IMG/VR virus record: IMGVR_UViG_3300025151_000003 | Location: 1 to 56,268 of that record | DNA length: 56,268 nt | DNA from: a virus | Direction: 5' to 3' (one strand) | In this document: positions 1-56,268 of the stretch, in pieces | Position numbering within the stretch: the first letter of the stretch is position 1 | Layout: every line of letters starts with the position of its first letter | Program-made: the position numbers and the translations under genes | The notes under the pieces: generated by a model | Seen by the model: only the letters and a program-made list of their open reading frames with translations | Told to the model about the DNA's origin: nothing | Databases searched by the model: none

Positions 1-99
1 GCCATTGTCAAAGCATCTACCTGATCATCATGGGCCGCATTTGGAAAACGTATGAGTTCTTCTATTAGATCATCTGCCCACTTTTTATTTGTAGGTATC
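1..99. repeat. Terminal direct repeat, left copy (circle-closing overlap)
   Basis: These 99 bases are identical to the last 99 bases of the window (56170-56268). The terminase reading frame continues without interruption from base 1 into the right-hand sequence, so the overlap marks circular closure. A length of exactly 99 is typical of a k-mer overlap left by an assembler and is not good evidence for a physical terminal repeat. Confidence 0.95.
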
Positions 100-1439
100 C
101 ATACTCTACCTGATTCCATCATAGGAGTAGATGCATATACCCTTGCAGTCTTATCTCTATCTGGTACATAGTCTAAAATAGGTAAGCCAGCCCTACGCAT
201 ATCTTGTATTAGAGACTGACCAGATGCTTTCTTTTCTATAATACAAACATCAGGTTTATGTTGATTGTATAATCTTTGTGCTAACTTTCTTAACTCTGGA
301 TATTCAAATCTACCTTTGATATTACCAAGAAGTATTAGGTGAGGAGCATAATCTTCATATCCTTGATTATCTTGATTATACATATAGAAGATACCCCATG
401 TTTGTATTACACTATAATCAGCCGTACTTGATGTAGAGAAAGCTGTATCATAAGTTTGTATTACAAAGTCACAGGTAGGTGGTTCATCATACTCCCAGTT
501 TTGAAGCCATCGTTTTTTTATAAGGCCACCCTCTTCAGGTGTAGGATCTTGCATGTAGAGAGCGTTCCAATAACGAGAACCATTAGAAGCTTTGATCTCA
601 TTCTCATCTACTTTAAGTACGCTATCTGGTTTCCATTCTGGAAAATAACTAGATCCTACTGGAAGATCTAAAAGATCTGCCGCTTCTTCGTCCAACCATG
701 CTGGTATCTTTACAACTTCCCACGGTATCGTTTCGTAGTCGCCCATATTCTCTTGTTGTTTTAGAAGCCAGCCGCAAAGATCATCATAATGATACCGTGT
801 ATTTATTATAACAATAGAACCGTTAGGCATGATACGTGTTCTAAGTCCAGCAGGATACCATTCTTTTATAAATCTTCTACCTGCACTAGAGATTGCGTCT
901 TCTTCTGACATAGCATCGTCTAAGATTGCTACATGAGCACCACGACCAGCTATCTGTGAGCGAACACCAGCAGCATAGTACGTACCATTTTGGTTTGTCT
1001 TCCACTTTCCTGCGGCTCTAACGTCACTTCGTAAAGACACACCACGAAATACTTTTTGAAACTCCTCTGTGTTTACTATATCACGCACTGATCTGCCAAA
1101 ATCACTGGCTAATTGGTCACTATGTGAAATAGTTAGGAGTTCATGCTCTGGATTTCTACCTATATACCATGCAGGAAACAGTTTAGAGCAGACAACAGAC
1201 TTAGAAGAGCGTGGAGGTAGGAAGACCATCAGTCTTTTTATCTCTCCTGACTCTACTTGTTGTAGTTTTTCTGAGATAACTTCTATGTGTCGCCCCATTT
1301 TGAAGCCAGACACAAGACTAGGTGCTACTAATCTTACAAAAGACAAGAAGTCAGTGTTACATTGTTGATTAACTTGTTGAGACAACAGCCCTTCAAGCTG
1401 TATATAGGACTCTATATAGTTACTATTTAGTTGTTCCAT
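1..1439 (-). CDS. terL: Terminase large subunit (5' part; gene continues across the circle junction)
   Basis: This is the packaging ATPase-nuclease that pumps DNA into the prohead through the portal. My reverse-strand reading starts at the ATG at 1437-1439 (MEQLNSNYIESY). It shows a Walker A-like LPPRSSKS, a Walker B-like VAILDDAM and, in the nuclease half, YDTAFS and CIIEKKASGQS. The frame stays open to base 1 and continues on the circle from 56169 to the TAA at 56070-56072 through AAHDDQVDALTMA, for a total of about 512 residues, a normal TerL size. No clear Shine-Dalgarno precedes the ATG. It is the first gene of the minus-strand virion arm. The family is certain; the packaging mode (headful, cos or pac) cannot be read from it. 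Confidence 0.93.
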   Translation of the reverse strand, partial: MEQLNSNYIESYIQLEGLLSQQVNQQCNTDFLSFVRLVAPSLVSGFKMGRHIEVISEKLQQVESGEIKRLMVFLPPRSSKSVVCSKLFPAWYIGRNPEHELLTISHSDQLASDFGRSVRDIVNTEEFQKVFRGVSLRSDVRAAGKWKTNQNGTYYAAGVRSQIAGRGAHVAILDDAMSEEDAISSAGRRFIKEWYPAGLRTRIMPNGSIVIINTRYHYDDLCGWLLKQQENMGDYETIPWEVVKIPAWLDEEAADLLDLPVGSSYFPEWKPDSVLKVDENEIKASNGSRYWNALYMQDPTPEEGGLIKKRWLQNWEYDEPPTCDFVIQTYDTAFSTSSTADYSVIQTWGIFYMYNQDNQGYEDYAPHLILLGNIKGRFEYPELRKLAQRLYNQHKPDVCIIEKKASGQSLIQDMRRAGLPILDYVPDRDKTARVYASTPMMESGRVWIPTNKKWADDLIEELIRFPNAAHDDQVDALTM

Positions 1440-1772
1440 AGTAATATTTTATATTATTAATATTAAAATTATAAAAAAAATATATCTTAGTAGTTAATTA
1501 GCTACTAATTAGTTACTCTATAGGTATATTATACACTATTCTATAGGTAACTGCAATAGTAATATAAAAAAATATCTAATTAATAACTAATTAGTACCGC
1601 ACTGTGATATTTTAGCAACACTGATAGATATCTTTTGATTATAGACCCTAGTATTTTGCTAAATATATATGGGGGTTGTTTATATATATGTGTGCGTGTG
1701 CGCATTCTTGTGTGTACGTGTGCGGATTATGCGACCAAACCATGCAATTTTTGCAAAGGAAACCTAATTAGA

Positions 1773-1806
1773 CCTCTGTAGTAGTAACGTAGTGTTACTA
1801 CAGAGG
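1773..1806. other. Stem-loop with bulged repeat
   Basis: CCTCTGTAGTA is followed by TACTACAGAGG, giving an 11-bp stem whose interior also offers GTAAC/GTTAC pairing. The left arm carries an extra GTA. There is no T-run on either strand, so it is not a typical terminator. Its core (GTAGTAGTAACG..GTGTTACTAC) recurs in the terminator at 2284. Confidence 0.55.
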
Positions 1807-1961
1807 GATAATTAGTAGTTAATTGTTGAGGATTGCTGCTGATTTCATCCAAAGGATGCAGAAAAATGCAGCTTTTACTACTACGTAGTAACTTAACAAA
1901 TCAACTCAAGTCTTTGACTTGCAAGGGTTTTTCACTGCTTTGCAGTTAGCGCATGGCTGCT

Positions 1962-1987
1962 CTGCAAAGGATGAAATCCTTTAGCAG
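1962..1987. promoter_or_regulatory. Dyad, possible operator upstream of the early promoter
   Basis: CTGC-AAAGGAT-GAA-ATCCTTT-A-GCAG is a near-perfect dyad ending 10 bp before the -35 box at 1998. A related dyad, CATCC-AAA-GGATG, lies at 1846-1858, and the 10-mer GATTTCATCC at 1841 recurs inverted at 1969. Position and symmetry fit an operator; no cognate protein is proven. Confidence 0.35.
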
Positions 1988-1997
1988 TTGACGAGGC

Positions 1998-2026
1998 TTG
2001 ACAAGGCCAAATGACGATACTATTGT
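1998..2026 (+). promoter_or_regulatory. Sigma70-like early promoter
   Basis: TTGACA (1998-2003), a 17-bp spacer, then TATTGT (2021-2026), pointing at the first plus-strand gene. The -35 is perfect; the -10 matches 4 of 6. The -10 overlaps the start of the 52-nt duplicated leader element. Confidence 0.5.
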
Positions 2027-2071
2027 AGCTTTTTGAACGAACTCTAGTGAGTTCTAAAAGCGAGCAATAGA
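2020..2071 (+). repeat. Duplicated 52-nt structured leader, copy 1
   Basis: This 52-nt stretch is identical to 2530-2581. It folds on paper: CTATTG pairs CAATAG, GCTTTT pairs AAAAGC and GAACTC pairs GAGTTC around a TAGT loop. It ends just before the ribosome-binding site (GAGAGG) of the next gene, so it would form the 5' untranslated leader of that mRNA. Confidence 0.75.
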
Positions 2072-2083
2072 GAGAGGAAAACA

Positions 2084-2278
2084 ATGCAAATATTCTTGTT
2101 GCTTTTAACAACAATTTCAGTGCTGTCTTCAGCTTTGATTGTGGATCACAATCAATTTGTTGGCATCTTAACATTCATTCTGAGTGTCGTAGCTTTTCTA
2201 GGTTTCATACTTGAAACCATAGAAGAATATAATTTTGCTAAAAATTATCCTAATCTTTACAAAAACAGACAGAGATAA
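2084..2278 (+). CDS. Small two-helix membrane protein
   Basis: The 64-residue product has two hydrophobic segments, about residues 2-20 and 25-43, followed by a charged tail ending KNRQR. The GAGAGG ribosome-binding site sits 7 bases before the ATG. It is the first gene of the plus arm, behind the promoter at 1998 and leader copy 1, with a terminator 6 bases after its stop, so it forms a one-gene early unit. The family is not recognised; an early inner-membrane role such as superinfection or host takeover is only a guess. Confidence 0.6.
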   Translation: MQIFLLLLTTISVLSSALIVDHNQFVGILTFILSVVAFLGFILETIEEYNFAKNYPNLYKNRQR

Positions 2279-2283
2279 TTAAT

Positions 2284-2321
2284 AAATATGTAGTAGTAAC
2301 GAAGTGTTACTACATATTTTT
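2284..2321 (+). terminator. Intrinsic terminator
   Basis: AAATATGTA pairs with TACATATTT, with inner GTAAC/GTTAC pairing, and is followed by a short T-run. It begins six bases after the stop of the 64-residue membrane protein gene. The core resembles the hairpin at 1773. Confidence 0.6.
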
Positions 2322-2348
2322 AATTAAACCTAGACAAAGGAGTTTATT

Positions 2349-2528
2349 ATGGGTGACTTAGTATCAAATTTACAATTTGAAGTAGATCAGTTTCTTGATG
2401 GAAAGTACCAAGTCCATACTTCCACTTGTGGTGGAGCAGTGGATATTCATGATCATGAAGGATGGTGGCTAGCTACGCTAGACGAAGAAGAAGCAAATAT
2501 TGGAAATATTTCTGCAATATCATTCTAA
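2349..2528 (+). CDS. Small hypothetical protein (59 aa)
   Basis: This short frame has a strong AAAGGAG site 7 bases before ATG and encodes an acidic protein starting MGDLVSNLQFEV, with a His/Asp cluster (DIHDHEGWW) near residue 35 and ending NISAISF. It lies between the two copies of the 52-nt leader. No family is recognised. The ribosome site and the tight packing support a real gene. Confidence 0.55.
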   Translation: MGDLVSNLQFEVDQFLDGKYQVHTSTCGGAVDIHDHEGWWLATLDEEEANIGNISAISF

Positions 2529-2529
2529 C

Positions 2530-2581
2530 CTATTGTAGCTTTTTGAACGAACTCTAGTGAGTTCTAAAAGCGAGCAATAGA
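2530..2581 (+). repeat. Duplicated 52-nt structured leader, copy 2
   Basis: Identical to 2020-2071 and placed the same way, directly before the ribosome-binding site (GAGAGGAG) of the gene at 2598. No -35-like box lies upstream here, so this copy is more likely an RNA element than a promoter. Confidence 0.75.
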
Positions 2582-2597
2582 AAGAGAGGAGAACATC

Positions 2598-2801
2598 ATG
2601 GAACTTGACGATCTTACAAAACTGACAAAAACTTGTAAGGTAAATGTAAGAAATAACTATGGTAACACAGTTATCTATCCAGCTTGTAAAGAGTCAGAAC
2701 TGCTTGCAAATATAGCAGGTACTAAGACTCTAACAAGAGAAACTATATCCCTTGCGAAGCAATTAGGATATAGATTTGAAGCTTTAACATCTAAAATATA
2801 G
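2598..2801 (+). CDS. Small hypothetical protein (67 aa)
   Basis: A 67-residue, lysine-rich protein preceded by leader copy 2 and an AGAGGAG site. It has two cysteines (near residues 13 and 30) and a C-terminal helix-like stretch with ISLAKQLGY. No family is recognised. It is followed 9 bases on by another small gene with its own GGAG site, so the two are probably co-transcribed. Confidence 0.55.
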   Translation: MELDDLTKLTKTCKVNVRNNYGNTVIYPACKESELLANIAGTKTLTRETISLAKQLGYRFEALTSKI

Positions 2802-2810
2802 GAGAAAATC

Positions 2811-3023
2811 ATGGCTACATTCCAAATGCTAGTTCAATGCCCATCTAATGATAAAAAATCCGTGATAAAAACTTGGATTGAGCTTGATAAGGGTAAAGAT
2901 AATTTTAACAAAGTTGTTAAAGTTGGGCGACCAATCAGAGTTATCCACCCTTCAGGTAGCTTCAAAGTGATCCGCAATGCTGACAACCTCCCAGAGGGAG
3001 AGCCAGTGTCTAACAGAGCCTAG
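2811..3023 (+). CDS. Small hypothetical protein (70 aa)
   Basis: A basic 70-residue protein (MATFQMLVQCPS) with a GGAG site before the ATG. Beta-strand-like segments (TWIELDKG, GRPIRVIHPSGSFKVI) suggest a small beta fold. The hairpin at 3036 follows its stop, so it probably ends the unit that starts with leader copy 2. No family is recognised. Confidence 0.5.
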   Translation: MATFQMLVQCPSNDKKSVIKTWIELDKGKDNFNKVVKVGRPIRVIHPSGSFKVIRNADNLPEGEPVSNRA

Positions 3024-3035
3024 ACTAAATAATAA

Positions 3036-3078
3036 ACCCTACAGTAGAGTATCTTACGATACTGTAGGGTATTATTTA
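3036..3078 (+). terminator. Intrinsic terminator-like hairpin
   Basis: ACCCTACAGTA pairs with TACTGTAGGGT (11 bp), and AGTATC/GATACT can pair inside. A weak T-rich tail (ATTATTTA) follows. It lies between the stop at 3023 and the start at 3103. Confidence 0.6.
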
Positions 3079-3102
3079 GAAACTTTAATAATGGAGTATA
3101 TT

Positions 3103-3306
3103 ATGAGTATTTTACCTCTAAGAGATGGCAGTACAGGTTTTCGTTTTCAAGTGTTTGGTGTTCAAGGTCTATTCCGCAGGAGAGCTTTTAAAAAGCTGTG
3201 GAATATTGGATCAGGTGAAACCTGTAATAAAATTAACTTTGGTAAGAATGTATTGTACATTCAAAAATCTAAACCATCCAGACACTTTGCAAGATTTGCA
3301 GGTTGA
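3103..3306 (+). CDS. Small basic hypothetical protein (67 aa)
   Basis: The frame is open from 2977, but the start is best placed at 3103, where GGAG lies 7 bases upstream and the gene clears the hairpin at 3036. The product (MSILPLRDGSTGFRFQ) is strongly basic, with RRRAFKKLW near the middle and KPSRHFARFAG at the end, so nucleic-acid binding is plausible. A hairpin follows at 3317. No family is recognised; a 62-aa frame at 3125-3313 is the weaker alternative. Confidence 0.45.
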   Translation: MSILPLRDGSTGFRFQVFGVQGLFRRRAFKKLWNIGSGETCNKINFGKNVLYIQKSKPSRHFARFAG

Positions 3307-3316
3307 TATATAAATT

Positions 3317-3343
3317 AAATGGGGTTACAACGTAGCCCCATTT
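3317..3343 (+). terminator. Terminator-like hairpin
   Basis: AAATGGGGTTAC, loop AAC, GTAGCCCCATTT: a 12-bp stem with one G-T pair. The stem is strong but only TTT follows, so it may terminate weakly or protect the 3' end. It sits between two genes (3306 and 3373). Confidence 0.6.
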
Positions 3344-3372
3344 GGTGTATATATTAGCAACAGGAGATAGCT

Positions 3373-4008
3373 ATGCTAGTTAAAGAAGCTAAAACATACG
3401 GTAATATATCAAAAAGTAATACAAAGATGCCGGGTACTACATTTGCCATAGATGCCTTTGCTTGTATGACAGGTAGTAAACTTGCAAAGATAGAGGGTAC
3501 ACCTTGCCACTCTTGCTATGCAAGAAAGTTGCAAAAACTAAGACCTAGTGTAGATCAAGGTTGGAAGGCTAATCTTACCAAGTGGCAGAAGTCTGATAAG
3601 TCTATGTGGGTCTTTGCTATGGTCTTTCAAATAGAAAGATATAATACAGATGGCTATCATAGATGGTTTGACAGTGGAGACTTACAGTCTGTAGAAATGC
3701 TTAAAAACATCGTAGATGTTGCATTGCTAACGCCAAAGATCAAACACTGGCTACCAACTCAAGAGCGTAGCATAGTTAAACAGTACCGCAAACAGTATGG
3801 AGAGGAGCCATCTAATCTAGTGATTAGAGTGTCTGCATCAAAAGTAGATGCACAAAAAGCTCCAGACTTTGCACAAACATCCACAGTCTGCAAGGATCAA
3901 GAACCATTAGGTAAGCTATGCAAAGCTAATACTAGAAATAATAATTGTGGACCTTGTAGGGCTTGCTGGAGTAAAGATGTAGCAGTTATTACATATCCAA
4001 AGCACTAA
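3373..4008 (+). CDS. GP88-like cysteine-rich phage protein
   Basis: This 211-residue protein resembles the 'gene product 88' family first named in mycobacteriophage L5 and common in phages, whose function is unknown. Seen here: NTKMPGTTFAID near residue 16, CHSCYARK near residue 45 (a CxxCYA motif), RWFDSGDLQSVEML near residue 97, HWLPTQE, LVIRVSASKVD and a C-terminal cysteine group (CKANTRNNNCGPCRAC). The cysteine spacing suggests bound zinc or an iron-sulphur cluster; that is inference. An AGGAG site precedes the ATG. The family call is from memory of motifs. Confidence 0.6.
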   Translation: MLVKEAKTYGNISKSNTKMPGTTFAIDAFACMTGSKLAKIEGTPCHSCYARKLQKLRPSVDQGWKANLTKWQKSDKSMWVFAMVFQIERYNTDGYHRWFDSGDLQSVEMLKNIVDVALLTPKIKHWLPTQERSIVKQYRKQYGEEPSNLVIRVSASKVDAQKAPDFAQTSTVCKDQEPLGKLCKANTRNNNCGPCRACWSKDVAVITYPKH

Positions 4009-4036
4009 TTATACGACTATTTTTTAGGATAAACAA

Positions 4037-4276
4037 ATGAAAAAAATAATCCACATTAATCAGCATATCATTAAACGTAACGCCAAAACTGGAGAACGTG
4101 ATCCTGTAATTACTTGTAAAACATATAAGTCTAATGACTATGCCCATGAGGTTGCTATTGATGGCCCTTGCAAGATAGTGTATAGTCCAGACAAGCCGCT
4201 ATCTTGTGGAGCTAAAGTGTGGATAGAGACAGAGGCAGGAGTGCAGTTAAAGATTGTAGAGGAGACTTTAAAATGA
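4037..4276 (+). CDS. Conserved-type small phage protein (79 aa)
   Basis: The protein begins KKIIHINQHIIKRNAKTG and contains DGPCKIVYSPDKPLSCGA and VWIETEAG, a pattern I associate with small conserved phage proteins of unknown function. Its stop overlaps the next start (ATGA at 4273), implying translational coupling. The C-terminal half looks like a short beta barrel (SCGAKVWIETE); that is speculative. Confidence 0.6.
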   Translation: MKKIIHINQHIIKRNAKTGERDPVITCKTYKSNDYAHEVAIDGPCKIVYSPDKPLSCGAKVWIETEAGVQLKIVEETLK

Positions 4277-4608
4277 AACTGCGTGATGATTTAGAAAATA
4301 GAATACTTAAAACTGTCCTTAGAAAAATAGATGGTTTTATACATCGTTCTATAGATTTTGAGAATAATTTGGAAGATATATCTGAAACAGACTTATGGTT
4401 TGATATATATGATCAGGTAGATAATACAAGATATACTGTTAATGTATCTTGGGGATATCCAAGTAAAGAAGATCCTTTCAAAAGTTCGTTTTCTGTCACC
4501 GTCTACCCACTAGAGAAATATCAAAACGAGTTTGGCGAAACACGCTACAGGGACATAACAGATGGGAACGGTGTGGTCCTTGTAGGAAATGATTGGGAGA
4601 AAGAGTAA
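4273..4608 (+). CDS. Hypothetical protein, first of a tandem paralogue pair
   Basis: The start at 4273 is chosen because ATGA overlaps the previous stop and because MKLRDDLE matches the start of the paralogue at 4813 (MKLRDDFE). The 111-residue acidic protein shares with it LWFDIYD/TWFDVYD, SVTVYP/SVTAYP, a conserved NE.GE...R.I stretch and GVVLV/CVVLI. It overlaps the next gene by one base (TAATG). Unknown function. Confidence 0.6.
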   Translation: MKLRDDLENRILKTVLRKIDGFIHRSIDFENNLEDISETDLWFDIYDQVDNTRYTVNVSWGYPSKEDPFKSSFSVTVYPLEKYQNEFGETRYRDITDGNGVVLVGNDWEKE

Positions 4609-4826
4609 TGAAAGAATATTATTGGGATCATGATAATGACCCTATATCACTCTTTACTTATGTAAAGAAAATCTGTGATAATGTAGATATTATTTGTGAA
4701 AGTCTTAGGGAATGTGATGGAGATATGTATCTATCAGACCTTAGAACTTTATATAAGATGAATTACAAACTTCATAACTTAGTTAGCCAAATTAAAGAAG
4801 AAGAGAAAGAAAATGAAACTGCGTGA
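4608..4826 (+). CDS. Small acidic hypothetical protein (72 aa)
   Basis: It starts at the ATG overlapping the preceding stop (TAATG), with GGGAG upstream. The 72 residues are mostly helical and acidic (MKEYYWDHDNDP; KKICDNVDIICESL), ending in a charged KEEEKENETA tail whose codons overlap the next gene's start. It is inserted between the two paralogues at 4273 and 4813. Not recognised. Confidence 0.5.
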   Translation: MKEYYWDHDNDPISLFTYVKKICDNVDIICESLRECDGDMYLSDLRTLYKMNYKLHNLVSQIKEEEKENETA

Positions 4827-5136
4827 TGATTTTGAAAAAAAGATATTAATTGAGGTCTGTAAAAGGCTACATGATGGACACATTTATTCTGTTATGGAAG
4901 GTAAAAACAGTGGAGAGGTTTTAGGAGGAGAAACATGGTTTGATGTCTACGATGAAACTGGAGAAATATATTCTATAAACATAGATTATGGGTGGTCTGA
5001 TGATGCTCCGCAGTTAAGCGTCACCGCATATCCAGTAGAGGAGTATATTAATGAGGATGGTGAGAAAAAACTTAGAGAAATTGCCAGCGGCGACTGCGTT
5101 GTTCTAATTGACTCAAGTGGAGATAGTGATGAGTAA
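4813..5136 (+). CDS. Hypothetical protein, second of a tandem paralogue pair
   Basis: A 107-residue paralogue of the 4273 gene, with the same N-terminus, the same aromatic ETWFDVYD core and the same C-terminal VVLI. It overlaps the preceding gene by 14 bases and the following one by 8. The pair differs mainly in the loop after residue 20, so duplication followed by divergence is likely. Function unknown. Confidence 0.6.
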   Translation: MKLRDDFEKKILIEVCKRLHDGHIYSVMEGKNSGEVLGGETWFDVYDETGEIYSINIDYGWSDDAPQLSVTAYPVEEYINEDGEKKLREIASGDCVVLIDSSGDSDE

Positions 5137-5278
5137 AGATTGGCGAGAAGCAATAGCAAGAGAAAATAGACTACGTGAGATATGGACAAAGCTCGTACAA
5201 GATGGTATGCCTGTCTATGAAGCTGATGTAGAAGCAGAAATTCTATTAATAAAAGAGGAGAATGAAAAGGGAGAATAG
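5129..5278 (+). CDS. Small helical hypothetical protein (49 aa)
   Basis: A short frame overlapping the preceding stop by 8 bases, with AGTGGAG upstream of ATG. The product (MSKDWREAIARENRL) is rich in Glu, Lys and Arg and predicted helical throughout. It ends two bases before the next gene. No family is recognised; the tight packing is the main support. Confidence 0.45.
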   Translation: MSKDWREAIARENRLREIWTKLVQDGMPVYEADVEAEILLIKEENEKGE

Positions 5279-5280
5279 AT

Positions 5281-5493
5281 ATGCCAGTATATGACTTCTT
5301 AATTAGATGCACTGAATGTAATGGTGAGGGAGAATACCAACTAAGTCTAAATCCATCTTCTCCTATCTATAAGTGTGGATATTGCAGTGAAGGCTATGTA
5401 GAAGTAGTAGAGAGCTTTGACTGTGAGCGTGATCTTAGACTTGACTATCCAGATGCAGTTGATATAATCGCAGATGAAACAGAGGAGATTTAA
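5281..5493 (+). CDS. Zinc-ribbon protein, DnaJ-like cysteine pairs
   Basis: The 70-residue protein carries CTECNGEGEY near residue 10 and CGYCSEGYVEV near residue 32: two CxxCxxG-like knuckles as in half of a DnaJ central zinc domain. The rest is acidic (DETEEI tail). A GGGAG site precedes it. It may act as an adaptor binding a protein or nucleic acid; nothing more specific is supported. Confidence 0.55.
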   Translation: MPVYDFLIRCTECNGEGEYQLSLNPSSPIYKCGYCSEGYVEVVESFDCERDLRLDYPDAVDIIADETEEI

Positions 5494-5494
5494 A

Positions 5495-5704
5495 ATGAGA
5501 ATGTCAGAACTACAAGTACACAATCTAACAAATATCAAAGTTGTAGAGAGCCATCATGATAATTTTAGATGTTTTACAGTATCATTAACGTCTACAGACT
5601 ATGACGGTAATAGTTATACAACAGACTTAAAAATATTTTCTGACGATACTGATAAATCATTCCATGATTATATCCCAGAAGAAGAAGTAAAGGTGATAGT
5701 CTAA
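5495..5704 (+). CDS. Small hypothetical protein (69 aa)
   Basis: The ATG at 5495 is preferred over in-frame upstream codons because GAGGAG lies just upstream. The 69-residue product (MRMSELQVHNLTN) has alternating hydrophobic strands and an acidic DDTDKSFHDYIPEEE end. It overlaps the next start by one base (TAATG). Not recognised. Confidence 0.45.
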   Translation: MRMSELQVHNLTNIKVVESHHDNFRCFTVSLTSTDYDGNSYTTDLKIFSDDTDKSFHDYIPEEEVKVIV

Positions 5705-5868
5705 TGCAATTAGATACAGCTATGTATAATCATGTTAAAATCTTACAGAATGAGATAGAGATTTTAAAAAATAAAATTGATCCAAATATAGGGGGTCAGG
5801 GTTATTTGTACACTACAATTAGTACACTTGAAGACAGGATACAGGAGATAATAAATGAAAACCTTTGA
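5704..5868 (+). CDS. Small coiled-coil-like protein (54 aa)
   Basis: A short frame starting at the ATG of TAATG after the preceding stop. Residues 8-28 (NHVKILQNEIEILKNKI) and 40-52 form heptad-like helices separated by a Gly-rich turn (NIGGQGY). It overlaps the next gene by 14 bases. Not recognised. Confidence 0.4.
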   Translation: MQLDTAMYNHVKILQNEIEILKNKIDPNIGGQGYLYTTISTLEDRIQEIINENL

Positions 5869-6019
5869 AGTAACTTTTGAAGATGGTACAAAATATTCCA
5901 TAAGAGGTGAAGATTGGAAAAAAGGTACAGAAAAAATACTAGAAGATTTAAAAATTAAATATCCAGAAGCTGACTATGGACCTTGGAATATTGTTTCTAT
6001 TTTAACTAAAGAGGAGTAA
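5855..6019 (+). CDS. Small hypothetical protein (54 aa)
   Basis: A 54-residue product (MKTFEVTFEDGTKYSI) with CAGGAG 7 bases before its ATG. It begins with two beta strands and then a helix (TEKILEDLKIKYP). It lies 4 bases before the GcrA-like gene. Not recognised. Confidence 0.45.
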   Translation: MKTFEVTFEDGTKYSIRGEDWKKGTEKILEDLKIKYPEADYGPWNIVSILTKEE

Positions 6020-6023
6020 AAAA

Positions 6024-6341
6024 GTGTACAGGGGGTATAATCATTCTACAAAGTTAAAACAAAGTGTCCTCACTCTATTTGAAGAGGGCTTGACAGCCAC
6101 GCAAGTAGCTAAGATAATAAATAAAAGATTTAGATCAGAAACTCTTGGAAATCTATCTAGATGTGCGGCACTTGGCATCAAATGGAGAGCAGGAAAGTGT
6201 GAGAAAAGTGATCGTGATTATTACTATCCAGTTAGAAGATCGTCTGGCTATAATAAATCACTAGCTTTAAATGAAATAGAAGATAGAAAAACTGAACACG
6301 AGATAATAAAAGAACGTCTAATAACTGCATTGAGAGGATAA
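6024..6341 (+). CDS. GcrA-like DNA-binding regulator
   Basis: The start is GTG, with GAGGAG upstream. Residues 8-50 (KLKQSVLTLFEEGLTATQVA ... NLSRCAALGIKW) read as the helix-turn-helix of GcrA, the alphaproteobacterial regulator that works with sigma70 at methylated GANTC promoters; phages of this group carry relatives. The 105-residue length is shorter than host GcrA, and the tail is charged (EIEDRKTEHEIIKERL). It may retune host or phage promoters. The family is moderately likely; the target is unknown. Confidence 0.55.
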   Translation: MYRGYNHSTKLKQSVLTLFEEGLTATQVAKIINKRFRSETLGNLSRCAALGIKWRAGKCEKSDRDYYYPVRRSSGYNKSLALNEIEDRKTEHEIIKERLITALRG

Positions 6342-6345
6342 TAAA

Positions 6346-7230
6346 ATGCAACAATTACTTGATATGAATAGAGATATTATGTTTTCTGTACGTGCACAAA
6401 ATGTACAGGGTAGCTTAGGTCTGTTATCTGCACCAGACATGAAGATGTTGTATCGTGGAAGTTATATAAAGCCTGTTACAGGTACTTATATATCTGTAGT
6501 AAATAAGAACTACTGTGTAGTAGAGAACAGAGAAGTATTAGAACCACTACAAAAACAGATGATAGATTACTTTGATCCTATTGTACTAGAAGATGTACAA
6601 ATTAAAGATACTATACTTAAAAATGGTAAAGTATGTTATTCTGAATACATCTTTCCTAAAATTAAACATGGAATTGAAACTAATGTAGGTCATAAGACTG
6701 ATTTTGGTCTAAGATTTGTCATCAAAAATAGTTTTGATGGTAAAGGATCAGTGGTGATGTGGTCTGGTCTGATAGACTTCTTCTGTACAAATGGTACAGT
6801 GACAGGTAAGTATGATGTAACTCGTAAGAGACATACTCGTAACTTTAATACAGATGGTTTTATAAATGCTTTTGAAGTTACTATGAATAATCATAAAGAA
6901 ATTGTTGATAGTTATCAGAGACTAGCAGATAAGAAAGTAAATAATTTACAAGTCTTCAATCTATTTAATAATCTTACTAAAACTAAAGATGTTGCGAGGT
7001 CTGGTACACTTGCAGACAAGTTATATAAACAGTATGATATTGAGAGTCTTACTCGTGGTGACAATGCTTTTGCTGTAATGTCTGCCATGACACACTACTC
7101 CTCTCATGGTAGAGGTGCATTTAACTTGACTCGTAGTGGAGATCAGGGTACACTTTATAAACGTCAAGAGAAAGTAACTAATTGGTTACGTTCTGACACT
7201 TGGAAAGAGTTCGTTGCTGAAGCTGCCTAG
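6346..7230 (+). CDS. DUF932-family protein
   Basis: A 294-residue protein with the DUF932 (phage/plasmid-like) signature: GLRFVIKNSFDGKGS near residue 123, then DFFCTNGTV near residue 146 and a helical C-terminal half ending LRSDTWKEFVAEAA. The family is widespread on phages and plasmids; its function is not established. It is the largest protein of the early block and is closed by a strong terminator at 7244, so it ends a transcription unit. A GGATAATAAA spacer precedes the ATG. Confidence 0.75.
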   Translation: MQQLLDMNRDIMFSVRAQNVQGSLGLLSAPDMKMLYRGSYIKPVTGTYISVVNKNYCVVENREVLEPLQKQMIDYFDPIVLEDVQIKDTILKNGKVCYSEYIFPKIKHGIETNVGHKTDFGLRFVIKNSFDGKGSVVMWSGLIDFFCTNGTVTGKYDVTRKRHTRNFNTDGFINAFEVTMNNHKEIVDSYQRLADKKVNNLQVFNLFNNLTKTKDVARSGTLADKLYKQYDIESLTRGDNAFAVMSAMTHYSSHGRGAFNLTRSGDQGTLYKRQEKVTNWLRSDTWKEFVAEAA

Positions 7231-7243
7231 TGTGGTAAACTAC

Positions 7244-7289
7244 GGAAAGTAAAGACTTATTAATTTAAGTTTTTACTTTCCATTTTTTT
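7244..7289 (+). terminator. Intrinsic terminator after DUF932
   Basis: GGAAAGTAAA (7244-7253) pairs with TTTACTTTCC (7272-7281), with an inner ACTTA/TAAGT match, followed by seven T residues. This is the clearest rho-independent terminator in the early region. Confidence 0.8.
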
Positions 7290-7299
7290 ATGATATAAT
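7272..7299 (+). promoter_or_regulatory. Extended -10 promoter
   Basis: TGATATAAT (7291-7299) is an extended -10 element with a perfect TATAAT; TTTACT at 7272-7277 is a partial -35 with 16-bp spacing. It sits directly on the terminator's 3' arm and would restart transcription for the genes from 7311. Confidence 0.5.
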
Positions 7300-7310
7300 A
7301 GAGGTTCATG

Positions 7311-7544
7311 ATGAAGATTCCTACATTTACAAATGAATCACAAATAAAAACATACTTACGAGGTAATAATGATCCGCTTGTAATGCAAGTATTAGAAGAA
7401 TATTGGTGGAATATTCTAAACCTTCAGGGCGATGATGCTATAAATGAAATAAACTTTTTCAAGTTAAATGTTTGGGTGAGATCTCAAGTAGAGACGTTGT
7501 GGGCTGGATACGAGGAGTATTATAATGACACTATCAATGCATGA
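7311..7544 (+). CDS. Small hypothetical protein (77 aa)
   Basis: First gene behind the promoter at 7291; GAGG lies 5 bases before an ATGATG pair, so the start may be 7308 or 7311. The product (MKIPTFTNESQIKTYL) is mainly helical, with many tryptophans and tyrosines (EEYWWNIL; WVRSQVETLWAGYEEYY). Its 3' end overlaps the next gene by 20 bases. Not recognised. Confidence 0.5.
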   Translation: MKIPTFTNESQIKTYLRGNNDPLVMQVLEEYWWNILNLQGDDAINEINFFKLNVWVRSQVETLWAGYEEYYNDTINA

Positions 7545-7671
7545 AGCTGTAGAAGAAGCAGTAGAAATACTATCTATGCTACATTTAAATGGTAAAGTAG
7601 TAACTTCAGATAATGATAAACTTTCTGAGGTTATTCATACATTTAATTGTTACTTAGATGAGGGCCATTAA
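7525..7671 (+). CDS. Small acidic hypothetical protein (48 aa)
   Basis: The 48-residue product (MTLSMHEAVEEAVEIL) is acidic and helical, with one cysteine near the end (NCYLDEGH). An AGGAG site lies within the overlapping upstream gene, and the stop touches the next ATG. Not recognised. Confidence 0.4.
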   Translation: MTLSMHEAVEEAVEILSMLHLNGKVVTSDNDKLSEVIHTFNCYLDEGH

Positions 7672-7872
7672 ATGACTAAGTTTATTATAACTCAACATGA
7701 AACTGATACGATACAACATCTTGGTGACTTTGATGTTCTTATATCTGAACAAGATGAGTCTATATGTTTATTTAATACTTATGAAGAAGCCGTAGAATTT
7801 TTAATGGATGAGGGTGTTCGTTATGTTGATGGTAAATTTTTAAATAATGTCAACATAGAGAGGTTACAATGA
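7672..7872 (+). CDS. Small hypothetical protein (66 aa)
   Basis: A 66-residue protein (MTKFIITQHETDTIQHL) with alternating strands and a helix (TYEEAVEFLMDEGV), reminiscent of small phage alpha/beta proteins. GAGGG precedes the ATG and the stop overlaps the next gene by 4 bases (ATGA). Not recognised. Confidence 0.5.
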   Translation: MTKFIITQHETDTIQHLGDFDVLISEQDESICLFNTYEEAVEFLMDEGVRYVDGKFLNNVNIERLQ

Positions 7873-8369
7873 ATATTAATTATAAATTAGTTGTTACTCT
7901 TGTTTTAGCCACAGTAATGGTTGCTCTTATGTCTTCACGATCTAAGGCAAACGAATTAGCTTGTCTATCTGAAGCTGTTTATTTTGAAGCTAGGTCAGAA
8001 AGTTTTCTAGCACAGTTAGCTGTAGCTAATGTAGTCATAGAAAGAGTTAAGAGCCGTAAGTATCCTGATACAATATGTGATGTAGTACATCAGGGTAAAT
8101 ATATAAATGGTAAACCAATAAGAAATAAATGCCAGTTTTCATACTGGTGTGACGGTAAACCAGAAAGAATAAAAAATGTTAAGGCTTACAAAGAGTCTGT
8201 AGATGCGGCCTCTCTTGCCATGAATGGGGTTCAAGTAGAACCCACTCTTGGAGCTACACATTACCATGCTAATTATGTTAACCCTAAATGGAGTAGGAGT
8301 CCTACATTTATTTTTCTTTCTTCTTTAGATAAACATATGTTTTATATTGACAGTAGATTATTACAATGA
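7869..8369 (+). CDS. Secreted cell wall hydrolase, SleB (Hydrolase_2) type
   Basis: Residues 6-27 are a signal peptide or signal-anchor (LVVTLVLATVMVALMSS, then SKANE). The rest matches the SleB/CwlJ hydrolase fold: LSEAVYFEARSES near residue 33 (the Glu corresponding to the catalytic position), AVANVVIERVKSRKYPDTIC, CQFSYWCDGKPE and a C-terminal GATHYHANYVNPKW. The family cleaves peptidoglycan. It is encoded in the early arm, far from the holin and the M15 endolysin. With an export signal it could act without a holin, or be a periplasm/entry factor; which is unclear. Confidence 0.8.
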   Translation: MNINYKLVVTLVLATVMVALMSSRSKANELACLSEAVYFEARSESFLAQLAVANVVIERVKSRKYPDTICDVVHQGKYINGKPIRNKCQFSYWCDGKPERIKNVKAYKESVDAASLAMNGVQVEPTLGATHYHANYVNPKWSRSPTFIFLSSLDKHMFYIDSRLLQ

Positions 8370-8518
8370 TAGAACATAAACATATTAAACAGTTAAAAGA
8401 TATAATAAAAAGAAGAGATGAAGAAATTAGAGAGTTGCGTAAGAAACTTTCTCAATATGAAAAAGATAGTAGAAACAAATGGATAGAATTAGATAGTAAA
8501 GGTTTAGGAAATGGCTAA
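8366..8518 (+). CDS. Small coiled-coil protein (50 aa)
   Basis: The start ATGA overlaps the hydrolase stop. The 50-residue product is an almost uninterrupted charged helix (KQLKDIIKRRDEEIRELRKK) with heptad spacing, then a polar tail. It overlaps the next gene by 8 bases. Not recognised. Confidence 0.45.
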   Translation: MIEHKHIKQLKDIIKRRDEEIRELRKKLSQYEKDSRNKWIELDSKGLGNG

Positions 8519-8693
8519 AAATTTATGGGATAAAGAGCGAAACGAAATATTTCGTGATCTTGTTCGCCAGTACGAAGAAGAAGGATACTCTCTGAAAGAC
8601 TCTAAAAAGTTAGCGAAAACAGAAGTTGATGAAGTTATGCTAGACAAAGAGAATGTTTTGGAGTATTTTCTAAGTGACGATTTGTTTGAGTAA
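8511..8693 (+). CDS. Small helical hypothetical protein (60 aa)
   Basis: A 60-residue acidic helical protein (MAKNLWDKERNEIFRD) with TTTAGGAA before the ATG. The pattern 'YEEEGYSLKDSKKLAKTEVDE' minus its last residue (residues 21-40) is common to small phage proteins of unknown role. It ends five bases before the next small frame. Confidence 0.5.
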   Translation: MAKNLWDKERNEIFRDLVRQYEEEGYSLKDSKKLAKTEVDEVMLDKENVLEYFLSDDLFE

Positions 8694-8697
8694 AAAA

Positions 8698-8838
8698 ATG
8701 TGGAGGTTAATTATAAAAGATAAAAAATTGAATCAATCTTTTGATACAAAAAAAGATGCAGAGTTAGAAGTCTGTAGTAGAAAAGGATTGTTAAAATATC
8801 TAGGGGTAAACGATGTATACAGGATTAAAAGAATATGA
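8698..8838 (+). CDS. Small basic hypothetical protein (46 aa)
   Basis: A 46-residue basic frame (MWRLIIKDKKLNQSF) with an internal helix (KKDAELEVCSRKGLLKYL). It overlaps the start of the primase-helicase gene by 26 bases, which would couple their translation. It has no clear ribosome site, so it is only moderately supported. Confidence 0.35.
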   Translation: MWRLIIKDKKLNQSFDTKKDAELEVCSRKGLLKYLGVNDVYRIKRI

Positions 8839-10471
8839 TAGAGATAACTCTAGGGCTATTAGCCGCAAGCCTTGCTTTACATGTGATTCAAGTGATGCTA
8901 ACGTAGAGTATGATGACGGACATCATTTTTGTTACAGTTGCGAAACATACTTCCCACCAAACTATAAATCAGAGGGCAACATGATACAACAACAGAACTC
9001 GTATCAACTTAATAAAAAGAAAGCTTTTAATTTTGCGGCAATAGCTGACAGAAAAATTAGTGAGAAGACTTGTAGAGAGTATGGTGTTACTGTCTCAATG
9101 CAAGGATCTATCATCACTGACCATCAATACAAATACTACGATAAAGATAACAACCATATAGCTACTAAGTTTAGACAGACACAAGATAAAAAGTTTTACT
9201 CTGAAGGTAACATGTCTGGTGCGGTCCTGTTTGGACAGAACAAGTTTAATCAGGGTGGTAAATACATTACTGTGTGTGAAGGTGAGCTAGACGCTATGTC
9301 TGCTTACGAGTTGCTAGGTTCTAAGTGGCCTGTCGTATCTATCAAAAACGGTGCGGCATCTGCTTTGAAGAACTGTCAACAAGCTCTGGACTACTTAAAT
9401 AAGTTTGATCAGATTGTCTTATGCTTTGATAATGACAAGCAGGGCAGAGAAGCAGAACAAAAAGTAGCCAAGCTATTTGAACCAAACAAATGTAAGATCA
9501 TGAGTCTGGATCTAAAAGATGCTAACGAGTATCTCAAGACAGGACAACGTGAGAGGTTTGTTAATACATGGTGGAACGCTAGAACATACACACCAGTAGG
9601 CATAGTCAATCTCGCTGATCTTGGTGCTTCTCTCTATGATGAGAAGGTAAATGAGACATGCCTCTATCCTTGGTCTAAGATGAACGAGAAGACTTACGGT
9701 ATGCGTACAGGTGAGCTAGTGACGTTCACCTCTGGTGCTGGTATGGGTAAGTCTAGTATTATGCGTGAGTTAATGCATCATATTATGTCTAATACACAGG
9801 ATAATATTGGCGTGTTAGCTCTTGAAGAAAATACACGTAACACTGCATTTAATATCATGAGTGTGGAAGCTAACGCTAGACTGTACATCAAAGAAATACG
9901 CAACCAGTACACACAAGAGCAGTTGAATGATTGGCAAAAGAAAACTATTGGATCTGGTAGGTTCTTTGCCTTTGATCACTTTGGTTCTATTGAGAACGAT
10001 GAGATACTAGATCGTGTCAGGTATATGGCAAAAGCATTAGACTGCAAGTGGGTATTCTTAGATCACTTATCTATCCTTGTATCAGGTCAAGAGGACAATG
10101 GTGATGAGCGCAAGTCTATAGATATTCTTATGACTAAGCTACGATCTCTCGTAGAAGAAACAGGTATAGCTCTACTGCTTGTCAGCCATCTACGTAGACC
10201 GTCAGGTGATCGTGGTCATGAGGATGGGCGTGAGGTATCACTCTCGCATCTACGTGGCTCTGCTTCTATTGCTCATCTATCTGATGCAGTGATTGCACTA
10301 GAGCGTAACCAACAAGCAGACGATGACGTAGAAGCTAACACTACTACCATACGTATTCTAAAGAATAGATATACTGGTGACACTGGTGTAGCTTGCCACT
10401 TGCATTATGATAAAGACTCAGGTAGAATGTCACAGATTGATAACCCATTGATGGATGATGAAGATGAGTGA
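8813..10471 (+). CDS. Primase-helicase, T7 gp4-like
   Basis: A bifunctional replication enzyme: the primase makes RNA primers and the hexameric helicase unwinds the fork. Residues 21-43 hold the Cys4 zinc site (C21, C24, C40, C43); residues 155-159 (EGELD) and 205-207 (DND) are TOPRIM metal-binding residues; GAGMGKS (307-313) is Walker A and WVFLDHLS (412-419) Walker B, followed by LLVSHLRRP, a DnaB-type motif. At 552 residues it is near T7 gp4 (566). Met57, after AGAGGGCAAC, could be an internal start giving a helicase-only form as T7 gp4B. Its stop overlaps the next gene. Confidence 0.95.
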   Translation: MYTGLKEYDRDNSRAISRKPCFTCDSSDANVEYDDGHHFCYSCETYFPPNYKSEGNMIQQQNSYQLNKKKAFNFAAIADRKISEKTCREYGVTVSMQGSIITDHQYKYYDKDNNHIATKFRQTQDKKFYSEGNMSGAVLFGQNKFNQGGKYITVCEGELDAMSAYELLGSKWPVVSIKNGAASALKNCQQALDYLNKFDQIVLCFDNDKQGREAEQKVAKLFEPNKCKIMSLDLKDANEYLKTGQRERFVNTWWNARTYTPVGIVNLADLGASLYDEKVNETCLYPWSKMNEKTYGMRTGELVTFTSGAGMGKSSIMRELMHHIMSNTQDNIGVLALEENTRNTAFNIMSVEANARLYIKEIRNQYTQEQLNDWQKKTIGSGRFFAFDHFGSIENDEILDRVRYMAKALDCKWVFLDHLSILVSGQEDNGDERKSIDILMTKLRSLVEETGIALLLVSHLRRPSGDRGHEDGREVSLSHLRGSASIAHLSDAVIALERNQQADDDVEANTTTIRILKNRYTGDTGVACHLHYDKDSGRMSQIDNPLMDDEDE

Positions 10472-10922
10472 AGTAAGAAAACTTTTTGATAAAAGTGTTT
10501 ACGATAAAGCAGACAGGGCTGCAAAGGATGCGGCCTTTAAATTTATTAGTACTATGAACTATACGACTGTTGATACAACAGAGCGTAAGGACTTTGATAT
10601 TTTATGTAAAGCAAGAACAGAGACGCACCATCTTTATGAAGTAGAAGTAAAGTATGCGTGGAAGGGAGAGTGGCCTAAGTCTTGGACTGAGATACGTATC
10701 CCACATAGAAAAAAGAGACTACTTGATAAGTGGCAGAAAGAATATCCCAATGCTCTCTTTACTTTCATGGTGTTTCGTAATGACTGTGAGAAAGCTTGGC
10801 ACATTGATGCAAATGTTTTACTTGATTGTGAGGTTAAAGAAGCTTATAATAAAAATATCTCCAAAGGAGAGAAGTTTTTTCATATACCAGTAGATAAGGC
10901 AAACCTTATAGATATACCATGA
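10455..10922 (+). CDS. PD-(D/E)XK-like nuclease (putative)
   Basis: The 155-residue protein (starts possible at 10455 or 10464) has DFDILCKARTET near residue 47 and YEVEVKYAW near residue 61, fitting the D...ExK core of restriction-endonuclease folds, then basic RIPHRKKRL. It sits between primase-helicase and polymerase and overlaps both by a few bases. In T7-like phages a Holliday-junction resolvase of this fold serves replication; the analogous role here is inference. Confidence 0.5.
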   Translation: MMKMSEVRKLFDKSVYDKADRAAKDAAFKFISTMNYTTVDTTERKDFDILCKARTETHHLYEVEVKYAWKGEWPKSWTEIRIPHRKKRLLDKWQKEYPNALFTFMVFRNDCEKAWHIDANVLLDCEVKEAYNKNISKGEKFFHIPVDKANLIDIP

Positions 10923-12553
10923 CTACAGCCGTAGTAGACATAGAGACAGACAGCTTAGATGCTAGTCGTATACATTGCATAGTTGCACAACATTATAAAA
11001 CAGGAGAGATGCGTGAGTGGGTAGGAGATCAATGTAAAGAGTTTGGAGAGTGGTCAAAGAAAATAGACACGTTCATAATGCACAACGGTCTTAGCTTTGA
11101 TGCTCCTGTCTTAAATAAATTAACAGGATCTAAAATATCTTCTTCACAAGTACGTGATACTTTGTTAGAGTCTCAACTGTTTAATCCCATCAGAGATGGA
11201 GGTCATAGTCTAAAAGCATGGGGTCAAGAATTAAATTATCATAAGTTTGACTACGATAACTTCAATCATTTCACTCTTGAGATGCTAGACTATTGTAAAC
11301 AAGATGTAGCACTGACCAGAAAAGTAGCGCAGCGTCTTGAGTTAGAAGGCACAAAGTTTTCTAAAAAATCTTATGAGTTGGAAAGAGATGTTAGAGTTAT
11401 TATAGATAATCAAGAACGTAATGGCTTTGCATTTAACATGAGAGAAGGTCAGTTACTTCTGGCTAAATTAGAAGATGAACAACATGAATTAGAAAGACAA
11501 TCAATAGATATGTTTGAGCCTACTATTGTAGAGCTTAAAACTAAGACAAAAGAAATACCATTTAACATAGCATCTCGCCAACAAATAGCAGACCGCTTGA
11601 TGAGACGTGGTTGGGAGCCAGATGTATACACAGAAAAAGGTAATGTTGTAATCAATGAGGCTGTACTATCTAAAATTAAAATGCCAGAAGCAGAAATGTT
11701 TAGTAGATACTTTCTTCTACAAAAGAGAACTGGTCTTTTAAAATCTTGGATAAAGGAATGTAGTAATGACTTACGTGTTCATGGTAGTGTTCTTACTCTT
11801 AAAACTATTACTGGTCGCATGGCTCACCACAGTCCCAACATGGCCCAAGTACCAGCAGTCTATAGCCCTTATGGAAAAGAATGTAGAGCACTATGGGGAG
11901 TTTCAAACAGCGACACACATAAACTTGTAGGCACTGATGCAAGTGGTCTTGAACTTAGATGTCTTGCACACTATATGAACGATACTAATTTTACAGAAGA
12001 GGTTTTAACTGGTGATGTACACACTGCTAATCAAAGAGCAGCAGGATTAAAAACTAGAGATCAAGCTAAGACTTTTATCTATGCTTTTTTATATGGTGCA
12101 GGACCAGCTAAGATAGGTAAAGTTGTTGGTGGTTCTGCTTCTACAGGACAAAGGTTAATATCTAAGTTCTTATCTAATATGCCAGCTTTGAAAGTGCTAA
12201 GATCAAATGTATCAGAGGCTGCTCAGAGTGGAACTATTAAAGGTCTTGATGGTAGAAGATTACACATTAGATCAGAACATGCAGCACTAAACACTTTACT
12301 ACAAGGTGCTGGTGCTATAGTCTGCAAGCAATGGCTTGTTCAAATAAATGAAAAGGTTAGAAGATCTGGAGTTGATGCAAAGTTGGTAGCATCTGTTCAC
12401 GATGAATACCAGTTTGAAGTAGCCAAACCAGATGTTCAAAGGTTTTGTAAACTAACAAAGGAGGCAATGTATCAGACACAAAAAATATTTAATTTTAAAT
12501 GTGATTTAGATTCTGACTACAAAGTTGGAAACAACTGGGCAGAGACACACTGA
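10919..12553 (+). CDS. DNA polymerase, family A (T7-like), with 3'-5' exonuclease
   Basis: Replicative polymerase. The exonuclease has D7/E9 (VVDIETDS), NGLSFD (56-61) and YCKQD (125-129). Polymerase motif A is GTDASGLELR (338-347), motif B RDQAKTFIYAFLYG (380-393) and motif C VHDE (493-496). Tyr388 matches T7 Tyr526, the dideoxynucleotide-sensitive type (position 762 in E. coli Pol I). At 544 residues it is much shorter than T7 (704) and appears to lack a thioredoxin-binding loop, so processivity may differ. Its start overlaps the upstream stop (ATGA) and its stop overlaps the next ATG. Confidence 0.95.
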   Translation: MTTAVVDIETDSLDASRIHCIVAQHYKTGEMREWVGDQCKEFGEWSKKIDTFIMHNGLSFDAPVLNKLTGSKISSSQVRDTLLESQLFNPIRDGGHSLKAWGQELNYHKFDYDNFNHFTLEMLDYCKQDVALTRKVAQRLELEGTKFSKKSYELERDVRVIIDNQERNGFAFNMREGQLLLAKLEDEQHELERQSIDMFEPTIVELKTKTKEIPFNIASRQQIADRLMRRGWEPDVYTEKGNVVINEAVLSKIKMPEAEMFSRYFLLQKRTGLLKSWIKECSNDLRVHGSVLTLKTITGRMAHHSPNMAQVPAVYSPYGKECRALWGVSNSDTHKLVGTDASGLELRCLAHYMNDTNFTEEVLTGDVHTANQRAAGLKTRDQAKTFIYAFLYGAGPAKIGKVVGGSASTGQRLISKFLSNMPALKVLRSNVSEAAQSGTIKGLDGRRLHIRSEHAALNTLLQGAGAIVCKQWLVQINEKVRRSGVDAKLVASVHDEYQFEVAKPDVQRFCKLTKEAMYQTQKIFNFKCDLDSDYKVGNNWAETH

Positions 12554-13002
12554 TGGAACAACAAGAGTTATTTTCTAATGAAGAGTTAATAGATCCAAAC
12601 ACTCCACTAAAAAAATGCACAGCTTGTAAAAAAGAATTACCTGTAGCTGCATTTGAATGGACAAGTTGGAGTAGAAGAGATGGAACTGGTAAAAAGAAAA
12701 GTAAATGTAGGGAGTGTGTTAGAGATGCAGAACAAACATGCACTGATTTAAAATTAAAAATACCTTATCCAGATAAAAATTATTGTTGTCCCATCTGTGG
12801 TAGAGATGAAGATAATTTAAAAGAAGATTTTATAGATCCATATTCAAGAGCTAATAAATCTAGTTGGTGTTTAGACCATGACCATGAAACAAAAAAGTTT
12901 AGAGGTTGGTTGTGTAATAAATGTAACTCTGCTCTTGGGTGGTTTAACGATGACATAAATTATTTAAGGAGGGCCGTGAAATATTTAGAAAATAGTACTT
13001 GA
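12553..13002 (+). CDS. Recombination endonuclease VII-like protein
   Basis: 149 residues. A first zinc knuckle uses C22, C25, C52 and C55; the second domain has CPIC (79-82), LDHDHET (107-113), FRGWLC (116-121) and CNKCNSALG (121-129), the ββα-metal layout of phage endonuclease VII (a Holliday-junction resolvase) and its free-standing homing relatives. It starts at the last base of the polymerase stop. It may be a resolvase or a mobile nuclease next to polA; the fold is clear, the role is not. Confidence 0.8.
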   Translation: MEQQELFSNEELIDPNTPLKKCTACKKELPVAAFEWTSWSRRDGTGKKKSKCRECVRDAEQTCTDLKLKIPYPDKNYCCPICGRDEDNLKEDFIDPYSRANKSSWCLDHDHETKKFRGWLCNKCNSALGWFNDDINYLRRAVKYLENST

Positions 13003-13027
13003 CAGTTAAATCACGATGTGATATCGT
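12999..13027 (+). promoter_or_regulatory. Promoter for the ssDNA-binding protein gene
   Basis: TTGACA (12999-13004), 17-bp spacer, TATCGT (13022-13027). The -35 is perfect and the -10 is fair. A dyad covers the -10 (see 13012). It overlaps the final codons of the upstream gene and faces ssb. Confidence 0.55.
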
Positions 13028-13028
13028 G
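13012..13028. promoter_or_regulatory. Dyad over the -10 box, possible operator
   Basis: CACGAT-GTGAT-ATCGTG, a perfect 6-bp inverted repeat with 5-bp centre, covers the spacer and -10 of the promoter at 12999. Bound protein would block RNA polymerase. No binder is identified; the GcrA-like protein is one candidate. Confidence 0.4.
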
Positions 13029-13050
13029 TAAAAGTTACTAGACAATCAAG

Positions 13051-13066
13051 GCTGGAATAGTCCAGC
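13051..13066 (+). other. Hairpin in the ssb leader
   Basis: GCTGGA-ATAG-TCCAGC is a compact, GC-containing hairpin in the 5' untranslated leader, 28 bases before the preferred ssb start. It may stabilise the mRNA or serve as a site for translational autoregulation. Confidence 0.45.
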
Positions 13067-13093
13067 GCAACTTAAATGGAGAACATAAAGATC

Positions 13094-13552
13094 ATGAATG
13101 ATCCAATTTACATTACAGGAAAATGTCACTACGCTTCAATCATTGAACCTAACACAAAGTTTGACCCAGTATGGTCAATACAGATTGAGGTAGACGATAA
13201 TAACCGTTCTGTTATTGAGGGAGCTAATCTCAAGATAGCAAACAAAGGTGATGATCGTGGTGACTTTGTTACCATCAAACGTAAAGTTATGCGTAAAGAT
13301 GGCAGTGAGCGTAAAGCTCCTATCGTTAAGGACTCACAGAATAATCTGTGGGATGATAAATTGATTGCCAATGGCAGTCTTGTAAATGTAAAAGCCATTC
13401 CTTATGAATGGAACTATGCTGGTAAGTCTGGCGTATCCGCTGACCTTGCTGCTGTTCAGGTTGTGGATTTTATTGAATACGCAAATAGCAAGGAAGACTT
13501 TGCCCCGGTTGACGGTGGTTACGTACAAGAGTCAGCCTCTGTTCCCTTCTAA
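13094..13552 (+). CDS. Single-stranded DNA-binding protein, T7 gp2.5-like
   Basis: A 152-residue protein, coating ssDNA at the fork. It shows an OB-fold layout: IYITGKCHYASIIEPN, WSIQIEVDD, FVTIKRKV, NGSLVNVKAIPYEW, then an acidic tail (EYANSKEDFAPVDGG, ...ASVPF), as in phage SSBs of the gp2.5 type. The ATG at 13094 is preferred; an in-frame ATG at 13076 adds six residues but has no ribosome site. The gene has its own promoter, dyad, leader hairpin and terminator, consistent with high, separate expression. Confidence 0.8.
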   Translation: MNDPIYITGKCHYASIIEPNTKFDPVWSIQIEVDDNNRSVIEGANLKIANKGDDRGDFVTIKRKVMRKDGSERKAPIVKDSQNNLWDDKLIANGSLVNVKAIPYEWNYAGKSGVSADLAAVQVVDFIEYANSKEDFAPVDGGYVQESASVPF

Positions 13553-13561
13553 CTAAGGAGA

Positions 13562-13601
13562 GGGGGAGTGGTGTTTCCTCTCTGCACTGCTCCCCCATTT
13601 T
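13562..13601 (+). terminator. Terminator after ssb
   Basis: GGGGGAG pairs with CTCCCCC, with inner GTG/CAC pairing across a TG/TG internal loop, followed by ATTTTA. It lies directly before the next ATG at 13605, so read-through or attenuation must feed the exonuclease gene. Confidence 0.65.
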
Positions 13602-13604
13602 ACA

Positions 13605-14474
13605 ATGAAAACTATTGATACTCTTGTAGAAGATATATATAATTTATTTAGTCTTGATCCTATAGATATGGATGAAGCGCAAGTAGATAAACACATAGAT
13701 ACTTTTGGTGAAATGCTGAAGGTACATATTAAAGAATTTTTATATGACGTTCCTAGAGATAGGAAAGGTTTAAGATTATCTGCAATAGGTAAACCAGACA
13801 GACAGATTTGGTTTGATATAAATAAACCTATTGAAGAGCATCAACTTAAACCATCAACTAGAATAAAGTTTTTATATGGTTATATTTTAGAAGAGCTTTT
13901 ACTTTTATGTTCTACTATCGCAGGACATGAAGTTAAAGATCAACAAAAAGAAGTACACATTGATGGTGTAGCTGGTCATCAAGACTCTGTTATTGATGGT
14001 GTTCTTGTTGATTGTAAGTCTGCTAGTGGTTTTGGTTTTGATAAATTTAAAAGAAATAATTTACTAGAAGATGATCCTTTTGGTTACGTTGCTCAAGTAT
14101 CTGCTTATGCACAAGCTAATGATATAGATAGTGCAGCATTTCTTGCTATAAATAAATCTACTGGAGAGATATGCTTATCTAAAATACATCAGATGGATAT
14201 GATAAATGCAACAGCAAGAGTCAAACATCTTAAAGATGTGGTTAATAAAAATAGTTTGCCTGATAAGTGTTATGATGATATACCTGATGGCAAGTCTGGT
14301 AATCGTAAGCTTGCTATTGGTTGCGTCTATTGTAGCCATAAGCAGACATGTTGGTCTGACTCTAATAAGGGTAAAGGATTACGTGTATTTAAATATTCAA
14401 AGGGTAACAGGTTCTTAACACATGTAGAAAAAGAACCAGATGTAGAAGAAGTACATGCACTGGAAGTATCATAA
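13605..14474 (+). CDS. RecB/Cas4-like PD-(D/E)XK exonuclease
   Basis: The 289-residue nuclease has E97, D127 (GHQD), D136 and K138 (VDCKS) and Q164/Y168 (QVSAY), the full RecB-family active-site set. C102 with C240, C243 and C249 (GCVYCSHKQTC) matches the four-cysteine iron-sulphur cluster of Cas4/AddB-type enzymes. It probably degrades host DNA or trims ends in recombination, the part gp6 exonuclease plays in T7. It begins just after the ssb terminator, without a clear ribosome site. The next gene overlaps it by 20 bases. Confidence 0.8.
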   Translation: MKTIDTLVEDIYNLFSLDPIDMDEAQVDKHIDTFGEMLKVHIKEFLYDVPRDRKGLRLSAIGKPDRQIWFDINKPIEEHQLKPSTRIKFLYGYILEELLLLCSTIAGHEVKDQQKEVHIDGVAGHQDSVIDGVLVDCKSASGFGFDKFKRNNLLEDDPFGYVAQVSAYAQANDIDSAAFLAINKSTGEICLSKIHQMDMINATARVKHLKDVVNKNSLPDKCYDDIPDGKSGNRKLAIGCVYCSHKQTCWSDSNKGKGLRVFKYSKGNRFLTHVEKEPDVEEVHALEVS

Positions 14475-14850
14475 GAAACCAGATCCATATACATACTTTG
14501 GTTTTGTTTATCAAATAACAAACAAAAAAACAAAGAAATCTTATATAGGTTGTAAACAATATTTTATAACTCGTAAAGGTAAAAAAATAGAATCTAATTG
14601 GAAAGTATATACAGGATCTAGTAAATACTTAAATGAAGATATAAAAAACTTAGGTAAACGTGCATTTAAATTTGAGATTATTTGCGAATGTAAAAACAAA
14701 AGAAGTTTAAAATACTACGAATGTTACTATCAAGTAATAAACCATGTATTAACAGCAACCCTTGAGGGAACAGATAAACCAGCCTTCTACAATAATTATG
14801 TAGGAGGTAAATTTTATAGGCCAGTACAAGAACCTCCAAATGGAAGATGA
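14455..14850 (+). CDS. GIY-YIG endonuclease (homing type, SegE-like)
   Basis: 131 residues. FGFVYQITN (residues 15-23) and SYIGCKQ (about 29-35) are the GIY/YIG strands, followed by WKVYTGSSKYLNED and KRAFKFEII and a late Glu-rich helix (RSLKYYECYYQVI). Free-standing enzymes of this kind are usually mobile in phage genomes. It overlaps the exonuclease by 20 bases and the next gene by 11. Function as a homing nuclease is inferred. Confidence 0.7.
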   Translation: MHWKYHKKPDPYTYFGFVYQITNKKTKKSYIGCKQYFITRKGKKIESNWKVYTGSSKYLNEDIKNLGKRAFKFEIICECKNKRSLKYYECYYQVINHVLTATLEGTDKPAFYNNYVGGKFYRPVQEPPNGR

Positions 14851-15163
14851 ATTAGAAAAAAAAGAATCTTTATATGATTTAACAGGAAAAGATCCTGAAA
14901 GAAGTTTGAACTTAGCAATTATTTTAAGAGCACTGCTTGACTTATCTGAACCTAAACAAGATAATGAATCAGTGCAAACATCTTTGCTAAGAGATCAAGC
15001 TCATGCGTGGGTCTTTGCCTCTATTGGTGTTACATGTGAGAACTTTGTTTATACCTGTGAGTTAGCTGGGGTTGATCCTAAAACAATAAGAACTTTTGCT
15101 ATAAAAGCTGTTACAGTAGAAGACAATACAGAGATGAGAAAGAAGTTACATTCTTTTTTATAG
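14840..15163 (+). CDS. Conserved-type hypothetical protein (107 aa)
   Basis: The product is acidic at the N-terminus and then helical: SLNLAIILRALLDL, DQAHAWVFASIGVTCENFVYTCELAGVDPKTIRTFAIKAV (two segments). The 'F...CELAGVDP..IR' pattern recalls small alphaproteobacterial phage proteins with a helix-turn-helix look. A regulatory role is possible. Overlaps the GIY-YIG gene. Confidence 0.5.
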   Translation: MEDELEKKESLYDLTGKDPERSLNLAIILRALLDLSEPKQDNESVQTSLLRDQAHAWVFASIGVTCENFVYTCELAGVDPKTIRTFAIKAVTVEDNTEMRKKLHSFL

Positions 15164-15171
15164 AGGGGAAC

Positions 15172-15438
15172 ATGTTTAAGAAAAACGAATCACGAGATGA
15201 ATATATACTTAGAAGAATGAAAGAAGAATCATCACTAGAAAAACAAGTAGGCGGTAATCACTACAAAGATTGTGCGATACAGCCTATAGAATATATAGAA
15301 AAAAATAACTTAACATTTTGTGAAGGTAATATTGTTAAGTATGTAACAAGACATCGTACAAAAGGAGAGGGTAGAAAAGACATAGAAAAAGTAATACACT
15401 ATGCAGAAATGATTTTAGATTTATATTACAATGAGTAG
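15172..15438 (+). CDS. DUF3310-family protein (T7 gp1.7-like segment)
   Basis: 88 residues with the family signature: KQVGGNHYKDCAIQPIEYI (24-42), then FCEGNIVKYVTRH and KDIEKVIHYAEMILDLY. DUF3310 is the short domain found in T7 gp1.7, a nucleotide kinase, and in many phage proteins. Its place immediately before nrdA fits nucleotide metabolism. AGAGGGG precedes the ATG. Confidence 0.85.
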   Translation: MFKKNESRDEYILRRMKEESSLEKQVGGNHYKDCAIQPIEYIEKNNLTFCEGNIVKYVTRHRTKGEGRKDIEKVIHYAEMILDLYYNE

Positions 15439-15444
15439 GGGCAA

Positions 15445-17235
15445 ATGATTAAAGATGATATTACAATCTCTCCTGAGAGAGACAATCTTTTTGATGAGTT
15501 AGGGATCACTCGTCTCAAAGAGGCTTACATGATGGACGATGAGATCTCACCACAAGAGAGGTTTGCTTATGTATCTAGTTGTTTTGGTTCTGATAAAGAA
15601 CATGCTCAAAGATTATACGAGTATGCTTCAAAACATTGGCTTTCGTATTCAACGCCTATACTATCGTATGGACGATCTAAACGTGGGCTTCCTATTTCTT
15701 GCTATCTTAATTATATTGATGATAGCTCTCAGGGGTTAGTGGAGAATTTAAGTGAGACTAATTGGCTTTCTATGCTTGGTGGTGGTGTTGGCGTTGGTTT
15801 TGGCATACGCTCGTCAGACGACAAATCCACAGGAGTTATGCCCCACCTCAAGATGTATGACGCATCAAGTCTAGCATACAGACAGGGTAGAACTCGTAGA
15901 GGTAGTTATGCTGCTTATCTAGATATATCACACCCAGATATACTAATGTTTCTTGAGATGCGTAAACCAACTGGAGATCAAAACTTTCGTTGTCTTAATA
16001 TGCATCATGGTATTAATATATCAGATGAGTTTATGGGTATTCTTGAACACTGCATGGTTAATCCATATGCTGATGATTCATGGGATCTAGTTGATCCGCA
16101 TAGTAAAGAAGTACGTGATGTTGTTTCAGCTAAAGAACTTTGGCAACGGATACTTGAGATGCGTATGCAAACAGGTGAACCGTACCTACATTTTATAGAT
16201 AAGTCTAACGCTGAGATGCCAGCATGGTTAAAGCAGAAAGGTTTAAAAGTAAATCAATCTAATCTTTGCTCAGAGATTATTCTTCCCACATCAGAAGATA
16301 GAACTGCCGTATGCTGTTTGTCATCTGTTAATTTAGAATACTTTGATGAGTGGTCAAAAGATAAAATGTTTTTATCAGATACTCTGGAGATGCTAGATAA
16401 TGTTTTGGAAAATTTTATTCTCAACGCTCCTGATACTATTCGTCGTGCTCGTTATAGTGCGAAACAAGAGCGCAGTGTCGGGGTGGGAGCACTTGGATTT
16501 CACGCATATCTACAGAGCAAAGGTGTCCCATTTGATTGTGCGTTAGCTAAGTCTCACAACATTAGAATGTTTAAACATATTAGAGAAGGTTTGGATCAAG
16601 CTAATAGAAGTTTATCTTTAGTGCGAGGTGAGGCTCCCGATGCTGTAGGTACAGGACTAAGATGTAGTCATGTTATGGCTATAGCACCTAATGCTTCTAG
16701 CTCTATTATCATGGGTAATACTTCTCCATCAATAGAACCTTGGAGAGCTAATGCTTATAGACAAGATACTCTTAGTGGATCTTTCTTAAATAAAAACAAG
16801 TTCTTAGATAGTATTATTAAGACTAAATGTGAAGAAGATACTAAGCTAAACTATGATCGCATCTGGTCTAGTATCATAGCTAATGATGGTTCTGTGCAGC
16901 ATCTTAGATGCCTATCACCTGAAGAGAAAGAGATATTTAAAACAGCTATGGAAATAGATCAGCGGTGGGTCATAGAACATGCATCAGACAGACAACAATA
17001 TATTGACCAATCGCAATCTCTTAACGTATTCTTTAGACCTGATGCTGAGATTAAATACTTACATGCTATACACTACATGGCATGGAAAAAGGGATTAAAG
17101 ACCATGTATTATTGTCGCTCAGAAAAGATTGGTAAGGCTGACAAAGTTAGTCGTAAGATTGAGAGACAGATTATTAATGAGTTAGATATGGAAGCATTGG
17201 CATCTGGGGATGAGTGCCTTGCTTGTGAAGGATAA
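15445..17235 (+). CDS. nrdA: Ribonucleotide reductase, class Ia, large subunit
   Basis: It makes deoxyribonucleotides from ribonucleotide diphosphates. Active-site cysteines are C86 (LPISCYLNY) and C290/291 (AVCCLSS); N273, C275 and E277 form NLCSE. Further motifs are PNASSSIIMGNTSPSIEPW and the redox C-terminal ECLAC. At 596 residues it is far shorter than E. coli NrdA (761): it lacks the N-terminal ATP-cone and so is probably free of dATP shut-off, as in other phage enzymes. The small subunit is encoded at 18379 after an intervening endonuclease and two small genes. Confidence 0.95.
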   Translation: MIKDDITISPERDNLFDELGITRLKEAYMMDDEISPQERFAYVSSCFGSDKEHAQRLYEYASKHWLSYSTPILSYGRSKRGLPISCYLNYIDDSSQGLVENLSETNWLSMLGGGVGVGFGIRSSDDKSTGVMPHLKMYDASSLAYRQGRTRRGSYAAYLDISHPDILMFLEMRKPTGDQNFRCLNMHHGINISDEFMGILEHCMVNPYADDSWDLVDPHSKEVRDVVSAKELWQRILEMRMQTGEPYLHFIDKSNAEMPAWLKQKGLKVNQSNLCSEIILPTSEDRTAVCCLSSVNLEYFDEWSKDKMFLSDTLEMLDNVLENFILNAPDTIRRARYSAKQERSVGVGALGFHAYLQSKGVPFDCALAKSHNIRMFKHIREGLDQANRSLSLVRGEAPDAVGTGLRCSHVMAIAPNASSSIIMGNTSPSIEPWRANAYRQDTLSGSFLNKNKFLDSIIKTKCEEDTKLNYDRIWSSIIANDGSVQHLRCLSPEEKEIFKTAMEIDQRWVIEHASDRQQYIDQSQSLNVFFRPDAEIKYLHAIHYMAWKKGLKTMYYCRSEKIGKADKVSRKIERQIINELDMEALASGDECLACEG

Positions 17236-17245
17236 GGAGATTACT

Positions 17246-17797
17246 ATGGAACTTACTGCTGAAATAGTTAGAGAGTTATTAGATTATAATCCTGATACTG
17301 GAGATCTTTTTTGGAAAGAAAGACCTCTAAAATATTTTAAAAAAGAAGTTGATGCACGTAAATGGAACGCTCAATGGGCTGGTAAAAAAGCATTTACTGC
17401 CACCATTCGTAATAAAAAATATGATACTTTGAAAGGTAAACAGGGTGCAATTTTTTATAAAAAATATTACGCACATCGTATAATTTGGTTATATTATTAT
17501 GGTTGTTGGCCTAAAGATCAAATAGATCACATCAACCATGATGCAACTGATAATAGAATAATAAATCTTAGAGAAGTATCTAATTTTGAAAATCAAAAAA
17601 ATAGAACACTTAATAAAAATAATAAAACTGGACATACTGGAGTGTCATGGAATAAAAAGGAAAATAAATATAGAGCACGTATTAAGATTAATAGTAAAGA
17701 TATCTGGTTAGGATATTATGATTCTCTAGAAGAAGCAATAGAAGCTAGACATCTAGCAAATATAAATTATAATTTTCACCCTAATCATGGTAAATAG
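17246..17797 (+). CDS. HNH endonuclease with AP2-like DNA-binding domain
   Basis: The start at 17246 is chosen for its AAGGAG site; the frame is open upstream. 183 residues: an HNH core with AHRIIWLYYYGCWPKDQIDH and NHDATDNRIINLREVS, then an AP2-type domain (GHTGVSWNKKENKYRARI, WLGYYDSLEEAIEA). This pairing is typical of free-standing homing endonucleases. It begins 10 bases after nrdA and separates it from nrdB, the usual setting for such elements in phage reductase operons. Confidence 0.85.
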   Translation: MELTAEIVRELLDYNPDTGDLFWKERPLKYFKKEVDARKWNAQWAGKKAFTATIRNKKYDTLKGKQGAIFYKKYYAHRIIWLYYYGCWPKDQIDHINHDATDNRIINLREVSNFENQKNRTLNKNNKTGHTGVSWNKKENKYRARIKINSKDIWLGYYDSLEEAIEARHLANINYNFHPNHGK

Positions 17798-17799
17798 TT

Positions 17800-18093
17800 A
17801 TGGCTAAATTTATAATTATTATTGTAATGTTCTTTCCAAACTTTGAAGATTATCTAGGTGGTAATACATTTATCGTTAGTCATAAACACGACAAAGAATT
17901 AGTGTTTGAAACTCAAATAGAATGTTTTGAATATGTTACAGAAAACATTAGCGATCTATTATTATTTGGTAAGGAAACTTATAGTGACATAGAGGGTGCA
18001 GAGGTAAGTGAATTTCTTTGTGTAACTAAAGAAGAATCTGAAGAATTTGAAAAAATAGAGAAAGAAGAGAGAGAGGAGGGAGTTGATACGTGA
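17800..18093 (+). CDS. Small acidic hypothetical protein (97 aa)
   Basis: It starts MAKFIIIIVMFFPNF, a short hydrophobic segment that could be a signal or anchor, then an alpha/beta region and a highly acidic tail (EESEEFEKIEKEEREEGVDT). It has no clear ribosome site and follows the HNH gene by two bases. Not recognised. Confidence 0.5.
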   Translation: MAKFIIIIVMFFPNFEDYLGGNTFIVSHKHDKELVFETQIECFEYVTENISDLLLFGKETYSDIEGAEVSEFLCVTKEESEEFEKIEKEEREEGVDT

Positions 18094-18386
18094 TTAAGTA
18101 CATAGGAAGTTGTTGGATGTCTATAATGGACAATAGATACAACCCACTAAGTAGTATACCAAGTATGTCAGTTAGACACATGATAATGCAGGTTCTAGCA
18201 TGGATGTGGTGTATTATATTTAGTATTTATGTTGGATCTTTTGTCGTATTTGGTATATCTGCAATAGCACATATATTATTAATATCAGGTTTATTTATAA
18301 CTGCTATGACTTTTAAGTTAGCAAAAGATAAACCTGAGATATTTACAGGTGGTTTAGGAAGAGCAAAAGGGGGCGAACATGAATAA
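18090..18386 (+). CDS. Small membrane protein, two helices (98 aa)
   Basis: The GTG start (GAGGAGGGAG upstream) overlaps the previous stop by four bases. Hydrophobic segments cover about residues 32-55 and 56-76 (WMWCIIFSIYVGSFVVFGI; IAHILLISGLFITAMTF), then a basic tail. It overlaps nrdB by 8 bases. No family is recognised; similar small membrane proteins are frequent in marine phage metabolic operons. Confidence 0.6.
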   Translation: MIKYIGSCWMSIMDNRYNPLSSIPSMSVRHMIMQVLAWMWCIIFSIYVGSFVVFGISAIAHILLISGLFITAMTFKLAKDKPEIFTGGLGRAKGGEHE

Positions 18387-19350
18387 ATTAAAACTTCAAG
18401 ATGAACGAGAATACTTTAAACCTTTTCACTATCCTTGGGCTTATGATGCGTGGCTCAAGCATGAGCAATCCCATTGGTTACACACAGAAGTGCCAATGCT
18501 TGAAGATGTTAAAGATTGGAAAAACAAACTAACTACAGAAGAGAAATACTTTCTTACTAATATATTTAGATTCTTTACGCAGTCAGACATAGATGTCTCT
18601 GGTGGTTATGTAGAAAATTATCTACCACATTTCCCACAACCAGAGGTGCGTATGATGCTCACTGGTTTCTGTGCTAGAGAAGCACTTCATGTAGCAGCGT
18701 ATTCTCACTTGATTGAATCACTTGGTATGCCAGAAAGCACATACAACGAGTTCAATGAATACGAAGCTATGCGAGACAAGCATGAGTTCTTTAAGTATCA
18801 TGTATCAAAAGATAACATGCCTATACCTTTGCAGATTGCAGCTATCTCTGCATTTACAGAGGGACTAGCATTGTTCTCTTCTTTTATTATGTTGTTAAAC
18901 TTTCCTAGACATGGTAAGATGAAGGGCATGGGACAGATAGTTACGTGGTCTATTGTAGATGAAACACAACATGCAGAAGGTATGATCAAACTTTTCAGAA
19001 CTTATGTTGAAGAAAATCGGGAGGTTTGGAATGACAAAACAAAGTCAGAAATCTATAAAACGGCAACTAAGATGGTTGAATTGGAAGATAAATTTGTCAA
19101 TCTTGCGTTTAAGATGGGTGCTATTGATGGGCTTAGTCCGTCAGAAGTTAAGGAATATATTAGGTATATAGCAGATCGTAGGCTTATATCTATGGGAATG
19201 AAAGGTATATTCAAAGTAAAAACTAACCCACTACCTTGGGTTGAGACTATGATTAATGCCCCTACTCACACAAATTTCTTTGAGAACAGGGCTACAGACT
19301 ACGCTAAAGGTGCATTACAAGGAGATTGGTCAGATGTTTGGGCAAACTAA
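18379..19350 (+). CDS. nrdB: Ribonucleotide reductase, class Ia, small subunit
   Basis: It houses the diiron-tyrosyl radical that starts catalysis in NrdA. Ligands and radical site are in register with E. coli: D70 (FTQSDID), E101 and H104 (REALHVAAY), Tyr108 seven residues after E101, E161 (TEGLALF), E195 and H198 (DETQHAEG). 323 residues against 376 in E. coli, normal for phage forms. An overlapping start with the upstream membrane gene suggests coupled translation. The call is secure. Confidence 0.95.
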   Translation: MNKLKLQDEREYFKPFHYPWAYDAWLKHEQSHWLHTEVPMLEDVKDWKNKLTTEEKYFLTNIFRFFTQSDIDVSGGYVENYLPHFPQPEVRMMLTGFCAREALHVAAYSHLIESLGMPESTYNEFNEYEAMRDKHEFFKYHVSKDNMPIPLQIAAISAFTEGLALFSSFIMLLNFPRHGKMKGMGQIVTWSIVDETQHAEGMIKLFRTYVEENREVWNDKTKSEIYKTATKMVELEDKFVNLAFKMGAIDGLSPSEVKEYIRYIADRRLISMGMKGIFKVKTNPLPWVETMINAPTHTNFFENRATDYAKGALQGDWSDVWAN

Positions 19351-19609
19351 AGAACACTTACAAGAAGTAAAAATGTCTTATTGGAAACACTTCTGGTTTG
19401 CATTAAGTATGATTCCTTATCTATTTTTTGCTATGATATTTTCAATAATACATGCAATAATACCGGGACTTTTTTCAGAAACTACGAGTGCTATTATTGA
19501 TGAGTTAAACTTTAAACTATCTAAAAATAAAATAGCTGATACAGTACCCGGTCAAAAAAGATGGGAGGATAAAGAAGCTGATACAGTGCCTGATAAAAAA
19601 AGTTCTTGA
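19334..19609 (+). CDS. Small membrane protein, DUF6356-like
   Basis: The start at 19334 (ATG inside the last codons of nrdB, 17-base overlap) gives a protein beginning MFGQTKEHLQEVKMSYWKHF, then a hydrophobic hairpin (WFALSMIPYLFFAMIFSIIHAIIPGLF) in residues 21-46 and a charged tail. The 'HLQEV.MSY..H...A' and 'HA..P..F' pattern resembles DUF6356 from memory; that family has no known function. The tail has two copies of ADTVP. Confidence 0.5.
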   Translation: MFGQTKEHLQEVKMSYWKHFWFALSMIPYLFFAMIFSIIHAIIPGLFSETTSAIIDELNFKLSKNKIADTVPGQKRWEDKEADTVPDKKSS

Positions 19610-19634
19610 CAAATGAGTTATAATAGCATATAAT
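19606..19634 (+). promoter_or_regulatory. Perfect-consensus sigma70 promoter for hsp20
   Basis: TTGACA (19606-19611), 17-bp spacer, TATAAT (19629-19634): both hexamers and the spacing match the consensus exactly. It overlaps the upstream stop and faces the Hsp20 gene, 57 bases downstream. This is the best promoter in the window and would be read by host RNA polymerase. Confidence 0.85.
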
Positions 19635-19690
19635 ATATGGGTGATGCTAATAATAGATCACATTAACTAAGCTTAATAAAGGAGTTAATT

Positions 19691-20113
19691 ATGTTTCCAT
19701 ATACAGAATCAATGGTAAAAAACTTTTTAGAAAACTCAATAGGATTTGATAGTCTACTATATGGTCTGAAGGAGCAGACAAACCAGTACCCACCTTATGA
19801 TATTGTTAAACACTCTGACACTTCCTATGAGATTACACTAGCACTTGCTGGTCTTTCTAAAGAAGATATTTCTGTAATACAAGAAAAAAATAATGTCACT
19901 ATATCTAATAATAAAAAAGTGGATGATGTAGGTGCTACTGTAGATAAAAAATATATACATAAGGGTATTGCTAAAAGACCATTTACAAAGAAGTTTTCAC
20001 TACTACAAAATGCTATTGTAAGTGATGTATCTTTTGATGATGGCCTGTTAACATTACACATTAACATTGTAGTTCCTGAAGAAGAGAAACCTAAACAAAT
20101 AGAAATACAATAG
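19691..20113 (+). CDS. Small heat-shock protein Hsp20 (alpha-crystallin type)
   Basis: An ATP-independent holdase chaperone. The crystallin domain runs from about residue 35: YPPYDIVKHSDTSYEITLAL, AGLSKEDISV, NNVTISNNK, KYIHKGIAKRPFTKKFSLL, DGLLTLHINIVVPEE; the arginine/phenylalanine strand and the C-terminal QIEIQ (an I-x-I anchor) are present. 140 residues, like cyanophage Hsp20. The gene has a private consensus promoter and terminator plus a TAAAGGAG site, so it is an independently expressed unit, probably protecting virion or host proteins during infection. Confidence 0.9.
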   Translation: MFPYTESMVKNFLENSIGFDSLLYGLKEQTNQYPPYDIVKHSDTSYEITLALAGLSKEDISVIQEKNNVTISNNKKVDDVGATVDKKYIHKGIAKRPFTKKFSLLQNAIVSDVSFDDGLLTLHINIVVPEEEKPKQIEIQ

Positions 20114-20120
20114 AACTATG

Positions 20121-20149
20121 GAGGGGTGGGTAAAACCACCTCTCTTTTT
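20121..20149 (+). terminator. Terminator after hsp20
   Basis: GAGGGGTGG pairs with CCACCTCTC (one G-T pair), followed by TTTTT. It begins seven bases after the hsp20 stop and ends 11 bases before the next gene. Confidence 0.8.
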
Positions 20150-20160
20150 CTGGAGAAGAT

Positions 20161-20931
20161 ATGAAAAAAGGACCAAATACAATTTACATAGGCTATGATC
20201 CTAAAGAACAGGTAGCCTACGATGTTTTAAGATTTACATTAGAACGCACTTCAATAGAGAATATTCGCATAGTGCCTATAAAAAAAGATATCTTAGAACT
20301 TAACGGTATGTATACAAGAACATATACTACTGTTGATGGACAACAGATAGATGATATAGATAAAAAACCTTTTTCTAGTGAGTTTAGTTTTACACGTTTT
20401 CTTGTACCAGCCATGAACATGTATGAAGGTTGGGCATTGTATATGGATTGTGATATGTATCCACGTATAGATTTTAATACTTTATTTGAAGAATACAATT
20501 TAGACTATTATCCTTTATATTGTGTAAAACATGACTATAAACCGGGTGATGGTTTTAAAATGGATGGTAGAGTTCAACAAAACTACCGCAGAAAAAATTG
20601 GTCTAGTTTTATTTTATGGAATTGTAGCCATCCTCTTAATAGAAATTTAACACCAGAGGTTGTTAATACTCAGACAGGTCAGTGGCTTCATGCTTTTGGT
20701 TGGTTGCCAGATAAAGAAGCTGACATTGGTTCTATACATGAAGAATGGAACTGGTTAGACAATCACTCACCTGAAGAAATTGAAGCTAAGAATGTACACT
20801 TTACTACAGGTGGACCTTGGTTTAAAGAATGGAACTCTAAAAGAGAAATTGATGGTAAATATGCAGCGGAGTGGAATTATGATTACACTTACCTTGCAGG
20901 AACAGGACAGATAAAACCTTATGAAATATAA
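20161..20931 (+). CDS. Glycosyltransferase, GT8-like
   Basis: 256 residues. It begins with a nucleotide-sugar-binding-like strand (NTIYIGYDPKEQVAYDVL), then SFTRFLVPAMN and the DxD metal motif YMDCDMYPRID (D96, D98), then HWW-type acceptor features (WLHAFGWLPDKE; NVHFTTGGPWFKEW). The family transfers sugars from UDP/GDP donors. TGGAGAAG precedes the ATG. Its last codons overlap the next, also sugar-related, gene by 11 bases, so the two act together. The substrate is unknown. Confidence 0.75.
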   Translation: MKKGPNTIYIGYDPKEQVAYDVLRFTLERTSIENIRIVPIKKDILELNGMYTRTYTTVDGQQIDDIDKKPFSSEFSFTRFLVPAMNMYEGWALYMDCDMYPRIDFNTLFEEYNLDYYPLYCVKHDYKPGDGFKMDGRVQQNYRRKNWSSFILWNCSHPLNRNLTPEVVNTQTGQWLHAFGWLPDKEADIGSIHEEWNWLDNHSPEEIEAKNVHFTTGGPWFKEWNSKREIDGKYAAEWNYDYTYLAGTGQIKPYEI

Positions 20932-23302
20932 AGTAGTTACATGTTTTGATGAAACATTATTAAAACTTAATGGATCAAAACTAATAGAGCAGTTTGCCTC
21001 AAGCTGGCAACCTAGCATAGAATTTCATTGTTATTATTATAATTTAGATTTATCTAATTATTCTTTACCTAAGAAAAAGAATATTCACTATCATAATCTA
21101 AATGATATAGATGGATTTCCTGAGTTTATGGAGCGCAACAAAACTCATGATGGCACAGAGGGTGGTAGTGTTCAATATAATTCTATCATTGATGTTATAT
21201 CAGAAGGACCAAAAGTATTTGCTATAAGTGAGGAAGCATTTAAAGATAGTAACTCTTGGTTGTTCTGGTTGGATGCTAACTGTTGTACTGTAAGAGATAT
21301 AAGATTAAATAGTTTAAAAACTATCTTTAGTGATGACGCTAATGCATTGTCCCTAGCTTTAGTTGAGCATAGAAACCATTTTGCTGGTTTTAATTTACAA
21401 AGTCAGTCTGTTGTAGAACTTCTTGCAGATATAAAAGGAGCATATATTACAGATAGATTTACAGATTATAGAGAGTGGGGATATAATTTTATATTAGGTT
21501 CAATATTACCTCTATATCAAGCACGAGGTTTAAATTATAAATTATTTACAGAAAATGGTATTAGTGTATTAAATAATTTATTCGTAGATTTACGTGACCC
21601 TGCATCTAGAAAACTTAGAGATGCAAAAGGTAATAGAATAGTTCCTCTATCTGATAAAGAAACATCACCAGATATCTTACCGGGAAGATACAAACAACTT
21701 GCAGATATAGTTAGACACTACAAACCACAGACTATCTTAGAAACAGGAACGTGGAATGGTGGTAGAGCTATAGAGATGTCTCTTGCTGCCTTTGAAAAGT
21801 CAGATAAAGTTCACTACATTGGTTATGATTTATTTGAAGATGCTACACCAGAGATAGATCAAGAAGAGTTTAACTCTAAAGCTCACAATACTTTAGCTGC
21901 TGTTGAAGCTAGACTAACAGAGTTCCAAGAGTTTGTTAAAAAAGAAAGACAAAAAGATTTTAGTTTTGAATTAACTAAGGGTAATGTCAAAGATGCACTC
22001 AATATTAAAGCAGATAATGATATTGATTTTGCTCTCATTGGTAGTGGTAATAGCTTCAATACCGTAGAATATGAATATAATACTTTAAAAAATATACCTG
22101 TTGTTGTTGCAGATCATTACTTTACAAAAGATGAAGCAGAAGAAATACCACCTGATGCCTATCAAGGTGTTAATCAAGTATTTAAATCTGTCCCTACAAA
22201 AGAAGTAAAGTCAGATGAAGTACCAGACGTAGATGGATGGATTACATTTGATGATGCAGCTACTACTAGAAAATATGTATTACCTTCTAGTGATAGAGTT
22301 CTTGGTGGCGGCACTACACACTTAGCTGTATTCTTACATGATCCTGATTTAAAAGATCTTCCAGAAGATGTTAAACGTGTTCCTATCGTAGTTCATCCTA
22401 GAGATTGTGTACCTAAAGATTATATTGTAAGTAATATACAAACCAATATAAAAATGATAGGAGAAGATAACTGGGTATCTAAACACCCTCCTCATAGAGA
22501 AGTAGGTATTGTTGTATCTGCTGGTCCTTACTTAGATTATGTAGCTCTAAAAGAGTTTATGCATACGTATTTAGCAAAAGGTATTAGACCTAAAATACTA
22601 ACTGTTAAACATGCTTATCCTAATCTATTAAAAAATGGTATTATACCGTGGGGATGTATTGTTCTTGATCCTCGTTCAATAGAAGGTAAGAGCACACACA
22701 ATATTGTGCGTAAAGATTTGTTTAAAGATATCAATAAAGAAACTTTATTCTTTGTTGCCTCTATGACAGATCCCTCTGTTACTAAACATATTAAAGATGG
22801 TGACGGTAAAATATGGGGATGGCATGCTTTTACAGACTTCATGAGAAAAGAGCAAGAGCGAGGCACACAGATAGTAAATCAAACTGTGCAGCTTAATGAA
22901 GAGTTAGGTATACCACAAGGTGCTACGTTAATTACAGGTGGTACTTGTGCAGCTATGCGTGGTATTGGCTTAATGCACACGATGGGCTTCAGAGAGATAC
23001 ATCTTTTTGGCTTTGATTGCTGTCGTGAAGAACCAACAGCGGAAGAAAAAACAGAAACTACAGGTGATATAGAAGGTGGTGAAACACCTAAACCTAAATA
23101 TATACAGGTCAATGTAGGAGACGTTACTTATTGGACTACAGGTGAGCTTTTAGCTATGGCTCAAGACTGTGAAAAAGTATTTGATGATCCCGGTCTTGAC
23201 GGTGTATTAGAGTTTCATGGTGAAAATACAATGATATCAGCCTTGTGGGATATTAAACAGAGTAAGGAGAAACGTCCAGCGTTTAAAGATTATTATGCTT
23301 GA
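20921..23302 (+). CDS. Three-domain fusion: glycosyltransferase-like / methyltransferase-like / DUF115-like
   Basis: 793 residues in three readable parts. Residues 1-215 look like a nucleotide-sugar transferase (KVVTCFDETLL, WLFWLDANCC at the DxD position, GYNFILGS). Residues 250-415 hold a Rossmann methyltransferase-like motif (TILETGTWNGGRAIEM, VHYIGYDLFED). Residues 528-760 resemble DUF115/Maf-type motility-associated glycosyltransferases (VGIVVSAGPYLDYVALKEF, ITGGTCAAMRGIGLMHTMGF, IHLFGFDCC). Together they suggest building or modifying a glycan. It overlaps both neighbours (11 and 8 bases). Domain calls are by motif only; the fusion order is unusual. Confidence 0.7.
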   Translation: MKYKVVTCFDETLLKLNGSKLIEQFASSWQPSIEFHCYYYNLDLSNYSLPKKKNIHYHNLNDIDGFPEFMERNKTHDGTEGGSVQYNSIIDVISEGPKVFAISEEAFKDSNSWLFWLDANCCTVRDIRLNSLKTIFSDDANALSLALVEHRNHFAGFNLQSQSVVELLADIKGAYITDRFTDYREWGYNFILGSILPLYQARGLNYKLFTENGISVLNNLFVDLRDPASRKLRDAKGNRIVPLSDKETSPDILPGRYKQLADIVRHYKPQTILETGTWNGGRAIEMSLAAFEKSDKVHYIGYDLFEDATPEIDQEEFNSKAHNTLAAVEARLTEFQEFVKKERQKDFSFELTKGNVKDALNIKADNDIDFALIGSGNSFNTVEYEYNTLKNIPVVVADHYFTKDEAEEIPPDAYQGVNQVFKSVPTKEVKSDEVPDVDGWITFDDAATTRKYVLPSSDRVLGGGTTHLAVFLHDPDLKDLPEDVKRVPIVVHPRDCVPKDYIVSNIQTNIKMIGEDNWVSKHPPHREVGIVVSAGPYLDYVALKEFMHTYLAKGIRPKILTVKHAYPNLLKNGIIPWGCIVLDPRSIEGKSTHNIVRKDLFKDINKETLFFVASMTDPSVTKHIKDGDGKIWGWHAFTDFMRKEQERGTQIVNQTVQLNEELGIPQGATLITGGTCAAMRGIGLMHTMGFREIHLFGFDCCREEPTAEEKTETTGDIEGGETPKPKYIQVNVGDVTYWTTGELLAMAQDCEKVFDDPGLDGVLEFHGENTMISALWDIKQSKEKRPAFKDYYA

Positions 23303-23975
23303 GTATACAGAAGAATATAGTAGAGATAATACATCTCAAAGATATAAAGATCTCTTAAAAGAATATGAGAAGTTACATGCATACAGTGAGGGTATGTTTA
23401 ATGGTAGAAGTTTAATAAGATTTGCTGGACCACTTGAACAAATAATTAACAAACATAAGTGTGAAACACTGCTAGATTATGGTTGTGGTAAAGGACATCC
23501 TTATACAGATAAGTTTCATACAGTTCCTGACTCTGATTTCTTAGATAAACCAATACATGAGTTTTGGGGTATAAAAGACATCACTTTGTATGATCCCGGT
23601 GAAGAAGAACATAGTAAGTTACCAACTGGTGTTTATGATATTGTAATATGCACTGATGTTTTAGAACATGTGCCACATGAAGATCTTACTTGGGTCATTG
23701 AAGAGATATTTAAATACTCTACAAACGTAGTATTTCTTAACATATGTTGTCTACCTGCTATGAAACATTTCCCTAATGGTGAGAATGTTCATGTATCATT
23801 GTACCCTGTTAACGAGTGGCTACAATTCATTGCTAGACTATCTATAGATTATCCATATCTAACTATCTATGTTTACGCAGATGACAAAGATAATGATAAG
23901 TATCGTTTAAATGCTTATAAAATAATACCAAGACCTACAATTATACCACTAAAAACTAAGCCTGAAAAAGAATGA
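23295..23975 (+). CDS. Class I SAM-dependent methyltransferase
   Basis: 226 residues. Motif I is LLDYGCGKGHPYTDKF (about residues 57-72), the acidic loop TLYDPGEEEH follows, and YDIVICTDVLEHVPHEDL (about 115-132) is the post-motif II of small-molecule or sugar methyltransferases. The TATGC-overlapping start and the 4-base overlap (ATGA) with the SET gene place it in the same operon as the glycan enzymes, so a sugar acceptor is the favoured guess. Confidence 0.8.
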   Translation: MLEYTEEYSRDNTSQRYKDLLKEYEKLHAYSEGMFNGRSLIRFAGPLEQIINKHKCETLLDYGCGKGHPYTDKFHTVPDSDFLDKPIHEFWGIKDITLYDPGEEEHSKLPTGVYDIVICTDVLEHVPHEDLTWVIEEIFKYSTNVVFLNICCLPAMKHFPNGENVHVSLYPVNEWLQFIARLSIDYPYLTIYVYADDKDNDKYRLNAYKIIPRPTIIPLKTKPEKE

Positions 23976-24292
23976 CTGTATTAAGATACAATAGATTTTA
24001 TTATGATCCTCTACCTAGTAATGTTAAGATAAAAAAAAGTGATATACACGGATATGGTATCTTTGCAAAAGAAGATATTAAATCTAAAACAGATTTAGGA
24101 TCTACACATATTAAATATCCTATGATTGTAGGCTATGTAAGAACTCCTATAGGTGGTTTTATAAATCACTCAGAAAAACCAAACTGTCATTTAATTATAT
24201 CTCAAGATTGGGATGACTTTATAATTTATAATGTGGTAACACATAAAAAAATATTAAAAGATGAAGAAATACTTTTAGACTATGAAGTATAA
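23972..24292 (+). CDS. SET-domain protein (protein lysine methyltransferase-like)
   Basis: A 106-residue, nearly bare SET domain: IKKSDIHGYGIFAKEDIKS (21-39), then GGFINHSEKPNCHLI (the N-H-S..PN signature of the SAM/lysine channel) and DEEILLDYEV at the end, whose tyrosine is the usual catalytic-channel residue. SET proteins methylate lysines. They are rare in phages; the target could be a phage or host protein. No pre- or post-SET zinc cysteines. It overlaps the methyltransferase gene by 4 bases and precedes the holin. Confidence 0.75.
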   Translation: MTVLRYNRFYYDPLPSNVKIKKSDIHGYGIFAKEDIKSKTDLGSTHIKYPMIVGYVRTPIGGFINHSEKPNCHLIISQDWDDFIIYNVVTHKKILKDEEILLDYEV

Positions 24293-24303
24293 GGAGTAAC
24301 ATA

Positions 24304-24708
24304 ATGTTAGGACTAGCAGATAGTGTTATAGGTGTGGCTGGTAAAGTTCTTGATAAGTTTGTAGAAGATAAAGACCTCAAGACTAAACTAGAGGCTGAAC
24401 TAAAACAACAGATGATTAGCCTTGATCTTGCTCAGACACAAGCAAATATAGAACAAGCTAAACACCCTTCTATCTTTGTAGCTGGAGCTAGACCTGCCAT
24501 CATGTGGATATGTGCTCTAGGTCTTGGTTGGCAGTTTATTCTTGCACCTATATCTTCATGGATTATTATAACTTGGTATCCTACGGTAACATTACCTATG
24601 TTAGAAACAGGAGAACTAACAAGTCTTGTTCTTGCTCTTCTTGGTCTTGGTGGTATGCGTACAGCAGAGAAGTGGAAAGGTGTTCAAAGAGATAATATGA
24701 AACATTGA
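24304..24708 (+). CDS. Holin, 3-TM type (GTA/HP1-like)
   Basis: 134 residues. An amphipathic N-terminus (GVAGKVLDKFVEDKDLKTKL) and a helical linker are followed by the hallmark KHPSIFVAGARPAIMWICAL (about 53-72), then further membrane helices (FILAPISSWIIITWY, LTSLVLALLGLGGMRTAEKW). This matches the Holin_3TMs family, which permeabilises the inner membrane at lysis. It is at the end of the plus arm, while the M15 endolysin is on the opposing arm about 2 kb away. AAGGAG precedes the ATG. Confidence 0.85.
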   Translation: MLGLADSVIGVAGKVLDKFVEDKDLKTKLEAELKQQMISLDLAQTQANIEQAKHPSIFVAGARPAIMWICALGLGWQFILAPISSWIIITWYPTVTLPMLETGELTSLVLALLGLGGMRTAEKWKGVQRDNMKH

Positions 24709-24800
24709 TAATAAAAATAATAGGTGGATCTATATTATTATGGATCTTATATATAATTAGTGTTGGGATTATTCAAACATTTTGTGAGTGTTTAGTTTAA
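24705..24800 (+). CDS. Small single-helix membrane protein (31 aa)
   Basis: A TTG-start frame overlapping the holin stop by four bases (TTGA) and the cupin start by one (TAATG). The peptide (MIIKIIGGSILLWILYIISV...) is one transmembrane helix with a short Cys-containing tail. Tight double overlap supports it, but the TTG start and small size keep it tentative; it could be a holin partner. Confidence 0.4.
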   Translation: MIIKIIGGSILLWILYIISVGIIQTFCECLV

Positions 24801-25150
24801 TGAAAGCAGGAAAAGTTTGGGGTCAGACCTCTACTATATTTCAAAATGGTGTATTTGAATTTCACCATATTATATTTAATAAAGGTAGTAAATGTAGTAA
24901 ACATAAACACAAGTATAAGTGGAATGGTTTCTATGTAACTAAAGGTCAACTTATTATCAGAGTATGGAAGAATGATTATAATCTTGTAGATGAAACTATT
25001 CTAAATAAAGGTGAATGGACAACAGTAAAACCCGGAGAGTATCATCAGTTTGAAGCTACATCAGATGGTGAGGCTCTTGAATTATATTGGGCAGAGTTTG
25101 ATCATAATGATATTGAACGTGAGACAGTAGGAGAATCTAGTGGCTCTTAA
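24800..25150 (+). CDS. Cupin-fold protein
   Basis: Start taken at 24800. The 116-residue protein has a cupin motif 1-like segment (GSKCSKHKHKYKWNGFYVTKG, minus its final residue, His33/35-type metal ligands), a middle ILNKGEWTTVKPGEYHQFEA (motif 2, second histidine) and ends in acidic residues. Small phage cupins of this type are seen beside sugar genes, where some relatives are sugar isomerases/epimerases; that is a weak guess here. It overlaps the small terminase gene by 11 bases. Confidence 0.7.
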   Translation: MKAGKVWGQTSTIFQNGVFEFHHIIFNKGSKCSKHKHKYKWNGFYVTKGQLIIRVWKNDYNLVDETILNKGEWTTVKPGEYHQFEATSDGEALELYWAEFDHNDIERETVGESSGS

Positions 25151-25607
25151 TGAAAAGCAAGAGAAGTTTGCACAGTCCTACATATTACATCGTAATGCTA
25201 CAGAGGCTGCAAAGAACGCTGGTTATGCTCCTGACTCAGCAGCCAATCAAGGCTACCGTCTTATGCAGAATCAAGAGGTTGTTGATAGAGTCCACGAACT
25301 AGAGCAACAGCTTGAAACAGATGTAGATGTTATAGGTGAATTAGAAAAGCAGTATGAGTTTGCTAAAAACAACGGTCACTCAAATAGTGCGCTCAAAGCA
25401 CTAGAATTATTATCTAGAATACGTGGTGCTAATAGTGATGTTAATTCGGGGTTAGATAAAGACACATTAGAAACAGCTATTGTTGGGTGTCTTAATACAT
25501 TAGGGGAAGATAAAGTTATTAATCTATTACAGAAGTGTGACTTTGCAAGTAACATATTTGAAGAGGGGGATGTAGAAGAAGATGCCAAGGAAATGGAAGG
25601 TGTATGA
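25140..25607 (+). CDS. terS: Terminase small subunit-like DNA-packaging protein
   Basis: GTG start with TAGGAGAA upstream. 155 residues: NEKQEKFAQSYILHRNATEA (4-23) and AKNAGYAPDSAANQGYRLMQ are the helix-turn-helix of the Terminase_2 family, then an oligomerisation helix (VVDRVHELEQQLE). The acidic tail (EEGDVEEDAKEMEGV) is compatible with binding TerL. It recognises phage DNA at packaging start. It lies at the end of the plus arm, opposite TerL on the circle. Confidence 0.7.
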   Translation: MALNEKQEKFAQSYILHRNATEAAKNAGYAPDSAANQGYRLMQNQEVVDRVHELEQQLETDVDVIGELEKQYEFAKNNGHSNSALKALELLSRIRGANSDVNSGLDKDTLETAIVGCLNTLGEDKVINLLQKCDFASNIFEEGDVEEDAKEMEGV

Positions 25608-25716
25608 TTCTGATGGTAATATAGTTATTATTACTACATATAAAGAAGCAGCTATATATATGTTAAAAAAATTAAAAGATAAGAAAAAAAGAGGGGCAAA
25701 GCTGACCGCTGAGTAG
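25582..25716 (+). CDS. Small basic hypothetical protein (44 aa)
   Basis: A frame starting inside terS (25-base overlap; GAAGAAGATG upstream) and ending in the convergent terminator. The product (MPRKWKVYDSDGNIVI) has a short beta hairpin, then a helix and a very basic end (KKLKDKKKRGAKL). Not recognised; plausible as the last plus-strand gene. Confidence 0.45.
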   Translation: MPRKWKVYDSDGNIVIITTYKEAAIYMLKKLKDKKKRGAKLTAE

Positions 25717-25731
25717 CCTTCTTGCCCCTTT
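25684..25731 (-). terminator. Terminator at the convergence point (minus arm)
   Basis: On the minus strand TTGCCCC-type arms pair (GGGGCAA 25693-25699 with TTGCCCC 25722-25728), and seven T residues follow (complement of the A-run at 25684-25690). It ends the late transcript. On the plus strand the hairpin is followed only by TTT, so termination there would be weaker. Confidence 0.7.
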
Positions 25732-25787
25732 AGGTTACTAACCTACCAGAAAGGTGTAGATTACTCTGTATGGGCAGATATACCCCC

Positions 25788-26033
25788 TTAACGTGGATTT
25801 CGCCCTAATTTACCTGCCTGATAAGCAGCAGCACCAAAGTAAGCTGCAATTAAACCTGATAAGGCTAGATAAGCCATCTCCATAACATTATTATTACCAT
25901 AACGATCTGGTACAATTATAATAGCTATAGTCATAGCAAGTAACATTCCCATCACAAGCCAAGCCATACGTCTTCTATTAGTCTGATATACAGATTTATC
26001 TGGTATCATATCTTCTTTTTTATCTTCACTCAT
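25788..26033 (-). CDS. Small two-helix membrane protein, possible second holin
   Basis: 81 residues: charged N-terminus (MSEDKKEDMIPDK), helix one (AWLVMGMLLAMTIAIIIV), short polar loop (PDRYGNNN), helix two (AYLALSGLIAAYFGAAAYQ), basic tail. Topology fits a class II holin or antiholin. It is the last gene of the minus arm, after the endolysin, which supports a lysis role. Family unproven. Confidence 0.55.
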   Translation of the reverse strand: MSEDKKEDMIPDKSVYQTNRRRMAWLVMGMLLAMTIAIIIVPDRYGNNNVMEMAYLALSGLIAAYFGAAAYQAGKLGRNPR

Positions 26034-26043
26034 AATAGACTCC

Positions 26044-26520
26044 CTATTCTGTAGGTATATTTAGATATACCACTGTACCTATCACTATTATTACAGCAGC
26101 AAATAAAGTTATTAAAGCAGCTAGTCCAATGTTTTTTATTTTCTCTAATCTCTGGGCTTGTTTTTTTGCTGCATTTTGCTTTGCTTTTTTTAATTCAAGT
26201 CTTGCCTCTCTCTCCAGAGCTAGAAACTGTTGCCAACTACCCGGAGTTCCATAGAGTTGCATAAACTCACGAAGCTCTTCTCTTTGTCTTTGAACAGTCT
26301 GAGTATGTAACAGACGCTTCATAGCAGTCTCTGAACTAGAACTGCCCATAAGTTTTGTTCTATTGTTTTCTTCTTGTACTTGTGAACAGCCTTTAGCCCA
26401 ATCAGTTAGCTGCTTACCACAATCTGCAACTGTTCTACCATTCTGAAGAAGTTGTTTTACTTCTTTAAATGCTTTGTTAGCTAACGCTATGCCACTAATA
26501 ACTGTGACTGGATCAACCAA
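26044..26520 (-). CDS. Tail-anchored coiled-coil protein
   Basis: 158 residues: an N-terminal weakly hydrophobic stretch (VDPVTVISGIALANKAFKEV), a long charged helix (REELREFMQLYG ... LALEREARLELKKAKQNAAKK) and a C-terminal membrane helix (IGLAALITLFAAVIIVIGTVV, minus the last residue). Found in the lysis end of the late arm, it could act as a membrane-associated virion or lysis factor. No family recognised. Confidence 0.5.
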   Translation of the reverse strand: MVDPVTVISGIALANKAFKEVKQLLQNGRTVADCGKQLTDWAKGCSQVQEENNRTKLMGSSSSETAMKRLLHTQTVQRQREELREFMQLYGTPGSWQQFLALEREARLELKKAKQNAAKKQAQRLEKIKNIGLAALITLFAAVIIVIGTVVYLNIPTE

Positions 26521-26542
26521 AATTACCCCTCAATCTATCAAC

Positions 26543-26785
26543 TCATACAAATATCTCTTTTGTACTGTTTGATTTACCAACTTCTACTTCTTGACCATAT
26601 CTATCATACAATGTGGTGGAGGACTCAGATACTCTTACAACAGGACCATCCATTGTGTATTTACGTGTTATGTAAGTAAGTTCGTCTCCACCAGATTGTA
26701 TTGTATGTCGTGTGTATACTTCTATGGGAGCTATGCTCATACCCATAATATGTGATTGTACAGGCTCCACTACTTGTAACTCCAC
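26543..26785 (-). CDS. Hypothetical protein (80 aa)
   Basis: The product (MELQVVEPVQSHIMGM) is beta-rich with repeated Tyr/Thr strands (IEVYTRHTIQ, LTYITRKYTMDG, TTLYDRYGQEVEV). No signal or membrane helix. It overlaps the endolysin gene by 16 bases. Not recognised. Confidence 0.5.
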   Translation of the reverse strand: MELQVVEPVQSHIMGMSIAPIEVYTRHTIQSGGDELTYITRKYTMDGPVVRVSESSTTLYDRYGQEVEVGKSNSTKEIFV

Positions 26786-27156
26786 ACTGTAGGTCTGGGA
26801 CTACGATCTGAGTCATCCATGTCATCTATATGAATAAATCTTTTATTATGTGCTCCACGTTGAGCTACGCCTATGCCTGTAAATTTATGTTCTATTGCTA
26901 GTCTAATAAGATCGTAAGCATCTGATCCTGTTACAGCTACATCTACTGCACGTCCTTGTACGTGTGCTGAATTAGGAGAGCCACCTATTGCACTGTTGTG
27001 TGCTTGACTCCTATAACCTGATGTAATAATCATTGGTCTATCGTAACACTCACGAAGACACTCTAATTTTTCCATGAACTTTTCGTCCATTAAACACTCA
27101 TCTGTACCTTTACATCTCATTTCTTTTTCTGTAAAGTAAGTCCAATGTGTTGACAT
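26770..27156 (-). CDS. Endolysin, M15-family peptidase
   Basis: 128 residues of the zinc peptidase M15_3 type that cuts peptidoglycan cross-bridges: ITSGYRSQAHN (44-54), SAHVQGRAVDVAV (63-75; zinc ligands H65 and D72) and FIHIDD (107-112; H109). No signal peptide, so it needs a holin to reach the wall. It is the second wall hydrolase of the phage after the SleB-type at 7869. It abuts the spanin-like gene (shared base 27156). Confidence 0.9.
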   Translation of the reverse strand: MSTHWTYFTEKEMRCKGTDECLMDEKFMEKLECLRECYDRPMIITSGYRSQAHNSAIGGSPNSAHVQGRAVDVAVTGSDAYDLIRLAIEHKFTGIGVAQRGAHNKRFIHIDDMDDSDRSPRPTVWSYK

Positions 27157-27401
27157 TATCTACAAATCCTTTCCATCATATTATCTAGTTTAGTTTCAAG
27201 TTTATCAAAACGATCTATAAGTTTTTCTATATCTCGTTCAACTTCATCTTTACGTGCATATTCTTTTGCTATCTCTTCTCTAGTTTTACTAACTAATATA
27301 CGTGCCTCATCTAGTTTTGTATTCACACCACGTATCCACCATATTACCATACCAGCAAAGCCACTAAGTATGAGATTCCATATCATTGCGCTTTCTGGCA
27401 T
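27156..27401 (-). CDS. Membrane-anchored coiled-coil protein, i-spanin-like
   Basis: 81 residues: one N-terminal membrane helix (MIWNLILSGFAGMVIWWI), then a long charged coiled coil (TREEIAKEYARKDEVERDIE, DRFDKLETKLDNMMERI). That is the topology of inner-membrane spanins, and it lies next to the endolysin. It also shares ends with the 1596-residue gene (27401). No o-spanin lipobox partner was found, so the role is unproven. Confidence 0.5.
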   Translation of the reverse strand: MPESAMIWNLILSGFAGMVIWWIRGVNTKLDEARILVSKTREEIAKEYARKDEVERDIEKLIDRFDKLETKLDNMMERICR

Positions 27402-30400
27402 TACTCTTCTCCTTGTTTTATTGGAAATAAAGATTGACCTTCAAATTCTTTTCTAACATTTGCTAATGCTTGAAATATTTTATCAGTAGGTATATTTTTT
27501 CTTGTTAGACTTTCAATAAATGCAGTGTTTGTTTCTGGATAATCAGGAATAAAAGTACCACCTTGTAAATTTTTAATACTTTCTTGAGTCACATATAATT
27601 CAATAGGTAACATTCGTGGAGAAAATACTTTATTATATAACATTAATTCTTCAATAATTTTATCTTTTCCAAATGTTATTAGATTATCTTCTTCTGTTTT
27701 TGTCTTACCATCAGAATCTGTATATTGAAATTGAGAATAAATATGAGCCTTCTCAGCTAATTCTTTCATTTTATCTAATTTATACTTCTGCAATTTTCTA
27801 TATTCATTTACAATTTTATTTTGTAAATCTTCATTATAAGGTTGTGGTTTAATACTATCTATCTCTTTCTTAAAATCACTTACTGTGTCATCTATATTTC
27901 TAATTGTTTTAAACATATCAGATGCAACTGTTTTACCATAGTCATATGTTCTTGGTTTCATTCCTGTATATGCCCAAAACTCTATATCTCCAGAGTCAAC
28001 AGGATAACCATAAGAATTTATAGCAGTTTTATTTACAATATCAGCAATTTCTTCAGCATCAAGAGCATCTAAATAATCTCTTGTTTTTTTAATACCATCT
28101 GGAGCAATCTTCTCAACAACATTTAAAAGTCCTGTAGAAATTTTTTCCCAAATATTATCTGTATTTTTATATAAAAAGGAAGGATCACCATTTAAATTTT
28201 TATCAAATACTGATTGTATTATAGCACCTGTAAGAAATGTAGGAGAAGTAAATTGTGATGGCCCACTATTCCAAATAGATTGTAATTTAGTAGATAGTTC
28301 TACGTCTGGCATTTCTTTACCATCTAAAGCTAATGCAGTAATTTCTTTTATAAGATTTTTAACAAGGGTTGGTTGATCAAACAAAGTACTTGCTATATAT
28401 TTACCAATAATACGACCATCAGCTTGCTGTTGTGGAGCTTGCATATGTATTCGTTTATAATCAGAATTAAATCCTCTACCAGCTAAATCTAAAGCTCTTG
28501 TATTTTCTTTTGGAACACCTACAGTTTCTCCAAAGTCATTTTCTAATTTACTATTTTTATAATCTATTGCTACATCTATACCTTTTGTACTTCCTAGTAA
28601 TGATCCAATTCCAACTAAACCTGTAGCTGCTAAATAAGGATTAACTCTTCTATTACCAAACTGATCTGGAATTATACCCATACCTTGCAACATATTCTTA
28701 GAATATATTCTAGCCATATTAGGATAAACACGTATTGTTTCTGCTGGAAATAAAACAAAGTTTCCTATAAATGGAGTTCTTGAAATACCTTTAACTGTTT
28801 GGCCTACTTCACCATAGTTATACATTTTAGCTTTTACTTCATCTGAAGCATTTTTAAAAACAAAATCATTATATTTTTTTCTTGCTTCAGATGCAGAAAG
28901 ATTTTTATAATCCTCTTGTTGTTTTACATATTTAAAAGGATAAGCTCTTTTAGTTCTTGCCATTTCAGATTGATGTGCTAAAGTTTTAAAATAATTATCA
29001 ATAGAACCATAAGCTTCTCCTAAAGTTTGAGAACCTTTATTTATTCTTACAGCCGCTCTATCTGCCATCGTTCCTAATTTTCTAGGATCTTCGCTTAGTC
29101 TTACAAGATCCATTGTGTTTTCAGCTATAGGATCTGTATCTAATACACCCTGCTCTCTTAACTTAGCAAAGTAATTTAAAGTTTTACTATCTCTATTTTT
29201 TAAACCTTGAAATAATCTTACTGTAGAACCAATCGCTGCTTTATACATAGCAGGTTCAAATACGTATGCATTTGCAACCATACTTTGTATACCCCCTAAT
29301 GTATTAATTAGATAAGCACCATGATCTAAAACAGTTTGACTCATTTGCCCTATACCAGTCAACTTTCTAAACATTTCAAATAAATAGTTGCTAGTATTAA
29401 ATGCTTGAGAATCTAAAGCATTAATAATAGAATCTCCAAATTCTTTAGACATAGCTAATTTATCTAATTCACTAACACGATTTTGTCCACCTAAAGAACC
29501 TAGTACTCTCTTTTCAATTTGTTTAAAAGCATTAGGCATTCCTTTAATATCATTATAAGAAGCAAATGTTTGTAATCTATCTCTTTCTTCTCTAGATCCA
29601 CCTTTTGTAATACGAGCTTGTCTTGCAAAGTTTCTATTTAATAAAGATTCAAATAGACCTCCCATATTAAATTCTTTATCTAAATTATTTTTAGTAAAAG
29701 TTTTTAAATCTGAAACTAAATCTAAAGCTCCCATAACTCTGCTTTGATTTACTAAAGATGTTTCTAATCTAGATAAATAGTTAATATCTTCTTTAAATAA
29801 ATTTCTTAAAGCAGGAGATAAATCTTTTCTACCACGTAAAACTTTTTCACCAAGACCTGCTATTCCTTTAGTGTTACCTATAGTATCAAATAGTTCAGAC
29901 ACTGAAAAATCACCTGTTCTTTTTCTATTAAGATGAGCAATAGCATCTCTTACTATTCCATCTATCTGAGCTTTCTGATCGCTATCTAAATTTTCATAAC
30001 GTCTTTTAAATATAGACTGAGAAAAGTCTTGTCTTGAATTATCTACAGCCACTCTTGTTTCAGTAGTGACTTCATCTCCTTTTAAGTATTTTTGAATTTC
30101 TTTTAAATATTTTGGGTTATCAACAGCAAGGAAAGATCGTGTTAAATATATTTCACCATCTTGTTTAAAACCAAAACCTAGTTGTCCCTTACCACTCAAA
30201 CCTAATTGATCATTAATATTCTTTTCATTTGCAAATACAAGACTATTCATTTCATCTATGTCATCTACTATTGTAGCAGGTAATTTAGCTGCTGAATTAT
30301 CAACTTCGTCTAGCATAGTTCTATGTAAAGAAGGTAAAGTATAATCTGAACTTAGATTTTGAGATACTTTATTAAAAGCTGCTTTACCAAGAGGTGTGTC

Positions 30401-32191
30401 AAGAAATTCTAAAAAACTTTTTTCATCATAAGTTCTAGGTAGTAAAGAGGCTTGTCCATAATAATTTATATCTGCAAGAAGATCGTCTTTATCAACATTT
30501 TCTTTTTTAGATTCAACTTTTACTTTATTTATTAAATCTCTAGATTTCTTTTTAAATGCAGTAGCACGAGTATCTCTACCTTTTTGAGTTTGTTTATATT
30601 TATTAAAGTAAGCTTTAATTTCTTTTGGTAAATCTGTTGATAAATGTTTACCAAGAGAAGTATTTACTTTACCAATAATTTCTTTGACAACACTTCTTTG
30701 AGAATATTCAGATTCAATCTCATCTGCTTTTACAGCCCTTTCAAGTCCTACTCGTGGTGATTCATCTACTGGTAATCTTTTGTTTACTGCTCCTGTTTCA
30801 GTAGGTACTACTTCATCTTCTTTCTGTAAAATTTTTGTTACAATAGCATCGTCACCTTTTTTATTGATGTCAATTCTGTTTAACATTCTTTGTAGACCAG
30901 CGTCAGGAACTTCTTCAATAACTTCAGTAGAGATAACCGCAGCATTTTCACTTGCAGGTGTTTCTTTTGTAACTTCTCCTTCTTGAATTGCTTTTCTTTT
31001 TCCTCGTACTTTAGCTAATCCTTTACTTACACTAGCTTTTAAAATAGACCCTAAAATAAAAGCCGCATTGATAGGACCACTTACAACAGCACCACCTAAA
31101 GCATCAACTATTTGCTTACCACGTTTTAATAAATCAGGATCATCAGGATTTATAGACAACTCTTTATAATAATCAACTACTTCTTTTGGTGTAAATTTTT
31201 CAACAATGTTTAAATATTTTAATACACCTTTTTCAAATATATTAAAGTCAGTAAGATCACCAGTCTCAACTGCTTTAGCAACTTGAGGTAGCTCTGCAAT
31301 TATATCTTTTAAAATTAACTCATCATCGTCTCTTGTTAAGACATCAGCAACTACAGCACCAGTTCCTCCACCAGCTATTACTTTAGCTGATCGCATACCT
31401 TTTGATAAAACTTTAGTTTTTTCTACAGGTTGTAATAGTTTGTCAGCAATTTTAAATCCAGCAGTACCACCAATTAAAGCAGGAACAATTTCTGTTACCG
31501 CTTTTTCCCAAGAAGTTGCAGGTAATTTTTTATCTTTATATTTTTGAATAGCTTCTTCTATAGCTTCTGACTGTGTTGGAAATTTATTTTTTAAATCTTT
31601 TAAAAGATCACTTACAAGAACATCGCCTTGCTTTCCTAAATTTCTAATACTATCAAAAACAATGTTTCCTGCTGTTAATGCATTTACAGCATCAGCAGTT
31701 GTGCCTACTACATTAGTAGCAGCTTTTATAGGATCAGTGGTTAGTTCAGTTAATAGTCTTCTACCACGTTCTTGCTTTTCTAATTGTAACGTAGGTATGT
31801 CAGTTTCTTTTGCAAATGTTTCTTCAGGATCTTCTACTTTTTTATAAGTTTCTTCTAGCTCTCTAGTTAGTGAGGCTGCTTCTGGTACTTGCTGTTGTCC
31901 AACTAGACGAGCTTCTTCTAATGTAGCTCCTCTTTGCATAGCTTCTTCTTCAGCAGCTAACTGTTTAGCTTTTGCTTCTCGCTGTTCTCTTAGTTGTTGA
32001 TCTAAAGTTTTTTCAATATCTTTAGGATCAAGAACATTTTGCGGAACAGGAATAATAGCATCAGAAGTAGGTGTATACTTTTTTAAAAAATCATCTATTG
32101 ATTTTACTTTAGATTCAGATGTATCTTCTGAAACAGTTTGAGTTGGAGATGCTCCATACTTTTTAAAAAAATCATCTATATTTGTAACCAT
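27401..32191 (-). CDS. Giant internal virion / DNA-ejection protein (putative)
   Basis: 1596 residues, the longest protein in the genome. The N-terminus repeats a motif (IDDFFKKYGASPT and IDDFLKKYTPT, about residues 5-45), then a charged helical region (EQREAKAKQLAAEEEA), several alanine/valine-rich segments and, late, TPFIGNFVLFPAETIRVYPN. No lytic transglycosylase motif is seen. In podoviruses without tape measure, such giants sit inside the capsid and form the ejection channel. Position between portal-linked proteins and lysis genes supports that. Function is inferred from size and place. Confidence 0.6.
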   Translation of the reverse strand: MVTNIDDFFKKYGASPTQTVSEDTSESKVKSIDDFLKKYTPTSDAIIPVPQNVLDPKDIEKTLDQQLREQREAKAKQLAAEEEAMQRGATLEEARLVGQQQVPEAASLTRELEETYKKVEDPEETFAKETDIPTLQLEKQERGRRLLTELTTDPIKAATNVVGTTADAVNALTAGNIVFDSIRNLGKQGDVLVSDLLKDLKNKFPTQSEAIEEAIQKYKDKKLPATSWEKAVTEIVPALIGGTAGFKIADKLLQPVEKTKVLSKGMRSAKVIAGGGTGAVVADVLTRDDDELILKDIIAELPQVAKAVETGDLTDFNIFEKGVLKYLNIVEKFTPKEVVDYYKELSINPDDPDLLKRGKQIVDALGGAVVSGPINAAFILGSILKASVSKGLAKVRGKRKAIQEGEVTKETPASENAAVISTEVIEEVPDAGLQRMLNRIDINKKGDDAIVTKILQKEDEVVPTETGAVNKRLPVDESPRVGLERAVKADEIESEYSQRSVVKEIIGKVNTSLGKHLSTDLPKEIKAYFNKYKQTQKGRDTRATAFKKKSRDLINKVKVESKKENVDKDDLLADINYYGQASLLPRTYDEKSFLEFLDTPLGKAAFNKVSQNLSSDYTLPSLHRTMLDEVDNSAAKLPATIVDDIDEMNSLVFANEKNINDQLGLSGKGQLGFGFKQDGEIYLTRSFLAVDNPKYLKEIQKYLKGDEVTTETRVAVDNSRQDFSQSIFKRRYENLDSDQKAQIDGIVRDAIAHLNRKRTGDFSVSELFDTIGNTKGIAGLGEKVLRGRKDLSPALRNLFKEDINYLSRLETSLVNQSRVMGALDLVSDLKTFTKNNLDKEFNMGGLFESLLNRNFARQARITKGGSREERDRLQTFASYNDIKGMPNAFKQIEKRVLGSLGGQNRVSELDKLAMSKEFGDSIINALDSQAFNTSNYLFEMFRKLTGIGQMSQTVLDHGAYLINTLGGIQSMVANAYVFEPAMYKAAIGSTVRLFQGLKNRDSKTLNYFAKLREQGVLDTDPIAENTMDLVRLSEDPRKLGTMADRAAVRINKGSQTLGEAYGSIDNYFKTLAHQSEMARTKRAYPFKYVKQQEDYKNLSASEARKKYNDFVFKNASDEVKAKMYNYGEVGQTVKGISRTPFIGNFVLFPAETIRVYPNMARIYSKNMLQGMGIIPDQFGNRRVNPYLAATGLVGIGSLLGSTKGIDVAIDYKNSKLENDFGETVGVPKENTRALDLAGRGFNSDYKRIHMQAPQQQADGRIIGKYIASTLFDQPTLVKNLIKEITALALDGKEMPDVELSTKLQSIWNSGPSQFTSPTFLTGAIIQSVFDKNLNGDPSFLYKNTDNIWEKISTGLLNVVEKIAPDGIKKTRDYLDALDAEEIADIVNKTAINSYGYPVDSGDIEFWAYTGMKPRTYDYGKTVASDMFKTIRNIDDTVSDFKKEIDSIKPQPYNEDLQNKIVNEYRKLQKYKLDKMKELAEKAHIYSQFQYTDSDGKTKTEEDNLITFGKDKIIEELMLYNKVFSPRMLPIELYVTQESIKNLQGGTFIPDYPETNTAFIESLTRKNIPTDKIFQALANVRKEFEGQSLFPIKQGEE

Positions 32192-32198
32192 AGTTTTA

Positions 32199-34421
32199 CT
32201 ACTTTAATAATTTTATAATATCTACTGGTTTTAAATTATATACTCCAGCTAAGTCTTTTATAGCTTCTTTTCTTTGGTTTCCTTTAAATGTTCTTATTCT
32301 TGCTAGACCTGCTTGAAATTGAGAATCTTGTTTTAATTTAGCTATTGAGACTGGTTGTTTTGGTTTTGGTGTTCCCTGTTCTAAGACAGATTCTATTGAT
32401 CCTAACAATGCTTGAGCTTGTCCTGCAAAACTTGGATCTTTCTTATATAAATTTAAAAATGTAGTAGCAGCTTTTTTATAATCACTCAACATGGCATTAT
32501 ATGCAGCAGATCCTTTTTGTAATTGTTTACCACCAGCCGCAACAGCAAGTCCACCTTTTTCATCAAGAACATAACCATGTTTTGTTAATGCTGTATTTAT
32601 AGCTTTTTGATAAGCACTATTAAAAGCTTTAGCTTTGTTAGTTGGAGTTGTTTTAGATGCTGCCTCTGCCCGGTCTTTTTGAGTTTTAGCAACTGTCGCT
32701 AATTGATCAAGCTGTCCAGTAGCAGCGTCTTGTGCAGCATCAAATACCTTGATAGGCATATTTGCTTTTAATATATCAAGATTAGTTTGTAGTTTATCTA
32801 CCTCAGCTTGTATTTCATCTGCTTTATCATTCTGTCCTTTCTGTCTTAGATCTTGTACTTCTGCTTGTTTTGTTTTTATTTTAGCAGAATCAAGAGCAGC
32901 TTTTCTTACTAACTTATATTGATCTTGCTCTGCCTTTGATTTTCCTTCAGCGTATTTAGACATTGTTAATGCAAGAAGACCTACTGCACCAAACCTACCT
33001 GCATCCTCATCTAACACTGCACTTTGAGCAGCAGTTATTCCTGCCTCTTTAGGATCAATAATTTGTTTAGCTGCTTCAGGATTAATAATATCTAGTGTAT
33101 CTTTATTTATTTTACCCAACTCTTCTAAAAACTTTTTATCTCTTTTTTTAATATTATCTAGAGCTTTAGAAGACCGTTCTTTAAAGTTATCTATAGTTTT
33201 TTGAGCTACATTAGCAGTTTCTTGTTGTCTTTTTTGTTCTAGAGTTCCTCTAAGTTTAACTAAATTCTGTTGCTCTTGTGAAAGACCTAAACCTCCCAGA
33301 CCTTTATAAAGAGCTTCTGGTCCTAATCCAGCTCCGGGTATAGCTGCTTTACCTGCCATTGATCTTTTAACTAGAGGTAAAGCATCTGCTAAACCACCAC
33401 CCATCTTACGACCTACTTGTCCACCTTCAGCTACTCTAGCAAAATTTCCTAATAAAGCTTGATTAGAAAACCCAAATCCAGTTGGTCGTCTTGACCTTCT
33501 ATCTCTAAGTCCCTCTAAACCTAAACCAAATACTTGTTGTGTTGGAGTTGCGCTTGGTTTTTTATCAATTTGTGTTTTTGTTACTGCTTTAGTAAATGGA
33601 CTTCCTGTTACAAAGCCACTAAGTCTAGCAAGTTCTGTAGGAATAAACTCATCTTCTTCTAAAAATCTAGCATATTCTTCTCCTAATTTTGCTTGTCTAA
33701 ATTCTCTATCTTCTTCTCCTATACTTTTTAATAATCCATATTCAGCTAATCCTGAATCTAATCTATCTGTTCCTATATCTCTTGCCATTCCTGACGCACC
33801 TAATAGATCTCCAGCTATTGTTCTTCTACGATCACCTTCCTCTTTAAATTTAGTATACGCATCTGCAAAAGCTTTTTCTCTTCCAATAGCTTCAATATCT
33901 CCAAGTTGTCTACTAAAAGCATCGCCAAGTAATGAAGCTTGAACACCAGCACGACTACCAAGACCAGACATACCTCCAGCAGATACGGCTTGTTTCTCAA
34001 ACTCAGGCATTACTCTTGATAAAAAGTCTTCTTGAGCTTGTCTTTTTTGAACATCTAAAACAGCACTTAAATATGGACTCATAAATTTTTCAGCAGTATC
34101 AGCCGTAAATTCAACACCTATATCTCCTATAGAATCTTTATATGCAGCGATATCTTTTTCATATTGATCTATATATGGATCTTGAACACCTACTAATGAT
34201 TTTAATCCTGCTATTGCAGCTAATTCATCTTCACCTAAATCAGCAATAGTTGATTTACCAAAATCTGCTGGACCTCTTGCAACTCTATCTTTATAAAGTT
34301 GCATAGCGTCATCTACAACTAATTTAGCTCCCGGCTTTATCTCTTCTGGGAGTTGTGTTGTTGTTATTTGAGTTGATGTTGTACGTTCTGGTTTACCAAA
34401 AAGAAAATCCATTAAGCTCAT
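32199..34421 (-). CDS. Internal virion protein (putative)
   Basis: 740 residues. It begins MSLMDFLFGKPERTTST, then alpha-helical segments with AGGMSGLGSRAGVQASLL (about 140-157), a basic RDRRSRRPTGFGFSNQ and GGQVGRKMGGGLADALP around 320-350, a long Lys/Gln coiled coil (KIKTKQAEVQDLRQKGQND) and a helical C-terminus. The composition (Ala, Gly, Lys, Gln) and the place next to the 1596-residue protein suggest a second ejection-channel component, comparable in role to T7 gp15/gp16. No enzyme motif is seen. Confidence 0.55.
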   Translation of the reverse strand: MSLMDFLFGKPERTTSTQITTTQLPEEIKPGAKLVVDDAMQLYKDRVARGPADFGKSTIADLGEDELAAIAGLKSLVGVQDPYIDQYEKDIAAYKDSIGDIGVEFTADTAEKFMSPYLSAVLDVQKRQAQEDFLSRVMPEFEKQAVSAGGMSGLGSRAGVQASLLGDAFSRQLGDIEAIGREKAFADAYTKFKEEGDRRRTIAGDLLGASGMARDIGTDRLDSGLAEYGLLKSIGEEDREFRQAKLGEEYARFLEEDEFIPTELARLSGFVTGSPFTKAVTKTQIDKKPSATPTQQVFGLGLEGLRDRRSRRPTGFGFSNQALLGNFARVAEGGQVGRKMGGGLADALPLVKRSMAGKAAIPGAGLGPEALYKGLGGLGLSQEQQNLVKLRGTLEQKRQQETANVAQKTIDNFKERSSKALDNIKKRDKKFLEELGKINKDTLDIINPEAAKQIIDPKEAGITAAQSAVLDEDAGRFGAVGLLALTMSKYAEGKSKAEQDQYKLVRKAALDSAKIKTKQAEVQDLRQKGQNDKADEIQAEVDKLQTNLDILKANMPIKVFDAAQDAATGQLDQLATVAKTQKDRAEAASKTTPTNKAKAFNSAYQKAINTALTKHGYVLDEKGGLAVAAGGKQLQKGSAAYNAMLSDYKKAATTFLNLYKKDPSFAGQAQALLGSIESVLEQGTPKPKQPVSIAKLKQDSQFQAGLARIRTFKGNQRKEAIKDLAGVYNLKPVDIIKLLK

Positions 34422-34425
34422 TTTA

Positions 34426-35037
34426 CTATCCTATCGCTGATTTTAATGAAGCTAGTCCATTTATTTGTTTGGGTTGTTTAGTTGTTCCAAATGCTTCTTG
34501 TCTAATTTCTCTTACTACTTTATCCATAATATCTGCACCTGCATCTGCACTGCCATTACCAAGAGCAGACATTGTATGTGCATCTACGATATATTCATCT
34601 GGACTTACAGCAAGAGTTGCTACCTGTTCACCTTTTTCTATTATAGGCATCTGAACATTATCTTGCATACCATGTCCTTCGCCGGGAACAGGACCACTAC
34701 CAAAACTTACAACCATTCCCTCTGTACCAGCTTTTGCTTGCATAGTAGGTTGCATCCTCTCAGCTAGTATATTATCATATGAAGATGGTGTTTCAAAAGC
34801 ATTTATCATATTTTGTATTTTAGCAAATCTTTCTGGATCTGCTGGCTGCACATTCATAGGTCTTTGGTTAGAAGGTACAGGTTGATCCATAGGCATTGGA
34901 GGCATAGGAGGCATTGGTGCTGGTGGTGGATTAATTATATTAGAAGCTAGTTGCATTTCTTCTGTGCTAATTTTAGCACTCTCTGCTAATTTATTTAAAC
35001 CACTAAGTTTTAATATTTCTAATATATTTTCACTCAT
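34426..35037 (-). CDS. Virion-associated protein with GNGSxDAG domain
   Basis: 203 residues: helical N-terminus, a Pro/Met-rich linker (PPPAPMPPMPPMPMDQPVP, 38-56), then GEGHGMQDNVQMPIIEKGE and SPDEYIVDAHTMSALGNGSADAGA. The second half is a module I know from many podoviral and prophage proteins, where it reads G.GDGMSD...GE.V....ALGNGS.DAGA; its function is unknown. It overlaps the next gene by four bases (ATGA). Confidence 0.55.
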   Translation of the reverse strand: MSENILEILKLSGLNKLAESAKISTEEMQLASNIINPPPAPMPPMPPMPMDQPVPSNQRPMNVQPADPERFAKIQNMINAFETPSSYDNILAERMQPTMQAKAGTEGMVVSFGSGPVPGEGHGMQDNVQMPIIEKGEQVATLAVSPDEYIVDAHTMSALGNGSADAGADIMDKVVREIRQEAFGTTKQPKQINGLASLKSAIG

Positions 35038-35237
35038 GGCTGCTTACCTTTTAAAAAGTCATTCATCATATTAGAGTAGTTTAACTTTTTCATTTTCATA
35101 AACTCTTGTTTTTGATCAAGACGATATCGTTCAGGATCAATCGCTTGTCCAGTATTAATATTATTTAATAAAGTACTTTCATTAATTAATTTAAAATGCT
35201 CTGCTAAATTTTTTTTCATTAGTTTAAATTCTGCCAT
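35034..35237 (-). CDS. Small hypothetical virion-operon protein (67 aa)
   Basis: A basic helical protein (MAEFKLMKKNLAEHFKL) ending LKGKQP, with GQAIDPERYRLDQKQEFMKM in the middle. It overlaps both neighbours (4 and 19 bases), so it is translationally coupled to them. Not recognised. Confidence 0.5.
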   Translation of the reverse strand: MAEFKLMKKNLAEHFKLINESTLLNNINTGQAIDPERYRLDQKQEFMKMKKLNYSNMMNDFLKGKQP

Positions 35238-35494
35238 GAAGTTTCTGCACCAAGACTAACATACCCTTTAAATTTTCCTGAACTTACAGAGTATGCTATG
35301 TCACCTTTTTGTGGACGACCTATCTGAGTTACTGTCGTTACAGTAAATACAGTTGCTGCCGCCGCATTATCTATATCTAAATCTCTTGCATCTAACTCTT
35401 GAATTAAAACATCTCCCCATGTTTTTACTTGATTGTACATATCTACCAAGTCTTCATTTGTTAGTGCAAAAGGTAAAACAGGATATGTTGCCAT
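35219..35494 (-). CDS. Small virion-operon protein (91 aa)
   Basis: 91 residues: helical start (LTNEDLVDMYNQVKTWGDVL), then beta strands (ATVFTVTTVTQIGRPQKGDI, GKFKGYVSL) ending ETSWQNLN. This head-helix, beta-tail layout is seen in phage structural accessory proteins that precede a stopper or fibre. It shares one base with the 612-residue gene. Function unknown. Confidence 0.5.
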   Translation of the reverse strand: MATYPVLPFALTNEDLVDMYNQVKTWGDVLIQELDARDLDIDNAAAATVFTVTTVTQIGRPQKGDIAYSVSSGKFKGYVSLGAETSWQNLN

Positions 35495-37332
35495 TATCTT
35501 TCACCATCACCTTGTAATGCTATTCGTACTGATCCCCATCTCCAACTAGCATTATTTGATCCACAAGATACCCTAATTTTAGCTTGCCTTCCTCTAGCTC
35601 TTATATCAATCTTTTCTGTATTATTAAATATATCAAACTCTTTTGTAGTCTGTTCTGTGCTTTCAGGATATTTTTTTGTTACGATTTTAAATTTAATCTG
35701 TCCTCCTGATAAATCATAGTCAGGTACAATTTTATTCATAAACATAACTTGATTACCATCATTAATATCAAAATCACCAGACTCCACAAAAGATGTTAAT
35801 GTTTCGTCACTACCTGTAAATATACCCGGTGGTTCATTGTTATAAATATTATTTCCAGTTGCAGTCACACCAGTTGTTATAGTATTTCCAAATACACTAC
35901 GATCAGTAAATGTAGTAAATATCATTTCACCGTATACCCAGTACTTTTCTTCTGGATTATAAATAACATATTTATTACATTCTGTATTACCATTAGAAAC
36001 ATATAGCCATATTATTTCTCTAAATTCAGAATTAATACCACAGTAAACTTTATCATAATAAGATGTATTAAGATCATCAAATATAAATCTACGAACCGTA
36101 CAATCTAAAACTTGAACTGCACCAGCATAGACATAAAAATTATCATAACCCATCCAATATGTAGTGCCGTTATAATCTATGGCTGCATGTTGTCCTATAA
36201 GTCCACAGTTAGTTCCTACTTGTTGAAACTTAAATACAAAGTTACCACCAACAAATTGCATAAGCCAAAGAGCATTATCTGTCCAAATATTAATAGCATT
36301 TCTTCCACGAACAGCACCAACTATTCTAGTTCCATCTGTTAATACAACTTCACCAGAGTCTGTAGCAGCCGTTGGATTCCATTCATTTCTATCATCTTGA
36401 TCAGACCAACGAACAAGCATGGGATCAAACGTACCACTAACTGTAGCCGTAGCTTCAAATCTATTTGTACCAAGACAGATAAGATGTCTATCATTAGGAG
36501 ATACAATAATAGAGTTTGTACTTACAGGTGATGTTGTAACAGATGTTGCTCTTACTGGTTCTGTACTTGCATCAGAATCATAGTAAAATAATCCACCACC
36601 TTTTCTGTTAGCTACAACATCATCACCCCAGTTATCAAAACTCCATTGTGATATATCTAAAAACAAACCACTAGCACTAGCTGATGCAGGTTGATTCCAT
36701 GCTCTTGTTTGTGAAGCACATACTGTAGCTTGATACCTAGCAGCACTATAACCTAAACCTACGGCTGCAACAGAGTTACCTGTTGGTATATAATAATTAA
36801 ATGTTGCACTTCCTACATCACTACCAGTTGCATTAGCAGCAGTTGTTACATTAATTGTAAAAACATCTGCACTTTCAATAGATACAATTTGATACGTATT
36901 CCCTTGTAAACTTACAGCATTAAATGCTGCTGAAGATGTAAATAAAACATAATCACCAACTGCTCTACCATGTCCTGAATCAGAACAACAAACTCTAACT
37001 TCACCAGAATTTGTACCAAAACAATTTGTTAAAGTAGTTATTGTTGTTATAGGTGTTACATCATATAACTCATCACCCTCATGAACATAAAGTTTTTCAG
37101 GTGTACCAAATATTGCAGTAGAAATATTATCAGCAGGTTTCCATGCTAGTAATGCTCTAGCTGATCCATCAAACTTAGCTCCTTGTGCTCTTGTTTCGTA
37201 GCCTCGCATATTCTCAGGTTTGCCTTCACGAAATCTAACACGGTTTCCATCAAACCATTTACCCTCTTCTGCATATTGGGTAGACTCTCTGTGGAAACCC
37301 GGAGCCAGTTTAAATGTTTTTAACTCTGCCAT
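35494..37332 (-). CDS. Beta-rich tail/stopper protein (P22 gp10-like, putative)
   Basis: 612 residues, almost all beta. The start, GFHRESTQYAEEGKWFDGNR and VRFREGKPENMRGYE, is shared by podoviral virion proteins of the stopper/packaged-DNA-stabilisation type. Later repeats such as AVRGRNAINIWTDNALWLMQF, minus its last residue, and GTTYWMGYDNFYVYAGAVQV suggest a beta-propeller. It would sit below the portal and adaptor, closing the DNA exit. The gene lies between the collar fibre and small virion proteins. The gp10 analogy is structural inference. Confidence 0.6.
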   Translation of the reverse strand: MAELKTFKLAPGFHRESTQYAEEGKWFDGNRVRFREGKPENMRGYETRAQGAKFDGSARALLAWKPADNISTAIFGTPEKLYVHEGDELYDVTPITTITTLTNCFGTNSGEVRVCCSDSGHGRAVGDYVLFTSSAAFNAVSLQGNTYQIVSIESADVFTINVTTAANATGSDVGSATFNYYIPTGNSVAAVGLGYSAARYQATVCASQTRAWNQPASASASGLFLDISQWSFDNWGDDVVANRKGGGLFYYDSDASTEPVRATSVTTSPVSTNSIIVSPNDRHLICLGTNRFEATATVSGTFDPMLVRWSDQDDRNEWNPTAATDSGEVVLTDGTRIVGAVRGRNAINIWTDNALWLMQFVGGNFVFKFQQVGTNCGLIGQHAAIDYNGTTYWMGYDNFYVYAGAVQVLDCTVRRFIFDDLNTSYYDKVYCGINSEFREIIWLYVSNGNTECNKYVIYNPEEKYWVYGEMIFTTFTDRSVFGNTITTGVTATGNNIYNNEPPGIFTGSDETLTSFVESGDFDINDGNQVMFMNKIVPDYDLSGGQIKFKIVTKKYPESTEQTTKEFDIFNNTEKIDIRARGRQAKIRVSCGSNNASWRWGSVRIALQGDGER

Positions 37333-37333
37333 A

Positions 37334-38518
37334 TTAAGTCTTTATAATATAAGTTAATATAAGTGTAGGCTGTACGTTATTATGTGCTGAACCACTACCA
37401 GTAGTATTAATAAGATTTTGATTACCTCCTGAACTTGTTCTATATGTTTGAGTACCACCAGCATGAGAGCCATCAGTTTGTGTATTAACTATATTAAATC
37501 TATCACCACTATCATCACCACTACTTGCTGGATTAAGAGCTTGGTGAGTATGTGAAGCAAGTTGTGCTTCAGTTAGTGTATGTGTTTCTAAACCACCAGC
37601 AGCACCAAGAGTATCACCATCAACACCACCTGTTTGTCCAGTTAATCTATTTTGACTTGACCCACCCATATCATCTTTACCAGCAACAACACGACCACGT
37701 AAGTCAGGTAATGCAAAAGTACTACCTGCTGAACCACCATACGTAGTACCAATAACAGATTCTAAAGCAGGGTAATCTGATTTGTTCAATGTTTGTCCAA
37801 AACAAAATAAAAATCCAGTTGGAGCAACTGTGCCAGCAAAGGGAATAACTGCACCTGTAGGCATAGCTACAATCCCAGTTAGATTAGAACCATCTCCAAA
37901 ATATGCTGATGCACATACTTTAGAACTTACAAATACATTTCCTTTAACAGTTACATCAGATAAAAATGTTGCATTACCTGCTACACTTAACGTAGAAGCA
38001 AGACTAACTGCACCTGCAACTGTTACTGTACTACTAAAATTAGCAGCACCTCCTACATCTAAAGTTCCTCCAACAGTTAAAGAACTAAATTCTGATGGAG
38101 CAACATTAAAGACATTTGTTCCATCAGTTATTACATGTTGATTTGTAGCAGGAGATATGGTTACACCAGTTTGTCCAGCTACCTTTAATATAACATCTGC
38201 ACCAGCAGAAGCGTATGATACAACATTACGTACTACATAACTTTTAGAATTAGATGGTATAAGAATATTAATAGCACTATGAGTTCCACCTACACTACCT
38301 TGAATTTCAAGAAAAGCAGAACGAGCCTGATCACCACTACCTTGATTTTCAGTTAATGTAACATTAGCAGTAGTTCCTACTGTTATAGTTGTATAACCTG
38401 CTACAGCATCATCAACAAGACTAATAACACCATCGTTAAGAACCTGTCCCCAACTATTAGGATTGTCTCCATCACCTTGTTTATTAAGTCTAAGGTTAGT
38501 AGTAAAAGTACTAGACAT
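37334..38518 (-). CDS. Tail fibre with phage tail-collar domain
   Basis: 394 residues. The N-terminus (FTTNLRLNKQGDGDNPNSWG) is a common short-fibre attachment module; a brief hexapeptide-repeat stretch follows (about 145-200); then SKVCASAYFGDGSNLTGI, the module shared with the long fibre; then the collar domain (GAVIPFAGTVAPTGFLFCFG, YPALESVIGTTYGG, FALPDLRGRVVAG) and a C-terminal HNVQP-type end (HNNVQPTLILTYIIKT). Such proteins bind or present receptor-binding tips. It starts two bases before the stopper-like gene. Confidence 0.85.
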   Translation of the reverse strand: MSSTFTTNLRLNKQGDGDNPNSWGQVLNDGVISLVDDAVAGYTTITVGTTANVTLTENQGSGDQARSAFLEIQGSVGGTHSAINILIPSNSKSYVVRNVVSYASAGADVILKVAGQTGVTISPATNQHVITDGTNVFNVAPSEFSSLTVGGTLDVGGAANFSSTVTVAGAVSLASTLSVAGNATFLSDVTVKGNVFVSSKVCASAYFGDGSNLTGIVAMPTGAVIPFAGTVAPTGFLFCFGQTLNKSDYPALESVIGTTYGGSAGSTFALPDLRGRVVAGKDDMGGSSQNRLTGQTGGVDGDTLGAAGGLETHTLTEAQLASHTHQALNPASSGDDSGDRFNIVNTQTDGSHAGGTQTYRTSSGGNQNLINTTGSGSAHNNVQPTLILTYIIKT

Positions 38519-38519
38519 T

Positions 38520-38750
38520 TTATTTTCCTTCTAAAGATTTAAGAAGTTCATTTGTAAAAGTATCAAGAGCTACTTGCACTTGATCTAGTTGAAACTTTAA
38601 ATTATTTGCTTTTAGCTGTAAGTCTTTTATCTGATTAATAAAATAATGTTGTTGTTCAGATAAATCATTTTCTTTATAATCAGTGCCATTTATATGTATA
38701 ACATTTGGTTCTTCAGCTTTTATAGCGTTATCGTTCACTTTATTCTCCAT
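38520..38750 (-). CDS. Small coiled-coil protein (76 aa)
   Basis: Residues 28-70 are a heptad-rich helix (LSEQQHYFINQIKDLQLKAN, LKFQLDQVQVALDTFTNELL). Marine phages often encode such a protein beside the tail-fibre genes, where it may assist fibre assembly. The ribosome site (GGAG) precedes an ATG at 38750. Function unknown. Confidence 0.55.
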   Translation of the reverse strand: MENKVNDNAIKAEEPNVIHINGTDYKENDLSEQQHYFINQIKDLQLKANNLKFQLDQVQVALDTFTNELLKSLEGK

Positions 38751-38766
38751 AAATATTTATTATAAT

Positions 38767-38775
38767 ATTATATCA
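38767..38775 (-). promoter_or_regulatory. Extended -10 element (weak promoter candidate)
   Basis: On the minus strand TGATATAAT, an extended -10 with perfect TATAAT, lies 17-25 bases before the ATG at 38750. No good -35 is visible and the region is AT-rich, so this is only a candidate for extra transcription of the tail-collar fibre genes. Confidence 0.3.
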
Positions 38776-38779
38776 TATT

Positions 38780-39097
38780 TTACCAAGGAATACCAGAACC
38801 TTGTTTTGGAGTTGCTTTTTCTGCAATCTGATTAGCTACATTAGTTTCTATTGAGGTTACTTCATCAGAACCTAGAGCATCTTTTGCCCATCCTATTGCT
38901 TGTGTTTCTGTAATATCTGAGTAAGAGGTAAAAGATGACAGATCATCCGTTGGAATAACAATAGTGCCATAGCATTGTCCTGTGTTTCCATCTGTATCTT
39001 TATCTGCACAAACCCAATGCACATTAAAAACTACGTTTGTTTTACCACCATGACTTTTGTAAAAGTCAAGAGTATTTATTGACCACGTTGCTGCCAT
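38780..39097 (-). CDS. Small tail-operon protein (105 aa)
   Basis: The product (MAATWSINTLDFYKSHGGKT) has a beta-rich middle with two cysteines (VHWVCADKDTDGNTGQCYG) and a helical, polar end (TQAIGWAKDALGSDEVTSIE). The pattern 'W.I...D......G....V....W.......G' recurs in small marine phage proteins near tail fibres. Function unknown. AAGGAG precedes the ATG. Confidence 0.6.
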   Translation of the reverse strand: MAATWSINTLDFYKSHGGKTNVVFNVHWVCADKDTDGNTGQCYGTIVIPTDDLSSFTSYSDITETQAIGWAKDALGSDEVTSIETNVANQIAEKATPKQGSGIPW

Positions 39098-39112
39098 TTT
39101 TTTCTCCTTAAT

Positions 39113-42100
39113 TTAGCAAGCCATTAATACACATGGCACAAGGTATGAGCCATCATCATAAGTATGTGAAACATTTGTGCTAATAACTTTCGCAATCGTT
39201 TTGCTGCGAACAATATCATCACCCTGTGGCTTGGCTGTACCGTCACCAGCACTCATTAGTAAGTCACCTCGTGCCACTGTCGTGCTACTAGCAATACGAA
39301 TAACCATGTCGCCAGTCATCGCAACATTCATATCATTAACACGACTACTACCGTAGGGGTCGTCGTAAAGTTCTTCTTCGTTCCAGTTAATAAATACACC
39401 AGCTACATTTACGTCACCTTCTACAGAAGATACAGCCATGCAATTAAGTTGTTCGTTATTTTTAGTTGTTCCATCTTCTTTAGTCCACACAGCCATCTTA
39501 TCAAGATTGGTCATCACAGTGCCTTTAAGTAAACCATCAATGCGGTTTCCATCAGCAGTTTGTGACCAACGCCCCAAGTGACCACCATTGTAAGTTACAG
39601 TACTGCCAGACACGATAATACTGCCTTCATTACTGTTATCTTGCCTGAAAGCTACAAGCGTCCCATCAGAGTCCTCTCTATTAACATAAAGTGCTGCGCT
39701 TGTGCTTGTTGTACCAATGAATCCAGCGGCATTTTGATGTGTTTCAAAGCCATTATTAGCCAATCCTGCCGCTGTCTTTAGCATCAAAAGTCGTCCAGAA
39801 GAATCAATAAGCCCACGTTGAGATCCGTTTACATTAAACCGCATCTGATCACCATTGTGAGCATATATAATTTGACCACTTGAACTTGAATCTGGATCAC
39901 CAAATTGTATTTGACTGTTAAAGTTAGCAGCCGCTCCAATTCCTATTGTCCCACTGCCATTATTGCCATGAACTCGTAACTGCTGACCAGAAACAGCCGC
40001 AGTTGTGTTAATTAGCACGAGTCCACCATCTGTAATAACTAGTCTGGTTGCATCATTAGTTTCATCATGTATAGTAAAATGTGCATTGCTAACTGATGGC
40101 GAGCCGGGACGAATACCGTACTTGTGTCCACCACCAACGCCTGTACTGTCAATTATAATTGCTGATTCTACACTACTTCCACCTTTCACATGAAGAGGTA
40201 CATCTGGTGAGTCAGTTCCTATTCCAACATCACCTCCTGTAGTAATACGCATACGCTCTGTATTTGAAGTTAAAAGTGTAAGGGGTGTTGCACTACCTGT
40301 ACCATTAATTGTGCCAACCCTACCCAGACTACCTGTAAAATCAACTAATGTTCTTGCTGGCCCAGCACTAAAGTTTGACGATGCTCCTGATGAACCTACT
40401 GCACCAACAACATTTAAAAACTCTGTTCCAGTTGTTCCATTAATATGAACTTTACCACTTACTGATACATCGCCTTCAAACTCTGCTTTACCTGTAGCTA
40501 AGAAAGTGCCGCCCACAGATGTGTTACCAGCTATATTAACTGCACCACTTACTGATACAGCATCTTCAAAAATTGCTGCACCTGCTACAGTGACAGTACT
40601 ATTAAGTTGAGTAGCACCTCCTACAATTAATGCCCCACTAACAGATACGTCATCTTCAAATTCTCCTTTGCCTGTAGCTAAGAAAGTGCCACCTATAGAT
40701 GTGTTACTATTTACATTTAAAGTAGAAGCAAGTGAAACTGCACCACCTATTGTTGTTGTTCCACCTATATTAACATTGCCACTAACAGATACATTACCAT
40801 CAAATGTGGTATTACCTGTGGTAAATAATGTACCACCTATAGAAACATTACCTGCTACATCTGTAGCACCAGCTACACTTACATTATTTTTAAAAGTAGC
40901 TGCACTTGATACAGTTACAGTAGATCCTAAATGTACTGCACCACCTACACTTAAAGTAGATGCAAGACTTACTGCACCTGCTACTGTTACTGTTCCTCCA
41001 AAATTACTATTACCACTAACAGATACATCATCTTCAAACTCAGCTTTACCAGTAGTAATTAATGTACCACCTATGGAAGTATTACTATTTACATTTAAAG
41101 TAGAACCAAGACTTGTAGCTCCAGCTATTGTTGTTGTCCCACCTATATTAACATTACCACTAACAGATACATTACCATCAAATGTAATATTACCTGTAGT
41201 AAATAATGTACCACCTACAGAAACATTACCTGCTACATCTATGTTTCCAGAAACTGATACACTATCTTCAAATATAGCTGCTCCAGCTACAGTTACAGTA
41301 GATGCTAAATGTGTTGCACCACCCACACTTAATGTAGAGGCTAGGCTAACTGCACCAGCAATAGTAGTAGTGCCGCCAATATTAACATTACCTGATACGG
41401 ATACATCGTCTTTAAATTCAGCCTTACCTGTTGCTAAAAAAGTACCACCTATAGAAGTATTACCAGTTACATCTAAAGTTGATCCTAAACTTGTAGCTCC
41501 TGCTATTGTAACAGTGCTTGCAAAATTAGATGCACCTGCCACACTGAGAGTAGAAGCTAAACTAACTGCTCCTGCTATTGTGGTAGTTCCTCCAATTCTA
41601 AGATTACCTGATACTGAAACATCATCTTTAAATGTAGAAGAACCTACTGCATTAAACGTACCACTTACAGAAACTGCACCTCCAGCATTTATAAATCCAG
41701 AAACAGATATATTTGATGTAACACCTAATTCTGCTTGCACATTAGTTAAATTAGATCCATCACCATAAAATGCAGAAGCACAGACTCTAGCATTAGTAGC
41801 TTGAATATTTGTACCAGCTATTGTAACAGTGCCACCTACATTAAGATTACCACTAACAGATGTATCTCCACTAAATCCTGCATTACCTGTAGCTCTAAAT
41901 GTGCCACCAACTGAAGCAGAAGTAGCCACATCTAATCTACCACTTACTGATACATCATTATCAAATGTTGCTTTAGATGTAAATGTGCTTGCACCTTCTA
42001 CATTAAATGTACCGCTTACAGATACATTATTATTGAATATAGCTTCGCCTTCTACAGTTACTGTGCTACCAAAATTAGCTGCCCCTGATACAGATACATC

Positions 42101-42550
42101 ATCTTTAAATACAGCTTTACCTTCTACTGTAACTGTAGAACCAAAGTTTGCTGCACCACCTACCGTAACAGTTGATTTTAAATGTGTAGCTCCCACTATA
42201 GTTGCAGTACTAGATACTTGTAGTGTACCACCCACTACAGCATTACTAACTGATATATTACCTGCTATAGTTGCAGTAACACCTGTTATATTTGAACCGT
42301 CTCCATAAAATGCAGAAGCACATACTCTGTCATCTACATGAAGATTATTATCAAGAGAAACAGAACCAGTAACTCCTAAAGCACCACTAACTTGTACAGC
42401 ATTAGTTGCTACTTTAAGTGCTGTATTAGTGCCATCTCCTGTTTGTATAGGTTTAAGAGATGTGTCTACACCTTCATTACTAACAGCAGAACTTACAAGT
42501 ATAAGCTGTTTATAAGTATTTGAAATAAGTTTTCCTGTTAAATCTGTCAT
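39113..42550 (-). CDS. Long tail fibre with hexapeptide-repeat shaft
   Basis: About 1145 residues, starting at the ATG that overlaps the previous stop (ATGA at 42547). Residues about 45-700 repeat a hexad such as VSVSGN-VNIGGT-TTIAGA over 100 times, fitting a long trimeric beta-helical shaft. Two copies of VCASAFYGDGSN lie near residues 80 and 265. The C-terminal third (MRITTGGDVGIGTDSPD, then TAVSG-rich and DGTLVAFRQDNSN segments, ending YLVPCVLMAC) is the probable receptor-binding tip and is visibly richer in G+C than the shaft. It would project from the tail and fix host range. Confidence 0.85.
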   Translation of the reverse strand: MTDLTGKLISNTYKQLILVSSAVSNEGVDTSLKPIQTGDGTNTALKVATNAVQVSGALGVTGSVSLDNNLHVDDRVCASAFYGDGSNITGVTATIAGNISVSNAVVGGTLQVSSTATIVGATHLKSTVTVGGAANFGSTVTVEGKAVFKDDVSVSGAANFGSTVTVEGEAIFNNNVSVSGTFNVEGASTFTSKATFDNDVSVSGRLDVATSASVGGTFRATGNAGFSGDTSVSGNLNVGGTVTIAGTNIQATNARVCASAFYGDGSNLTNVQAELGVTSNISVSGFINAGGAVSVSGTFNAVGSSTFKDDVSVSGNLRIGGTTTIAGAVSLASTLSVAGASNFASTVTIAGATSLGSTLDVTGNTSIGGTFLATGKAEFKDDVSVSGNVNIGGTTTIAGAVSLASTLSVGGATHLASTVTVAGAAIFEDSVSVSGNIDVAGNVSVGGTLFTTGNITFDGNVSVSGNVNIGGTTTIAGATSLGSTLNVNSNTSIGGTLITTGKAEFEDDVSVSGNSNFGGTVTVAGAVSLASTLSVGGAVHLGSTVTVSSAATFKNNVSVAGATDVAGNVSIGGTLFTTGNTTFDGNVSVSGNVNIGGTTTIGGAVSLASTLNVNSNTSIGGTFLATGKGEFEDDVSVSGALIVGGATQLNSTVTVAGAAIFEDAVSVSGAVNIAGNTSVGGTFLATGKAEFEGDVSVSGKVHINGTTGTEFLNVVGAVGSSGASSNFSAGPARTLVDFTGSLGRVGTINGTGSATPLTLLTSNTERMRITTGGDVGIGTDSPDVPLHVKGGSSVESAIIIDSTGVGGGHKYGIRPGSPSVSNAHFTIHDETNDATRLVITDGGLVLINTTAAVSGQQLRVHGNNGSGTIGIGAAANFNSQIQFGDPDSSSSGQIIYAHNGDQMRFNVNGSQRGLIDSSGRLLMLKTAAGLANNGFETHQNAAGFIGTTSTSAALYVNREDSDGTLVAFRQDNSNEGSIIVSGSTVTYNGGHLGRWSQTADGNRIDGLLKGTVMTNLDKMAVWTKEDGTTKNNEQLNCMAVSSVEGDVNVAGVFINWNEEELYDDPYGSSRVNDMNVAMTGDMVIRIASSTTVARGDLLMSAGDGTAKPQGDDIVRSKTIAKVISTNVSHTYDDGSYLVPCVLMAC
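40445..42400 (-). repeat. Coding repeat array: 18-bp (hexapeptide) units in the fibre gene
   Basis: Roughly 100 degenerate 18-bp units encode x-[VIL]-x-[polar]-G-[NTA] hexads. Larger blocks recur almost unchanged, for example VSVSGN-VNIGGT-TTIAGA and its neighbours several times. Such arrays can lengthen or shorten by recombination. Confidence 0.8.
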
Positions 42551-42822
42551 ATTAGCTGCCAAAATTTTTCTGTTGAATCATATGTGCTTGTTGCTTGATC
42601 CCATGTTAAATTTCTACCTGTATTATCTGGTCTTGGATTTAGTATTGCAGGATTATCTCTAACATCAGGTACTTTGTTTTGTGGATGATTTTTTAAATCG
42701 TATTGTCCTTCATAATCTTCTGGGCATACTAGCATACCATAGCTATTTAATCTCATTTGACGATGTGGATAAACAAACCCACAAATGTCACACATAGCTA
42801 AAGCATTTTTAGTACTTGCCAT
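42547..42822 (-). CDS. Small zinc-binding virion-operon protein
   Basis: 91 residues. CDICGFVYPHRQM (11-23) and LVCPEDYEGQYDLKNHP (31-47) form a zinc-ribbon pattern (CxxC...C..D), then DVRDNPAILNPRPDN. Similar short proteins lie next to tail-connector genes in marine podoviruses. It may tie connector and fibre together; this is inference. It overlaps the fibre start (ATGA) and shares one base with the upstream adaptor gene. Confidence 0.6.
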   Translation of the reverse strand: MASTKNALAMCDICGFVYPHRQMRLNSYGMLVCPEDYEGQYDLKNHPQNKVPDVRDNPAILNPRPDNTGRNLTWDQATSTYDSTEKFWQLI

Positions 42823-43496
42823 TATATGTATCCTAACCTTGGAACCACATGCATAGAGGCTCTTTGTCTATCTTCCTGCATAGCTCTTGCAAGAAGTTCT
42901 TCATAATTAAGTTTTAAAAATTGTATTCTATCTGCTGGAACACCGGGACGTTTTATTGACATATAATAAGAAAGTCCCATTGTTAAACATGGTAAAAATC
43001 TTTTAGGTACATCAGCATTTTGTACTGCTGATTTATTTACATCTTGTAATTCTTTTACTAATTCTAATTTAAGAACATCAGTTGAGTTATCTGGTAGAGG
43101 CCACACACGTAAAACAGGATTATCTCTTTCTCTACGAATAGAATATTGATTAGGTCTGCCTTTTTGTGTTTTATTTGGTATAAGTAAATATTCTTCTGAG
43201 CTAATTCTTTCTAGTTGTAAATCTGTATCATCTCTATTAATAACAACTTCAAGAGCATCTACGGTAGAACTATCTAATGAATATGTAGCAGTGCTTGCTG
43301 TTACAGTTAAAGAAGAAACAGATGTACTCCAAAGCATCACACCACGATTCTGCCAATCTTTAAGCATAAGATTAATAGAGCGTCTAGCAGATGCTGGTTC
43401 ATGACCTAGTGTATTTTCACCACCAATCATCTCTGTAGCTTCTTGAATAACTTCATCTATATCTAGATTAAAGTTATATGTTCCTGAAACTGCCAT
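42822..43496 (-). CDS. Head-tail adaptor, tail-tube/gp4-like
   Basis: 224 residues. A helical start (LDIDEVIQEATEMIGGEN, ASARRSINLMLKDWQNRG) and the WPLPD.....LELV core (VLRVWPLPDNSTDVLKLEL), with a late helix rich in Arg (RAMQEDRQRASM), is the pattern of podoviral adaptor proteins below the portal (P22 gp4, T7 gp11). A related-looking gene lies at 47223. Family assignment by pattern. Confidence 0.65.
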   Translation of the reverse strand: MAVSGTYNFNLDIDEVIQEATEMIGGENTLGHEPASARRSINLMLKDWQNRGVMLWSTSVSSLTVTASTATYSLDSSTVDALEVVINRDDTDLQLERISSEEYLLIPNKTQKGRPNQYSIRRERDNPVLRVWPLPDNSTDVLKLELVKELQDVNKSAVQNADVPKRFLPCLTMGLSYYMSIKRPGVPADRIQFLKLNYEELLARAMQEDRQRASMHVVPRLGYI

Positions 43497-43786
43497 TACT
43501 TCTTAGTCCTTCTTCTTACGGCTTTCTTTCTCTTCTTGAAAGTCCTGACCATCGTAGGCTTGCCTCCTACTCCTTGTGCCTTTGCTCTCTTCCTTGCAAC
43601 AGCACTTTTGATCTGACCTTTGGTCATGCGCTTCGCAGTGGCTCTTGGTACGCATTTTGGATATTTCCTCTTGCTAGTTTTAGTAGACTTACGACCACAG
43701 GCTTGGAACTTGCCCTTTTTCTTTGGAGCACCAATATCAACCCAATCACCCTTTGGGCCTTTTCCAAACCAATCTTTTAAGCTCAT
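43496..43786 (-). CDS. Highly basic small protein (DUF5872-like neighbour type)
   Basis: 96 residues, over a third Lys/Arg. It starts MSLKDWFGKGPKGDWVDIGA, has ACGRKS and KCVPRATAKRMTKGQIKSA, and ends KKRKKAVRRRTKK. I recall the N-terminal 'SLKDWFGKG..GDWVDIG' pattern from marine phage and large DNA virus proteins of unknown function. Probably a nucleic-acid-binding virion protein. It overlaps the next gene upstream by four bases. Confidence 0.6.
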   Translation of the reverse strand: MSLKDWFGKGPKGDWVDIGAPKKKGKFQACGRKSTKTSKRKYPKCVPRATAKRMTKGQIKSAVARKRAKAQGVGGKPTMVRTFKKRKKAVRRRTKK

Positions 43787-43965
43787 GCGTACTTACCACC
43801 ACGTTTCTTATAGGTACGTACTAAATATGCGTTTGCATATGCGCTTGGATATACCTTGAACTTACGCTTAGTTTCTGCTTTTACCTGTGCATAAAGTTTA
43901 GGATTAAGCGGTCTAGGCGATCCTTTTTTTCTTTTTGTTTTTGGCTTTGCTTTTTTGATTGCCAT
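43783..43965 (-). CDS. Small basic protein, DUF5872-like
   Basis: 60 residues: MAIKKAKPKTKRKKGSPRPL, then LYAQVKAETKRKFKVYPSAY and ANAYLVRTYKKRGGKYA. The 'YPSAYANA.LV..YK.RGG' ending is the recognisable core of DUF5872, which is found in marine phages and giant viruses, function unknown. Its first 53 bases overlap the previous gene in a different frame. Confidence 0.65.
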   Translation of the reverse strand: MAIKKAKPKTKRKKGSPRPLNPKLYAQVKAETKRKFKVYPSAYANAYLVRTYKKRGGKYA

Positions 43966-44227
43966 CTTTTAATACCTTCTTTGCTTGTTTAGCTATTCGT
44001 ACAACTTCATTCTTACCCATTACTTTTGCACGTTGTTCCATAACTGTAAGTATTTGTATTTTACGTGCATATGGTTTTTTAATTCGTTTAACTTTAGCCA
44101 CAGTAGCTCTTGCATCTGCTGGAGTAGCAAACTTTATACTAACTGTATCTTTTGGATTTTCATCAGTATAAAGTCTGCGTCCAGATCCTTTTGGCTTTTT
44201 ACCTGTTCCTTTTTTAGGGTCAGCCAT
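43913..44227 (-). CDS. Small basic protein (104 aa)
   Basis: Starts MADPKKGTGKKPKGSGRRLY, continues TDENPKDTVSIKFATPADAR and ATVAKVKRIKKPYARKIQIL, and ends in a lysine block (KSKAKNKKKKRIA). The middle looks like a compact alpha/beta fold, the ends disordered and basic. The pattern recurs in marine phages. It shares base 44227 with the repeat protein and overlaps the DUF5872-like gene by 53 bases. Confidence 0.6.
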   Translation of the reverse strand: MADPKKGTGKKPKGSGRRLYTDENPKDTVSIKFATPADARATVAKVKRIKKPYARKIQILTVMEQRAKVMGKNEVVRIAKQAKKVLKDGNQKSKAKNKKKKRIA

Positions 44228-44433
44228 TACCTAGCACGACCACCACGAGAACGATACTTAGTAGCTTTACCGCCACCCATGCGTCTTACTGTGCCACCAC
44301 GAGAGCGATATTTAGTAGCTTTACCACCACCCATTCTTCTCAAAGCACCACCTCTAGACTTATACTTAGTAGCTTTACCGCCACCCATGCGTCTTACTGT
44401 TCCACCTTTAGACTTCATCTTCGTTCTTTTCAT
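44227..44433 (-). CDS. Arginine/glycine repeat protein, three 18-residue units
   Basis: Start is uncertain (44457, 44436, 44433 or 44418); 44433 is used. Three tandem copies of GG(T/A)(V/L)RRMGGGKATKY(K/R)SR fill most of the protein, which ends GGRAR. Net charge is strongly positive, with Arg-Gly-Gly-like spacing typical of nucleic-acid or RNA-binding tails. The 5' end overlaps the 231-residue gene. No family recognised. Confidence 0.6.
   Translation of the reverse strand: MKRTKMKSKGGTVRRMGGGKATKYKSRGGALRRMGGGKATKYRSRGGTVRRMGGGKATKYRSRGGRAR
44245..44406 (-). repeat. Three tandem 54-bp repeats
   Basis: The repeats encode the 18-residue units of the arginine/glycine protein. The copies are nearly identical, so copy number could change by slippage or recombination. 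Confidence 0.75.
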
Positions 44434-45103
44434 CATCTGGATCACACTCCTCTGCATATAAGTTGTTAAAAGTAATATTAGGATTCATATAACTATTATC
44501 TATCTCTGCTGAATGTACATATTGACTTGGTGTAAAATCTGGTGCTCCTTCTCCAGTAACCCATAAAGCAGGATTAGTTACTCTTACTCTATTATTAGGT
44601 AACGCCACAATGTTACCTGTAAATTCATCTGCATCTATAAGTTCTAATACATGTGATTGTTTATGTTGTGCTGGATCATCAGAAATATAACTGTCTGTAT
44701 AATCTACTGTAAACATATAACGACCTGTATAAAACTCTCCATTTATTTTACAAAGCCACGGACTAGAAGATATTCTATCCATAACTATTACACTATGATT
44801 TCTAGCAGAGCAGTCCCAAGGTTGGGCAAAATGTGTAGGCATTAACTCAGGCCATTCATCTAACTCTGTATCTGCCACTAATGCAGCTATTGGCATCCTA
44901 GCCCACATAGCTCCACCGTGTACATTTTCTTCTTCATCACATCCAGTAAATACTACTTGAAAACTTAGTGATCTATCTGGTATAGTATTAACTGCAAAAG
45001 CTAAAGCGTGTAAGTATTCTCCTTGATATTCTTCATGATTAGTTGTAAACTCTTTACGCACCCAACATTTAAAATGAGGGATGTTTGATATTAAGTAGGA
45101 CAT
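44408..45103 (-). CDS. Hypothetical virion-operon protein (231 aa)
   Basis: A non-basic protein among the basic ones. Beta-rich: CWVRKEFTTNHEEYQGEYLH, SLSFQVVFTGCDEEENVHGG, AMWARMPIAALVADTELDEW, and WDCSARNHSVIVMDRI. The end is acidic (ECDPDDEKNEDEV) and overlaps the repeat gene. I associate it with a conserved marine podovirus protein of unknown, probably structural, function. Confidence 0.6.
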   Translation of the reverse strand: MSYLISNIPHFKCWVRKEFTTNHEEYQGEYLHALAFAVNTIPDRSLSFQVVFTGCDEEENVHGGAMWARMPIAALVADTELDEWPELMPTHFAQPWDCSARNHSVIVMDRISSSPWLCKINGEFYTGRYMFTVDYTDSYISDDPAQHKQSHVLELIDADEFTGNIVALPNNRVRVTNPALWVTGEGAPDFTPSQYVHSAEIDNSYMNPNITFNNLYAEECDPDDEKNEDEV

Positions 45104-45109
45104 TTGATT

Positions 45110-45415
45110 TTAGCATCTCCATCTTCTACGTGCTTGTCTCAAGCGGCTATTAGGATTCTTAGCTGCTTTTGGAAACTTTTTCATTTGCCCCGCTGATCTT
45201 GCACAGAAAGACTTTCGCCTTGCTGCTCTTTTTGCTGTTCTAGGTTTTGCTTCTGTTACGGCTGTTTGTAATTTAGAACCGGGATTCTTACGTCTATATG
45301 CAGCTACACCTTTAGCAGTCATACCTGCACCAGTTTTAGTAGGACGTTTATGACCACCTTTAATGGTCAGTCCTTTCATACCTGTCCCTTTTCTTTTTCG
45401 TTTACGTACAGCCAT
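45110..45415 (-). CDS. Small basic protein, DUF6321-like
   Basis: 101 residues: MAVRKRKRKGTGMKGLTIKG, then GMTAKGVAAYRRKNPGSKLQ, TAVTEAKPRTAKRAARRKSF and CARSAGQMKKFPKAAKNPNS, ending RRRWRC. 'NPGSKLQTAVT' and 'RRKSFCAR..G' match my memory of DUF6321 (marine phages and large DNA viruses, unknown function). Over one third Lys/Arg. Confidence 0.65.
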   Translation of the reverse strand: MAVRKRKRKGTGMKGLTIKGGHKRPTKTGAGMTAKGVAAYRRKNPGSKLQTAVTEAKPRTAKRAARRKSFCARSAGQMKKFPKAAKNPNSRLRQARRRWRC

Positions 45416-45416
45416 A

Positions 45417-45560
45417 TTATATCTTTACATAAGTATCTTTATATTTTTGAATTAAGTAGTAACATAAGTCAGCCCAATATATTTTAAAGTCTGTATAGTC
45501 TTCACGATTAGGTTTAACTATATCATAGTTTATTTTACTATTATTAATACTTCCAGCCAT
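45417..45560 (-). CDS. Small hypothetical protein (47 aa)
   Basis: A short frame that starts at the ATG overlapping the upstream stop (ATGA) and ends two bases before the DUF6321-like gene. The product (MAGSINNSKINYDIVKPNRE) continues DYTDFKIYWADLCYYLIQKY. Tight packing supports expression. Aromatic and polar, not basic. Not recognised. Confidence 0.55.
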   Translation of the reverse strand: MAGSINNSKINYDIVKPNREDYTDFKIYWADLCYYLIQKYKDTYVKI

Positions 45561-46243
45561 CAAAACATTTTGTCTGAATAAGTAGCTTTACCAAAACCTT
45601 TCATGGCTTGACCTACACCACGAACTTTACCACCTACATTACGTTTTACTTTACCACCTAACTTACGTATTTCAAAACCACCCATATCCATAATTTCTTT
45701 TTCAGTGGGTGGTACGCCTCTAGCAGTAAGTCCCATACGATCTGCTACATCTTGTCTAGCTGGTGCAAATTCACCTGTTTCTACAAGACGACTCTTACCA
45801 CCTTTACCGGGACGTACTTTTGCTTTGCCTTGAGCTACAAGACTACGCCTACGTGCAGGAGAAACCTTTTCAGGAAGTTTGGCTTTAGATAGAAGTGGCC
45901 CTTGTTCTACTTCTTGTCCCTTTGGACCTGTTTTACGTCTACCAGCTAAAATATTAGAACCTCGTTCATCTGATATCTCGTCTCGTTTTTGAGATTTAAT
46001 TAAACGATTGAGTTCGCTTTGTTCAGCCCTAGTTCTTTTTACTTTAGGAGCTTTTGGTTTTTTAGGCGCAGCTTCTTTAATAGCTGCTTTTAACTCAGCA
46101 TCAGATTTCTTTTTTGCTTCTGTTAAAGATATGCCTAATGCTTTTGCACCTTTTTTTTGAAGTTCAGTAGCAGGTTTTACGCCACGAGCTTTACGTTTAC
46201 GTCCAGCACGTTTAGCAATTTCTTTAGTAAGTGTTTTAGCCAT
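45560..46243 (-). CDS. Basic lysine-rich virion-operon protein (227 aa)
   Basis: A repetitive, basic protein: TLTKEIAKRAGRKRKARGVK, KKGAKALGISLTEAKKKSDA, and two GGKV motifs near the end (RKLGGKVKRNVGGKVRGVGQ). The C-terminus is GFGKATYSDKMF. It shares 'GG[KR][VI]' glycine-lysine motifs with the gene at 46492. Probably a DNA-binding virion protein; the family is unknown. Confidence 0.55.
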   Translation of the reverse strand: MAKTLTKEIAKRAGRKRKARGVKPATELQKKGAKALGISLTEAKKKSDAELKAAIKEAAPKKPKAPKVKRTRAEQSELNRLIKSQKRDEISDERGSNILAGRRKTGPKGQEVEQGPLLSKAKLPEKVSPARRRSLVAQGKAKVRPGKGGKSRLVETGEFAPARQDVADRMGLTARGVPPTEKEIMDMGGFEIRKLGGKVKRNVGGKVRGVGQAMKGFGKATYSDKMF

Positions 46244-46245
46244 AC

Positions 46246-46422
46246 TTAGCTCTCCACTTTAAATGACTTACCTTGAGTATAATCTTCATCTACAACTACA
46301 TCTTGAGGTGGTCCTTTTACATCTGGACCTTTACGTGCAGCACCATAACCTTGTCCAGTAGGTCTGCCTACAATCTCATCTAAGTTATGTGGCCGTTTAA
46401 TTAGTGTATGAGGTCCAATCAT
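46246..46422 (-). CDS. Small hypothetical protein (58 aa)
   Basis: A frame with an AGGAG site and a start overlapping the upstream 26-residue frame (ATGA). The product (MIGPHTLIKRPHNLDEIVGR) continues with PTGQGYGAARKGPDVKGPPQ and an acidic DVVVDEDYTQG end. Not recognised. Confidence 0.5.
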   Translation of the reverse strand: MIGPHTLIKRPHNLDEIVGRPTGQGYGAARKGPDVKGPPQDVVVDEDYTQGKSFKVES

Positions 46423-46499
46423 TTCTTTCTCCTCTTTTTCTTTTGTTTCTTTTTAGGTGGTTTAGATATCTGTTGTCTAACACTTGATCTACTAATCAT
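46419..46499 (-). CDS. 26-residue protamine-like peptide
   Basis: A tiny frame overlapping both neighbours (8 bases upstream, 4 downstream through ATGA). MISRSSVRQQ is followed by ISKPP and a run of lysine and arginine (KKKQKKKRRKK) at the C-terminus. Sixteen of 26 residues are charged or polar and half are Lys/Arg. Real translation is unproven. Confidence 0.4.
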   Translation of the reverse strand: MISRSSVRQQISKPPKKKQKKKRRKK

Positions 46500-47208
46500 C
46501 GTACATCATAGATACAATTTGACCACCTGTCATAGCGGTAACTATTCTACCACCTTTTTTAGCTACAGCAAATCCCATTTCTTTAGCTGCTTGTTTACCT
46601 TTTGGTCCTGAAGCTACAAGTGCTCGTACACCTTTTCCTTTACTACCTTTAGGTATAGCTTTACCACCACCAGCTTTTGGAATGTTTTTACCTCTTACTT
46701 TTGATCGTCCACCCGGACCACCCCTAGATTTCATATCTTTAATAGAATTTCTTAAAGCCGTAATACGTTGTTTATTTTTATTTATAAATTTTAACTTTGC
46801 TGTTCCTGATAACTTATCAACTTGTTCTTCATATTTTGCTAATTGATCTTCCTTTATTTTTAAAGCTTTATCAAACTCATTTGCTTGTTTAGCTGCTATT
46901 TTAGAGGGTCGTATGTTAGCATCAGCAGCTTCAGCAGTTTCTCCGGGTGTCCTCATTGCTGGTTGATTTGGATCAGCAGCAGCCTGACCTTCACCTTTTC
47001 TTGCTTTTTTAGCAGCAGGAGTATTTTGTTGTTTTGCCCCTGCTCGTCTTGATGTTGGAGATGCAACTTCTCTCATAACACCTGCGCCTGTGTCTTTAGA
47101 CATACGCACTCTTTTGCCTTCTTCATTTAAACGAGTAGCACTTTTAGTACCACCTTTCAATTTTTGACCTGCTCTTTTAGCAATATTTCCAACTAAACTT
47201 TTAGCCAT
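46492..47208 (-). CDS. Basic lysine-rich virion-operon protein (238 aa)
   Basis: MAKSLVGNIAKRAGQKLKGG, then RRAGAKQQNTPAAKKARKGE, a coiled-coil middle (EFDKALKIKEDQLAKYEEQV) and MKSRGGPGGRSKVRGKNIPK. The end reads KKGGRIVTAMTGGQIVSMMY. The N-terminus (NIAKRAGQKLKGG) resembles that of the 45560 gene (EIAKRAGRKRKAR), so the two are probably paralogues. Predicted DNA-binding virion protein. Confidence 0.55.
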   Translation of the reverse strand: MAKSLVGNIAKRAGQKLKGGTKSATRLNEEGKRVRMSKDTGAGVMREVASPTSRRAGAKQQNTPAAKKARKGEGQAAADPNQPAMRTPGETAEAADANIRPSKIAAKQANEFDKALKIKEDQLAKYEEQVDKLSGTAKLKFINKNKQRITALRNSIKDMKSRGGPGGRSKVRGKNIPKAGGGKAIPKGSKGKGVRALVASGPKGKQAAKEMGFAVAKKGGRIVTAMTGGQIVSMMYDD

Positions 47209-47222
47209 AATTAACTTTCTCC

Positions 47223-47891
47223 TTATTGTATTGTGTTAGGACCACCAGCAGGAGAAGCAGCAACTGCCATATCATCCTGTCTCGTTCTTCTAGCCTGATT
47301 ACGTAGTGCTTGGATTTGATCAATATATTGTTGAGTCCAATATTGTAGATTACTCCAATCTTTATTAAACATTGTAGCTTCCATAAGAGAAGCATAAAAC
47401 AAAGCGTTATAACAATACTCACTAAAATAATTAGTTGTTGTTACACTTGTGCCTGTAGCAGATGCTAAAGGTAATGGTTGAGATTGAGTTTGTATTTCTG
47501 TTGTGATAACAGATGATGGTGTTGGAACTATTTTAAGTGTGAGATTATTTTTTCTAGAATAGTAACGAGGTGTTCCAGTAGAGGCACTAACAGGCCAATA
47601 ATCCTTGACATATTCAAAAGTACGTGGTAATAAATTAGTAACGGTAGTTCCAGTGCTAACTACGTAGTTTACATTGCGAACTACACGTACACGATCATTA
47701 AGAGTTACTGCACCAGCATTACCAGCAGATACAGAAACATTTGAAAATTCATCTAATCCAAAATCATCAAGATCTTTTATAAGACGAAACTCTGCTCGTT
47801 GTATAAAACCAGTAATAGCACTGGTGAACTCAGTGCCATCATTTTCAGTAACTTCCTGAATGTCTGATTTTAATTTAGCAAAGTTAGGCAT
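47223..47891 (-). CDS. Head-tail connector/adaptor-like protein
   Basis: 222 residues. ITGFIQRAEFRLIKDLDDFG (about 27-46), RTFEYVKDYWPV and TGTPRYYSRKNNLTLKIVPTP minus its last residue, give the gp6/adaptor pattern of phages, with a late helix YWTQQYIDQIQALRNQARRT. It resembles the gene at 42822 in layout; together they may form a stacked adaptor. It follows the capsid-associated gene by one base. Confidence 0.65.
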   Translation of the reverse strand: MPNFAKLKSDIQEVTENDGTEFTSAITGFIQRAEFRLIKDLDDFGLDEFSNVSVSAGNAGAVTLNDRVRVVRNVNYVVSTGTTVTNLLPRTFEYVKDYWPVSASTGTPRYYSRKNNLTLKIVPTPSSVITTEIQTQSQPLPLASATGTSVTTTNYFSEYCYNALFYASLMEATMFNKDWSNLQYWTQQYIDQIQALRNQARRTRQDDMAVAASPAGGPNTIQ

Positions 47892-47892
47892 A

Positions 47893-48255
47893 CTAACCTA
47901 CATATAATGTAATCGTAGGAGCATCAACTCCTGATACAGATACACTTACAATACCATGCACAGGAACACCCATGTCACCTATATACATATCATTTGAGTC
48001 TGTAGCACCTACACGATAGTGAATAGCATTACCTTTTGCTGTTTTATTTGTAATTTGTTTACTACCTGATATTGCAATTTCACCTGCAACAGTAGAAAAA
48101 GTATGTATAGCAACAATACGATTAACTGTAGGCAAAGGATTAGATCCATCGCCTTCACCACCTAGTGTTACTGTTGGTGCATCTACAAATCTAAATCCTG
48201 TTATGATTGCACCATCACTGCTTACATTGTGTGCTACTTTAATATTTGAAGCCAT
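47893..48255 (-). CDS. Small virion protein (120 aa)
   Basis: A beta-rich protein: ASNIKVAHNVSSDGAIITGF, RFVDAPTVTLGGEGDGSNPL, IAISGSKQITNKTAKGNAIH and a VSVSGVDAPTITLYVG end. The 'DAPT.TL' motif occurs twice, suggesting two similar halves. Downstream of the capsid gene; a head-completion or decoration role is plausible. Confidence 0.55.
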   Translation of the reverse strand: MASNIKVAHNVSSDGAIITGFRFVDAPTVTLGGEGDGSNPLPTVNRIVAIHTFSTVAGEIAISGSKQITNKTAKGNAIHYRVGATDSNDMYIGDMGVPVHGIVSVSVSGVDAPTITLYVG

Positions 48256-48277
48256 TTATATTCTCCATGTAATAAAG

Positions 48278-48304
48278 GAGGAGGTGACATAGTGCCACCC
48301 CCTC
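48278..48304 (-). terminator. Hairpin after the major capsid gene
   Basis: On the minus strand GAGGGGGTGGCA, loop CTA, TGTCACCTCCTC forms a 12-bp stem (two G-T pairs), followed by CTTTATTA. It lies 8 bases after the capsid stop. A weak terminator here would keep capsid mRNA above that of downstream genes. Confidence 0.65.
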
Positions 48305-48311
48305 GCTCTTA

Positions 48312-49232
48312 TTAAGAACCAGCACTTCCAAAGAAGCCACGCCAATCAGATACACCAAAGCTATATCGCTCTCGTGCCTTAAAGCGCAAGTTACCAGTAT
48401 CAAAGTCAGGCTCCATCTTTGTTTGAAGTGGAGAACGGACAAACATTTTCGTACCATTAGGAACATCTGTCTTAATGAAATACGAGTTCGTATCCGTAAA
48501 CCTGCGATTGATAAAGTAACCTTCTGGAATCATGCCCAAGTGACGAGTAGCGTTTATAGCGTTCGTATTTGGGTTTGCCGCTGCCGCACTCGTTTGAGTG
48601 TTGCCGGGGCTTGCCAAGATACGATCTGTAATCGCCCATGAGTCAACAGGAACATGAAGTGAAACAGCACTTGCACCAATCAAAATACCACGATCATCTT
48701 TAAGTTTCTGAATCGTAGTAAGAGCAGTTTCAAGTGTTGCTTCTGTAAGGTCAGCCGCCGCAAGAAGGTTAGACTGATTACCATCAGAGATTGTGGGGTG
48801 TGCATCAGAAAAGAACGCAGCACCATCACCAATGGTGTCAGAGAAACCATTATTGAAAAGGTTAGCAGCTTTCACTTGTTTGGTATTTGCCATTGCACGA
48901 GCAAGGCCACGAGCACGAAGCTTGGCAAACGAATCATATAGATTGTCTTCCATCGCTTCCTCTGTGACAGCGAAGGCAAGAGCCACCGTCTCGTGTGTAT
49001 AACGAGCCGTGAAGCTTTCTTGTGCGTCATCAAAGATAACGGTTGCACCTTCACCCTTTACAGGGGCAGTACCAAAACCAGTGAAGAGCACTTCCTCTTC
49101 AAAAGCACGGTCTGAATTTTCAGTTTCATAGAGAGGTGCGTGTTCATCGTTGACCTCTCCATACTCCATCCCGAATACAGCATTTAGACCCGGAAGGAGT
49201 TGTTTGCTAATACTAGCTCTATTAATAGCCAT
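48312..49232 (-). CDS. Major capsid protein
   Basis: 306 residues: MAINRASISKQLLPGLNAVF, then HETVALAFAVTEEAMEDNLY, AKLRARGLARAMANTKQVKA, NLFNNGFSDTIGDGAAFFSD, HPTISDGNQSN and MFVRSPLQTKMEPDFDTGNL. The layout (long E-loop-like N-terminal part, spine helix, P-domain) and gene order after scaffold fit an HK97-fold coat protein. G+C is higher than in neighbouring genes and codons look more balanced, as expected for a highly expressed virion protein. No maturation protease is encoded nearby. Confidence 0.85.
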   Translation of the reverse strand: MAINRASISKQLLPGLNAVFGMEYGEVNDEHAPLYETENSDRAFEEEVLFTGFGTAPVKGEGATVIFDDAQESFTARYTHETVALAFAVTEEAMEDNLYDSFAKLRARGLARAMANTKQVKAANLFNNGFSDTIGDGAAFFSDAHPTISDGNQSNLLAAADLTEATLETALTTIQKLKDDRGILIGASAVSLHVPVDSWAITDRILASPGNTQTSAAAANPNTNAINATRHLGMIPEGYFINRRFTDTNSYFIKTDVPNGTKMFVRSPLQTKMEPDFDTGNLRFKARERYSFGVSDWRGFFGSAGS

Positions 49233-49247
49233 AATAAACCCTCCTTA

Positions 49248-49862
49248 TTAAGCCGTTGATGCCGTAGCAGTTACAAAACGATCACGGTGATGGTTCAACC
49301 AAACTTCAAGAATTGGTTTCGCATCATCGCTGCCCTCGTCTGGAAACTTAGCTCTGCCAATCGCACGAACAGCAGCAGCAGATTCAACACCAGACGCACC
49401 ATCAAGATAGTAGCTGGATTGACCTGTAACTGTGTTACCACTAGAAGCAGTTGAGCTAACGGTCACATTATAGTTTTTAACAACAAGCAACTCAGCCGCT
49501 GAAACGGTAAGAGATGCTTGAATGTAATAAGTCTGATCAGGATCAGTTATTACAAAGAATTTAATATCCGTGGCTGATACAGTACCCGGCCAAAAACGTG
49601 AGAACTTTTGCTCTCCATTTTCTACATACTGACAACCCATGAAAACCCCAGAAGGCTTGAGAGTTGCAGCAATAAATGGAGATATAGTAGCGAAGTTAGC
49701 ACCCGGCAAAACTACTGGATCACCAGTAAAGATTTTGTTCGTGGGGCTACCTGTCATACCAGTTGAGGTAATCTCAATGGTATCCGTGACAGCTTCATTA
49801 TTATAGTTACCACCTTTTTTACGAGCAGGAATGAAACCACGAAATGCTGCGGTACTAGACAT
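49248..49862 (-). CDS. Capsid-associated (decoration-like) protein
   Basis: 204 residues, beta-rich: SSTAAFRGFIPARKKGGNYN, TDTIEITSTGMTGSPTNKIF, KPSGVFMGCQYVENGEQKFS, VTVSSTASSGNTVTGQSSYY. The end is AVRAIGRAKFPDEGSDDAKP. It precedes the capsid gene with 15 bases between and shares its balanced codon use, suggesting a similarly abundant virion protein. Confidence 0.6.
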   Translation of the reverse strand: MSSTAAFRGFIPARKKGGNYNNEAVTDTIEITSTGMTGSPTNKIFTGDPVVLPGANFATISPFIAATLKPSGVFMGCQYVENGEQKFSRFWPGTVSATDIKFFVITDPDQTYYIQASLTVSAAELLVVKNYNVTVSSTASSGNTVTGQSSYYLDGASGVESAAAVRAIGRAKFPDEGSDDAKPILEVWLNHHRDRFVTATASTA

Positions 49863-49892
49863 GTTTCATTCTCCTTAATAATTAAGAGGCAG

Positions 49893-50381
49893 TTAGTCTT
49901 GAAAAGACGGTTGCCTACCTCTGGTTGTAACAGAACGGCTAGTGTTAGAAATAGGCATACGAGAATCAGAATTTTTCATGAGTTGTGCATTAACTGCATC
50001 CATCATGTTATTAGCTTTATCTTCATAGTATTTCTGTCTAGCCTTTGCTCTTCCTGCTGGTATCTTAGCAAGAGCTAAGTCTCCACGACTTACCGTGCCA
50101 TGATACCTGCCACCCTCTTTCACGACAGAGGACAAAGCCATTTCAGGTACTTCTTCAGGATCAACGAACACCCAACCTTCTTGTTGTTTTTTACCAACAT
50201 TAATATAGTCGTCTTGACCTTGAAGGGAGACTCGTATCCAACGTAGTGCCATTTGTTCTTGATCAAACCTTTGCTGTACAGCTTCAGGAATATCAAGAGC
50301 ATTAGGCTCTTCAAATGTCCATTGTTCTTCTCTCACTGAATTTTCTCTTTGACTTTTAGTACGTGATTCATTTCGTGTCAT
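49893..50381 (-). CDS. Hypothetical head-module protein (162 aa)
   Basis: A polar protein with basic start (MTRNESRTKSQRENSVREEQ), a beta middle (MALRWIRVSLQGQDDYINVG) and 'EGWVFVDPEEVPEMALSSV', then a C-terminal disordered RTRGRQPSFQD-type tail (SVTTRGRQPSFQD). Position between scaffold and decoration proteins suggests a scaffold-related or head-completion role. Confidence 0.55.
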   Translation of the reverse strand: MTRNESRTKSQRENSVREEQWTFEEPNALDIPEAVQQRFDQEQMALRWIRVSLQGQDDYINVGKKQQEGWVFVDPEEVPEMALSSVVKEGGRYHGTVSRGDLALAKIPAGRAKARQKYYEDKANNMMDAVNAQLMKNSDSRMPISNTSRSVTTRGRQPSFQD

Positions 50382-50396
50382 GTTTTTTCCTCCACG

Positions 50397-51353
50397 CTAT
50401 CGTATATTTGTATATTCACCGTCAGCCTGAGTAACTTTCATTTTCTCAGCGGCATATTGTTCAAGTGGAATACCCCATTTATTAGCAAGCCTTACGTCTT
50501 CTTTTGAAAGCTTAACTTTTTTATTAGAGGTTGGAGATGAGCGTGAACTCCCCGATACCACTTGAGCAGGTTCTTTCGTGTTATCCTGCACACGCTGCGA
50601 AGTTTGACCAAAAGCCGTTTCCAACCGTTTGTCAATTTCTTCATAAAATTCGTCATCATTAGGGTCATATCCCTCATTCTTTAATTCTGCATCTAATGCT
50701 AATGCAGCAGCAGTCTTAATTGTATCTTTACCAAACCACTCATTTGATTCAGCCCACTCTTGAGCTTTTGGATCTACTGTTTGAGTTCGTTGAATTTGTT
50801 GTTGTGGTTGTTGTATTTGTTCTCGTTGCTGTGCTTGTTTTTCTATTTTACTTTTCCAATTTTGTATTCCTTTTAATTCTGATTTAGCTTCTGCTAAAGC
50901 TTCTTGTGCAGCTAAAGCTTTTTCTTTATCTCCAGAATCAAAAGCCTCAAGATATGCTGCTCTTGCAAGTTCAACTGTTCTTTCTAAATTTTGTTCATTT
51001 GTATTTATACTATTACTTGTAACTTCTGCTAAATCAGTAGATCTAGATTGTAAACTTTTTTGTAGTTCTTCATTCTGTGCTATGAGAGCATTAATTTGCT
51101 CATCTCTTTCTTTACGTTGTTTTACGAGTTGTCTAATTCTTCTTTCAGCACCTTTAGTTTTAATACCATCTAATTCTTGAGGTTCTTCTTGAACTTTTTC
51201 TTGAGGTGCAGCTTCAACAACTTCTTCTTTTGGTTGTTCTTCTACAGCTTCAATAGGTTTTTCTTCTTCACTTTCAACTTCAAATTCTATTTTATTGTCT
51301 TCATCTTTTGATGGAACTTCAATGGTGTCCCATCCTTCATTTTGATTAGTCAT
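50397..51353 (-). CDS. Scaffolding protein
   Basis: 318 residues with the composition of phage scaffolds: acidic N-terminal third (EFEVESEEEKPIEAVEEQPK), a long helix (AERRIRQLVKQRKERDEQIN, then ALIAQNEELQKSLQ), a Gln-rich stretch (QQREQIQQPQQQIQRTQTV) and a basic C-terminal segment (VKLSKEDVRLANKWGIPLEQ) that could bind the coat protein. It lies between the co-chaperonin and head genes. No sequence family is needed for this call. Confidence 0.75.
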   Translation of the reverse strand: MTNQNEGWDTIEVPSKDEDNKIEFEVESEEEKPIEAVEEQPKEEVVEAAPQEKVQEEPQELDGIKTKGAERRIRQLVKQRKERDEQINALIAQNEELQKSLQSRSTDLAEVTSNSINTNEQNLERTVELARAAYLEAFDSGDKEKALAAQEALAEAKSELKGIQNWKSKIEKQAQQREQIQQPQQQIQRTQTVDPKAQEWAESNEWFGKDTIKTAAALALDAELKNEGYDPNDDEFYEEIDKRLETAFGQTSQRVQDNTKEPAQVVSGSSRSSPTSNKKVKLSKEDVRLANKWGIPLEQYAAEKMKVTQADGEYTNIR

Positions 51354-51397
51354 TATTTTCTCCGCTAGTCACGACCTAAACGATTACGTTTTTTACT

Positions 51398-51426
51398 ATT
51401 ATACCATAAAAAGTTAAATGTCACAA
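51398..51426 (-). promoter_or_regulatory. Extended -10 promoter for the head module
   Basis: On the minus strand TTGTGA (51421-51426), 17-bp spacer, TATAAT (51398-51403) preceded by TG (TGGTATAAT). It sits 45 bases before the scaffold start and just after the co-chaperonin stop. It probably boosts scaffold and capsid expression. Confidence 0.6.
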
Positions 51427-51427
51427 A

Positions 51428-51868
51428 TCATGCAGACCCTTTTGTTAAATTAAATGTAGGATCAAGATCTTTTGGATCAGGTACTCTCATACTAATTTGA
51501 TCATCAAATAAAAGTATTAAACGAACACCTTTGTAGAAAAGCTTTGTTCCAGTATGTTTTCCATAGCATACATAGTCTCCTACATCACACCATGCTCCAT
51601 TTGGAAACTTGTCTTTTTCACAATACGCTAGATCTCCCATTGCAAGAACCTGACCAACTGTGGTAAGATACGACATGTCTTCCCTTGTTGAGTCAGGAAT
51701 AAAGATACCACCTTTAGTTTTACTTTTTACTGATACTGGACGAACTAAGACATGGTAGCCCGGTAAATCAGGTAGTGGTGATGGATCAGGTTTTTCTTCT
51801 GGATCAGTAATCCATAAATCATTTTTTAATGCCCCACCCATTTGTACTTGTTGCATGTTATTCGTCAT
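51428..51868 (-). CDS. GroES-like co-chaperonin
   Basis: 146 residues. The Cpn10 fold signature is readable: LPGYHVLVRPVSVKSKTKGG (residues 34-53), IFIPDSTREDMSYLTTVGQV (mobile loop region following), GDLAYCEKDKFPNGAWCDVG, DYVCYGKHTGTKLFYKGVRL and ILLFDDQISMRV. Phage co-chaperonins (T4 gp31 type) pair with host GroEL to fold the coat protein. It lies between portal and scaffold. No GroEL gene is present. An N-terminal extension of about 30 residues is unusual. It overlaps the upstream gene by 11 bases. Confidence 0.8.
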   Translation of the reverse strand: MTNNMQQVQMGGALKNDLWITDPEEKPDPSPLPDLPGYHVLVRPVSVKSKTKGGIFIPDSTREDMSYLTTVGQVLAMGDLAYCEKDKFPNGAWCDVGDYVCYGKHTGTKLFYKGVRLILLFDDQISMRVPDPKDLDPTFNLTKGSA

Positions 51869-52052
51869 CCTCCATGTGTAGACGTTTTTTGTAAATTGAA
51901 GTTAAATTATCTCTGGCCCATTGTATACCAGCAATAGAGCCAACTATTTGTCTGTAGTGTGAATAATCTTCAGCCATACCTTCACCAAGATTATTTTTTA
52001 ATTTGTCTAGTTCTTCATTAAGTTCTAAGACAACTTCATTCCATATTTCCAT
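51858..52052 (-). CDS. Small helical protein (64 aa)
   Basis: An acidic helical protein (MEIWNEVVLELNEELDKLKN), then GEGMAEDYSHYRQIVGSIAG and IQWARDNLTSIYKKRLHMED. The 'Y..G...GI..A...L' pattern is common in short phage head-module proteins of unknown function. It overlaps the co-chaperonin gene by 11 bases. Confidence 0.55.
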   Translation of the reverse strand: MEIWNEVVLELNEELDKLKNNLGEGMAEDYSHYRQIVGSIAGIQWARDNLTSIYKKRLHMEDDE

Positions 52053-52054
52053 TA

Positions 52055-52219
52055 TTATTTAAGTGTTCCTTTCTCCTCACCTTTCCAAGAATAATCATCC
52101 CATTTATTTAGGGCTGAACGAATGTTACGTCCACCAGTTACATCTTGAGCATATGCATCACCAAAAGTTTTATCAGTTTCTTTTACATTCTCAAGATATC
52201 CTTTACCTTTCTGCATCAT
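52055..52219 (-). CDS. Small protein at the 3' end of the portal gene (54 aa)
   Basis: A short frame overlapping the portal gene's end by 17 bases. It begins MMQKGKGYLENVKETDKTFG and continues DAYAQDVTGGRNIRSALNKW, ending in a charged tail. GAGATG lies just upstream. It fills an otherwise empty gap between portal and the 64-residue gene. Not recognised. Confidence 0.5.
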   Translation of the reverse strand: MMQKGKGYLENVKETDKTFGDAYAQDVTGGRNIRSALNKWDDYSWKGEEKGTLK

Positions 52220-54755
52220 TTCTCATCTCCATCAGTTGTTGATTAGCTACATTTAACATATTTTCTATAGTTGATTGTTTTATTTCTTTTTCATCATCCA
52301 TTTGTTTCTTTAACATTTCTACTAAATATTTAGCTAACTCTTTATTTTTTTCAAGCTCTATCTTTTCTAGTTCTATTTGTTCTTTTGTTAGTAATTCTGC
52401 TTGTTTAATTGTTTCTTTAGATTCTCTATTAAGCTGCATTTGTTCTTTTCTAGATTCAGATTGACCTGTGGCTTTTAACATATCTATAATTTGAGCCGTT
52501 TCTTTTATCTCAAGTTCTTTATTTTTAAGTTCTAGTTCTTTAGAATCAACAGTTAAATCTGCTTGAAGTTTTTGTTTTTCTAATTCTACTTTAGCTTGTT
52601 CAATAGAAACAAGTTGTTGCTCTGGAGACTCTACTTTACCCATTGCTTGATTAGCGTTCATAACTTCTTGTGCAGCTTGTGCCATAGCCATTTCTACTAT
52701 AGAAGGTGTTCTGCTATTTTCAGGCACTTGTTTTAGAGCTTCTTGTGAAACACCGTTTATTTGTTCTTGGTATTTCATAATAGAATGTTCTTGTATGTTA
52801 GCTTGTAGTATAGGAGCTATACGTTGCATAATTGGATTACCACCATTTTGCGGATCTTGTAGATATGCCATCTTTACTTGTATATGTGCATCATGATTTT
52901 GACCGGGGAAAGCAGCAATGGGTATACCTTTAGTTGCTGCCATAATATCAGACACAGGATCAAGCTGTTGAGGTTCAATCTTTGGTGGAAGTATTTGATC
53001 TATATTAGGCATATTAGATGCATTTAATATTGTACGATTAAGTGCTTCAAGATTAAACATACCCGGTGGAGACTGTTGTGCCATTTGTAGTGCCATATTA
53101 GCTAACATCATACGATGAGCATTAGATGGAATGTTAGGATCAGATACAGGAAGAATATCTATACGACCATCAAAATCTCTTTTAAATATATTACGAGATT
53201 CATATGGTACATCATATGGATATTTATCAGGTAGATAATCAAAATCAATACGTGCTAATATTTTAAATTCATCTTTCTGTGTTTTATGTAATCTTTTATG
53301 TATCGCACTAAAGAATTTACTTGATGCTTCTAATAGTGCCATAGTTGTCCCGACAGGTCCATAGGAGGCAGCATCAGAGATAACTTGCTCTGTGCTATCT
53401 GCAAACTTCTGACCAGCAGCAGCTACAAACTGTAGCATCTCAAATAGAGTAGAGGAAGGCTCTTTGTAGGGGAGAGGAACAATAGCCCTTGATAAATCTA
53501 TTCCAGTTGCTTCAACCTCCTTGAACTCGCCGGGTGATATAGGATCATTGTCACCAACCATCCTTACACCTTTGGCCTTAAACCCTCCCGGTAAATTAGC
53601 AAACTGACCTGCGTCTATAAGGGACCGCATTGCAGCAGTTGCTGACATCGTGAGATTACCTAAGAAGTGTATAAGACCAAATCCGTAGAAACCAAAGCCG
53701 GGTACAAACCTATAGTGAACAAAATGATTTATCTTCTCTTTGTTTGCATCGTTTTCCTTATAGTTTCTACGAATACTTAGTACCTGTCGTGAGTCTTTTT
53801 CAACAGTTACAATATATGGAAGAAGTTCTCCCTCTTCTTCTATATCTAAATAGCAATGCTGTTCTAATAAAACATACTGAGGATCATTGTCAGAGGAGGG
53901 AGACAACCCAATAATAGTATCTAACTTTTCTCCAAAATTAGTTGTAGTCCCCATAGAAGGCTCTGGTAGATCAACATCTTCATAAACACCAGCCCTAATA
54001 TCTCTTTGTATTTCTACAGGGCTACGATAAATTAAATGTGTATATCTATCAGCGTTACCAAGATCAGTAGCATAATAAGATACATAGAACTGATCTATAG
54101 GTATAAACTCTGACTTAGGACGTTTAACTGTAGCATCATAATACATCTTTTTAAATGCAGAACCAATCAAAGGAAGATGGAACAACATTCTTTCAAACTC
54201 ATCAAAATACTCTGGCATCTGCTCAGTAAGTTGATAGTTCATAAAGTTTTGCACACGGTTAGCTTGTAATTCTTTTTCTTCTGTAGCTTGTCCTATAATC
54301 TGTGTTTTAACAGGACCGCTTGCAGGGAATAATTCATTAGATGCTTTTGATTGAAACTTAACAGCAGACTCAATAAGTAGAGGATGCACTGCTGTACATG
54401 CACCTTCAAATGGTTCTGATCCTTGTTCTAATTTAAGACCAAGAAGATCAAAGCCTCTTTCAAACATAGACTCCCACTCTTGTCTAGAGTCTTTATCTGC
54501 CTCAAAACTTTCAATAACAGTATTAGCTATATCAACTAGATCTTCTTCATCTAACTCTTCTACCATATTGCCAAACCATTCAGCAACATAATCTGTAGCT
54601 TCCATTTCTACATTTTCTGTAAAGTCTACAATAACACCACCGTCATCATCTACTTCAAAGGTAGCATTTAAATTATCTTCCATAGCAGCTTCAGGAGCTA
54701 CTTTAATATTTTCTTCTTGAGGAATCTGCTCAAGTGGGTTTTGTTCTACAGCCAT
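52203..54755 (-). CDS. Portal protein, P22 gp1-like
   Basis: 850 residues. The dodecameric DNA gate at one capsid vertex. Core motifs: WESMFERGFDLLGLKLE, CTAVHPLLIESAVKFQSKAS (about 117-136), PIDQFYVSYYATDLGNADRY, GFGFYGFGLIHFLGNLTMSA and SAIHKRLHKTQKDEFKILAR. The C-terminus (from about 690) is a long charged coiled coil (VELEKQKLQADLTVDSKELE), the barrel part seen in P22. The N-terminal 65 residues are acidic. It follows the Gly/Thr-rich gene and overlaps a small one. Length fits P22 portals (725) plus extensions. Confidence 0.9.
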   Translation of the reverse strand: MAVEQNPLEQIPQEENIKVAPEAAMEDNLNATFEVDDDGGVIVDFTENVEMEATDYVAEWFGNMVEELDEEDLVDIANTVIESFEADKDSRQEWESMFERGFDLLGLKLEQGSEPFEGACTAVHPLLIESAVKFQSKASNELFPASGPVKTQIIGQATEEKELQANRVQNFMNYQLTEQMPEYFDEFERMLFHLPLIGSAFKKMYYDATVKRPKSEFIPIDQFYVSYYATDLGNADRYTHLIYRSPVEIQRDIRAGVYEDVDLPEPSMGTTTNFGEKLDTIIGLSPSSDNDPQYVLLEQHCYLDIEEEGELLPYIVTVEKDSRQVLSIRRNYKENDANKEKINHFVHYRFVPGFGFYGFGLIHFLGNLTMSATAAMRSLIDAGQFANLPGGFKAKGVRMVGDNDPISPGEFKEVEATGIDLSRAIVPLPYKEPSSTLFEMLQFVAAAGQKFADSTEQVISDAASYGPVGTTMALLEASSKFFSAIHKRLHKTQKDEFKILARIDFDYLPDKYPYDVPYESRNIFKRDFDGRIDILPVSDPNIPSNAHRMMLANMALQMAQQSPPGMFNLEALNRTILNASNMPNIDQILPPKIEPQQLDPVSDIMAATKGIPIAAFPGQNHDAHIQVKMAYLQDPQNGGNPIMQRIAPILQANIQEHSIMKYQEQINGVSQEALKQVPENSRTPSIVEMAMAQAAQEVMNANQAMGKVESPEQQLVSIEQAKVELEKQKLQADLTVDSKELELKNKELEIKETAQIIDMLKATGQSESRKEQMQLNRESKETIKQAELLTKEQIELEKIELEKNKELAKYLVEMLKKQMDDEKEIKQSTIENMLNVANQQLMEMRNDAER

Positions 54756-54767
54756 ACTATTTACCTT

Positions 54768-56009
54768 CTAAGTATCCATAAAAGCAGTTCTTCCAAAACC
54801 AGTAGCCTGATCACGTCTACTAAGCTCTCTATCTATAAGATCTTGAATTGTTAAACTTGGTTGTGTTAGAGAACTAATACCAGTAAGATCAGGAGTAGTA
54901 GTAGGAGCAGGAGCAGAAGAAGGATCAGGAGCAGCTTGTTGATTTTTTAACTTACCTGTTACATCTCTAACACTTTCATATACATCTTGTAGATTTCCTG
55001 TTGCTAGACCTCTAACACCTTTACCTATACCTCTACTAATACCTAAAAATCCTTCTAAACCTCTACCAATCGCTTGTGCAGGTTTTGATACACCAAACAT
55101 ATCAGTTAAAGCCCCACCCGGTCCTGTTCCTCGCATTGCACCTTCAGCTAAACCTGTAGGTGTTACTGACATTATTCCTTCTATAAGATCCATTCCAGTA
55201 CCTACGGCTCCTGTAAAACCTTTACCCATTTCACTTAATCCTGCTCCAAGGGCTTCACCAAAGTTTGGAGCATCAAATGAAAAAGTACCATCTTTATTAG
55301 GTGTAACACTAACATCTTTAAAACCTTGAGCTTTTAATTGATTTTCTAAATTAACAGCGTCTAGACCCATCTGAGCATCAAAACTTCTTTCTTTTATATC
55401 AAAGTATCCAGCAGCTACAAGATCATCATAACCAAATCCCGGTTCATTCTCTACTCTATTTTCAAGTTCTGCTAATGTTTTTGCAGCTTCTTCTTGACTC
55501 TCAAATCCAGTTTTATTTTTAGGTTCAGCCAAACCTTGAATAGAAAGATCAATATCTCCTCCAAAAGGAGCATCTGCTTCCATTTGACTAACAGCTTTAG
55601 CAAAACCTGCTGGGTCAGGTGTTGGGTCAGCCACTTCAGTTTTAATACCTTCTATATCAACTGTTGCTACATCTGCACCACCAATTTGAGTTTCATCTCC
55701 TCCTTCGTCAGGCCCACCAAGACCAGAACCACTTGTCCCTTGTCCAGATTGACCTGCACTTGAACTTGTCCCTGTCCCTGTCCCTGTTCCTGTTCCTGTG
55801 CTTGTGCCTGTGCTTGTATCTGGGCTTTGATCAGCAAGACCTTCTTCAGAACCTTCTGATCCTTCAAACCTACGAACAACAGGAAGACCTGCTAAACCTT
55901 GGGGAGTTTGCATAGTTTGATTAGATTGTAATGGAGACATCGTTGTTAATGAATATAGATTTTTAAGTAAATCCACATCAACATTTTCTGGCATCTCATC
56001 AAGTATCAT
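54768..56009 (-). CDS. Gly/Thr-rich protein between terminase and portal
   Basis: 413 residues. Residues 60-95 are low-complexity Ser/Thr/Gly (TGTSTGTGTGTGTGTSSSAG), then acidic, then DLVAAGYFDIKERSFDAQMG and several small-residue motifs (GLSEMGKGFTGAVGTGMDLI, GRGLEGFLGISRGIGKGVRG). It ends GRTAFMDT. The Ala/Gly-rich C-terminal half suggests helical packing. It lies between terL and portal, where connector accessory genes often sit. No family recognised. Confidence 0.6.
   Translation of the reverse strand: MILDEMPENVDVDLLKNLYSLTTMSPLQSNQTMQTPQGLAGLPVVRRFEGSEGSEEGLADQSPDTSTGTSTGTGTGTGTGTSSSAGQSGQGTSGSGLGGPDEGGDETQIGGADVATVDIEGIKTEVADPTPDPAGFAKAVSQMEADAPFGGDIDLSIQGLAEPKNKTGFESQEEAAKTLAELENRVENEPGFGYDDLVAAGYFDIKERSFDAQMGLDAVNLENQLKAQGFKDVSVTPNKDGTFSFDAPNFGEALGAGLSEMGKGFTGAVGTGMDLIEGIMSVTPTGLAEGAMRGTGPGGALTDMFGVSKPAQAIGRGLEGFLGISRGIGKGVRGLATGNLQDVYESVRDVTGKLKNQQAAPDPSSAPAPTTTPDLTGISSLTQPSLTIQDLIDRELSRRDQATGFGRTAFMDT
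55765..55819 (-). repeat. Hexanucleotide-type tandem repeat encoding Thr-Gly dipeptides
   Basis: Eight or nine degenerate 6-bp units (CCTGTC/CCTGTT/CCTGTG on the plus strand) encode alternating Thr-Gly. Unit number could change in frame; the length remains a multiple of three, so no frameshift results. Confidence 0.75.
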
Positions 56010-56069
56010 GATATTCCCCTTAAATTTTACCTCTTTTATATTATATCATATTTTTTTAGTATTGGCAAA

Positions 56070-56268
56070 TTATATATTCCAATAAGTTGCTCGTTTACTT
56101 CTTTCACCATCTTCATACTCAGGATCATCAGGATGTGTAAGATTCCACGAGTCTTTCATGTAATGTATAGCCATTGTCAAAGCATCTACCTGATCATCAT
56201 GGGCCGCATTTGGAAAACGTATGAGTTCTTCTATTAGATCATCTGCCCACTTTTTATTTGTAGGTATC
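56070..56268 (-). CDS. terL: Terminase large subunit, 3' end of gene (right-hand copy of junction)
   Basis: These 199 bases carry the last residues of TerL: RFPNAAHDDQVDALTMAIHY, an acidic nuclease motif (the AHDDQVDA Asp residues), then MKDSWNLTHPDDPEYEDGE and RSKRATYWNI before the TAA at 56070-56072. The frame is continuous with 1-1439 when the 99-bp overlap is collapsed. Bases 56170-56268 duplicate 1-99. No separate start exists here. Confidence 0.93.
   Translation of the reverse strand, partial: IPTNKKWADDLIEELIRFPNAAHDDQVDALTMAIHYMKDSWNLTHPDDPEYEDGERSKRATYWNI
56170..56268. repeat. Terminal direct repeat, right copy
   Basis: Identical to bases 1-99; collapsing one copy gives a circle of 56,169 bp and restores terL. 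Confidence 0.95.

Follow-up and report, generated by a model that had tools for sequence, protein, structure and literature searches.

Several described systems resemble parts of the locus analyzed here, which lies in a virus contig of 56,268 bases (IMG/VR record IMGVR_UViG_3300025151_000003; the whole contig is referred to as the window). The GT8/GT24 enzymes, represented by LgtC, GlyE and the catalytic domain of UGGT, share the GT-A fold and an invariant DxD motif with the product of the first gene, although the latter reaches the GT8 family (PF01501) only via its homologue in Pelagibacter phage Mosig. The Maf/PseD flagellin glycosyltransferases (PF01973; PDB 5mu5) resemble the third domain of the second gene product, a fusion protein, both by a profile match above cut-off and as its top fold match. 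Unlike the Maf/PseD systems, however, the locus is devoid of nonulosonic acid genes and of flagellin, and the match of domain 3 to the PseD subfamily (NF050051), a weak flagellin-modification match, falls far under the cut-off (17.6 versus 670 bits); moreover, to our knowledge, no Maf protein carries an N-terminal GT-A domain and a SAM methyltransferase, as this fusion does.

Among phages, the Caulobacter Bertelyvirus phages, Mosig, Podoviridae ctDrO704 and virus S20 have homologous glycosyltransferase (GT) and/or methyltransferase (MT) genes in adjacent positions, with MptE-like or domain-1-like proteins nearby. In Caulobacter phage CcrSC, the genes for a tail protein and a lysozyme flank a run that encodes an MptE-like protein, whose match is below cut-off, together with a GT9-like protein, a GT8-like homologue and an MT homologue; ctDrO704 carries MT and GT near a capsid gene; S20 has an MptE-like protein and an MT near portal and protease; and Mosig combines a homologue of the first domain of the fusion with a GT. 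An MT, a GT and a GT29-like protein are also found in Stenotrophomonas phage DLP_6. In contrast to the present locus, the clusters of the Bertelyvirus phages, Mosig, ctDrO704 and S20 consist of separate genes, lack the three-domain fusion and belong to other phage backgrounds: the idea of such a cluster is common to other phages, the fusion is not. The sole full-length homologue of the fusion in BFVD, in structure as well as in sequence, is A0A6J7X5Q0 from an uncultured member of the Caudovirales (26% identity, E = 6e-53), which is annotated as 'Methyltransferase domain containing protein' with no named function and is shorter (714 versus 793 residues). The HTVC023P-type pelagiphages and the CRP-901-type roseophages, which are also marine and podovirus-like, have portals 40–42% identical to the podovirus-like portal of the window, and tblastn finds no match to the fusion in them. 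No description of the three-domain fusion was found in the literature searched.

Besides the portal, the record encodes a pol I-type polymerase, a primase/helicase, a class I RNR, SU10-type adaptors and a tail collar protein (37334–38518). A large terminase was not found in the 56,268 bases, so the record probably lacks one end. A 413-residue ORF at the end of the contig (positions 54768–56009) has no PHROG match. The cluster itself comprises four ORFs, all on the + strand, which encode a GT, the fusion, a stand-alone MT and a SET-domain protein, and which overlap by 11, 8 and 4 nt, respectively. The first-pass annotation of this DNA had proposed that these four proteins are translated from overlapping frames between positions 20161 and 24292, and both the arrangement and the coordinates hold. 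Comparison with three relatives gave dN/dS values of 0.03–0.29 in each ORF and domain tested; this purifying selection indicates that all four ORFs are real coding genes.

The first gene (20161–20931, +, 256 residues; phrog_28018, E = 1.3e-40) encodes a GT8/GT24-like GT-A glycosyltransferase. A structure search with its product returned GlyE (E = 3e-8), LgtC (E = 2e-7) and UGGT, and the DxD motif, in the form MDCDM, is invariant in the 24 rows of the alignment, so that the GT-A fold and the DxD are found together. The motif is kept in all clade-A rows, the clade to which the window belongs, and at every clade-B or clade-S locus where the pattern was found. There is no direct match to PF01501, but the homologue Mosig_00188 scores above the cut-off of this family (30.9 bits). 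The GT8-like assignment of the first-pass annotation is thus borne out by fold and by homology.

The second gene (20921–23302, +) encodes 793 residues, and we conclude that it is a genuine three-domain fusion composed of a GT-A-like domain, a class I MT and an MptE/Maf-like (DUF115) domain. An artefactual fusion of frames is rejected: in each of 31 relatives sampled, the frame is free of stop codons. An AlphaFold model of the fusion built from 32 relatives has a pLDDT of 75.8 and a pTM of 0.50, values that are moderate. Its top fold match in the PDB is the Maf glycosyltransferase 5mu5, and further matches include GlyE, SAM methyltransferases (Rv0187, TrmR), alpha-1,3-galactosyltransferases and M. 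jannaschii MptE (HPPK); since the fold search gives no matched residues, these matches were assigned to domains from the Pfam placement. Altogether, PF01973, the fold matches and homology to Mosig_00189 agree with the order of glycosyltransferase-like, methyltransferase-like and DUF115-like parts proposed from the translation. In searches against the PDB with phmmer and hmmsearch, domain 1 found nothing and domains 2 and 3 noise only; for the locus, NCBIfam returned no family above cut-off and PADLOC called no defense system.

Domain 3 (residues 505–702; 22433–23026, +) matches PF01973, the MptE-like family, with an E-value of 1.1e-11 (45.2 bits versus a cut-off of 34.6; 48.5 bits in the relative L100) and displays the motifs SAGPYLDY and GGTCAAM...FGFD. 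Domain 2 (about residues 250–470; 21668–22330, +) is a class I SAM methyltransferase of the TylF/Methyltransf_24 type, the Methyltransf_24 match at residues 273–390 lying below the cut-off (E = 0.0095, 17.2 versus 26.3 bits). It keeps the SAM-binding motif I (E-T-G-T-W-N-G-G in the window, E-x-G-T-W-N-x-G-R-A in all rows). O-methyltransferases usually carry a DG(D)H metal-site motif; in its place, nearly all rows of domain 2 have GSGNS or GGGNS. With these metal-binding residues replaced and with the DxD of domain 1 lost, domain 2 and/or domain 1 may be non-catalytic.

Domain 1 (residues 1–232; 20921–21616, +) has no match in the Pfam library. It is GT-A-like by its fold neighbors, by the DAD motif that sister sequences carry and by its homology to Mosig_00189. 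The latter, found by the domain-1 profile with an E-value of 8e-11, is a free-standing protein of Pelagibacter phage Mosig that bears a DAD motif and is encoded immediately upstream of the GT homologue. The DxD expected of a metal-dependent GT-A enzyme is absent from domain 1 in all clade-A rows, where the site is WLDAN in the window and W-D/E-P-x in the other members. Clade S (L084, L086 and L099) has NTN at this site, and the sister group (L100–L136 except L135) has DAD, DID or DVD. On the tree of the other two domains of the fusion, clade A stands on one side of a branch with a support of 100/100, while clade S falls among the DxD-bearing sequences. The DAD of Mosig suggests that the DxD is ancestral in domain 1; if so, the motif has changed at least twice, because clade S nests among DxD-bearers, apart from clade A. 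Relaxed selection on domain 1 after loss of the motif can be rejected, as the ratio of domain-1 to domain-3 distances stands at about 2.2 whether or not the DxD is present, and the dN/dS of domain 1, determined within the clade of the window, is 0.07–0.11.

The third gene (23295–23975, +) encodes a stand-alone class I methyltransferase of 226 residues, which matches Methyltransf_23 (PF13489) above cut-off as well as phrog_24759, and whose homologues adjoin GT homologues in other phages. The fourth (23972–24292, +) encodes a minimal SET-domain protein of 106 residues, with a PF00856 score of 39.5 bits (cut-off 22.4; E = 8.1e-10) and the NHS..PNC motif present as GGFINHSEKPNC. Both had been called a second methyltransferase and a SET protein, respectively, from the sequence alone, and the family matches agree. 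Lone SET homologues occur in Pelagibacter phage Kolga, in cyanophages P-RSM6 and P-SSM7 and in Rhodoferax phage P26218.

A scan of IMG/VR yielded 469 stretches encoding relatives of the fusion, 80 of which were kept, and a second scan with a query sequence 46% identical yielded 69 loci. Together with a contig from a Sneathiella MAG, 150 loci were counted, some of them partial, with L084 and L085 representing one contig. The GT lies upstream of the fusion at all 131 loci with enough flank and the MT downstream at all 114, always in the same order, the 11-nt GT/fusion overlap being the commonest junction (68 loci); note that gene order alone is weak evidence because all loci come from one syntenic phage lineage. 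Several neighbors vary, with HSP20 present at 99/125 loci with flank, holin at 71/88 and SET at 9/88, while the terminase small subunit (TerS) is nearly constant (87/88); the GT–fusion–MT trio stays together better than most neighboring genes. SET is not part of the recurring set: the nine positive loci, among the 88 with more than 2.5 kb downstream, all belong to the closest clade. The recurring core therefore consists of three genes, with SET as an accessory, and the four-gene system put forward in the first-pass annotation stands for the GT, the fusion and the MT but not for SET. The domain models agree with the folds that had been suggested and the GT–fusion–MT set does recur, in uncultured marine relatives. 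The fusion is present in no deposited phage, neither the whole protein nor its N-terminal plus MT part nor its MptE part giving a tblastn match in 50,697 deposited phage records. The carriers of the trio are marine phages, podovirus-like in type, that form an uncultured and widespread group.

In bacterial genomes, the fusion has a single match, contig PAKP01000072.1 (L084), which is filed under the Sneathiella MAG and has the same gene order. That the fusion is a bacterial host gene is rejected, this sole match being a phage contig binned into the MAG. The same contig is present in IMG/VR as L085, with a fusion 100% identical; the Sneathiella MAG thus contains viral sequence.

The trio is preceded by a neighbor outside the core, an HSP20 small heat-shock protein gene (19691–20113, +; PF00011, E = 9.4e-14), and followed by two conserved neighbors, a holin gene (GTA_holin_3TM; 24304–24708, +) and that of TerS (25140–25607, +; phrog_51, E = 2.4e-18). 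In the clade of the window, a cupin protein is encoded between holin and TerS (24788–25150); in the L084 group, a similar cupin is instead encoded on the upstream side of HSP20, indicating that the cupin has moved. Upstream of the HSP20 gene is a perfect sigma-70 consensus, TTGACA-17-TATAAT (19606–19634, +; 12/12 match), which is likely a promoter feeding the region. Perfect TTGACA-16/18-TATAAT sites precede the cluster in most of the clade-A relatives examined, and in L055 a perfect consensus stands directly before the GT, at 59 nt. As a class, promoter matches are not above shuffles (56 versus 47), which leaves the 12/12 site, with its conserved position, as the only meaningful one. Between HSP20 and the GT lies a terminator-like hairpin (20120–20145, +; 10 pairs, 6 of them GC), which may let HSP20 be expressed above the trio. 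Hairpins of differing sequence occupy the same position in many, but not all, relatives. Between the hairpins of the window and of L006, paired changes (G–C to A–T) are seen on both arms.

What might the trio do? We give an even chance to the proposal that it forms one co-translated glycan-decoration module of marine podovirus-like phages, combining sugar transfer and methylation, and directed at a virion protein or a surface glycan. From what is observed (the order and overlaps of the genes, their domain families and motif states, the constraint and the recurrence), we infer catalysis, step order, donors and acceptor, and propose that the GT8-like enzyme would transfer a sugar from a host nucleotide-sugar and that the fusion and the separate MT would extend and methylate the resulting glycan. 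Domain 3 would act as the glycosyltransferase linking an activated sugar with its acceptor. Methylation of the sugar would fall to domain 2 and to the second MT, and domain 1, devoid of DxD in this clade, would be a metal-independent transferase or else a module that binds the acceptor or the sugar. CTP_transf_3, the CMP-sugar synthetase family, was detected in none of 13 large records, which may be incomplete at their ends, while the controls were positive. The lack of any gene found in these phages for making nucleotide-sugars counts against the proposal, since the host must then supply the donors. The most likely acceptor is a virion protein, followed by a host surface glycan. A virion protein is favored because of the Maf-like domain and because related clusters elsewhere have virion genes as neighbors; against decoration of the virion counts the fact that the cluster here adjoins holin and TerS, not virion genes. 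A more specific version, to which we attach a rather low probability, is a phage protein O-glycosylation machine in which a Maf-like transferase is fused to an MT and to domain 1, the GT8-like enzyme performs the first transfer, domain 1, whose metal motif was lost twice but which is constrained in the clade of the window, reads the acceptor, and the phage's own virion proteins end up carrying a methylated sugar.

Alternatively, the module could alter a glycan of the host envelope, LPS or capsule, and for instance block superinfection or the sticking of virions to debris. The fold of the GT is that of LgtC/WbbM-type GT8 enzymes, which act on LPS and O-antigen, and the cluster both follows a strong consensus promoter of the host type and adjoins a holin; yet the set encodes neither a membrane segment nor a flippase or polymerase, Maf-like enzymes have proteins as their targets, and related clusters elsewhere often adjoin virion genes, so that we see this as a possible but less likely role. 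Hypermodification of phage DNA bases by glycosylation and methylation, as a protection against restriction, would fit the joint presence of GT and MT genes, phage DNA glycosylation being a known theme, and DNA had been named among the possible targets on first inspection. The 13 large records disfavor it: thymidylate synthase/hydroxymethylase (PF00303) is absent from all of them, with positive controls, a C5 DNA methylase is encoded in one only (G011, the record of L139, positions 29402–30241), and Tet/JBP is absent from all, a weak negative, as this search had no positive control. Given the absence of a base-hydroxymethylating enzyme of the thymidylate synthase type from these records, and with a GT whose fold is of the LgtC/GlyE/UGGT type, phage DNA is a very unlikely target. 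Least probable of all, to our mind, is that domain 3 works as a genuine pyrophosphokinase of the MptE type, with the fusion producing a pterin or some other small molecule that resembles a cofactor. In favor of this are the name of the Pfam family, which comes from MptE, and the appearance of the M. jannaschii HPPK in the fold search, but Maf 5mu5 comes first by fold, the constant partners are glycosyltransferases and sugar-type methyltransferases, and the set holds no pterin gene.

The glycosylation of phage virions and surfaces is under-studied, chiefly in marine phages without isolates. The trio is compact, widely recurring and clearly bounded, and the loss of a catalytic motif in two of its branches yields a definite prediction as to which domain works. 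If virions are decorated by this glycan module, then these phages would use a Maf-like enzyme away from flagella, and the decoration would bear on adsorption and on escape from host receptors or defenses.
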